Below, piece after piece: positions 1 to 32,577 of a stretch of DNA of 32,577 nucleotides. The stretch is taken from positions 1 through 32,577 of the forward strand of contig JAGVAO010000110.1 of the NCBI GenBank assembly GCA_020060235.1, written 5' to 3'. Every line of letters starts with the position of its first letter. The stretch's first letter is position 1. Source of the DNA: Anaerolineales bacterium (GTDB lineage: Bacteria; Chloroflexota; Anaerolineae; Anaerolineales; Villigracilaceae). The notes beneath the pieces were generated by a model. That model was given only the letters and a program-made list of their open reading frames with translations, did no database searches and was not told the origin of the DNA. A program made the translations under genes and the position numbers.

Positions 1-102
1 TCTTCCACTGGCTCAGTTTGTACGTCAAGTTGTTGTTTGCTCACGCTCTCAGTTTACTCAATTCTTCTATTCTCTGTTTAAAATGACCGAACCGAAAGTT
101 TC
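1..102. other. Non-coding upstream edge of the sugar operon
   Basis: There is no convincing gene or strong promoter in the first 102 bases. An AT-rich TTTAAAAT at 77-84 could serve as a -10 box, but no -35 box is evident. Confidence 0.4.
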
Positions 103-1389
103 ATGTTCATCTTCGCACTCGTGTTGGCTGCCTGCGCCCCGGCTGACCCGGAAACAATTATCGAAACCCGAGTCGAAACTGTAGAAAAAACCGTCACCGA
201 GGTCGTCGAAGTTCCGGCCCAGCGAACCGAGGTACGGCTCTCGGGCTGGGTCTCCAGCCCCTCCGAAACCGCCCTGTTGCAATCGCTGCTGTATGAATTC
301 TCGGTGCAAAACCCTGACATCCTGGTCAAATATGAACCAATCACGGGTGATTATAAACAGGCCTTGCTGACCTCCATCGCCGGCGGCGTTGAACCCGATA
401 TCTTCTATATCGATATTTTCTGGTGGCTCGAGTTCGCGGCCAATGATGTCCTGCTGCCCATCGACGATTTGATGGCTGCCAACGGTATCGGCGCCGACGA
501 GTTCATCCCCTCGCTGGTTGAGGCCTTCACCTATGAAGACAACCTGTACGGCATCGCCAAGGACTTCAACACCCTGGGCATGTTCTACAACAAAGGCCTC
601 TTCGATAACGCTGGCCTGGCATACCCCACCGATGACTGGACCTGGGACAACCTGAAATCGGCTGCCGCCGCCCTGACCGATACCAGCGATGCCAATCGCC
701 CTGTGTACGGCCTTTGCACCGCTGCCGACCCCGGTCGCTTCCCGGCCTTTGTCTTCCAGAATGGCGGCTCTGTCATGAACGCAGACTTCTCAGACACCAC
801 CCTGGATAGCGCAGCCGCTGTTGGCGCAGCCGAGTTCTATACATCCTTCCGCGCCGAAGGTATCGGCGCCACCCCCTCCGACGTGGGTGAGGGCTGGCAG
901 GGAACGGCTTTCGGCAAAGGCCAGTGCGCAATGGTCTATGAAGGCGGCTGGTTAATCCCCTACCTGCGCGACCAGTTCCCGGATGTCAGCTATGGCGTTG
1001 TGTTGCCGCCTGCCGGGCCTGGCGGCGAGGGCAACCTCATCTTCACCGTTGCCTGGGCAATTTCAGCCAACACCGAAAACCCCGAAGCTGCCTGGAAGGT
1101 GATTGAATTCCTGACCAGCGAAGAGAGCCAGCAGCGGGTCCTCGAGAGCGGTTTTGCGCTTCCCTCGCGCGCTTCATTGCAGGATAGCGAATACCTTCAG
1201 AACAACCCCAATTCTGCCGCCATCTTCCAGGGTTCTTTTGAAGGCGCTCAACCTTTCTTCTGGGGAGCCTATGGGTCAGACGTCAACGACCAGATGGGCA
1301 AAGCCCTCGAGCGAGTGTTCCTGGAAAACCAGGACATTGAAGAGAGTATGAAACAGGCTGCCGAGGCGATACGCAGCCTCATGCGGTAA
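103..1389 (+). CDS. ABC transporter sugar-binding lipoprotein (solute-binding protein family 1)
   Basis: This is the extracellular solute receptor of a carbohydrate ABC importer. The N-terminus has a lipobox-like L-A-A-C with Cys11. A low-complexity linker rich in Glu, Val and Thr follows (about residues 17-40), as is common in Chloroflexota binding lipoproteins. The rest reads as a family 1 solute-binding fold, with blocks such as EPDIFYIDIFWW and GMFYNKGLFD and a late AAWKVIEFL segment. Two MalF/MalG-like permeases follow, then a disaccharide phosphorylase, so the ligand is probably an alpha-linked glucose disaccharide. An in-frame TAA at 79-81 leaves ATG 103 as the only ATG start. The resulting signal peptide is oddly short and has no basic residues, and no good ribosome site precedes it. 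Family assignment is secure; ligand identity is inferred from neighbours. Confidence 0.9.
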   Translation: MFIFALVLAACAPADPETIIETRVETVEKTVTEVVEVPAQRTEVRLSGWVSSPSETALLQSLLYEFSVQNPDILVKYEPITGDYKQALLTSIAGGVEPDIFYIDIFWWLEFAANDVLLPIDDLMAANGIGADEFIPSLVEAFTYEDNLYGIAKDFNTLGMFYNKGLFDNAGLAYPTDDWTWDNLKSAAAALTDTSDANRPVYGLCTAADPGRFPAFVFQNGGSVMNADFSDTTLDSAAAVGAAEFYTSFRAEGIGATPSDVGEGWQGTAFGKGQCAMVYEGGWLIPYLRDQFPDVSYGVVLPPAGPGGEGNLIFTVAWAISANTENPEAAWKVIEFLTSEESQQRVLESGFALPSRASLQDSEYLQNNPNSAAIFQGSFEGAQPFFWGAYGSDVNDQMGKALERVFLENQDIEESMKQAAEAIRSLMR

Positions 1390-1403
1390 TCTTTGTTCAC
1401 GCC

Positions 1404-1442
1404 GGATGTCCCGAAGGCATCTCTGACGCCTTCGGGACATCC
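1404..1442 (+). other. Intercistronic stem-loop between binding protein and first permease
   Basis: A perfect 15-bp inverted repeat (1404-1418 with 1428-1442) has a 9-nt loop. No T-run follows, and a Shine-Dalgarno AGGAG lies a few bases downstream. This looks less like a terminator than like the processing or stabilising hairpins found after binding-protein genes (malE-malF type), which keep the receptor transcript more abundant than the permease transcript. The structure is seen; the role is inferred. Confidence 0.8.
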
Positions 1443-1459
1443 TTGAAAGGAGATACATC

Positions 1460-2350
1460 ATGATATCTGCTGGCCGCCGCCGCAAGTTGTCTGAAGCTAT
1501 TGATGGCTACCTGTTTATCTCTCCCTGGCTGATTATCTTTGCCATTTTCAGTGTCATTTCGTTGGGCTACGCTGTTTATCTATCCTTTACCAGTTACAAC
1601 TTGCTCAGGCCGCCCGAATGGCATGGGCTGGAAGGATACCAGCGTGTTTTGAATGACGAACTGTTTATGACCAAGGCCCTGCCTAACACCTTTAAATTTG
1701 TTCTCATTGTTGTTCCCATTCAAACGGCTTTGAGCCTGGTTTTGGCCTTCACAATGGACCAGAAACTGCGTTACCGCCGATTTTTCCGCACCGTGTTTTA
1801 CCTGCCGTCAGTCACATCTTCGGTGGTCATCTCCCTCATTTTTGTCTGGCTCTTTGCCCCGCAGGGCATTTTCAATCAAATCACAGGGTTGACGAACAAC
1901 TGGCTCAACGACCCGGCGACCGCGTTCTACGTCATCATGGGGTTGAACATCTTTACAACCGCTGGCACGCTTATGCTTATTTTCCTGGCGGGCCTGCAGG
2001 ATATTTCATCCACCATTTATGAAGCCTCCGAGATTGACGGGGCCAACGCCGTGCAAAAATTTTTCTACATCACCATCCCCATGCTGCGCCCGGTCATCTT
2101 TTTTGTGGTTACGGTCGGTGTCATCGGTTGTTTCCAGGTCTTCGACCAGATTTTTATCATGACCGCCGGTGGCCCGCTGGATAGCACCACCACTATCACT
2201 TACCTTATCTATAAATGGGCCTTCCGTGATACCACCATCAAGATGGGGCAAGCCGCCTCCCTGGCTGTCATTCTCACCTTCATTATTTTGGTTGTTACCT
2301 TGCTGCAGCGCCGTGTTATTGAAGGCAGCGGCTCCTCTGCAGAACGGTAG
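1460..2350 (+). CDS. Sugar ABC transporter permease, MalF/UgpA type
   Basis: This is one of two membrane subunits forming the channel of the carbohydrate importer. It has 296 residues with about six hydrophobic segments. The cytoplasmic EAA loop begins at Glu188 (E-A-S-E-I-D-G-A, then I-T-I-P), the site that docks the ATPase. The start is well supported by AGGAG about 7 bases upstream. It follows the binding protein after a stem-loop gap and is 14 bases from the second permease, so the three form an operon. No ATP-binding subunit is encoded nearby. Transporters of this class often share one MsmK/UgpC-type ATPase encoded elsewhere, which is likely here. Confidence 0.93.
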   Translation: MISAGRRRKLSEAIDGYLFISPWLIIFAIFSVISLGYAVYLSFTSYNLLRPPEWHGLEGYQRVLNDELFMTKALPNTFKFVLIVVPIQTALSLVLAFTMDQKLRYRRFFRTVFYLPSVTSSVVISLIFVWLFAPQGIFNQITGLTNNWLNDPATAFYVIMGLNIFTTAGTLMLIFLAGLQDISSTIYEASEIDGANAVQKFFYITIPMLRPVIFFVVTVGVIGCFQVFDQIFIMTAGGPLDSTTTITYLIYKWAFRDTTIKMGQAASLAVILTFIILVVTLLQRRVIEGSGSSAER

Positions 2351-2364
2351 AAAGGGATAATGAC

Positions 2365-3303
2365 ATGACAACGACTCCAACGACCACCCCCGATTCGGGT
2401 TTCGGCTGGTTCCTCTTCTTCGTAAGAATTCGCCAGACTGTCTTTAAAATAATTTTCTATGCAATTCTGATAGCCTGGGCCTTGTTTTCCATCGCGCCGT
2501 TATATTTTACGCTGGTCTTTTCGTTCAAGCCGGTAGTCGACGCCTATGCTCCCCCGATTTGGTGGCCGACTCCCTTCACGCTTGACAACTACCAGACCAT
2601 CCTGGGAACCTTTGACCTCTTCCCGCGCTGGGTTGTCAACAGCATTAACATTTCGCTGGTTGTCACACTCTTGCGCGTCCTGTTCTGCGCGATGGCCGGG
2701 TACGCCTTCGCCCGCATAGAATTCCCGCTCAAGAAAATCCTGTTCAACGTCCTGCTCGTCTCGATGATGATGCCCGGCATTGTCACCCTGATTCCGTCCT
2801 TCCTTATCATCGGGCCGGGGCTGGTGCGCGGCGGCCTGACACTGGGCGACCTGGCAATCCCCACTGGCTTTGGCCTGCTCGACAGCCATTGGGCGGTCAT
2901 CCTGCCGGGCGTCGCCGACGCCTTTGGCGTTTTCATGATGACCCAGTTCTACAAATCCTTCCCGCGTGAGTTAGAAGAAGCCGCAGTGATGGACGGCTCC
3001 GGGCGTTGGAGCACCTTTTTCCGCATCGTCCTGCCTATCAGCCAGACCCAACTGCTTACCCTCGGCCTGCTCACCTTCCAGGGTGCCTGGAACAACTTCC
3101 TCTGGCCTCTCATCGTCCTGCGCTCACCCGAAAATTTCACCCTGCCGATTGGCCTGCAATGGTTTCGCGGCGAATATTACACCCTGTATTCGGTCGTCCT
3201 GGCCGGGTCGCTCTTCAACACACTGCCCATCCTGATAATTTTCTTTATCTTCCAGCGCTACTTCATTCGCAGCGTCGCCTCAACCGGTTCCAAAGAAGGT
3301 TGA
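2365..3303 (+). CDS. Sugar ABC transporter permease, MalG/UgpE type
   Basis: This is the second membrane subunit of the importer, 312 residues with about six membrane segments. Its EAA loop is canonical: Glu205-Ala-Ala, then M-D-G-S-G and I-V-L-P, the ATPase-docking helix. The N-terminus is about 20 residues longer than a minimal MalG and mostly polar (Thr/Pro-rich) before the first membrane segment. A purine-rich stretch (AAAGGGA) precedes the ATG. It lies directly downstream of the MalF-type gene and upstream of the GH65 phosphorylase gene. Substrate specificity cannot be read from the permease itself. Confidence 0.93.
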   Translation: MTTTPTTTPDSGFGWFLFFVRIRQTVFKIIFYAILIAWALFSIAPLYFTLVFSFKPVVDAYAPPIWWPTPFTLDNYQTILGTFDLFPRWVVNSINISLVVTLLRVLFCAMAGYAFARIEFPLKKILFNVLLVSMMMPGIVTLIPSFLIIGPGLVRGGLTLGDLAIPTGFGLLDSHWAVILPGVADAFGVFMMTQFYKSFPRELEEAAVMDGSGRWSTFFRIVLPISQTQLLTLGLLTFQGAWNNFLWPLIVLRSPENFTLPIGLQWFRGEYYTLYSVVLAGSLFNTLPILIIFFIFQRYFIRSVASTGSKEG

Positions 3304-3316
3304 TTCTCCTCCAAAC

Positions 3317-3348
3317 AGCCGGCCCTGTCCGCCAAAGCAGGGCCGGCT
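3317..3348 (+). other. Intercistronic stem-loop between permease and GH65 genes
   Basis: A perfect 11-bp GC-rich inverted repeat (3317-3327 with 3338-3348) has a 10-nt loop and sits 14 nt after the permease stop. No T-tract follows, so it is more likely an mRNA processing or stabilising element than a full terminator. It is the second such element in this operon. Confidence 0.7.
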
Positions 3349-3384
3349 CAGGAAACACATTCCCAACAAACAAAAAGACTAACC

Positions 3385-5532
3385 ATGTGGACACTCACCG
3401 AAAACTCATTCGACCCCTCTTCACAGCATCATAAAGAAACCATTTTCACCATCGGCAACGGTTACCTTTCCACGCGCGGCGCATTCGAGGAAGGCTACCC
3501 CGGCGAAAGCCGCGCCACTTTTGTGCATGGCGTCTTCGACGACGCCCCGGTGGTTTTTACCGAACTGGTCAACGCCCCCGACTGGCTTTCCATGCAGGTT
3601 TTGCTTAATGGTGAAAAATTCTCGCTGGCAAGCGGTGAAATCCTCGATTACCTGCGCGAACTCGACCTTCGCACCGGACTGCTAACCCGCCGCGTGCGCT
3701 GGCAATCCCCCTCCGGCCAGGTCGCAACCATCCAATTCGAGCGCTTCGCCTCCCTGGCCGACCAGCACCTGCTGGCCCTGCGCTGCCAGGTCTGGCCTGA
3801 ATTCGACGGTCAAATCGAAATCCGCGCCGCTTTGAATGGGCATGCCGACAACCAGGGGCTGGCCCATTGGAACCATGTCACCCAGCGCCAGGAAAATCGG
3901 GACACGGTCGGCCTGCAAACCCGCACCCGTTCGAGCGGCATTCACCTGGCCCTGGCCATGCGCCTGCCCGGAACCAACTCCCCCGAGCCAGACTACTGGG
4001 ATACGGAAAACATTCCCACACTGCGGCAGGTTTTCCCGGCCCACAACGGGCAGCCCATTACCCTGGTCAAATTCGTAGGGATAGCCACCTCCCGCGATAC
4101 CGACCAGCCGCTGGAAAAAGCGCTGGTTCACGCAGCCCGCCCCGAAAGTTGGGAGGCGGCCCTCGAAGCGCACCGCCAGGCCTGGGAGCAGGAATGGGAA
4201 CGCTGCGAGGTAAGCATCGAGGGCGACGAAGAAGCCGAAATCGCCCTGCGGTTCAGCTTGTTCCAATTGCTTATCGCCGCCCCTCGTCATGACAAGCGTG
4301 TCAACATCGGGGCCAAGACTCTCTCTGGCTTTGGCTATCGCGGTCATGCCTTCTGGGATACCGAGATTTTCATGCTGCCGGTCTTTACCTATACCGCGCC
4401 GCACATCGCCCGCAACCTGCTCGATTACCGCCATCTCACCCTGCCCGCCGCCCGTGAAAAAGCCCGCCAAGCTGGTTTTGAAGGCGCGTGGTTCGCCTGG
4501 GAAAGCGCCGACACTGGCGAGGAAGTCACCCCCACCTGGGTGCCCGATTTCCATGACAAGAAAAAACTGGCCCGCGTCTGGACCGGCGACCTGGCGATTC
4601 ACATCTCGGCTGATGTGGCCTATGCTGCCTGGCAATACTGGCGCGCTACCGGAGATGATGCCTGGTTTACCGAAAGCGGCGCCGAACTGGTGCTCGATAC
4701 CGCCAAATTCTTTGCCTCGCGCGCCGAATGGCAGCCCGAACGGGGCTGTTATGCCTACAGCGATGTCATCGGCCCGGACGAGTATCACGACCACAACGAC
4801 AACAACGCCTACACCAACCGCCTGGCGCAATGGAACATCCAAACCGGGCTGCAAACCCTAAATTGGCTGGAAAAGAATCAGCCCGAAAAAGCCACAGAGC
4901 TGGCCGGAACTCTTGACCTGACCCCGGAGCGGCTTTCAAAATGGCAGGATGTGGCCGAGAAAATCTGCCTGCACATTGACCCAACCGGCCTGATTGAGCA
5001 ATTTGACGGCTTTTTTGCCCTCAAAGATGTCAACCTGGCAGATTACGAGCCGCGCACCAAATCGATGCACGAGATTTTCGGCGTCGAAGCGGCCAACCAA
5101 TACCAGGTGCTCAAACAGCCGGATGTGCTGATGGTGCAGTACCTGCTGCACGACGAATATACCGACGAGCAAATTCGCGTCAATTACGATTACTACACCC
5201 CACGCACCGACCACACCTATGGCTCCTCGCTGGGGCCGTCCATCCAGGCCATCGTCGCCTGCCTGATGGGTGATGTCGACGAAGCCTACGAGCACTTCAT
5301 CCGCGCTGCCCGCGCCGACCTGCGCGATGTGCGCGGCAACGCCGGGGATGGCATTCACGCCGCTTCAGCTGGCGGAATCTGGCAGGCGCTCGTCTTTGGC
5401 TTCGGCGGCTTGCGCATTCATCCTGATGGCCAGTGGGAGACCCACCCGCGCCTGCCCAAGCACTGGAAAAGCCTGACCTTCCGCTTTACCTTGCGCGGCC
5501 AGCAGCACCTCGTCCGGCTGGAAAACCGCTAA
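3385..5532 (+). CDS. Glycoside hydrolase family 65 disaccharide phosphorylase (maltose/kojibiose/trehalose phosphorylase-like)
   Basis: GH65 phosphorylases cleave an alpha-glucosidic disaccharide with inorganic phosphate and inversion, giving beta-glucose 1-phosphate and the acceptor sugar, in the cytoplasm. The 715-residue protein starts with the family N-terminal beta-sandwich signature (ETIFTIGNGYLSTRGAFEEG). It then has the HAFWDTE region and the catalytic-acid motif GPDEYHDH with Glu466. Phosphate-pocket elements are visible: Lys577-Gln-Pro-Asp-Val, Gly-Ser614-Ser615-Leu and Gly-Ile-His658. Directly downstream is beta-phosphoglucomutase, the standard partner, and directly upstream is the sugar importer. 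The phosphate-loop sequence (TYGSSLGPS) differs from the H-x-SSLS form I recall for maltose phosphorylase, so the linkage specificity is open: maltose, trehalose, kojibiose or nigerose. The ribosome site is weak. Confidence 0.93.
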   Translation: MWTLTENSFDPSSQHHKETIFTIGNGYLSTRGAFEEGYPGESRATFVHGVFDDAPVVFTELVNAPDWLSMQVLLNGEKFSLASGEILDYLRELDLRTGLLTRRVRWQSPSGQVATIQFERFASLADQHLLALRCQVWPEFDGQIEIRAALNGHADNQGLAHWNHVTQRQENRDTVGLQTRTRSSGIHLALAMRLPGTNSPEPDYWDTENIPTLRQVFPAHNGQPITLVKFVGIATSRDTDQPLEKALVHAARPESWEAALEAHRQAWEQEWERCEVSIEGDEEAEIALRFSLFQLLIAAPRHDKRVNIGAKTLSGFGYRGHAFWDTEIFMLPVFTYTAPHIARNLLDYRHLTLPAAREKARQAGFEGAWFAWESADTGEEVTPTWVPDFHDKKKLARVWTGDLAIHISADVAYAAWQYWRATGDDAWFTESGAELVLDTAKFFASRAEWQPERGCYAYSDVIGPDEYHDHNDNNAYTNRLAQWNIQTGLQTLNWLEKNQPEKATELAGTLDLTPERLSKWQDVAEKICLHIDPTGLIEQFDGFFALKDVNLADYEPRTKSMHEIFGVEAANQYQVLKQPDVLMVQYLLHDEYTDEQIRVNYDYYTPRTDHTYGSSLGPSIQAIVACLMGDVDEAYEHFIRAARADLRDVRGNAGDGIHAASAGGIWQALVFGFGGLRIHPDGQWETHPRLPKHWKSLTFRFTLRGQQHLVRLENR

Positions 5533-5552
5533 CCCGACACTGTTGTACCCGC

Positions 5553-5594
5553 GCAAGTGCCATCCCTGAACCCAGGCATGGCACTTGCCTTTTT
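5553..5594 (+). terminator. Intrinsic terminator or attenuator between GH65 and pgmB
   Basis: A perfect 11-bp stem (5553-5563 with 5578-5588) with a 14-nt loop is followed by C-T-T-T-T-T, which has the form of a rho-independent terminator. It lies 20 nt after the GH65 stop and about 60 nt before pgmB. It may end most operon transcripts or lower pgmB expression by partial read-through. Confidence 0.8.
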
Positions 5595-5656
5595 ACGGAC
5601 TTCTTCACGAAGCCCGCTCTATTTGCGCACCTGTTACTCGAACGAGGAGGAGTTTT

Positions 5657-6316
5657 ATGCCAATCAAAGCCTTTATTTTCGACCTCGACGGTGTCCTGAC
5701 CGACACCGCCGAATATCATTACCGCGCCTGGAATCGACTGGCCGATGAAATCGACGTCCCTTTTACCCGCGAGGAGAACGAAGCCCTGCGCGGTATTCCA
5801 CGCCGCGAATCGCTCCTGACCCTGCTCAAAGGGCACCCCACTACCGAGGAACAACTGCAAGCCTGGATGTCACGCAAAAATGATTATTACCTCGAATTCA
5901 TCCGCGAAATCTCCTCGACGGATGTACTGCCCGGCGCGCGCGAACTGCTCGAAGAAATCCGCGCCGCCGGCTTGAAATCCGCGCTTGGCTCAGCCAGCAA
6001 GAATGCCCCCGAGGTCATCCAGCGGTTGGGAATCGCACACCTGCTTGATTCCGTTTCGGATGGCAATAGCGTCGAACGCCAAAAACCAGCTCCTGACCTG
6101 TTCCTGCACGCTGCCGGGAAGTTGGGTGTGTCACCGCGAGAATGCGTGGTGGTCGAGGATGCTGCGGCCGGGGTCGAAGCCGCCCTGGCCGGAGGCTTCT
6201 GGACTCTCGCGCTCGGCCCAGTCACTCGTTTTCCTGTTGCCCATCACATCCTGCCTGGCCTGGAAAACATTCACCTTCAAGAATTGCTAGACATCTTTTC
6301 TATTACCGACTTTTGA
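5657..6316 (+). CDS. pgmB: Beta-phosphoglucomutase (HAD superfamily)
   Basis: It converts beta-glucose 1-phosphate to glucose 6-phosphate in the cytoplasm, feeding the GH65 product into glycolysis. The start at 5657 has a strong GAGGAGG ribosome site and gives 219 residues, the usual size; an upstream in-frame ATG at 5585 is less likely. HAD motif I is FDLDGVLTD with nucleophile Asp9 and acid/base Asp11, followed by T-A-E-Y-H-Y-R-A-W, typical of beta-PGM. The substrate loop GIPRRESL, motif II LGSASKNAP, the motif III lysine in Q-K-P-A-P-D, and V-V-E-D-A-A-A-G-V are all present. The gene ends one base before the recombinase remnant, so a rearrangement occurred right at its 3' end without removing known catalytic parts. 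Confidence 0.95.
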   Translation: MPIKAFIFDLDGVLTDTAEYHYRAWNRLADEIDVPFTREENEALRGIPRRESLLTLLKGHPTTEEQLQAWMSRKNDYYLEFIREISSTDVLPGARELLEEIRAAGLKSALGSASKNAPEVIQRLGIAHLLDSVSDGNSVERQKPAPDLFLHAAGKLGVSPRECVVVEDAAAGVEAALAGGFWTLALGPVTRFPVAHHILPGLENIHLQELLDIFSITDF

Positions 6317-6317
6317 A

Positions 6318-6806
6318 TTGGGCGCTTTGCTCCCAACCGACATCCTGCTCTCAGAGAGAAAAGCGGCCCTGACGGTTCGGGCGGGCAAGAGCGGCAAGCA
6401 GCGCAGCGTGCCGCTGAATTCGGAAGTCCGCCGCTTCCTGGAAGAGTGGCTCTCTGTCCGTCCGGAGGCGGGCAGTGAGATGCTTTTCATCGGCCAGCGC
6501 GGCGAGCCGATGCAGGCGCGCTCGGCCCAGATTGCGGTCGTGCGCTACGCCAAACAGGCCGGGCTGGAGGGGGTCACCCCGCACATCCTGCGCCACACCT
6601 TCGCCAAGTCCCTGCTCGATAATGGCGTCTCGCTCGAGAAGGTGGCGGCGTTGCTGGGGCATGAGAGCCTGGACACCACCCGCATCTACGTCCGGTACGA
6701 ATCCAGCGTTCGCGCAGACAATCCTTCGGCAGATTTGAAGTTCAGAAAGACTTCGATTGCCTTGCTTACGGGTAATGAACCCGGGGGACGGTGGTTCATC
6801 AAATAA
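6318..6806 (+). pseudogene. Tyrosine recombinase/integrase, catalytic-domain remnant
   Basis: This 162-codon fragment matches the C-terminal half of XerC/D-like tyrosine recombinases. Visible are the beta-hairpin lysine region (V-R-A-G-K24-S-G-K-Q-R), the H89-x-x-R92 box (HILRHTF), the second His115 in LLGHESLDTT and the nucleophile Tyr124 in RIYVR. The N-terminal core-binding domain and the helix with the first catalytic arginine are missing. Homology begins within a few codons of the pgmB stop, and the only start is a TTG without a ribosome site. It therefore looks like a truncated, probably inactive relic. It ends 84 bases from the 3' end of a tRNA gene, a classic integration target, so it probably marks an old integration or excision event. 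Confidence 0.8.
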
Positions 6807-6851
6807 TCCTCCTTGTAGAGAAAATTGACTAACCACAAGCCTCCGGTCTAG

Positions 6852-6882
6852 CAAAAAACCGTAGCCCGGAGGACTACGGTTT
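6852..6882 (-). terminator. Intrinsic terminator of the tRNA-fMet gene
   Basis: Read on the minus strand, a 9-bp stem (6874-6882 with 6856-6864) with a 9-nt loop runs into a T6 tract (6853-6858, the last three also in the stem). It starts 8 nt after the tRNA 3' end. Confidence 0.8.
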
Positions 6883-6890
6883 GCGAAAAG

Positions 6891-6962
6891 TTGCGGGGGC
6901 AGGACTCGAACCTGCGACCTCCGGGTTATGAGCCCGACGAGCTGCCACTGCTCTACCCCGCG
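6891..6962 (-). tRNA. Initiator tRNA-fMet (anticodon CAT)
   Basis: The minus strand folds into a complete 72-nt cloverleaf. The acceptor stem is CGCGGGG/CCCCGCA, the D stem GAGC/GCTC, the anticodon stem TCGGG/CCCGG with loop CTCATAA, and the T stem GCAGG/CCTGC with loop TTCGAGT. The anticodon CAT lies at 6928-6930. Two hallmarks make it the initiator rather than elongator Met or tRNA-Ile2: the unpaired C1-A72 at the end of the acceptor, and three consecutive G-C pairs next to the anticodon loop. CCA is not encoded. The gene stands alone with its own promoter and terminator. Confidence 0.96.
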
Positions 6963-6981
6963 TCGTTTGTTTAGCCCGCCA

Positions 6982-7009
6982 ATAATACCACGTTTAGGAA
7001 ATGCGTCAA
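6982..7009 (-). promoter_or_regulatory. Promoter of the tRNA-fMet gene
   Basis: On the minus strand, TTGACG (7004-7009) and TATTAT (6982-6987) are separated by 16 bp, placing the transcript start about a dozen bases before the mature tRNA 5' end. It is arranged back to back with the promoter of the lytic transglycosylase gene. Confidence 0.65.
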
Positions 7010-7016
7010 GGCTAAC

Positions 7017-7045
7017 TTGACACCTTGCGCCAAAGACAGTATAAG
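7017..7045 (+). promoter_or_regulatory. Strong sigma-70-type promoter, leaderless configuration
   Basis: A consensus TTGACA (7017-7022) is followed by a 17-bp spacer and TATAAG (7040-7045). The expected transcription start is about seven bases downstream, at or next to the A of the ATG at 7052. The gene would be transcribed as a leaderless mRNA. Confidence 0.7.
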
Positions 7046-7051
7046 GGCGGG

Positions 7052-9466
7052 ATGAAACCCAAAATCGCACTCCTGCTTGGCCTGCTGTTTGCGCTCGCCG
7101 CCTGTTCGATGCCCGGGGCAGACTCCCTGCCCGGCGTCGATGTGCCAGGCTTTTCCGCCACCGAAACGCCCGGCCTGCCGCCCGGTCCAACCCCCACCCC
7201 CGCGCCAACATTCACCCCGCCGCCCGCAGTGCGAATTAGCGCCGGGGAGAAAGCCATCCTGCTGGGCGATTACGCCCGCGCCCGCGACGAATTTCGGGCC
7301 ACGCTCTCAGGCAGCGAGGACCCCGACCTGCGCGCTTCCGCCTTATGGGGGTTGGGCAAGACCGAATTCCTGGCGGGCAACTACCCCGTCGCGCTCGATA
7401 ACCTGCGCCTGTTGACCCAAACCTATCCGCAAGACAAACACGCCGCGCATGGCTGGCTGCTACTCGGCCAGGCCTACTTCGACCTGGCGCGTTACCAGGA
7501 ATCTGCCGATGCCTACGCGATGTATTTGCAAATGCGTCCCGGCCTGCTCGACCGGTTTGTCCAGACCCGGCGCGGGGACGCCCTGCGCGCCTCCGGCAAC
7601 CCCAACGAGGCAATCGCCGCTTACCAGGCCGCGATTGCCGCCGGGGTAAGCGACCCAATCCCACTCCAATTGCAAATCGCCCAATCACATGCCGCAGCCG
7701 GAACCCCCCCGGCGGCGCTGCTCTTGTATGATGAAATCCTGGCGGCCACCGACAACGATTATGTCAAAGCCCAGGTCTACCTGCTGGCCGGGCAAGCCTA
7801 CATCCAGATGGGCGACAGCGCCGCGGCCTACGAAAGGTGGCAGTTCACCGTCAACAACTATCCGCTGGCTTATGACTCCTACTCGGCGCTGGTCGGGCTG
7901 GTCAACGCCGGCCAGCCCGTAGACGAGTACAACCGCGGCCTGGTGGATTACTTCGCCCGCCAGTACGGGGTCGCCCTGGCGGCTTTCGACCGCCACATCG
8001 CCGCCACTCCCGGCCACGACGGCTCCGTCCTGCACTACAAGGCCCTGACCCTGCGCGAGTTGGGCAACCACACCCAGGCAGTCGAAGTCTGGGATGAGTT
8101 CATCCAAAGATTCCCGGCCAACCGCTTCTGGGCTGCCGCCTGGGAGCAAAAAGGCTTTACCCAGTGGGCCTACCTGAACGACTATGCCGGCGGGGCTGAA
8201 ACCTTCGAGAAGTTTGTCGATTTGGTGCCCAACTCGCCCTTCGTAGTTTCATATTTATTGAGCGCGGCGCGCATCCACGAGCGCGGCGGAAACCTCGAAA
8301 GGGCCGCCCAGGTCTGGGAAACGGTAGCCGCCCAATATCCAAACGACCCCGAAGCCAGCAACGCCCTCTTCCAGGCCGGGCTGGCCCATTACCGACGCGC
8401 CAACTACCAGCCCGCGCTCGACAACTTCCAGCGCACTTTAGTCCTGGCGCTCGAAGACCACGAACGCGCCCGCGCCCAGTTGTGGATTGGCAAAACCCTG
8501 CGGGCGCAAGGCGATTTACCCGGGGCGCAGGTCGCCTGGCAAGCCGGGCAGGCCATCTCGCCGACCAATTATTACAGCCTGCGGGCGCGCGACCTGCTGC
8601 TCGGACGCGCGCCATTCGAAAGGCCCTACACTTACAACTTTGAGCATAACCTGGCCGCCGAACGCCTCGAAGCCGCCGCCTGGCTGCGCGTAAAACTCGG
8701 CCTGCCCGCCGAAACCGACCTGTCAGGCCCTGGCGCGCTCAGCGCCGACATCCGCTTTCAACGCGGCATGGAATTTTGGGAAGCCGGGCTGTACGACCAG
8801 TCGCGTCTCGAGTTTGAAGACCTGCGCCTGGCTGTTCAGCAGGACGCGGCGGATACCTTCCGGCTGGGCAATTACCTGCTCGACCTTGGCATGTACCGCC
8901 CCGGCATTACCGCCCTGCGCCAGGTGTTGACCCTGGCCGGGTTGAGCGACCAGGCCGCCAGCCTGACCGCCCCGGCCTACTTCGGCCATGCCCGCTACGG
9001 GTTGTACTACCAGGAACTCATCTTCCCCGCCGCCGAAGAATACAACTTCGACCCCATCCTGATTACCAGCCTTGTGCGCCAGGAAAGCCTGTTCGAGGGC
9101 TTTGTGCGCTCCAGCGCGGGCGCGCGCGGGTTGATGCAAATTATGCCGGCCACCGGCGAAAGCATCGCCGAGCAAATGGGCTGGCCGCCCAACTACAACA
9201 ACCAGTCGCTTTACAGCCCGCAGGTCAGCGTGCGCATGGGAACGTTCTACCTGAACAGCAACCGCCGCTACCTGGCAGGAGATTTATACGCCGCCCTGGC
9301 CGCCTACAACGCCGGGCCGGGCAACGCTAACGTGTGGAAGGGCCTGTCAGGCGACGACCCCGACCTGTTCCTCGAAATCGTTCGCTTCCAGGAGACGCGC
9401 AACTACATTCGCGGCATCTACGAAATCTACAGCGTATACCGCAGCCTGTACAGCCCGGTTGAATAA
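7052..9466 (+). CDS. TPR-containing lytic transglycosylase lipoprotein (Slt-like)
   Basis: It cleaves the MurNAc-GlcNAc bond of peptidoglycan, forming 1,6-anhydroMurNAc ends, at the outer face of the membrane. It has 804 residues. Residues 1-18 are a lipoprotein signal (basic MKPK, hydrophobic core, L-A-A-C18), followed by a Pro/Thr-rich linker. A long series of TPR-like helical repeats runs from about residue 65 to 560. The C-terminal SLT domain holds the catalytic Glu678 in V-R-Q-E-S, then S-S-A-G-A-R-G-L-M-Q-I-M-P and A-A-Y-N-A-G-P-G. The start at 7052 is chosen over upstream in-frame codons because it opens the signal peptide and coincides with the predicted transcript start. The superhelix-plus-SLT plan is that of Slt70, here membrane-anchored. 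Confidence 0.93.
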   Translation: MKPKIALLLGLLFALAACSMPGADSLPGVDVPGFSATETPGLPPGPTPTPAPTFTPPPAVRISAGEKAILLGDYARARDEFRATLSGSEDPDLRASALWGLGKTEFLAGNYPVALDNLRLLTQTYPQDKHAAHGWLLLGQAYFDLARYQESADAYAMYLQMRPGLLDRFVQTRRGDALRASGNPNEAIAAYQAAIAAGVSDPIPLQLQIAQSHAAAGTPPAALLLYDEILAATDNDYVKAQVYLLAGQAYIQMGDSAAAYERWQFTVNNYPLAYDSYSALVGLVNAGQPVDEYNRGLVDYFARQYGVALAAFDRHIAATPGHDGSVLHYKALTLRELGNHTQAVEVWDEFIQRFPANRFWAAAWEQKGFTQWAYLNDYAGGAETFEKFVDLVPNSPFVVSYLLSAARIHERGGNLERAAQVWETVAAQYPNDPEASNALFQAGLAHYRRANYQPALDNFQRTLVLALEDHERARAQLWIGKTLRAQGDLPGAQVAWQAGQAISPTNYYSLRARDLLLGRAPFERPYTYNFEHNLAAERLEAAAWLRVKLGLPAETDLSGPGALSADIRFQRGMEFWEAGLYDQSRLEFEDLRLAVQQDAADTFRLGNYLLDLGMYRPGITALRQVLTLAGLSDQAASLTAPAYFGHARYGLYYQELIFPAAEEYNFDPILITSLVRQESLFEGFVRSSAGARGLMQIMPATGESIAEQMGWPPNYNNQSLYSPQVSVRMGTFYLNSNRRYLAGDLYAALAAYNAGPGNANVWKGLSGDDPDLFLEIVRFQETRNYIRGIYEIYSVYRSLYSPVE

Positions 9467-9489
9467 CAGGCAGTCAGGCGGCAACAAAA

Positions 9490-9519
9490 AAGGCGCAGGA
9501 GCAAAATCTCCCGCGCCTT
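9490..9519 (-). terminator. Terminator between convergent slt-like and yggU genes
   Basis: A 12-bp stem with one mismatch (9490-9501 with 9508-9519) and a 6-nt loop lies between the two convergent genes. The run of T is on the minus strand (complement of 9486-9491), so it mainly serves the yggS-yggT-yggU transcript. On the plus strand only a weak TTATAATTT follows. Confidence 0.72.
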
Positions 9520-9538
9520 ATAATTTCTCGCGTCCAAC

Positions 9539-9850
9539 TTATTCGATATAAGCCAGAAGCCGCTGGTGCACTTCTTCCTTTTCCATATCAATCACCGAAA
9601 CCAGTTTGTCGCGGCCCGCAGCCCCGGCCACAATATCCAGTTTCGAGGCCGGGCAGCCCAGCACCTCAGACAAAAACCCGACCAACTGGGCATTAATGTC
9701 GTCGCCCGGCGAGGTTGTCGCCAGGCGCACCTTGACCGTGCCATCGGCCTGGATTTCAGTCACTTCATTCCGGCTGGCGCGCGGCGTCACACGCACCGCA
9801 AGCGCAACACCCCGCTTTCCGTTGTGCAACCTGAATTGACGATTTGCCAT
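9539..9850 (-). CDS. yggU: UPF0235/DUF167 family protein (YggU)
   Basis: This 103-residue protein has the DUF167 signatures: ALAVRVTPRASRNEV near the N-terminus and VRLATTSPGDDINAQLVGFLSEVLG in the middle, followed by the Asp-Ile-Val-Ala-Gly-Ala region. The family is small, cytosolic and widespread, with no firmly established biochemical role. It is the last gene of a yggS-yggT-yggU set, an order seen in many bacteria, and lies 5 bases after yggT. The C-terminal acidic tail (MEKEEVHQRLLAYIE) is slightly longer than the minimal domain. Confidence 0.88.
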   Translation of the reverse strand: MANRQFRLHNGKRGVALAVRVTPRASRNEVTEIQADGTVKVRLATTSPGDDINAQLVGFLSEVLGCPASKLDIVAGAAGRDKLVSVIDMEKEEVHQRLLAYIE

Positions 9851-9855
9851 ATTTC

Positions 9856-10119
9856 CTACCTCACATTCACAAGAATGCCGATTAAAAATCCCGTAATTAA
9901 TTGTACCAGAATTATCAAAACCAGCGGGCTAAAATCGAACATCCCGATGGTCGGCAAAACGCGCCGAATAGGCCCCAGGAGCGGCTCGACAATCCTGCCC
10001 AGCGCGACTCGAATGGGGTGGTAAGGGTCCATCACATACGAAAGGATGACGTTGGCAATCACAACCAGCACAAAAATCTGTTGTATCACACGCAGCAGGA
10101 CGATTAAAAAGTCTATCAT
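9856..10119 (-). CDS. yggT: YggT family membrane protein
   Basis: This is an 87-residue integral membrane protein with two hydrophobic segments around a polar loop. The loop has the YggT pattern S-Y-V-M-D-P-Y-H-P, then I-V-E-P-L-L-G-P-I-R-R. The start at 10119 (MIDFLIVLL) is preferred over an earlier in-frame start because AGAGGAAA sits just upstream. YggT proteins are linked to osmotic tolerance and, in some bacteria and chloroplasts, to membrane or division-site organisation; the molecular role is unsettled. It lies between yggS and yggU. Confidence 0.88.
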   Translation of the reverse strand: MIDFLIVLLRVIQQIFVLVVIANVILSYVMDPYHPIRVALGRIVEPLLGPIRRVLPTIGMFDFSPLVLIILVQLITGFLIGILVNVR

Positions 10120-10176
10120 GGCAAAATTTCCTCTCAAGTCTATAACAAATTTTTGTGGATGAAAACCCGGAACGCC

Positions 10177-10908
10177 CTACCCGCGGGCCTGGCGCTGGCC
10201 CATAATGGCCGTCCCCACCCTGACGAGGGTTGCCCCCTCTTCGACCGCTGCCGTAAAATCGACGCTGGTGCCCATTGAGAGTTCGCCCCAGCCCGCTTCG
10301 CGGACGCGCCCTGACAGATATTCCTGCAAGCGCCGCGCCCTGACAAAAAACGGACGCGATTCTTCGGCTTCATCGGCGAAAGGCGGCATGGTCATCAGGC
10401 CGCAAACCCGCAAATTGGGCAGCACCGCCACCTGGCGGGCTTCTTCTGCTAGGGCGGGCCACTGCGACTCGTCCCAGGCCGGGTAGCCAAATTTGCTGTC
10501 CTCGCCGCTGACATTGACTTCCAAAAGCACCGGCAGCCTGCGCCCGACCTCCGCGCTGAAACGGTCGAGGCGGCTGGCCAGTTTCTGGCTGTCGAGCGAA
10601 TGCATCAGGTCGAAGTGACTCGCAACCAAACCGGCCTTGCGACTCTGGACGTGGCCTATCATGTGCCATTGGGCGGGGCTTGCGCCGATGGCGTCCATCT
10701 TGGCGACAGCCTCCTCGGCATAATTTTCGCCCAAATACTGCGCCCCGGCGGCGATTGCCGCCTGAATGCTCTCGACCGGGTGGGTCTTTGTCACCACCAC
10801 CAGCCGCACCGAAGCAGGGTCGCGCCCGGCAGATTGGGCCGCGCGGGCAATTTGTTCCAGCGTGTTTTCGAGCCGCGCCTTAATTTGGTTAACCAGTCCG
10901 TCGTCCAT
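10177..10908 (-). CDS. yggS: YggS/PLPBP family pyridoxal phosphate homeostasis protein
   Basis: This PLP-binding protein has no known catalytic reaction; the family buffers intracellular pyridoxal phosphate and affects amino-acid and keto-acid balance. The 243-residue sequence shows the single alanine-racemase-like barrel with PLP lysine Lys41 in VVVTKTHP, then YLGENYAEE, WHMIGHVQSRK, LLEVNVSGEDSKFG, GLMTMPP, and the phosphate-binding end LSMGTSVDF with VRVGTAIMG. Length and order are normal for the family. It begins the yggS-yggT-yggU set. The next gene upstream, pgeF, is 134 bases away across a structured intergenic element. Confidence 0.95.
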   Translation of the reverse strand: MDDGLVNQIKARLENTLEQIARAAQSAGRDPASVRLVVVTKTHPVESIQAAIAAGAQYLGENYAEEAVAKMDAIGASPAQWHMIGHVQSRKAGLVASHFDLMHSLDSQKLASRLDRFSAEVGRRLPVLLEVNVSGEDSKFGYPAWDESQWPALAEEARQVAVLPNLRVCGLMTMPPFADEAEESRPFFVRARRLQEYLSGRVREAGWGELSMGTSVDFTAAVEEGATLVRVGTAIMGQRQARG

Positions 10909-10976
10909 GTTTGAATTTTACCGTAAGTGGGTCGTTTGAAGGCGGGCGGTACGCCAAAGCAAATAACTTGTCAGAA

Positions 10977-11028
10977 AGGAGTCGAAAGTCTCCTGACTTT
11001 CGGGCAAAATCGAGAGATTTTGCACTCC
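10977..11028. repeat. Compact three-stem palindromic element
   Basis: Two adjacent perfect 8-bp hairpins with tetraloops (10983-10990 with 10995-11002; 11004-11011 with 11016-11023) are enclosed by a 5-bp outer pair GGAGT (10977-10981) with ACTCC (11024-11028). The whole can fold as a three-way junction. It fills the yggS-pgeF gap, has no T-run, and resembles a REP/MITE-type interspersed element or a structured RNA. Confidence 0.6.
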
Positions 11029-11042
11029 ATAAGGGCTGCGAA

Positions 11043-11834
11043 TTAATCCCGCAGGGCAATCAGGGCCCCAAAACGGCCGGTCTTGCCTTTTTGTTGGCGG
11101 TGTGAGTACCAGTCCTGCGGATTGCAGGCGGTACATATCCCCGCTGTTTCGATGTTTCCCGGCTCCAGCCCGGCCAATTGCAGGTCGAGACGGTTGGCGG
11201 CCCACAAATCGAAATGCGGACGCGGCCCGCCATTGTGGTGGAACAAAGCCTCGGCATCCGCGCCAAAAGCGTGACGGGCTTTTTCGACCACCTCCGCGCC
11301 GACTTCGTAATGGTCGGGGCCAATCGAGGGACCGATGGCCGCCAACAGGTCGGCGGGATTCGAGCCAAAAGCCGACTGCATGGCAGAGACCGTCGCGCTG
11401 GCCGTCCGCCGCACCGTGCCCATCCAGCCTGCGTGGGCAATGCCCACCGCCGGGCGAACTGGGTCATAGAGCAGAATTGGGGTGCAGTCGGCGAAACGCA
11501 TAAAGAGAGTCACCGCCGGGTTGTCGGTCACAATGGCATCGGCCTTGAACTCGCGTGGAACGGTATCGTGCGGAGCAGTGGCAACCACCACGTCAGCGCT
11601 GTGAACCTGCCAGACATCGAACATCGAATGCGGGTCGCGGCCCAGGGCGCGAAAGGCGCGAAAGCGGTTCTCGCGCACCCGCGGCCGGTCGTCACCGACG
11701 GTGCCGCCAACGTTGAGCGAAGCCCAGGGGTCAGGACTCAGGCCTCCCTGGCGTGTGAAGACAGCGTGGACAACCTGTTTAGGGAACAGGTCAAAGGTCA
11801 GGTAGCGAATCCCGTCAACGGTCTGGAAAGGCAT
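11043..11834 (-). CDS. pgeF: Multicopper-oxidase-like purine nucleoside phosphorylase, YfiH/LACC1 family
   Basis: The 263-residue protein belongs to the YfiH/LACC1 family. Members are zinc-dependent and phosphorolyse adenosine, inosine and methylthioadenosine; older annotations say polyphenol oxidase or laccase, and some members edit peptidoglycan precursors (PgeF). Metal-site residues are visible as His78 (WQVHSADV), Cys117 (F-A-D-C-T-P) and His134 (GIAHAGWMGT). The C-terminal TAGICTACNP and YSHRQQKGKTGRFGALI segments are also typical. It follows the thioredoxin-like/DUF2085 gene by 11 bases, and a G-rich stretch precedes the ATG. The neighbouring L,D-transpeptidase and lytic enzyme fit an envelope role, but nucleoside salvage is equally possible. 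Confidence 0.9.
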   Translation of the reverse strand: MPFQTVDGIRYLTFDLFPKQVVHAVFTRQGGLSPDPWASLNVGGTVGDDRPRVRENRFRAFRALGRDPHSMFDVWQVHSADVVVATAPHDTVPREFKADAIVTDNPAVTLFMRFADCTPILLYDPVRPAVGIAHAGWMGTVRRTASATVSAMQSAFGSNPADLLAAIGPSIGPDHYEVGAEVVEKARHAFGADAEALFHHNGGPRPHFDLWAANRLDLQLAGLEPGNIETAGICTACNPQDWYSHRQQKGKTGRFGALIALRD

Positions 11835-11845
11835 CCATCCCCCGT

Positions 11846-12844
11846 TTATTGCTTGCCGGTTTGTTCGATAACCCGAATTTTCTTGACCAGCAACTGGCGG
11901 GTTTCCTGCATCGATTCTTCGACGTAGGGCAGACCGAACCAGGCGGTCATGAAGCCGAACAATGCGCCGGTAAAGGTGCGCAGGAAGGGCGTGCTCTCAC
12001 GGTAGGGAATCAGTTCGTTGATGCCCGGAATGCCCACCTGGCTGAACAGTTGCGAGAATCCATCGAGTCCAATCGGGACGATGCCCAGCAGCAGCCAGAG
12101 AGTCCAGTGCAGGGGTTTGATGCGCCGTCCGGTAACGCCATAGATAACGATAAAGCCGACGATGGCCGCATAGATGGCGACATCGCGGGCACACAGGGCG
12201 GTTTTGTAGCCGACTTCTTCGCTGCCGAGGTACTGGCGGGCGGCCCACAGGTCGTCCTGCGGAATGCCGGTGACGTCTTCAAAGGAAGCCATGCCGTCGA
12301 TGCCTGCCGCCGCGCGCGGGTAAAACACCTGCGGGCCAAACAGGTAAATGGAGCGGAATCCGAGTTGGTGACAGAGCGGGCTGTAGGCCGTGTAAATGAC
12401 CCTGGCCGGAGTTTGCAGGTTGGCCTTCATCAGCGCCGGGGCAAGAACCGGCAGGCCAACATAGACCAGGAAAAGCGCAAACACCAGCCACAGGTAATGC
12501 CGCGAAAGCCACCACGAAAAGCGGTCGGCGCCGTTCATCGAACGGGCGTTTTCGGCCCGGCGCAGGTATTCGGGGTCGGAGAGTTGTTCGAGGTGTCCGC
12601 GGCGGTCGCGGGCCGCGCCGAGCGTAACGCGCAGTTCCGGCAGGCCAAAGGGAGCCTTCAGGCTGTAAGGCCCGGCCTCGACGACCGGGATTTTCTCAAG
12701 ATATTTTTTCAAGAGCGAGGGGTCGCTCTCGATGTCGATTTCAACCAGTTTGTGGGGAATTTCTTCCTGCAAGGATTGCAGGTCTGCGCGGGCCTGGTCA
12801 CACAGGTGGCAGTCTTTTCGGGTGAATAGGGTAACTGTCAGCAC
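11846..12844 (-). CDS. Thioredoxin-like (CxxC) domain fused to DUF2085 membrane protein
   Basis: Two modules are visible in 332 residues. Residues 1-80 are a glutaredoxin/thioredoxin-like domain (DUF836 type) with C12-H-L-C15 and the cis-proline region K-I-P-V-V-E. Residues 112-310 are a polytopic DUF2085-like domain with LCHQLGFRS (Cys158, His159) and ALCARDVAIYAA (Cys218), in a five-or-so-helix core. Translation probably starts at GTG 12844, two bases after the ccdA stop. The cytosolic CxxC next to CcdA suggests that electrons may pass from this module to the membrane, with the DUF2085 cysteines as partner or substrate. That role is inference; DUF2085 has no established function. The fold assignments are fairly secure. 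Confidence 0.8.
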   Translation of the reverse strand: MLTVTLFTRKDCHLCDQARADLQSLQEEIPHKLVEIDIESDPSLLKKYLEKIPVVEAGPYSLKAPFGLPELRVTLGAARDRRGHLEQLSDPEYLRRAENARSMNGADRFSWWLSRHYLWLVFALFLVYVGLPVLAPALMKANLQTPARVIYTAYSPLCHQLGFRSIYLFGPQVFYPRAAAGIDGMASFEDVTGIPQDDLWAARQYLGSEEVGYKTALCARDVAIYAAIVGFIVIYGVTGRRIKPLHWTLWLLLGIVPIGLDGFSQLFSQVGIPGINELIPYRESTPFLRTFTGALFGFMTAWFGLPYVEESMQETRQLLVKKIRVIEQTGKQ

Positions 12845-12846
12845 GA

Positions 12847-13566
12847 TTAAAGTCCGAAGTCGATGAATAGTCCGTAGTTGGCAAGCAAGTTGAATACGCC
12901 GAAAATGAGCATAAACCCGACGATGATGAGCACAACGCCCATCCCGATTTCGACATAGCGCATGGTTTTGCCATGCTGGCGCAGGGTGGCTGTCACCCAG
13001 CCGATGCCGAGCGCGGCTATCAAGAAGGGTATCGCCAGCCCGGCAGAATAGGCGCTTAGCATGACCGCGCCAAAAGACAGGTCGCCGCCATTGATGACCA
13101 GGGTCAGGATGGCCCCCAGGACGGGGCCGACACAGGGCGACCAGCCCGCCGAGAAGAAAATCCCCATCAGGAAGGAGGCCAGGTAGCCCAGGCGGGCGTC
13201 GGGCAGTTTCTGTACACGGGTATCGTATTCGAGGAAGGGGATGCGGAAAACGCCAATCATGTGCAGGCCGAAGATAATGACCACCACGCCGCCAATCTTC
13301 GCCAGCAAGTCGCGGGCGTCGTACAGCAGCCCGCCAATTGCGGAGGCCGCCAGCCCGAGCGAGACAAAGACAAAACTAAAGCCAAGCACGAAGACCAGGC
13401 CGTGCGAGAAGGTTATCCAACGGTTGTTTTCGCCCTGTTCGCCGCCCGCCGCGCGCCCGCCCAAATAGCCGACATAAGCCGGGACAAGCGAAAAAACGCA
13501 TGGGGAGAGAAAGGAAGCCAACCCGGCGAGGAAGGCAAGACCGATGCTGATGTTTGCAATTTCCAT
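12847..13566 (-). CDS. ccdA: CcdA-type cytochrome c biogenesis/thiol-disulfide membrane transporter
   Basis: It moves reducing equivalents across the cytoplasmic membrane by thiol-disulfide exchange. The 239-residue protein has about six membrane segments with the paired redox cysteines Cys23 (LSPCVFSLVPAYVGYLGG) and Cys145 (SAGWSPCVGPVLG), each followed by proline-containing DsbD-beta/CcdA signatures. An AGAGGC site precedes the ATG. It lies 12 bases after the L,D-transpeptidase gene and 2 bases before the thioredoxin-like/DUF2085 fusion, forming a redox operon. No cytochrome c maturation gene is visible in the window, so the target may be other extracytoplasmic thiols, including the catalytic cysteine of the L,D-transpeptidase. 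Confidence 0.93.
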   Translation of the reverse strand: MEIANISIGLAFLAGLASFLSPCVFSLVPAYVGYLGGRAAGGEQGENNRWITFSHGLVFVLGFSFVFVSLGLAASAIGGLLYDARDLLAKIGGVVVIIFGLHMIGVFRIPFLEYDTRVQKLPDARLGYLASFLMGIFFSAGWSPCVGPVLGAILTLVINGGDLSFGAVMLSAYSAGLAIPFLIAALGIGWVTATLRQHGKTMRYVEIGMGVVLIIVGFMLIFGVFNLLANYGLFIDFGL

Positions 13567-13578
13567 AAATGCCTCTGC

Positions 13579-14676
13579 TTAATAAGGACGTTCTTCGACA
13601 ACAACGTGTGTGCCGCCCGCGCCCTGGATGGTGATGTCGCCCGGTTCGAGCGAGACAACCGGGGTCGTCCAGCGGAAAATCCACTTGGCATCTTCCGGGG
13701 CAACGTTCAGGCAGCCGTGCGAGCGCGGCATCCCATACAGGTTATGCCAGAAAGTCGAATGGATGGCGACGCCCGTGCCAGAGAATAAGGTCGTCCATGA
13801 GACGCCGGGAGTGTCCCAGCCGCCGCCGACCGTGCCGCCCGCCATGTGAATCGAAATGGATTTGCGCCAGGTCCAGTGCGTGCCCAGCGGGGTAGACCAG
13901 TTTTCGGTCTGGTTTCCGTACAAGTCCCATTTTGCGCCAGAGGACATGCGACAGAAGTATACCTCGCGGCTGCCTTCGCGGCACGAAATGGTCTGGTAGG
14001 TCAGGTTGGCGATGACCTTCTTTAGCGCCGGGTCGACATCGGGGTTAATGGGCGCAATTTCTTCTTCGGTAATGGGACGGAAGGCCGCGCCCTCGGCCCA
14101 GAAGATGTCGCCGTAACTGCCGTAACGTTCGTTGATGCGATAAATAATGTTGCCGGTCACATCGCTGACGCGGATTTGGTCGACCCACATCACCTGGCTG
14201 TAATACAGCCGCAGGGGGTTGCCGATCGCCATCGAATCGCGAATCCAGGGCGAGCCAGGCGTCGGGTTTTCAAGCACAAAATCGACATACGGCACGGTCA
14301 CTTCGGCCCAAAAGCCCTGCCTGCCGGGCGGCATTTCGGTGAGGGGAACATTGGGCAGGTTCTTGACCGGCTGGATAAACCCGGCATAGATGAATCCATA
14401 GGGGGTTTCTACCCAACGTTGGTCGATGTAATTCATGTCGAAAGTCCCGGCGATGGTTTCGTTCAAAAGCGGCACAACCGTATCTTCGAACAACTTGCCT
14501 GCCGAGGGGTAATCGATGCGCGGGGCAGCGCGGACATCGACCGAGGCCGTCAGGCGGCCCAGACGATTGCCTTGCGGAAAGTTTTCCAACGGCATAACAC
14601 GGCTAAACGGGCTAAGCGCCAACGCGCCAGCTGCGCCGCCAATCAGTTTCAGGAAATCTCGTCGAGTCAGGGTCAT
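13579..14676 (-). CDS. Tat-exported L,D-transpeptidase (YkuD domain)
   Basis: It cross-links peptidoglycan stem peptides through 3-3 bonds, or attaches other groups, outside the membrane. With the start at 14676 it has 365 residues and opens with a Tat signal (LTRRDFLKLIGG, then an Ala/Gly-rich core). The catalytic YkuD region near the C-terminus has IHSTFWHN and SHGCLNV with nucleophile Cys322. The middle section (about 50-230) has SH3-like character but is not otherwise recognised. The in-frame ATG 45 bases upstream would bury the twin-arginine motif. No clear ribosome site precedes the chosen start. The next genes encode CcdA and a thioredoxin-like protein, which could keep the active-site thiol reduced. 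Confidence 0.92.
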   Translation of the reverse strand: MTLTRRDFLKLIGGAAGALALSPFSRVMPLENFPQGNRLGRLTASVDVRAAPRIDYPSAGKLFEDTVVPLLNETIAGTFDMNYIDQRWVETPYGFIYAGFIQPVKNLPNVPLTEMPPGRQGFWAEVTVPYVDFVLENPTPGSPWIRDSMAIGNPLRLYYSQVMWVDQIRVSDVTGNIIYRINERYGSYGDIFWAEGAAFRPITEEEIAPINPDVDPALKKVIANLTYQTISCREGSREVYFCRMSSGAKWDLYGNQTENWSTPLGTHWTWRKSISIHMAGGTVGGGWDTPGVSWTTLFSGTGVAIHSTFWHNLYGMPRSHGCLNVAPEDAKWIFRWTTPVVSLEPGDITIQGAGGTHVVVEERPY

Positions 14677-14756
14677 GGTGTAATTTTGTGGAGATTTAAA
14701 GTTGGATAAGGATACCCGCAAATGACAGGCGCGTCAACGCACAGATGAGAAGCGGA

Positions 14757-15395
14757 TTAATCGCGCAAGTAACCGGCCAGGGCGCGCAGACATTCGGCGC
14801 TGACTTTGTGGGCCACATCGGCCTCGCAGTATTCGACGCTGGCCCCGGCCTGCTCGAACAGCTGCGCGGCATGGCGGGCGCGCTCGACCGAGACCATCAA
14901 GTCCTGTGTGCCGTGGGCGATAAAGACCCGCTTTTGACGGTCAAAGGCAGGCAAGATTTCCTCCGCGCCGCGAGGCAGGAATCCGGCCAGCATAGCCACC
15001 TTGCGGACTCTGTCCGGGTGAAGCAGGGAAAGCATCCCGGCCATGGCGGCTCCCTGGCTGAAACCGACCACATCGAATTGGGCGGTATCGACCTGATTGG
15101 CAACGCCCCAGCCGTCGAGGAAGTGCAGCAGGCCGTCAGCAGATTCGCGCATATCGTCGAGCGAGGCGGGAGTCTCGCCGACCTGTTCGCGCCAGGAATA
15201 GCCGCTGGAGGCCGCCGGGAACGGGGCGCGCGGGGCAAGCATCCAGGCGCTGCGCGGAAAGTTGCGGGCAAAGACCCACATCGAGTTCTCGTCGCCAGTC
15301 CAACCGTGCAGGAGCAGCAGCAGGCGGCGCGAGGGGGTTTCGGGGGGCAGGAAGCGGTAGGTCCAGTCTTCGAGGGTGGCGAGGGTGGTGTTCAT
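14757..15395 (-). CDS. Alpha/beta hydrolase, phospholipase/carboxylesterase family
   Basis: This cytosolic serine hydrolase of the carboxylesterase/dienelactone-hydrolase type has 212 residues. The oxyanion segment LLLLLHGWTGDE, the nucleophile elbow G-F-S113-Q-G-A, the acid Asp165 in AHGTQD and His196 in V-A-H-K-V form a complete triad. The size fits small carboxylesterases acting on short acyl esters. It lies 80 bases upstream of the L,D-transpeptidase gene on the same strand. Its own upstream side holds a palindromic repeat, so it probably begins a transcript. The substrate is unknown. Confidence 0.88.
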   Translation of the reverse strand: MNTTLATLEDWTYRFLPPETPSRRLLLLLHGWTGDENSMWVFARNFPRSAWMLAPRAPFPAASSGYSWREQVGETPASLDDMRESADGLLHFLDGWGVANQVDTAQFDVVGFSQGAAMAGMLSLLHPDRVRKVAMLAGFLPRGAEEILPAFDRQKRVFIAHGTQDLMVSVERARHAAQLFEQAGASVEYCEADVAHKVSAECLRALAGYLRD

Positions 15396-15420
15396 TTCAA
15401 TGTCCAGTATTCAGTGGTCT

Positions 15421-15521
15421 TGTCATTTCGAAGGCGCAGCGCGCCTGAGAAATCTTGCGCACAGGTATCAAGATTTCTACCCTACGGGCACAATGTCGCC
15501 ACTACGTGGCTCGAAATCACA
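15421..15521. repeat. MITE/REP-like interspersed palindromic element (about 101 bp)
   Basis: Eleven-base terminal inverted repeats (15421-15431 and 15511-15521) match with one mismatch. Inside, a perfect 10-bp inverted repeat (15448-15457 with 15469-15478) forms a nested hairpin. The whole sits in the 127-bp gap between the esterase gene and the small membrane protein gene and encodes nothing. The TGTCATTTCGA ends and AGAAATCTTG core resemble a repeat type I recall as frequent in Chloroflexota genomes; that resemblance is from memory. Confidence 0.65.
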
Positions 15522-15522
15522 A

Positions 15523-15753
15523 TCAGTCGTCGGGGTTGGCCTTTTTGAGCAGCCAGTCGAGGCCGAAAAGGAAAAGCCAGATGAGCCCGATGGGGACGAG
15601 CGAGCCGAGCAGGCACAGCAGGCCGGTGACAGCGGCGGGGAGGCCGTAGATGAGCCAAATCAGCCCCAGGCCGACGACAAACAAAAGCGCAAACGCGCCG
15701 ACCAGCAGCCTGAAATTGGTCTGGGATGTATATTTGTGCAAATCGCGGCTCAT
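15523..15753 (-). CDS. Small two-helix membrane protein of unknown function
   Basis: The 76-residue protein has two hydrophobic segments (about 15-37 and 42-66) with a polar N-terminus (MSRDLHKYTSQTNFR) and a basic/acidic C-terminal tail (KKANPDD). I do not recognise a family. Its start overlaps the stop of the CPBP protease gene by ATGA, so it is translationally coupled to it and probably works with it or with the patatin gene before it. The C-terminus abuts the palindromic repeat at 15421-15521. Confidence 0.7.
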   Translation of the reverse strand: MSRDLHKYTSQTNFRLLVGAFALLFVVGLGLIWLIYGLPAAVTGLLCLLGSLVPIGLIWLFLFGLDWLLKKANPDD

Positions 15754-16361
15754 GGGCGGATTGTCCTCCAGTAGATGGCGGTCAAAATCGATAGGTCGGC
15801 CAACAGGTGGGCAATGGCCGGGATGAAAAGACTGCCGGTTTGCCTGACCACCTGCCGCCAGAACCAGGCTGCCGAGGCCAGAATAACAAAAGCCAGCAGC
15901 AGCCAGCCAAACGGGATAAACTGGCCAAGGATAAGGATATGATACCCGGCAAACCAGAAATCTTCACTTGCAGGGGATTTCTCAGGGCCGGAAAGCCATC
16001 CGCGCCAGAAGGTCTCCTCGAGCCAGGGATTGACCAGCGCAAAATAGGCGATGAACCAGGGCCAGGTTTCCGCCGTCAGACCGAGCGAAACCAGCGAAAC
16101 GGCCAGGTCGGCGGGCAGGGGCAGGCGATTCCAGCCGAGATACAGCAGCAGTCCAGCGAGACAGGCCGAAATCCAGGCCAGGGCCGCCCAGCCGGGGCGC
16201 ATGATGGGCCTGAGGGCGCGGAAATGTCCCCAGGCGCGGGAAAAGCCAAAAGCCAGCAATATCCCCAAATGATAACCGAGCAGGGCCAGCCAGGCATTTT
16301 TGTACCAGAGCAGGCCAAGCCCGACAGCCAGGTAGGGGAGGAGCCGCAAAAGCCGCATCAT
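15750..16361 (-). CDS. CPBP-family intramembrane metalloprotease
   Basis: This polytopic protein of 203 residues carries the CPBP (Rce1/CAAX-protease, Abi) motifs inside membrane helices: Glu115-Glu116-x-x-x-Arg120 in LEETFWRGW, His141 after the GY pair, and His185-x-x-x-Asp189 in AHLLAD. Such enzymes cleave prenylated or other membrane proteins and often take part in bacteriocin or toxin self-protection, but the substrate here is unknown. ATG 16361 overlaps the patatin stop as ATGA, and the next small membrane gene overlaps its own stop the same way. The three are probably co-translated. A longer start at 16397 would overlap the patatin gene and is less likely. Confidence 0.82.
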   Translation of the reverse strand: MMRLLRLLPYLAVGLGLLWYKNAWLALLGYHLGILLAFGFSRAWGHFRALRPIMRPGWAALAWISACLAGLLLYLGWNRLPLPADLAVSLVSLGLTAETWPWFIAYFALVNPWLEETFWRGWLSGPEKSPASEDFWFAGYHILILGQFIPFGWLLLAFVILASAAWFWRQVVRQTGSLFIPAIAHLLADLSILTAIYWRTIRP

Positions 16362-17230
16362 CGGCGCTGGCGGAAGCGCCGCAAGCGGGCCTGCCACGAG
16401 AAGACCCGTTTGAGTTCCGGCATGACCGCTAGGGCGGCCAATTCGCCCTGCCTGGCAACCCGGGCAACATCGACGTTGTCGAGCAGGCCGATTTCGCCGA
16501 CATCGGGGGAGATGAGCACGTCGGGCCTGTCCATTTGCAGGCGCATTTCGGTCATCTGGCGCTGGCCGATGTCTATCGATTCGGCAAAAATCTGGAACGC
16601 CTGGGTAATGTTCAGGCGGGCGATTTGCTCGATGAGCGTTTTCGGGCCAGACAGCGGCAGGCTGATGGGCGTGGATGGCTGGTCGAGGGGCGGATAGAGA
16701 TTGACCGCCACGACAGGCAGGGAGGGCGACAGGGCGCGCGCCGCGCTAACCGGGACCGGGTTCAGCGTCCCGCCATCGACCAGGCGGTAGGGGGGATAAT
16801 CCCTGGGCGGGAAGATGCCAGGCACGGCCATCGAGCCGAGAACCGCATCGACCACCCCGCCTTTTTTCAGGATGATTTCGCGGCGGCTTTCGAGGTCAAC
16901 GGCTATGGCGGCAAAGGGCAGGTTCAGGTCTTCGATATCACGATTGCCGAGGTGGGTGCGCAGGAAGTCGGCCACGCCGCGCACACCCAGCAGGCCGGGG
17001 CCTTCAACCAGTGGCCAACCGTAGAGCAAGCGCGACAGGTCGACCGAGGCGAAAATGGATTCCATTTCATCGGTCGGGTAACCAAACGCGTAAAACGCGC
17101 CGACGATTGCGCCAATCGATGTGCCAGCCAGGGCGCGCACGCGAAATCCATGCCGCTCGAGGGCGCGCAGGACGCCCAGGTGGGCCACGCCGCGCGAACC
17201 GCCGCCGCTAAGTGCAAGGGTTATGTCCAT
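16358..17230 (-). CDS. Patatin-like phospholipase (RssA/YjjU type)
   Basis: This is a serine-aspartate dyad lipid acyl hydrolase of 290 residues. The oxyanion glycine loop is G9-G-G-S-R-G14, the nucleophile elbow is G-T-S38-I-G, and the second dyad residue is Asp152 in V-D-G-G. The C-terminal 100 residues are helical and basic at the end. Such bacterial patatins act on membrane phospholipids. It is the first gene of a coupled trio with a CPBP protease and a small membrane protein (ATGA overlap at 16358-16361). It starts 68 bases from the divergent esterase gene. Confidence 0.92.
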
Positions 17231-17240
17231 CGAGCGGGAT

Positions 17241-17246
17241 TATAAT
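17241..17246 (+). promoter_or_regulatory. Possible -10 box for the acetyl-xylan-esterase-like gene
   Basis: A perfect TATAAT lies 52 bases before the ATG at 17299 in the 68-bp divergent gap. I see no matching -35 box at 16-18 bp. The hexamer sits inside ATTATAAT, which is symmetric, so it could also serve the patatin gene. Weak evidence. Confidence 0.3.
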
Positions 17247-17298
17247 CTGTCCAGCGAGCCGTTGTTATCAATTTCACACCTGTTCTAAGGAAAATATT

Positions 17299-18267
17299 AT
17301 GCCTTTCTTCGACTTGCCCCTTGACGAACTGCAAACCTACAAACCCGCCCGCACCGAACCCGCCGACTTTGACGCCTTCTGGCAGGCGACCCTCTCCGAA
17401 ACCGGCCAGCATCCGCTGGCGGCACACTTCGAAGCGGTCGAGACCGGGCTGGCGTTGGTGGAATCTTTCGATGTCACTTTCAACGGCTTTGGCGGGCAGC
17501 CGATTAAGGGCTGGCTGAACCTGCCGCGCCAGCGTAGCGGAAAACTGCCCTGCGTGGTCGAGTACATCGGTTACGGCGGCGGACGCGGTCTGCCGCATGA
17601 CTGGCTTTTCTGGGCGTCCGCCGGTTACGCGCACTTTATCATGGATACGCGCGGACAGGGCAGCAGTTGGTCGCGCGGCGATACGCCAGACCTTGAGCCG
17701 CAGGGCAGCAGCCCGCAATATCCCGGCTTTATGACGCGCGGCATCCTCGACCCGAAAACCTATTATTACCGCCGCGTGTTCAGCGACGCTGCTCGGGCGG
17801 TCGAGGCGGCCCGCGCCCACGAAGTGGTGGACGGCAGCCGGGTGGCGGTGACCGGCGGCAGCCAGGGCGGCGGTATCACGCTGGCGGCGGCAGGATTGGC
17901 CGAGGTACAGGCCTCGATGCCGGATGTCCCCTTCCTGTGTCATTACCGCCGGGCGACGCAGATAGTGGCGACCCACCCGTATGCGGAACTCTCGAACTTT
18001 TGCAAAATCCACCGCGACAAGGTTGAGACCGTGTTCGAGACCCTGTCCTATTTCGACGGGGTGAATTTTGCGACCCGGGCCAAGTCCCCGGCCCTGTTCT
18101 CGGTCGGCCTGATGGACGACATCTGCCCGCCTTCGACGGTTTACGCGGCTTATAACCATTATGCCGGGCCAAAGCAAATCCGCGCCTACGAGTACAACAA
18201 CCACGAAGGCGGGGCAAACTTCCAGACAGTTGAAAAGTTGAAGTTTTTGAAGGGGTTGGGCTGGTAG
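17299..18267 (+). CDS. Acetyl xylan esterase/cephalosporin-C deacetylase family (AXE1)
   Basis: It removes acetyl groups from xylan-derived or other acetylated sugars; the family (carbohydrate esterase 7, B. subtilis Cah type) usually works inside the cell. The 322-residue length and the N-terminal signature ([12 protein letters not shown], then D-F-W/F-A-F-W pattern) match. The triad is visible: Ser188 in G-G-S-Q-G-G, Asp273 in [10 protein letters not shown], and His302 in Y-N-N-H-E-G-G. The start is set by AAGGAA before ATG 17299. It is a single-gene unit ending in a strong bidirectional terminator. It fits a saprophytic lifestyle with the sugar-uptake operon at the window start. Confidence 0.92.
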
Positions 18268-18295
18268 GCGAAGAATATACTGGCTACACGACAAA

Positions 18296-18334
18296 AACAA
18301 GGTCGAAGCCATTCCTGCTTCGACCTTGTTTTTT
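18296..18334. terminator. Bidirectional intrinsic terminator
   Basis: A perfect 14-bp stem (18296-18309 with 18317-18330) has a 7-nt loop. T-runs lie on both sides: plus strand T6 ending at 18334, minus strand T from the A-run at 18293-18297. It closes the esterase gene and the long minus-strand block, whose last stop codon overlaps it. Confidence 0.9.
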
Positions 18335-19322
18335 AGAGTCCCATTCCTCGCGTGTAGAGCATCCACATCCCGGCCAGGTAGACAAGTACCAGCGCCAGGG
18401 AGTCGATTTCGATAAACAGCAGCCGCCGCTTAAGGCGCGCCAGGTTGCCCACCAGCGCCATGACGGTCATCAGCAGCCCAAGCACGCTGACCAGCAGGAA
18501 GGCCGGGTCGACTATCGCAAAGAAACGTCCGCCGGTGTAAAACAAGTCGGTCAGGCCAAAGGCAAACATATTGAACAGGTTCGAGCCAAACAGGTTGCCT
18601 ATCGCCATGTCGTCCGCACCGAGTTTGGCGGCGGCGATGGTAGTAACCAGTTCGGGCAGCGAGGTGACCAGCGCCACCAGGGTCGTGCCGATAAAGGTCG
18701 TACCCAGGCCGGTGATGTCGGCAATCCGGTTGCTCGAATCGACCATCCAGGGGGTCAGCACCAGCAGCGAGGCGGCGGCAAGCCCAAAGCCGATTAATCC
18801 GCGCCGCAAGGTGGGAAAGGCGGCGGGTAGAACCTCCTGCAATTCCACCTGGGCTTTGCCCGCCTGCTCATCCTGGATGAAGTAAACCACCGCAAGGTAA
18901 GCCAGCATGAGCAGGATGCTATCCACGCCCACCCAGCCGACCTGCCAGGTAAACTCGTCCAAAAGGAAGAACACCACCATCGTTATCAACAAAACGGCGG
19001 AACTGCCCGAAAGGGCGTGCTTGAGCGCCGCCTTGCGCAGGATGCGCTCGTTTTGGTGTACCAGGTCGAGGATGGCCAGCAATAGCATGTTGAACATGTT
19101 CGAGCCGAGCAAATTTCCCGCCGCAAGGTTGGGCACGCCCTGCCAAACCGCATTCACCGTGGTCAGCACTTCGGGCAGGGAAGTCGCCCCGGCCATCAGC
19201 ACAACGCCGATAAACATTCCACCCAGACCCGTGCGGACGGCTATCACATCGCCATATTTCGCCAGTTGGGTTGCGGCAACGACAATCAGCCCCGCGCTGA
19301 CGACAAATTCCAGCCAGACCAT
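18333..19322 (-). CDS. Sodium/calcium exchanger family membrane protein (CaCA, YrbG-like)
   Basis: This cation:cation antiporter of 329 residues has two inverted halves. Each half carries the alpha-repeat: GATSLPEVLTT with GNLLGSNMFNM in the first half, and ALVTSLPELVTT with GNLFGSNLFNMFAFG in the second. The acidic residue of each S-L-P-E and the asparagines of G-S-N form the ion site in this family. About ten membrane helices are visible. The start directly follows the stop of the PII-like gene (no gap), so the two are co-translated. Bacterial relatives exchange Ca2+ (or K+) for Na+ or H+. It is the last gene before the bidirectional terminator. Confidence 0.93.
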   Translation of the reverse strand: MVWLEFVVSAGLIVVAATQLAKYGDVIAVRTGLGGMFIGVVLMAGATSLPEVLTTVNAVWQGVPNLAAGNLLGSNMFNMLLLAILDLVHQNERILRKAALKHALSGSSAVLLITMVVFFLLDEFTWQVGWVGVDSILLMLAYLAVVYFIQDEQAGKAQVELQEVLPAAFPTLRRGLIGFGLAAASLLVLTPWMVDSSNRIADITGLGTTFIGTTLVALVTSLPELVTTIAAAKLGADDMAIGNLFGSNLFNMFAFGLTDLFYTGGRFFAIVDPAFLLVSVLGLLMTVMALVGNLARLKRRLLFIEIDSLALVLVYLAGMWMLYTRGMGL

Positions 19323-19658
19323 TTACTCCCCCCTCGAGACCATGCCTTTCACCACCGTCAACGGCCAGGCGGTGAAAATGCCGGTGTGCGGCTCATCCAA
19401 ATCACCGGTGATTTCCTCGGTTACGCGCAGGCAAGCCTGAACGCTTTCCTCGTCTGGCACAACGGCCAGCAGGGTCAGGTGCCCTTCCTCGGCGCGCGGA
19501 CTCTGGAAGTAATATCGCGCCGGAACGCGGCTCTGGCGCAGCCGCCCCAGGCCGGTGCTTTCGAGCATGGTCACGCCGCGAATACCGACCGTTTCCCATG
19601 CGCCAATGACCGCGTCCAGTTGGGCCGGGTCGTCAAGGACGAGCAAAATCATGTGCAT
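19323..19658 (-). CDS. Small PII-like (ferredoxin-fold) protein
   Basis: The 111-residue soluble protein begins MILLVLDDPAQLDAVIGAWE and continues G-V-T-M-L-E-S-T-G-L-G. This beta-alpha-beta pattern resembles nitrogen-regulatory PII-like proteins, with a second beta-alpha-beta unit (HLTLLAVVPDEESVQACL). The classical T-loop tyrosine region is not obvious, so it is not GlnB/GlnK. GGAG precedes ATG 19658. It ends directly at the start codon of the exchanger gene. PII-like proteins often bind and control a neighbouring transporter, which makes a regulatory partnership plausible. Family assignment is moderate; the function is inference. Confidence 0.6.
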   Translation of the reverse strand: MHMILLVLDDPAQLDAVIGAWETVGIRGVTMLESTGLGRLRQSRVPARYYFQSPRAEEGHLTLLAVVPDEESVQACLRVTEEITGDLDEPHTGIFTAWPLTVVKGMVSRGE

Positions 19659-19679
19659 TGTAGTCTCCGTTGCTGCCTG

Positions 19680-20246
19680 TTATTTCTTTTTTCGCTGCGC
19701 CGTTATCAGGAAGCGGCCCTCGTCCTTGGGGAATATCCCCTCCTGCGAGGAGCGCACTTCTTCGACCGATAGGAAGGCGCGCGGGTGGATACGGTTGATG
19801 ATGGCCGTGACATCGGCCAGGTCGCGGCGGTGGACAATTGTGTAAATCAACTTCACCTGGCCGTTGGCGCCCTTGCCATCGACCACCGTTGCGCCAAATC
19901 CGGCCTCGTGCAGGGCGTGAGCAACCTGCTCGCCGCCATCCGACAGAATCATGCGCACCACCACCTTGCCGAGCGCCAGCCGGTCTTCGATTTTCATGCC
20001 GACATAATTGCCGACCGCAAACCCGGCAGCATAGGCAAAATAGGCGGGAATGCCGGTGGCCGTCCGGGTAATCTGGCTGATGATGGCGACCCAGATGAAG
20101 ACCTCGATGAACCCGAGCAGCGGGGCAAGATGACGCTTGCCCCGCGAGGTGAAAATAATTCTCAGGGTGCCCAGCCCCACGTCGATGACGCGGGCGATAA
20201 AAATTATCAGCGGCAACCCAAGCCATTCGTACCAGTTGAAATCCAT
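19680..20246 (-). CDS. UPF0316 membrane protein (DUF5698 plus DUF2179)
   Basis: In 188 residues the N-terminal 100 form a three-helix membrane part with the UPF0316 pattern ARVIDVGLGTLRIIFTSRG and A-Y-A-A-G-F-A-V-G-N-Y-V-G. A soluble DUF2179-like domain follows (residues about 105-180), with the Y-T-I-V-H-R-R-D-L-A segment that recurs in YitT-type proteins. Function is not established. It starts 3 bases after the asparagine synthetase stop and precedes the PII-like gene by 21 bases, so it belongs to the same transcript. Confidence 0.82.
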   Translation of the reverse strand: MDFNWYEWLGLPLIIFIARVIDVGLGTLRIIFTSRGKRHLAPLLGFIEVFIWVAIISQITRTATGIPAYFAYAAGFAVGNYVGMKIEDRLALGKVVVRMILSDGGEQVAHALHEAGFGATVVDGKGANGQVKLIYTIVHRRDLADVTAIINRIHPRAFLSVEEVRSSQEGIFPKDEGRFLITAQRKKK

Positions 20247-20249
20247 AGG

Positions 20250-21737
20250 CTATAAACTCCTGCTGTGCCCCATGCCGGGCATAATCTGTTCGTCGGTAAA
20301 ATGTTCGCGCAGTATTTTGTAGTAAAACAGGGATTCCTTGCTGGCTAAATTGTAATCCCATTCGCTGGCAAGCCGGGCACTTTCGCGGCTGAATTCGCTG
20401 TCACTAATTTTCTCATTGGCATGTTCGAGGATAACATCGCGCGAACCGGCCCCATGCGAGAATTTCTGCTTGGGGCGCCAGGCTATTTCGTCAGGAATCA
20501 GGCCAACACAGGCGCGGCGCAGGAGGCGTTTGGGCGTGCGCCCGTTGTGCAGTTTCCATTCCGTCGGCATGCTGAAAGCCAGGGAGATGGACTGGGTATC
20601 CAAAAACGGGACGCGCGCTTCCAGCCCCCAGGCCATCGAAAGTCGGTCGGCGCGCTGCAAGTTGGTGTTGTGCAAGGCGGAAGTGATGTTGCGCAATTCA
20701 ACGTCCAGTTCGGGCGCGTCGGTATAGCGGTCGAGGTAATCATAGCCCGCATAGAGTTCGTCCGCGCCCTCGCCAGTCAGGAAAACCTTGACATAATCGG
20801 CGGTCATCTTGGCGAGAAAATAATTGGGAATGGCGCTGCGCACCAGGGCCGGGTCGAAGGTTTCAAGGTGGTAGATGACATCCGGCAGAGCTTCGAGCAT
20901 TTCCTGGTCGTTATAGACCAGTGTATGATGATTGGTGTCGAGCGCCCTGGCCGCCAGTTCGGAAGCGGCAATATCCTCGCTGCCTTCCATGCCTACGGCA
21001 AAGGTATGCAAATCGTGCAACTCTTCACGCGCCAGGGCTGCGACAATGGTGCTGTCCAGGCCGCCGCTCAGGCTGACTCCCAGGGGTACATCGGCCATCA
21101 GGCGTTTGTGTACTGACTCGCGCAGGATGCTGACAATCATCGGGTAGGCTTCTTCTTCTGTCTGGGCAACCGGGATGATGCCCTGGCCGAGGAAGTAATA
21201 CTGGTGCAGGCCCAATTCCGAGTGATAATAATGCCCGGCAGGGAATTCACGAATATTGTTGCTGAATTCTGCCAGGGCTTTGATTTCAGACGCAAAATAA
21301 ATTTTGCCGTCTTCTTCGGCCCAATACAGCGGCTTGATGCCCAGGGGGTCGCGGGCCAGCAGGAATTTCCCCGGTGTATGCAGGGCAAAGGCAAACATGC
21401 CGTCCAGCATCGAAACTGCTTTTTCGCCAAAACGCGAAAACAGGCGCAGGATGGTTTCGGTATCACTCTGGGTGTCAAAAGTCAGGTCGCCCAGGAATTG
21501 CTGGCGCAGTTCCTGGTGATTATAAATTTCTCCATTGAAGGCAATCCAATAATCTTCGGCTTTCATGGGCTGATGCCCGCCATTCACATCCACAATCGCA
21601 AGACGGGTATGGCCCAAGGTGCCCAACGACAGGGGCTTGACCCCATCGCCGTCCGGCCCGCGATGACTAAGTTTTTGAACCATACTTTGAACTTCACTGG
21701 GGGAATACGCGTTAAAAACGCCACAGATACCACACAT
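20250..21737 (-). CDS. asnB: Glutamine-dependent asparagine synthetase family protein
   Basis: It makes an amide from a carboxylate through an acyl-AMP, using ammonia released from glutamine. The 495-residue protein has the class II glutaminase with nucleophile Cys2 (MCGICGVF), R-G-P-D-G, and N-G-E-I-Y-N at 68-73. The synthetase half has the PP-loop S-G-G-L-D-S at 224-229 and GEGADELYAGY. It is about 60 residues shorter than E. coli AsnB. A clear ribosome site (TAGGAGA) precedes it. It is the next gene after the opine-type dehydrogenase in a LacI-led operon, so it may amidate a pathway intermediate rather than, or as well as, aspartate. True asparagine synthesis remains the default reading. 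Confidence 0.88.
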   Translation of the reverse strand: MCGICGVFNAYSPSEVQSMVQKLSHRGPDGDGVKPLSLGTLGHTRLAIVDVNGGHQPMKAEDYWIAFNGEIYNHQELRQQFLGDLTFDTQSDTETILRLFSRFGEKAVSMLDGMFAFALHTPGKFLLARDPLGIKPLYWAEEDGKIYFASEIKALAEFSNNIREFPAGHYYHSELGLHQYYFLGQGIIPVAQTEEEAYPMIVSILRESVHKRLMADVPLGVSLSGGLDSTIVAALAREELHDLHTFAVGMEGSEDIAASELAARALDTNHHTLVYNDQEMLEALPDVIYHLETFDPALVRSAIPNYFLAKMTADYVKVFLTGEGADELYAGYDYLDRYTDAPELDVELRNITSALHNTNLQRADRLSMAWGLEARVPFLDTQSISLAFSMPTEWKLHNGRTPKRLLRRACVGLIPDEIAWRPKQKFSHGAGSRDVILEHANEKISDSEFSRESARLASEWDYNLASKESLFYYKILREHFTDEQIMPGMGHSRSL

Positions 21738-21795
21738 AATTTTCTCCTAATTTTGATTTTTTGTGAAACTTGAACATTTCTTTCCAGGCCTGGAA

Positions 21796-22902
21796 CTACG
21801 ACCTGAATCCTTCGTTGACATAAGCGGTCAACTCAGTAACCGATAAATCCGACAGGCCCAGCCGCTCGACCGTGCGTCCGCGCCGCCAGTAGTCGGTCTG
21901 GTGCAGGATGCTGCCAAGGCGGATGATACTCTCCATGCCGCGCACCGAAACGCCATAGCGTTGGGCCAGCGAAGCGAGCGGGACAAGACTCATCGGCACA
22001 TCTTCAAAAATGTAACGATGATTGAGGGTCGAAGGAGCCTTGATGCCGTAATAGCCCGGCTGGTTATGGATGGCTTCATTCAGGTCACTGCCGGTCGTGT
22101 CGTAGGCCAGCTGGAGCCACTCCATCGCCGTCCGCGCCCGCACGCCGAGGGCTGAAGCCACCGTCACCCGCTCGCGGTCGAGGACTTCAAGGATGCGCGC
22201 TGTCGAGGGCGTCACCCCGTCGATATAGAACTGGAAATCGCCATGCGTGCGCTCAATCCAACCGGCGTTGAGCAGGGTCAGGGCCGGGTGGAAAATGGCG
22301 CCCATGTTGTTCAGGCCGGTATTGAGCACATTAACACCGTCGATAAACTGCGGATAGGCCGGGTTGATTGCGTCCAAAACCGCCTGGGTGCGGGTCGCGG
22401 GCAGGGCCGCCAGCGGAACCGCCTCCTTGATGCGGAAAATCCGCGCCTGGGCCGGGCCGTCGGAGCGCGAAGCGTAGATGAACGTCTCGGCTTCCGAAAC
22501 GGTCACATCTGCCGTACAGCCCGAATCGCTCAAGACCTTGGCAAACTCCAACGCGCCACAGGTACGGCCAGGGTGCAGGACGATAATCTGGCCATCCTTC
22601 AGGTGCGGCGCGCACGAACGGGCAATATCGGCGTGCGCCGAAGAGGGCGTCACCACCATAATCACCTGGGCTTTCGACAGGGCCTCGCCCATATCCGATG
22701 TCGCGGCTTCCAACTTTCCAAACCCGCGCGGGCCGTGCTCGCCCGACTCCAGGTCCAATCCGCCGCGCTTTTTGATAACCTGAATGCGCTCAAACGTGCG
22801 GTTATAGAGCGTGACCTTGAAACCCATCAGGGCCAGGTGCGCAGCCATGGATTTTCCACCATGACCTGCGCCAATGACAGTGTAATATTCAGGGGGGGTC
22901 AT
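21796..22902 (-). CDS. NAD/NADP octopine/nopaline dehydrogenase family protein
   Basis: The family reductively joins an amino acid and a 2-keto acid, or oxidises such opines. The 368-residue protein starts at 22902 with AAGGAG six bases upstream. It opens with a Rossmann dinucleotide site (V-I-G11-A-G-H-G-G16). The C-terminal helical domain carries the family marker N-N-M-G-A-I-F-H-P-A with its conserved histidine, followed by helices typical of octopine dehydrogenase. It sits between the B12 mutase (45 bases) and asparagine synthetase (58 bases). The substrate cannot be deduced. Other members of this fold act on rhizopine-like or metallophore compounds. Confidence 0.85.
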   Translation of the reverse strand: MTPPEYYTVIGAGHGGKSMAAHLALMGFKVTLYNRTFERIQVIKKRGGLDLESGEHGPRGFGKLEAATSDMGEALSKAQVIMVVTPSSAHADIARSCAPHLKDGQIIVLHPGRTCGALEFAKVLSDSGCTADVTVSEAETFIYASRSDGPAQARIFRIKEAVPLAALPATRTQAVLDAINPAYPQFIDGVNVLNTGLNNMGAIFHPALTLLNAGWIERTHGDFQFYIDGVTPSTARILEVLDRERVTVASALGVRARTAMEWLQLAYDTTGSDLNEAIHNQPGYYGIKAPSTLNHRYIFEDVPMSLVPLASLAQRYGVSVRGMESIIRLGSILHQTDYWRRGRTVERLGLSDLSVTELTAYVNEGFRS

Positions 22903-22947
22903 TTCATTCTCCTTGGGATGCCGCAAAATGGCATTTTGTAATCTTGA

Positions 22948-24579
22948 TTACAGGAATTTGGACAGGCGCTGCCGCTCGCTGAGGGCTTTTCCCGTATCAT
23001 CGACGGCCACGCAGGCCCCATCGATGATTCTCGTGCGGACCTTCGCCAACCCGAACTTGTTGTTGCCCAACTGGGGCGCGTCCATAATCCCGGAAGTGAC
23101 CGACTTCGCCAGGGTGGCGGCATCGGCCCAGGGGTCTGTCACCCCGGCGGGAGCCAGGCTGCGAATCGCTTCCAGCGTGGTGGCCGCTTCGGCTTTGAGT
23201 TCGTCAATACGGGCGCGGATGGCAGGGTCTTTGGTCATATCCGGCGCGCCCATGGCGTTTTGGATGGCACGGCGCACGATTTTGCTGGCTTCGATGATAT
23301 CCGGCCCGGTGGCAGCGTGGTGCGCTTCCGTATGCCCGACGATGTGCAGGATGTCGGGCTTCATTGCCATTTGCAGGTAGGTACTGGCGGCCAGGTGTCC
23401 GCGGGCGGCATCGGAGTCGAGCGGGTGAGAGAGCAGACCAATGCGGACTTGCTTCCAAATGCGGAAGCCCTCGCTGGCAAGCGGGGTAATCATCTCCATC
23501 ACCGCCAGCATTTTTGCCAAATCCATCGCATCGCTCAGGCCGGGCGGGCTGTTGAACATCAATTGGGCGATGTAATCGCGCACGCCATATTGTTTGGCGT
23601 TGTAGGCCGCCAGGAAAGCCGAGACGACGAAAATGACATCCGGCGCGTCGCGCATGCCCCAGTGATGCGGCTCATTCAGTTCGACGGGAATATCGCGCTG
23701 TCCGTAGAACGCCATGACTTCCTGGTGTTCGCGAATCGAGCCTTCCAAATCCCAGGGGCCACGTCCGTCCATCTGGTTGAACCAGTAAAGCGGGATGGCG
23801 CACCAGGCGATGTTGATGGTCTCGACATACATTTCGGCCAGTTTGATAAAGTCATCGGTGCCGGAGTAAGTGCGCAGCATCGGGAAGTTGCCGCGCCGAG
23901 AGGCTTTATACAGGGCGCGGTAATCGTCCGGGCTGCGCACGGGCACGCCACCCGCTCCCTTGCGGCGCGGGTCTTGCCGTTCAGGGTGGAAGAAATTCTC
24001 CTGCGCATCCTGGTCGATGCCGAGCGAAATGACGTCCACGGCCTGGGCCTCGGCAATCAGTTCGAGGTCGCGCAGGGTGTCTTCCATGGTCGGCAGGCCG
24101 AAGTGATGACGGATGATAGGGTAAGGGCGCTTCCATAGGATGCGGTCAACCGTGCGCTGGGGGAAGTCCTTCTCACTCAGGTCGCGGGCCGGCTGGCCTT
24201 TCAGGTAGGCCAAAACTTGCTCGGGCGACTCTGAGCCGTCGAAAATCTTGTCAAAAAATCCGCTCAGGTTTTCGGCCTTTTCGGCCACGGGCGGCGTGCC
24301 TGCGAAGGCAAACTTGACCCCGGCTTCGTGCAGTTCAGAGGCCGCTTCGGCAAATTGCCCCAGCAAGCGTTCCCCGGTTTCGGGTGTCAAGCGATAAGAG
24401 ACTCCGACCAAATCGGCTTTTTCGCGTTTGGCGGCTGCGAGCAGTTCATCCACTGGCACTGCCGGGCCAAGAAAAACGGTTTTCCACCCGGCAGTTTCTG
24501 CCAGGCGTAAAAAGTTGGAGACGCCAGCCACATGGACGCACTCGCCCAGGGCGGCGGCGACAACGGTTTTTTGGGTCAT
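22948..24579 (-). CDS. B12-dependent mutase: cobalamin-binding domain fused to a glutamate-mutase-epsilon-like barrel
   Basis: Residues 1-130 form a cobalamin-binding flavodoxin-like domain. The usual D-x-H-x-x-G is C14-V-H16-V-A-G19, keeping the cobalt-ligand histidine, followed by V-G-V-S-Y at 58-62 and F-A-G-T-P near 92. Residues about 155-525 read as a TIM barrel resembling GlmE (methylaspartate mutase epsilon). Recalled points of similarity include GIMDAP with N-N-K near 497-508, a late R-x-R-I-I-D-G, and Arg236 in L-R-T-Y-S-G-T-D. GlmS and GlmE are normally separate chains, so the fusion with the B12 domain first is unusual. Several GlmE substrate residues seem changed. GGAAGGAG precedes ATG 24579, three bases after the upstream dehydrogenase stop. 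The substrate is unknown. Confidence 0.78.
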   Translation of the reverse strand: MTQKTVVAAALGECVHVAGVSNFLRLAETAGWKTVFLGPAVPVDELLAAAKREKADLVGVSYRLTPETGERLLGQFAEAASELHEAGVKFAFAGTPPVAEKAENLSGFFDKIFDGSESPEQVLAYLKGQPARDLSEKDFPQRTVDRILWKRPYPIIRHHFGLPTMEDTLRDLELIAEAQAVDVISLGIDQDAQENFFHPERQDPRRKGAGGVPVRSPDDYRALYKASRRGNFPMLRTYSGTDDFIKLAEMYVETINIAWCAIPLYWFNQMDGRGPWDLEGSIREHQEVMAFYGQRDIPVELNEPHHWGMRDAPDVIFVVSAFLAAYNAKQYGVRDYIAQLMFNSPPGLSDAMDLAKMLAVMEMITPLASEGFRIWKQVRIGLLSHPLDSDAARGHLAASTYLQMAMKPDILHIVGHTEAHHAATGPDIIEASKIVRRAIQNAMGAPDMTKDPAIRARIDELKAEAATTLEAIRSLAPAGVTDPWADAATLAKSVTSGIMDAPQLGNNKFGLAKVRTRIIDGACVAVDDTGKALSERQRLSKFL

Positions 24580-24582
24580 ACT

Positions 24583-25707
24583 TTACACTCCTTCCATGAA
24601 ATACTTTAGAGTGGCCCGGTAAAGGGCGCGCTCGAAATATTCACCATCCAACGATAATTCATCATAACCCCGCTCGAAAAGAACTTCAATCAATGGTTCC
24701 ATCTGACTGGCATAATGGTCCATGCAGGCCTCCGGGTGAACGCCCGGCCACGAATAGCAAGTTACCGTGGTGCGGCGGTTTTTGCTGGGGATGCTTGCCG
24801 GCACAGTTTTGTCCCAGTTGGGGTCGGCAGGGTCAAAAATATACTGGTCAAGGCTGCCCTGCGGAATCCCCTCGATGCCGCGCACCACCGGCGGGTCAGC
24901 GCCCAGAGTGTACGGGTCAACCGCCAGGTCGGCGATGACCGCGTGTTCGGGCAGCCAGGCAATCCAATCATTGGGGATGACCGGCTGGCTGGTATCGCGC
25001 CGCTGGGTGGCATCGACCAGGATGTCGGCCTGGCCCATCAACGATTGCATGGATTGCGGATTGGTGGTGATACTCCGCCCGACCGAAATCGCCAGGGCGC
25101 CCAATCCACCGCCGGCAATATGGTCGTTGTTACGTTCGATATTGCCCAGTTTGGTGGCCGCATCGATGGCATATTTGCCCACCATACCGGTACCCAGAAC
25201 CAGGACCTGGAGCGGACGTCCAGAAGGACTCACAAGGCCGGGCCAGCGTTTTTCAAGCACATCGAAGGCGGCTTCCAGGCCGTTCCAGGCAACCGCCTGC
25301 ATATTTTCAATCAAGCGAATATTGCCGTCATTGGCAACACTATCCATCGAAATTGCCTTAATTCCCAGGTCGGCCAGCCGCTGTACCCGGCGCGGGCGGG
25401 TCGGAAAGTGCAGCATCGAGAAAAGAATGCCGCCAGGCTTCATCGACTGCAACTCATCCGGCTTGGGCGAACGTAAAATCAAAACAACATCCTGCTGGTA
25501 AGCGCCCTGCTGGTTGGTTTTGTGAATCAGGGGGTGGGCGCGTTTGTAATGTTCGAATGTATACCCTGAACGAGAGCCATAACCTTCTTCAATGTAAACA
25601 TGCACGCCCAAAGAGGCAATAAACTGTACAAAATCGGGCAAAAAGACTCGCTTTTCACCGGCTTCATTGCGCATTCGGGGCAAGCCCAATGTCTTTGGAA
25701 CTGTCAT
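24583..25707 (-). CDS. AlaDH/PNT-type amino-acid dehydrogenase paralogue A
   Basis: This 374-residue protein of the alanine dehydrogenase/transhydrogenase/saccharopine dehydrogenase (Lys1-type) superfamily has an N-terminal domain with G-E-K-R20-V-F-L-P and LILR79SP, then His100 in S-M-L-H-F-P. The dinucleotide site is G172-T-G-M-V-G177, and Asp264 lies in A-V-D-P. Arg20, His100 and Asp264 match the substrate-binding and catalytic Arg, His and Asp of alanine dehydrogenase. The catalytic lysine is replaced by Arg79. Its ATG directly follows the TAA of paralogue B, with about 46% identity by hand count over the first 150 residues. The pair may form a heteromer. It probably oxidises or forms an amino or imino (opine-like) acid; the exact substrate is unknown. 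Confidence 0.8.
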   Translation of the reverse strand: MTVPKTLGLPRMRNEAGEKRVFLPDFVQFIASLGVHVYIEEGYGSRSGYTFEHYKRAHPLIHKTNQQGAYQQDVVLILRSPKPDELQSMKPGGILFSMLHFPTRPRRVQRLADLGIKAISMDSVANDGNIRLIENMQAVAWNGLEAAFDVLEKRWPGLVSPSGRPLQVLVLGTGMVGKYAIDAATKLGNIERNNDHIAGGGLGALAISVGRSITTNPQSMQSLMGQADILVDATQRRDTSQPVIPNDWIAWLPEHAVIADLAVDPYTLGADPPVVRGIEGIPQGSLDQYIFDPADPNWDKTVPASIPSKNRRTTVTCYSWPGVHPEACMDHYASQMEPLIEVLFERGYDELSLDGEYFERALYRATLKYFMEGV

Positions 25708-26856
25708 TTATGCTCCATCCTTTCCGTTTTTTGAAATCCAGTTCGAGAGCATCGCGCGGGAAAGCGCGCGCTCGAGAAATTTTCCTTTGCTGTTGATATT
25801 TTGCACCCCGCCCTTCTCTATCAGGGCGCGAATCAGAGGGCGAATTTGGTCGCCATATAACTGCATACATTCTTTTGGATGAATACCTGGCCAGGAATAA
25901 CACGAGACCGAATAGCGCCGATTCTGGGTGGAAACACAGCCTGGCACGCGGTCAAAAGCCGGGTCGTCCGGCCCAAAAACATACTGGTCCAGATTCCCCT
26001 GCGGCATCCCCTCGATGCCCTTGACCTCGTTGGGCCCGTCGGGCGTGCAACTGTACGGGTCGACCGACAAATCGAGCAAAACCGCATGTTCGGGCATCCA
26101 GGCAATCCACTGGTTGGGGATGACGACTTTGCTGGCATCTGGCCGCTGGGTGGCATCGACCAGGATGTCGGTACGACCCAGCAAGTCGCGCATGACGGCC
26201 TCGTTGTAGGTCAGGTCGTAGTCAATTGCAGTAACCTGCACCCCGGGTACACCGCGCCCCGCCAGCGCCCGCCAGAGCGCAACATCGCCATAACGACTGG
26301 CGGCCTGGACAGCATGAACCCCAACCGCTCCCACGCCCATCACCGTGACATGGATGGGATTGCGCGAAGGACTCTCGAGCCCCGGAGCCGGATATAGCCG
26401 CTGCAAGACGCGAAAAGCGACTTCCAGGCCGTTCCAGGCAACGGAGTGCAGGTTCTCAACCATGCGGCGACCGACGTCATCCTTTATCGAATCCAGCGAA
26501 ATCGACTCAACGCCAAGTGAGCGCAAGAGTTCCACCCGTGCCGGACGGGTGGGATAGTGCATCATCGAGATAATGCAGGCGCCGGGCTTGAGCAGGCGCA
26601 GGTCTCTTTCGAGCGGGCAGCGCAAAACAAGCACATAATCCTGCTCGTAAATTTCTGTGTGCGATGCAAACGTCACTTTTGGGGCAATGGCGCGATAATC
26701 GGCCTCGGAAAAGCCCATTGCCGAACCATAGCCATATTCCAGGAAAACCTGCGCGCCCATGCGCTCGAGCCGAGCGACAAACTCGGGCAGGAAATCACGC
26801 TTCTCGCCAAATTCGACGTGCATGCGCGCCAATCCAAAAGTGATGGGTTTGTCCAT
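25708..26856 (-). CDS. AlaDH/PNT-type amino-acid dehydrogenase paralogue B
   Basis: This 382-residue tandem paralogue of the next gene has the same landmarks at nearly the same positions: G-E-K-R20-D-F-L-P, L-R79-C-P, S-M-M-H100-Y-P-T-R-P, G174-V-G-A-V-G179 and Asp266 in S-V-D-P. Both copies share Arg where alanine dehydrogenase has its catalytic lysine, and both share the C-terminal C-Y-S-W-P-G-(V/I)-H-P block, so they form a distinct subfamily. The loop after the dinucleotide site differs: about 195-215 is an insertion-like segment unlike copy A. That suggests divergent substrate or cofactor use, or division of labour in a complex. AGGAGG precedes the ATG. It is the first enzyme gene after the LacI regulator (19 bases). 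Confidence 0.8.
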   Translation of the reverse strand: MDKPITFGLARMHVEFGEKRDFLPEFVARLERMGAQVFLEYGYGSAMGFSEADYRAIAPKVTFASHTEIYEQDYVLVLRCPLERDLRLLKPGACIISMMHYPTRPARVELLRSLGVESISLDSIKDDVGRRMVENLHSVAWNGLEVAFRVLQRLYPAPGLESPSRNPIHVTVMGVGAVGVHAVQAASRYGDVALWRALAGRGVPGVQVTAIDYDLTYNEAVMRDLLGRTDILVDATQRPDASKVVIPNQWIAWMPEHAVLLDLSVDPYSCTPDGPNEVKGIEGMPQGNLDQYVFGPDDPAFDRVPGCVSTQNRRYSVSCYSWPGIHPKECMQLYGDQIRPLIRALIEKGGVQNINSKGKFLERALSRAMLSNWISKNGKDGA

Positions 26857-26875
26857 TTTGCCTCCTGTAAGATGC

Positions 26876-27892
26876 TCACGCCCCGGTGGATGCGCGCAGC
26901 AAAAGCCGGGGAGTCAGGGCCAGGCAGTTTTGTTGTACGGGTCGATTGGCGAGGCGAAGCGCCAACGCCTGTACAAGGGTCTGGGCAATCTGGTGAATCG
27001 GGATGTCAAGGGTGGTCAGCGGCGGACGGGTATGCGCCGAAGCGGAGACGCCGTCAAACCCCGCCACGGCCACTTCGCGGCCAATAACCAGGCCGAGGTC
27101 GTGCATGGCGTGTAACGCGCCAAATGCGATTTCATCGTTCAGGCAGATGAGCGCGTCCGGTGGGTTGGACAGCCAGCGCAGGCGGCGGGCCTCCTGGTAA
27201 CCGCCGGCAGCGCTCAGTTCGCTCTCGACCACCAGGTCAGGGTCAAAGTCCAGGCCACAGTGCGCCAACCCCTGACGGTATCCGGCCAGGCGCGCCACTT
27301 GAATCTTCAGGTCTTGCGGGCCGCCAATAAAGGCCAGGCGGCGAAACCCCTGCCGATGGATGTGCTCCACCAGCGCGGCCACCCCGCCCGTATTATCCAC
27401 TTCGACATGCGGGTACTCAATCCCGTCCAGTGAATTTTCCATGCCCACAAACGGAATCTGGTTTTCGTGCAGGTAACGTACGCGCCAATCGCTCAAACGA
27501 ATACGGTTGAGAATAAAACCATCCACTTTTTGCGAGCGCACCCAGTCGCGGTACAACTCTTTTTCGCGCTCCAGGCTGCTGCCGGCCGTCGAAATTAGTA
27601 AGTCGAGGCGATGGCGGGGCGTTTCGTCGCCCAAACCAACCAGGAATTCAGAGAAAAATGCTTCGCTGAACCCCGGCGTGCCGGCCGGAAGGATGTAACC
27701 AATCGCATCGGTTTTCTGGCGGCGCAGTTGACGCGCTGCGCGGTTGGGAACGTAGCCCATCTCCTGGGCTGCATCCAAAACCCGCTGGCGCGTCTCAATC
27801 GAAATATCAGAATAACCGTCCAAAGCGCGTGATACAGCCGCAATGGACAGATTAAGGTGTTCGGCTATCTGGCGAATGGTGACTTTCTTCAT
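26876..27892 (-). CDS. LacI-family transcriptional regulator
   Basis: The 338-residue regulator has the family N-terminal helix-turn-helix and hinge (VTIRQIAEHLNLSIAAVSRAL, then G-Y-V-P-N-R-A-A-R-Q-L). A periplasmic-binding-protein-like effector domain follows (about 62-335), with F-I-G-G-P-Q-D and A-V-A-G-F-D-G signatures. It is the first gene of a tightly spaced operon. A perfect 22-bp palindrome with central CG overlaps its start codon, so it probably represses itself and the downstream enzymes. Most LacI proteins sense sugars, but the downstream genes are amino-acid enzymes; the inducer could be an amino-acid or opine derivative. Inducer identity is not visible. Confidence 0.93.
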   Translation of the reverse strand: MKKVTIRQIAEHLNLSIAAVSRALDGYSDISIETRQRVLDAAQEMGYVPNRAARQLRRQKTDAIGYILPAGTPGFSEAFFSEFLVGLGDETPRHRLDLLISTAGSSLEREKELYRDWVRSQKVDGFILNRIRLSDWRVRYLHENQIPFVGMENSLDGIEYPHVEVDNTGGVAALVEHIHRQGFRRLAFIGGPQDLKIQVARLAGYRQGLAHCGLDFDPDLVVESELSAAGGYQEARRLRWLSNPPDALICLNDEIAFGALHAMHDLGLVIGREVAVAGFDGVSASAHTRPPLTTLDIPIHQIAQTLVQALALRLANRPVQQNCLALTPRLLLRASTGA

Positions 27893-27912
27893 AACTTAAA
27901 CGTTTAAGTTAT
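27891..27912 (-). promoter_or_regulatory. LacI-type operator overlapping the regulator start codon
   Basis: A perfect 22-bp palindrome has the form AACTTAAACG mirrored about a central CG, as in LacI/GalR/CcpA-family operators. Its left end supplies the A and T of the LacI ATG. It overlaps the predicted transcription start from the adjacent -10 box, an arrangement that fits autorepression. Confidence 0.85.
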
Positions 27913-27919
27913 GATACCA
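27911..27919 (-). promoter_or_regulatory. Extended -10 promoter for the LacI-led operon
   Basis: On the minus strand, TGG precedes TATCAT (27911-27916), an extended -10. The predicted start is near 27904, inside the palindromic operator, leaving about a 12-base leader before the LacI ATG. No good -35 box is seen. Confidence 0.45.
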
Positions 27920-27937
27920 CAAAAAATATCCCCGACT

Positions 27938-29098
27938 TTATCCCGATAACAACTTTGCCAACCCGCCAACCAGGGCGTCAATATCCTCCTGCGTATTGTA
28001 TGCCTGCACCGAAATGCGCGCAAAATTCCTGCCCTGCCATTGAACCAGCGGAATTTCCACTCTGTGTTCATCATAAAGCCGCGACTTGAGAACCGCCAAA
28101 TCGATGCCCGCCGGGAGCGGCGCGACAGCCATCTGGCTGTAAAAGTCAGAATCCAGCGGGCATACAGGTGCCATCCCGGTCAGGTTGCAGACGCGCTCGA
28201 CCGCCTGCCGCAAGAGTTGGCGGCAATTGCGGCGGACATCGTCCCAGCTATGCTGTGACATAAATTCAATTGCGTCTGGAACAGTCAACGCCGCCGAGGG
28301 GTCTTTCGTGCCTGTCCACTGCAAAATATCGATAAAGCGTGAGCCCGTTCCGGGCTGCCCGTCGTTGCCGCCGTAGCCCCAACTGACCACCAGCGGCGAG
28401 ACCAAAGACTGAACCTCGCGCCGGGCATGGAGAAAAGCCGCGCCTTTGGGGGCCAGCATCCACTTGTGGCAATTCCCAGTATAGAAATCCGCGCCAACCT
28501 CGGCCAGGTCCAGGTCGATTTGGCCGGGGGCATGAGCGCCGTCTACAATCGTGAGAATCCCCTGCTGGCGCGCAAGCCGACAAATCTCCTCGACCGGCAG
28601 GCGCAGGGCCGTCGGTGAGGTGATATGGCTCAAGTAAATTACCCTGGTACGCGGCGTCACGCCCGACCAAACCTGTTCGACCACCTTCCCCGCCGAAACA
28701 ACGGGCAAATCGATTGGCTGGCGAATATATTTCGCCCCTGTCTTGGCGCACACAAACTGCCAGGTGTAATCGCAGGCTCCGTATTCATGGTCGGTCGACA
28801 AAACTTCATCGCCGGGTTGCAGGTCGAGCGAACGGGCAACGACGTTGACGCCGTGCGTGGCATTGGGCACATAGACCAGGTCGTCAACATCGACATTAAG
28901 GTATGCCCCCAGCGCCACGCGCGACTCCTTCAACAACTGGTCATGCTCACGCCCAAGAAAAAGCACCGGCTGGTTTTCCAACCGGCGCTGCCACTTCTGG
29001 TATGAGTCGAACACCGGCGCAGGACAGGCCCCAAAAGAACCGTGATTCAGGAAGTGAATATCAGGGTCGAGAAGAAAATGTTGTTTTAGATTGTTCAC
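27938..29098 (-). CDS. Class V PLP-dependent aminotransferase/epimerase-like protein (isopenicillin N epimerase-like)
   Basis: This fold-type I PLP enzyme of 386 residues belongs to the class V group that includes isopenicillin N epimerase, cysteine desulfurases and ergothioneine EgtE-type lyases. Visible are F-L-N-H-G-S-F-G near the N-terminus, N-A-T-H-G-V-N-V in the cofactor phosphate region, L-S-H-I-T-S-P-T, V-D-G-A-H-A-P-G-Q with the pyridine-contacting Asp, and PLP lysine Lys212 in N-C-H-K-W-M. Translation starts at GTG 29098. It is 45 bases upstream of the LacI start on the same strand, so it may feed the amino-acid operon but lies outside the operator. The reaction could be racemisation, transamination or C-S lysis; the sequence does not decide. 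Confidence 0.85.
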   Translation of the reverse strand: MNNLKQHFLLDPDIHFLNHGSFGACPAPVFDSYQKWQRRLENQPVLFLGREHDQLLKESRVALGAYLNVDVDDLVYVPNATHGVNVVARSLDLQPGDEVLSTDHEYGACDYTWQFVCAKTGAKYIRQPIDLPVVSAGKVVEQVWSGVTPRTRVIYLSHITSPTALRLPVEEICRLARQQGILTIVDGAHAPGQIDLDLAEVGADFYTGNCHKWMLAPKGAAFLHARREVQSLVSPLVVSWGYGGNDGQPGTGSRFIDILQWTGTKDPSAALTVPDAIEFMSQHSWDDVRRNCRQLLRQAVERVCNLTGMAPVCPLDSDFYSQMAVAPLPAGIDLAVLKSRLYDEHRVEIPLVQWQGRNFARISVQAYNTQEDIDALVGGLAKLLSG

Positions 29099-29239
29099 AA
29101 TTCACCCATCGCCGTACTTAAAATATCGCTCACGCATCCCGTCACCTTGTGTGAAAAAAATCATAAAATTGACTTTTCGATAAAAATCCCTACCATTGAT
29201 TATAAGCAACTCCACCGACCCCAAAAAAGCGAGGTTTTC

Positions 29240-30151
29240 ATGAATGAATTCATTAATTATAAGCAATCTCATGAATTCAAAAAAACTGACAATAACAAGA
29301 ATAACAACAATGGATGTTTGAAGCGTGTTGTTGCTGCCATCTTAATCATTGCGGTACTGCTTATCTTGGCTTCATTTGCCATCCCTTACATGGCTTATTA
29401 TGCGATAATTTTTATAACTTTTTATACTATTTTTGCGCTAATTGTTGTGGCTCTTGCCGCAATATTAATCAAATCCAAAAAGGAGTCAGAAAAAAACAGA
29501 GGCGATGGTATAGATGACAACCAATCTATACCAAAGGCATCAAGCGACAGTAAAGTCAATCGGCCGACTCCCCCGGAAACAAGCAATCCGAGCCTGTTAA
29601 AAGTCGCAATTATGTCGGGGATTATTGGGATTATTGTCGCCTTTATCTTCGTGCATCGAGAAAACGCTGGAGTAAATGTTAATTGGAAATACCTTCCCAA
29701 GCCTGACGATTCACCAATAGAGGAAATCTTATCAGACCAATCCTTTGTAGTGGTAAAAACTCAATCAGGGAATCGTCTCATTGCAAGACATGCTCTTTGC
29801 TATGAATATTGCTGGGATGATAACTTTAGTCGCTGGGCGTTCAAGGAAGAAGAGGCAGTCAATGACCCATCATGCGCTGCCAGGTCTTTGCCAAAGCAGC
29901 CACCGGATAAGCAAACCGGGGAGGAATATATATTCAGGCAATGTAAGCATGGGGCCGTTTACGAGACGCGAATTGTTGTTGCAGAAGACGGGGGACTTTG
30001 GGTTTGGTACAAGTTAATTGAATCTACCCTAAATGTTGTTTTTCGCTCAATATTTACGTATGGATTCTTCGCAGCGCCAGCCTTTGCATTAGTCGGCGTG
30101 CTGCTTTATAAAGGTGTAAATAAATTCAGGGTGTGGATGATGTATAGCTAA
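29240..30151 (+). CDS. AT-rich orphan membrane protein
   Basis: This 303-residue protein is not recognised. A very polar Asn/Lys-rich N-terminus (about 1-30) is followed by two long membrane segments (about 32-80), a charged stretch, a third segment near residues 126-142, a soluble part with two Cys pairs (about 190-235), and a last segment near 268-290. Base composition is clearly more AT-rich than both flanks and codon choice is different, which suggests recent transfer. The start at 29240 is chosen for GAGG five bases upstream. An in-frame TTG at 29147 would add 31 residues. Its stop overlaps the stop of the convergent formate dehydrogenase gene. Confidence 0.65.
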   Translation: MNEFINYKQSHEFKKTDNNKNNNNGCLKRVVAAILIIAVLLILASFAIPYMAYYAIIFITFYTIFALIVVALAAILIKSKKESEKNRGDGIDDNQSIPKASSDSKVNRPTPPETSNPSLLKVAIMSGIIGIIVAFIFVHRENAGVNVNWKYLPKPDDSPIEEILSDQSFVVVKTQSGNRLIARHALCYEYCWDDNFSRWAFKEEEAVNDPSCAARSLPKQPPDKQTGEEYIFRQCKHGAVYETRIVVAEDGGLWVWYKLIESTLNVVFRSIFTYGFFAAPAFALVGVLLYKGVNKFRVWMMYS

Positions 30152-32364
30152 TACCTTCCCCGCGCCAACATCACTTCGGGGTTGGCTAAATCGGCATCTC
30201 TCGCGGGGAAGACTTGCACCGCGCAGGCTTTGAACTCGGGGATTTTGGCCTGCGGGTCGAGGGCGTCGTTGGTCAGCAGGTTGGCGGCGGCTTCGTGAAA
30301 ATGAAAGGAGGTAAACACCACACCCACAGACGTTTTCTCCGTGAGCGTGGCGCGCAGTACCACCTCGCCGCGCCGCGAACTGACCCGCACCGCCTGGCCG
30401 TCTCGAATGCCGTGAATCTCCGCATCCGCCGGGTGAATCTCGAGACGCGCTTCGGGGTAAGCCTCGTCGAGCGCAGAATGGCGCGTCATCGTGCCGCCGT
30501 GCCAGTGCTCGAGTACGCGTCCCGTCGTAAAGATAAAGGGAAACTCGTCATCGGGTTCTTCCATCACCGGCACATAATCGAGCGGGATGAATTTGCCGCG
30601 TCCGCGTGGGAAGTCTTCGGTGAACAGGGTCGGCGTGCCGGGGTGGGACAAATCCGGCACGGGGTAGATGATGCCGGTTTTTTCGATGCGCTCGTAGGTG
30701 ATGCCGGCGTAATCCGGGTTGACATCCGCCATCTCGCGCAGGATTTCTTCGGGGTGGGCATAGTCCCATTTGGCGGTAGGGCGCTTGTCCTGAGCAGGGT
30801 CGAAGGGATTCAAGCGGGATTCGAGACGCAGCGCCAGGTCGCAGATGATTTGCCAGTCGGGACGGGACAGGCCGCGCGGGGGATGAGCGGCCCGCACGCG
30901 CTGGACGCGGCGGTCGGTGTTCGAGAAGGTGCCATCCTTTTCGGCGAAAGGAACAGCCGGGAGGAAGACATCCGCATACGCGCCGCTTTCGTTGATAAAA
31001 ATATCCTGCGAGACGAGGAACTCCAACTGCTCGATGTGGCGGCGGGTTTCGTTGAGATTTGGCTCAGACATCATCGGGTTTTCGCCCATGATGTAGAGCG
31101 CGCGCACGCCGCCGGGGTGGGCATGGCTCAGGATTTCAGTGGTCGTCAGCCCGAGTTTGCGCGACAGGCCGCCGGGTTCGACATTCCAGGCCTTTTCCCA
31201 TTTTGTGGCGTTTTCTTCTTCATCGACGCGCATGTAGCCGGGATAGTGAAAGGGCATCGCGCCCATGTCGCTGGCGCCCTGGACGTTGTTCTGACCGCGC
31301 AGGGGATTCAGCCCCGTGCCGTCACGCCCGATGTGGCCGGTCAGGAAGGCGAGATGGATGAGGGCCAGCGCGGAAGCCGTGCCGTGCGAGAGCTGCGAAA
31401 TGCCCATGCCCCAGTAGATGGCCGCGTTTTTGGCATTGGCATACAACCGGGCGGCGCGGCGGATATCGTCGGCAGGCACACCGCTGACGCTCTCGGCGTA
31501 TTCGGGGGTAAATTTTTCAAGGCTGGCGATGAAGTCTTCAATCCCCTCCGTGCGCGATTTTACAAATTCCCAATTGACCAGGTTCTCCCTGACGATGACT
31601 TGCGCCATCGCGCTGAAAAGCGGCACGTTCGTCCCCGGCTTGAGAGGCAGCCACAGCGCGGCAAAATCGACCAGTTCGATGCGGCGCGGGTCAACGACAA
31701 TCATCTGCGCGCCGTGTTTCATCACGGCTTCTTTCATTTGCAGGGCAATAATGGGATGGTTTTCGGTGGTGTTCGAGCCAACCACCATGAATACATCGTT
31801 CAAAAGCACCTGCGAGGCAGTGTTGCTCATCGCCGAAGAGCCAATCGCCTGTTGCAGCGCGACCACCGACCCGGCGTGGCACAGGCGCGTGCAGTGGTCC
31901 ACGTTGTTGGTGCGGAAAAGCGCGCGGTACATTTTTTGCAGCAGGTAGTTGTCTTCGTTGGTAGCCTTGGCACAGCAATAGACCGCCATCGCGTCCGAAC
32001 CGTCGCGGCGGTAGATTTCGGTCAGTTTGTCGGCGGTGATGTCGAGGGCTGTGTCCCAGTCGGTTTCGACCCAATCGGTTGACCGTTGACCGTTGACGGT
32101 AAACTGCGGAAACTCGCTGCGGTCCACGGTCTCCTGTCCACCGTCCAGAAGGTAACGCCGCACCATCGGCTTCAAAATCCGCTTCGGGTGATAGATAAAA
32201 TCGTAGCCAAAACGCCCTTTGACGCACAGGTTGCCTTTGTTGACCGGCGAATCGAAGGGCGAGGTTACTTTGTAAATAAAATCGTCCTTGACATGCAGTT
32301 GCAGGGTGCAGCCCACGCCGCAGTAGGGGCAGGTGGTTGTGGTAACACGGTCGGGTTTAATCAT
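30148..32364 (-). CDS. fdhA: Formate dehydrogenase catalytic subunit (molybdopterin oxidoreductase)
   Basis: It oxidises formate to CO2 (or the reverse) at a Mo/W-bis-molybdopterin site. The 738-residue start at 32364 has GGAGGGAG just upstream. The N-terminal 4Fe-4S ligands are Cys12, Cys15, Cys19 and Cys47 (CPYCGVGC and L-C-V-K-G). The metal ligand is Cys162 in R-L-C-H-A-G, followed by His163, so it is the cysteine and not the selenocysteine form. A C-terminal molybdopterin-binding domain ([24 protein letters not shown]) is complete. Two in-frame repeat-like segments interrupt it, near residues 73-96 and 520-527. The start overlaps the stop of the upstream iron-sulfur gene by ATGA, so the two encode what other bacteria have as one chain. 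Confidence 0.92.
30784..30807. repeat. In-frame 24-bp repeat-like insert in fdhA
   Basis: A 24-bp segment (CTTGTCCTGAGCAGGGTCG plus five bases) lies in a loop of the formate dehydrogenase gene and adds eight codons (P-F-D-P-A-Q-D-K). It resembles a short interspersed repeat I recall from Chloroflexota and other environmental genomes. No second copy is seen in this window. Confidence 0.4.
32077..32146. repeat. In-frame repeat-rich insert in the N-terminal part of fdhA
   Basis: About 70 bp contain a 7-bp tandem unit (GTTGACC three times with variation, 32078-32098), a CTGCGG direct repeat, and two GTCCAC copies. It is translated as an irregular loop just before the W-D-T-A-L-D segment, where other formate dehydrogenases are shorter. 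It looks like a small repeat element that settled in frame. Confidence 0.5.
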
Positions 32365-32577
32365 TTCTCCCTCCGCCTTTTCCGGCCCGTGTTCATCGCC
32401 GCAATCTGCTCCGGCGCAACGCCTTGCTCCAGCAGGAACTCGCGCTTGGGCTTGAGCGCGCCCGTCGGGCAAACGCCAACACATTGCCCGCACAACACAC
32501 AGGTCGTGGCCGGGATGGGCTGGTCGAAGAACGTGCCAATCTGGGTCTCGTAGCCGCGCCCGCTAAAGTTGATGGCA
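32361..32577 (-). CDS. Iron-sulfur partner subunit of formate dehydrogenase, C-terminal part (gene continues beyond window)
   Basis: Only the last 71 codons lie in the window. They contain a ferredoxin-type cluster motif [16 protein letters not shown] preceded by [10 protein letters not shown], which matches the end of the N-terminal iron-sulfur region found in fused FdhA, NuoG and HydA proteins. The reading frame stops by TGA overlapping the ATG of the molybdopterin subunit (ATGA). It probably carries electrons from the formate site towards an NAD- or ferredoxin-linked module encoded farther on. Confidence 0.85.

Follow-up and report, generated by a model that had tools for sequence, protein, structure and literature searches.

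A single-chain relative of glutamate mutase encoded beside an opine-dehydrogenase-like gene in Chloroflexota

Glutamate mutase from Clostridium cochlearium (structures 1cb7 and 6h9e) consists of a sigma chain, GlmS, which carries the B12 domain, and a separate epsilon chain, GlmE, which forms the barrel. According to PMC9545868, R66, R149 and E171 of GlmE hold the glycyl part of the substrate, R100 and Y177 hold its acrylate part, and adenosine is held by backbone atoms of G68 and N123. Related barrel folds are found in lysine 5,6-aminomutase and ornithine 4,5-aminomutase, and methylmalonyl-CoA-type mutases are built on the plan of barrel plus B12 domain. Only a small number of carbon-skeleton rearrangements are known to be catalysed by AdoCbl enzymes.

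Here we describe a gene pair from the window, by which we mean the whole stretch of DNA analysed (32,577 nucleotides). The first gene encodes a protein, hereafter the mutase, that resembles glutamate mutase in barrel fold and in profile-profile comparison, but both domains lie in a single chain, the B12 domain leading, instead of in two separate chains; the residues corresponding to R66, R100, R149 and E171 appear to be replaced, Cys stands for the Asp before the His ligand, and, unlike glutamate mutase, its gene has an opine-dehydrogenase-like partner. By the tests made it is not a member of the glutamate mutase family: the sequence profile, the chain arrangement, the arginine claw and E171 of that family were lacking, while the barrel fold and Glu330 were found. 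We consider it likely that the protein belongs to the glutamate-mutase branch as an AdoCbl-dependent mutase, that its substrate is small, polar and different from glutamate, and that it is coupled to the dehydrogenase. A single-chain relative of GlmE with a replaced pocket, paired almost strictly with an opine-dehydrogenase-like gene in an under-studied phylum, points to a reaction and a metabolite that are open to test with two purified proteins. The features of the locus are as follows.

22948-24579, minus strand: mutase gene, open frame of 543 amino acids, single-chain B12 domain plus TIM barrel
24223-24567, minus strand: B12-binding domain of the mutase, residues 5-119 (PF02310, E 2.3e-10)
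23050-24180, minus strand: GlmE-like TIM barrel of the mutase, about residues 134-510 (structure model, VIA-align, profile-profile comparison)
21796-22926, minus strand: opine-dehydrogenase-like gene (PF02317, E 6.6e-49), start TTG at 22926 or ATG at 22902
20250-21737, minus strand: asparagine synthase B gene (NF006949, above its cut-off)
18333-19322, minus strand: Na/Ca-exchanger family gene (PF01699, E 1.4e-40), an example of the recurring antiporters

Family and distribution

The mutase gene is real and is part of a tight family. Our collection scan returned 227 relatives, from which 80 loci were kept, and all counts out of 80 given below cover these 80 listed of the 227. At every one of the 80 listed loci the record title names a Chloroflexota group. 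The 37 homologues that we aligned share 68-91% identity with the window protein (38 rows with that protein included). When the family profile was compared with 400 Chloroflexota genomes, 66 genomes matched, 38 of these around the B12 domain only; of the other matches, 26 were copies of full or nearly full length, one (G011) was partial and one (G184) was a distant relative. The genome of the window holds one copy, and within the window's own family the mutase occurs in 10 of 25 genomes, its own included, so that its distribution is patchy. No relative was found in the plasmid records and viral contigs searched, and no description of the family among the open PMC papers listed by our literature searches, as judged by title and start of abstract.

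Standard family libraries recognised little of the protein. Beyond the B12 domain there was no Pfam match at E values up to 10; in particular PF06368 (GlmE) did not match the barrel at E up to 10, nor was a PF06368 match found in the genome of the window. NCBIfam gave one sub-threshold match, to GlmS (19.1 bits against a cut-off of 110), and PHROGs gave none. In phmmer the barrel region matched antibody heavy chains and designed barrels, and antibodies matched again in a PDB profile search; we took these matches as chance.

Barrel fold, B12 domain and a MutL-fused relative

The AlphaFold2 model, computed on the 38-row alignment, had a mean pLDDT of 83.3 and a pTM of 0.83, with the lowest confidence near the pocket (block means of 57-66 at residues 191-210, 261-270, 301-310 and 411-420). 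GlmE was the first-ranked Foldseek hit (1cb7_B, E 7.7e-16). In VIA-align it superposed over 372 residues at an rmsd of 2.9 and Z 32.9, ahead of lysine aminomutase (Z 29.4), ornithine aminomutase (26.1) and methylmalonyl-CoA mutase (19.7). A barrel of a different B12 family, named in the preliminary description of this locus as a result that would count against it, was not the nearest match in this structure comparison. GlmE was also recovered by profile-profile comparison. Against set A2, comprising seven Chloroflexota PF06368 proteins that themselves match PDB GlmE at E 1e-206, the probability was 93.4 (E 2.6e-7), rising to 95.6 (E 1.1e-8) against GlmE when the distant relative was added, and the similarity extended over 404 columns, C-terminus included. 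The other sets were small: a two-row KamD set and a PF09043-related set reached hhalign probabilities of at most 0.8, despite fold Z scores of up to 29.4, and a five-row acyl-CoA-mutase set at most 1.2, with a fold Z of 19.7. Of the families tried, GlmE alone gave a profile match, and it was also the closest in fold. Both the 37 homologues at 68-91% identity and the control profiles, which reached no more than 1.2, indicate that what was observed is more than chance.

The B12 domain lies ahead of the barrel in the same chain, as had been proposed from the sequence, and its best match in the PDB profile search was GlmS (1be1_A, E 2.3e-4). Two further early observations, that the base-off His16 is kept and that Cys14 replaces the usual Asp, proved invariant. 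His16 and Gly19 of the C-x-H-x-x-G stretch were present in 38 of 38 aligned sequences (window protein included), as was Cys14, and both Cys14 and His16 recurred in a relative of only 34% identity (L162). The mutase therefore has the His and Gly of the base-off/His-on motif D-x-H-x-x-G, and Cys14 instead of the acid two residues before the His. We also searched 43 other loci with the B12 domain; eight aligned over the motif (some being the same protein), with Glu at this position in four, Asp in two and a gap beside Asp in two, and with the His in all eight. It is unusual to find Cys in place of Asp two positions ahead of the cobalt ligand, and this counts against the reading that we prefer. 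On that reading the N-terminal domain would bind cobalamin base-off, with His16 as the lower ligand. The genome encodes a cobalamin adenosyltransferase (PF01923), which speaks for that reading. A tRNA was the sole Rfam match in the window at gathering thresholds, so no cobalamin riboswitch was seen there.

The 34%-identical relative (L162:4233-8027, G184:C45) is 1264 residues long and has the B12 domain and barrel followed by a PF13941 MutL/GlmL domain (residues 713-1234, E 4.8e-80), which scored 258.6 bits with the NCBIfam GlmL model (NF040745), below its cut-off of 475. A domain of the GlmL/MutL reactivase family is fused to this relative and not to the window protein. The fusion ties the mutase family to mutase reactivation, and provides a handle on the repair of such mutases. 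No close second member of this branch was found among the 400 genomes.

These results bear on whether the protein is a mutase at all. A B12 domain together with a TIM barrel also occurs in methyltransferase systems, and barrels of the dihydropteroate synthase type superposed on our model with Z about 15, so that a B12-dependent methyltransferase, lyase or sensor could be built on the same two folds. We regard this as very improbable, given the Z of 32.9 to GlmE, a profile similarity of 404 columns that takes in the C-terminus, and the GlmL-type domain fused to the distant relative.

Five genomes also have PF13941 genes of the MutL/GlmL type on the contig that carries the mutase, at a distance of about 13-29 kb from it (G112:C1, G005:C1, G166:C1, G064:C18 and G311:C38). 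We rejected these as partners, as such genes are also present in genomes without the mutase (PF13941 exceeded its cut-off in 158 of the 400) and have, in the regions compared, conserved neighbours of their own other than the mutase. Two other loci (L118 and L119; G089:C103 and G137:C421) encode divergent two-chain GlmE-like proteins matching PF06368 at about 314-320 bits, and the G089 gene has genes for a B12 subunit and of the MutL type next to it. Loci L122-L130 (genome family f26) gave partial PF09043 matches and apparently represent a divergent aminomutase-like group.

Mapping of the substrate pocket

To place the GlmE residues on the mutase we combined four versions of the query alignment with two GlmE sets and four settings, giving 32 hhalign runs. 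The profiles were shallow (Neff about 2); column confidences ranged between 1 and 8 of 9 and were weakest at E171. R66 fell on His159 in 19 runs (a gap in eight, Y153 in three, K150 in two) and R100 on Gln193 in 28 (a gap in four), which agrees with the early assignment of these two claw arginines to non-arginine positions around His159 and Gln193. The same description had taken Arg236 to be a claw arginine that is kept, and here it was mistaken: R149 fell on Tyr238 in 28 runs and a gap in four, and never on R236, which lies two residues away. The catalytic glutamate had been placed on a hydrophobic residue of N-I-A-W. That no acid stands there was upheld in all 32 runs, but the position itself moved, E171 aligning in this weakest column with C260 in 16 runs, P263 in 12 and a gap in four, that is, within A-W-C-A-I-P, at or just behind N-I-A-W. 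Preservation of all three arginines and the glutamate, named at the outset as evidence against a changed pocket, was thus not observed, as none of R66, R100 and R149 aligned with an Arg, and E171 with no acid, in any of the 32 alignments.

On the other side of the cavity the picture was different. E330 of GlmE, which we take to be an adenosine-side residue, aligned with the invariant E418 in 32 of 32 runs, G68 with G161 in 26 (P152 in two, a gap in four) and N123 with G210 in 28, while K326 fell on V414 or a gap. Because H16, G161 and E418 are kept and the residues at the R66, R100, R149 and E171 positions are changed, the cofactor side of the pocket looks kept and the glutamate grip appears replaced, as far as the alignments indicate.

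Two arginines lie nearby, R157 two residues ahead of the R66 position and R236 two ahead of the R149 position; both are invariant in the 38 sequences and present in the distant relative. They may serve a shifted pocket or claw. If they reach up to the substrate carboxylates, the enzyme would be a glutamate mutase, or a mutase of a close analogue, with a displaced claw; this is the main rival on the pocket, and the conservation of the two residues and the position of GlmE as nearest relative both speak for it. We nevertheless think it quite unlikely, because in 28 of 32 runs R100 aligns with Q193, E171 never aligns with an acid, no mutase of the family was seen next to a PF06368-type gene, and its partner gene is related to opine dehydrogenases. 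The replacement of the glutamate-binding residues indicates instead that the substrate is probably not glutamate.

For the non-glutamate mutase that we favour, the barrel would hold the adenosyl group in a conserved-looking cavity (G161, E418), and a rebuilt substrate pocket would present H159, Q193 and Y238 at the claw positions, without an acid at the E171 position and with the invariant R157 and R236 set two residues ahead of the claw positions on strands 1 and 4. The adenosyl radical would abstract a hydrogen from the substrate, and a group would migrate to the neighbouring carbon. The protein probably works like glutamate mutase. Results that weigh against this explanation include the barrel lying below detection by PF06368 in HMMER, the shallow profiles with their weak E171 column, the low model confidence in the pocket loops, and the alignment of R66 with H159 in no more than 19 of the 32 runs. 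The original suggestion of a B12 mutase acting on something other than glutamate is supported by homology (GlmE-like, with the grip replaced), apart from the one erroneous mapping, R149 corresponding to Y238.

The opine-dehydrogenase-like partner and the gene neighbourhood

The partner carries a PF02317 domain and resembles a characterised opine dehydrogenase, the two features by which we placed it among the relatives of these enzymes. It matches N-(1-D-carboxylethyl)-L-norvaline dehydrogenase (1bg6_A) nearly end to end (E 1.1e-75), retaining the HP-stretch His and the FEDV-stretch Asp, but differs in adjoining a B12 mutase. An opine-dehydrogenase-like gene adjoins the mutase in 79 of the 80 listed loci, following it in 77 and preceding it in two, with no such gene in the remaining one. 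In the 77 loci the median gap was 20 bp, and 70 had gaps of at most 100 bp, these lengths depending on start codons picked mechanically. Upstream of the L162 mutase there is again an opine-dehydrogenase-like gene (PF02317, E 9.3e-35), which suggests that the pairing is old.

The replaced glutamate grip and this pairing together indicate that the mutase probably rearranges a different metabolite. From the computed results, that is, family, fold, domain order, gene pairing and residue replacements, we infer AdoCbl use, mutase chemistry, a non-glutamate substrate and coupling to the dehydrogenase; the substrate or product would be shared with the opine-dehydrogenase-like enzyme, as its 2-oxo acid or amine partner.

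For the pathway we examined the wider neighbourhood. Cation antiporters of four kinds lay within 4 kb of the mutase in 22 of the 80 listed loci (58 were without). They accounted for 29 of the 454 genes in this range and for two of the 415 genes between 4 and 10 kb away (Fisher p 1e-6), although the p-value is only a guide as the comparison was post hoc, the loci are related and the bins are cut by contig ends. AsnB-type genes occurred within 10 kb in 27 of the 80; MGH1-like glycoside hydrolases were present at 10 loci and GH13 sucrose-phosphorylase-like genes at four. The commonest families listed among 103 operon-adjacent proteins included Na_Ca_ex (six), NhaA-type antiporter, LacI, ATP-grasp and MGH1-like (five each). 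The asnB gene is a frequent neighbour, but it may be housekeeping, since the window asnB is the only full-length copy found in its genome.

This neighbourhood hints at salt or osmotic physiology, and the mutase/dehydrogenase step is possibly linked to an osmolyte. In its most specific form, the B12 mutase, rearranging the carbon skeleton of a substrate not used by any known mutase, and the opine dehydrogenase would constitute a two-step route to a new branched amino-acid or opine-type osmolyte in Chloroflexota, which we judge unlikely. Alternatively the pair may have a catabolic role, in which the dehydrogenase would oxidise an opine or N-substituted amino acid taken up by the cell and the mutase would rearrange its carbon skeleton so that it can enter central metabolism, with no osmolyte link. 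The gene context of L162 looks catabolic, its pair lying near an amino-acid permease, an RpiR-type regulator, an SBP_bac_5 transporter component and an AAT-family gene, and LacI-type regulators are near the pair in 13 of the 80 listed loci. However, among the 25 families listed the commoner neighbours in the main family are antiporters, AsnB and glycoside-osmolyte-like genes and not importers, so that we entertain a catabolic role only tentatively. It concerns the pathway and is compatible with a dehydrogenase-coupled, non-glutamate mutase.

Some further genes deserve mention. At L054:7042-9045 a Na/H exchanger near the mutase has a C-terminal c-di-AMP receptor domain. Open frames without a Pfam or NCBIfam match flank the Na/Ca-exchanger gene of the window (19633-20361 and 17221-18366, minus strand). 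Alanine-dehydrogenase-like genes upstream were considered as core partners and rejected, being near the mutase in L002 only of the 80 listed loci. In the window, two tandem alanine-dehydrogenase/transhydrogenase-like genes (24583-26856) lie between a LacI gene and the mutase.
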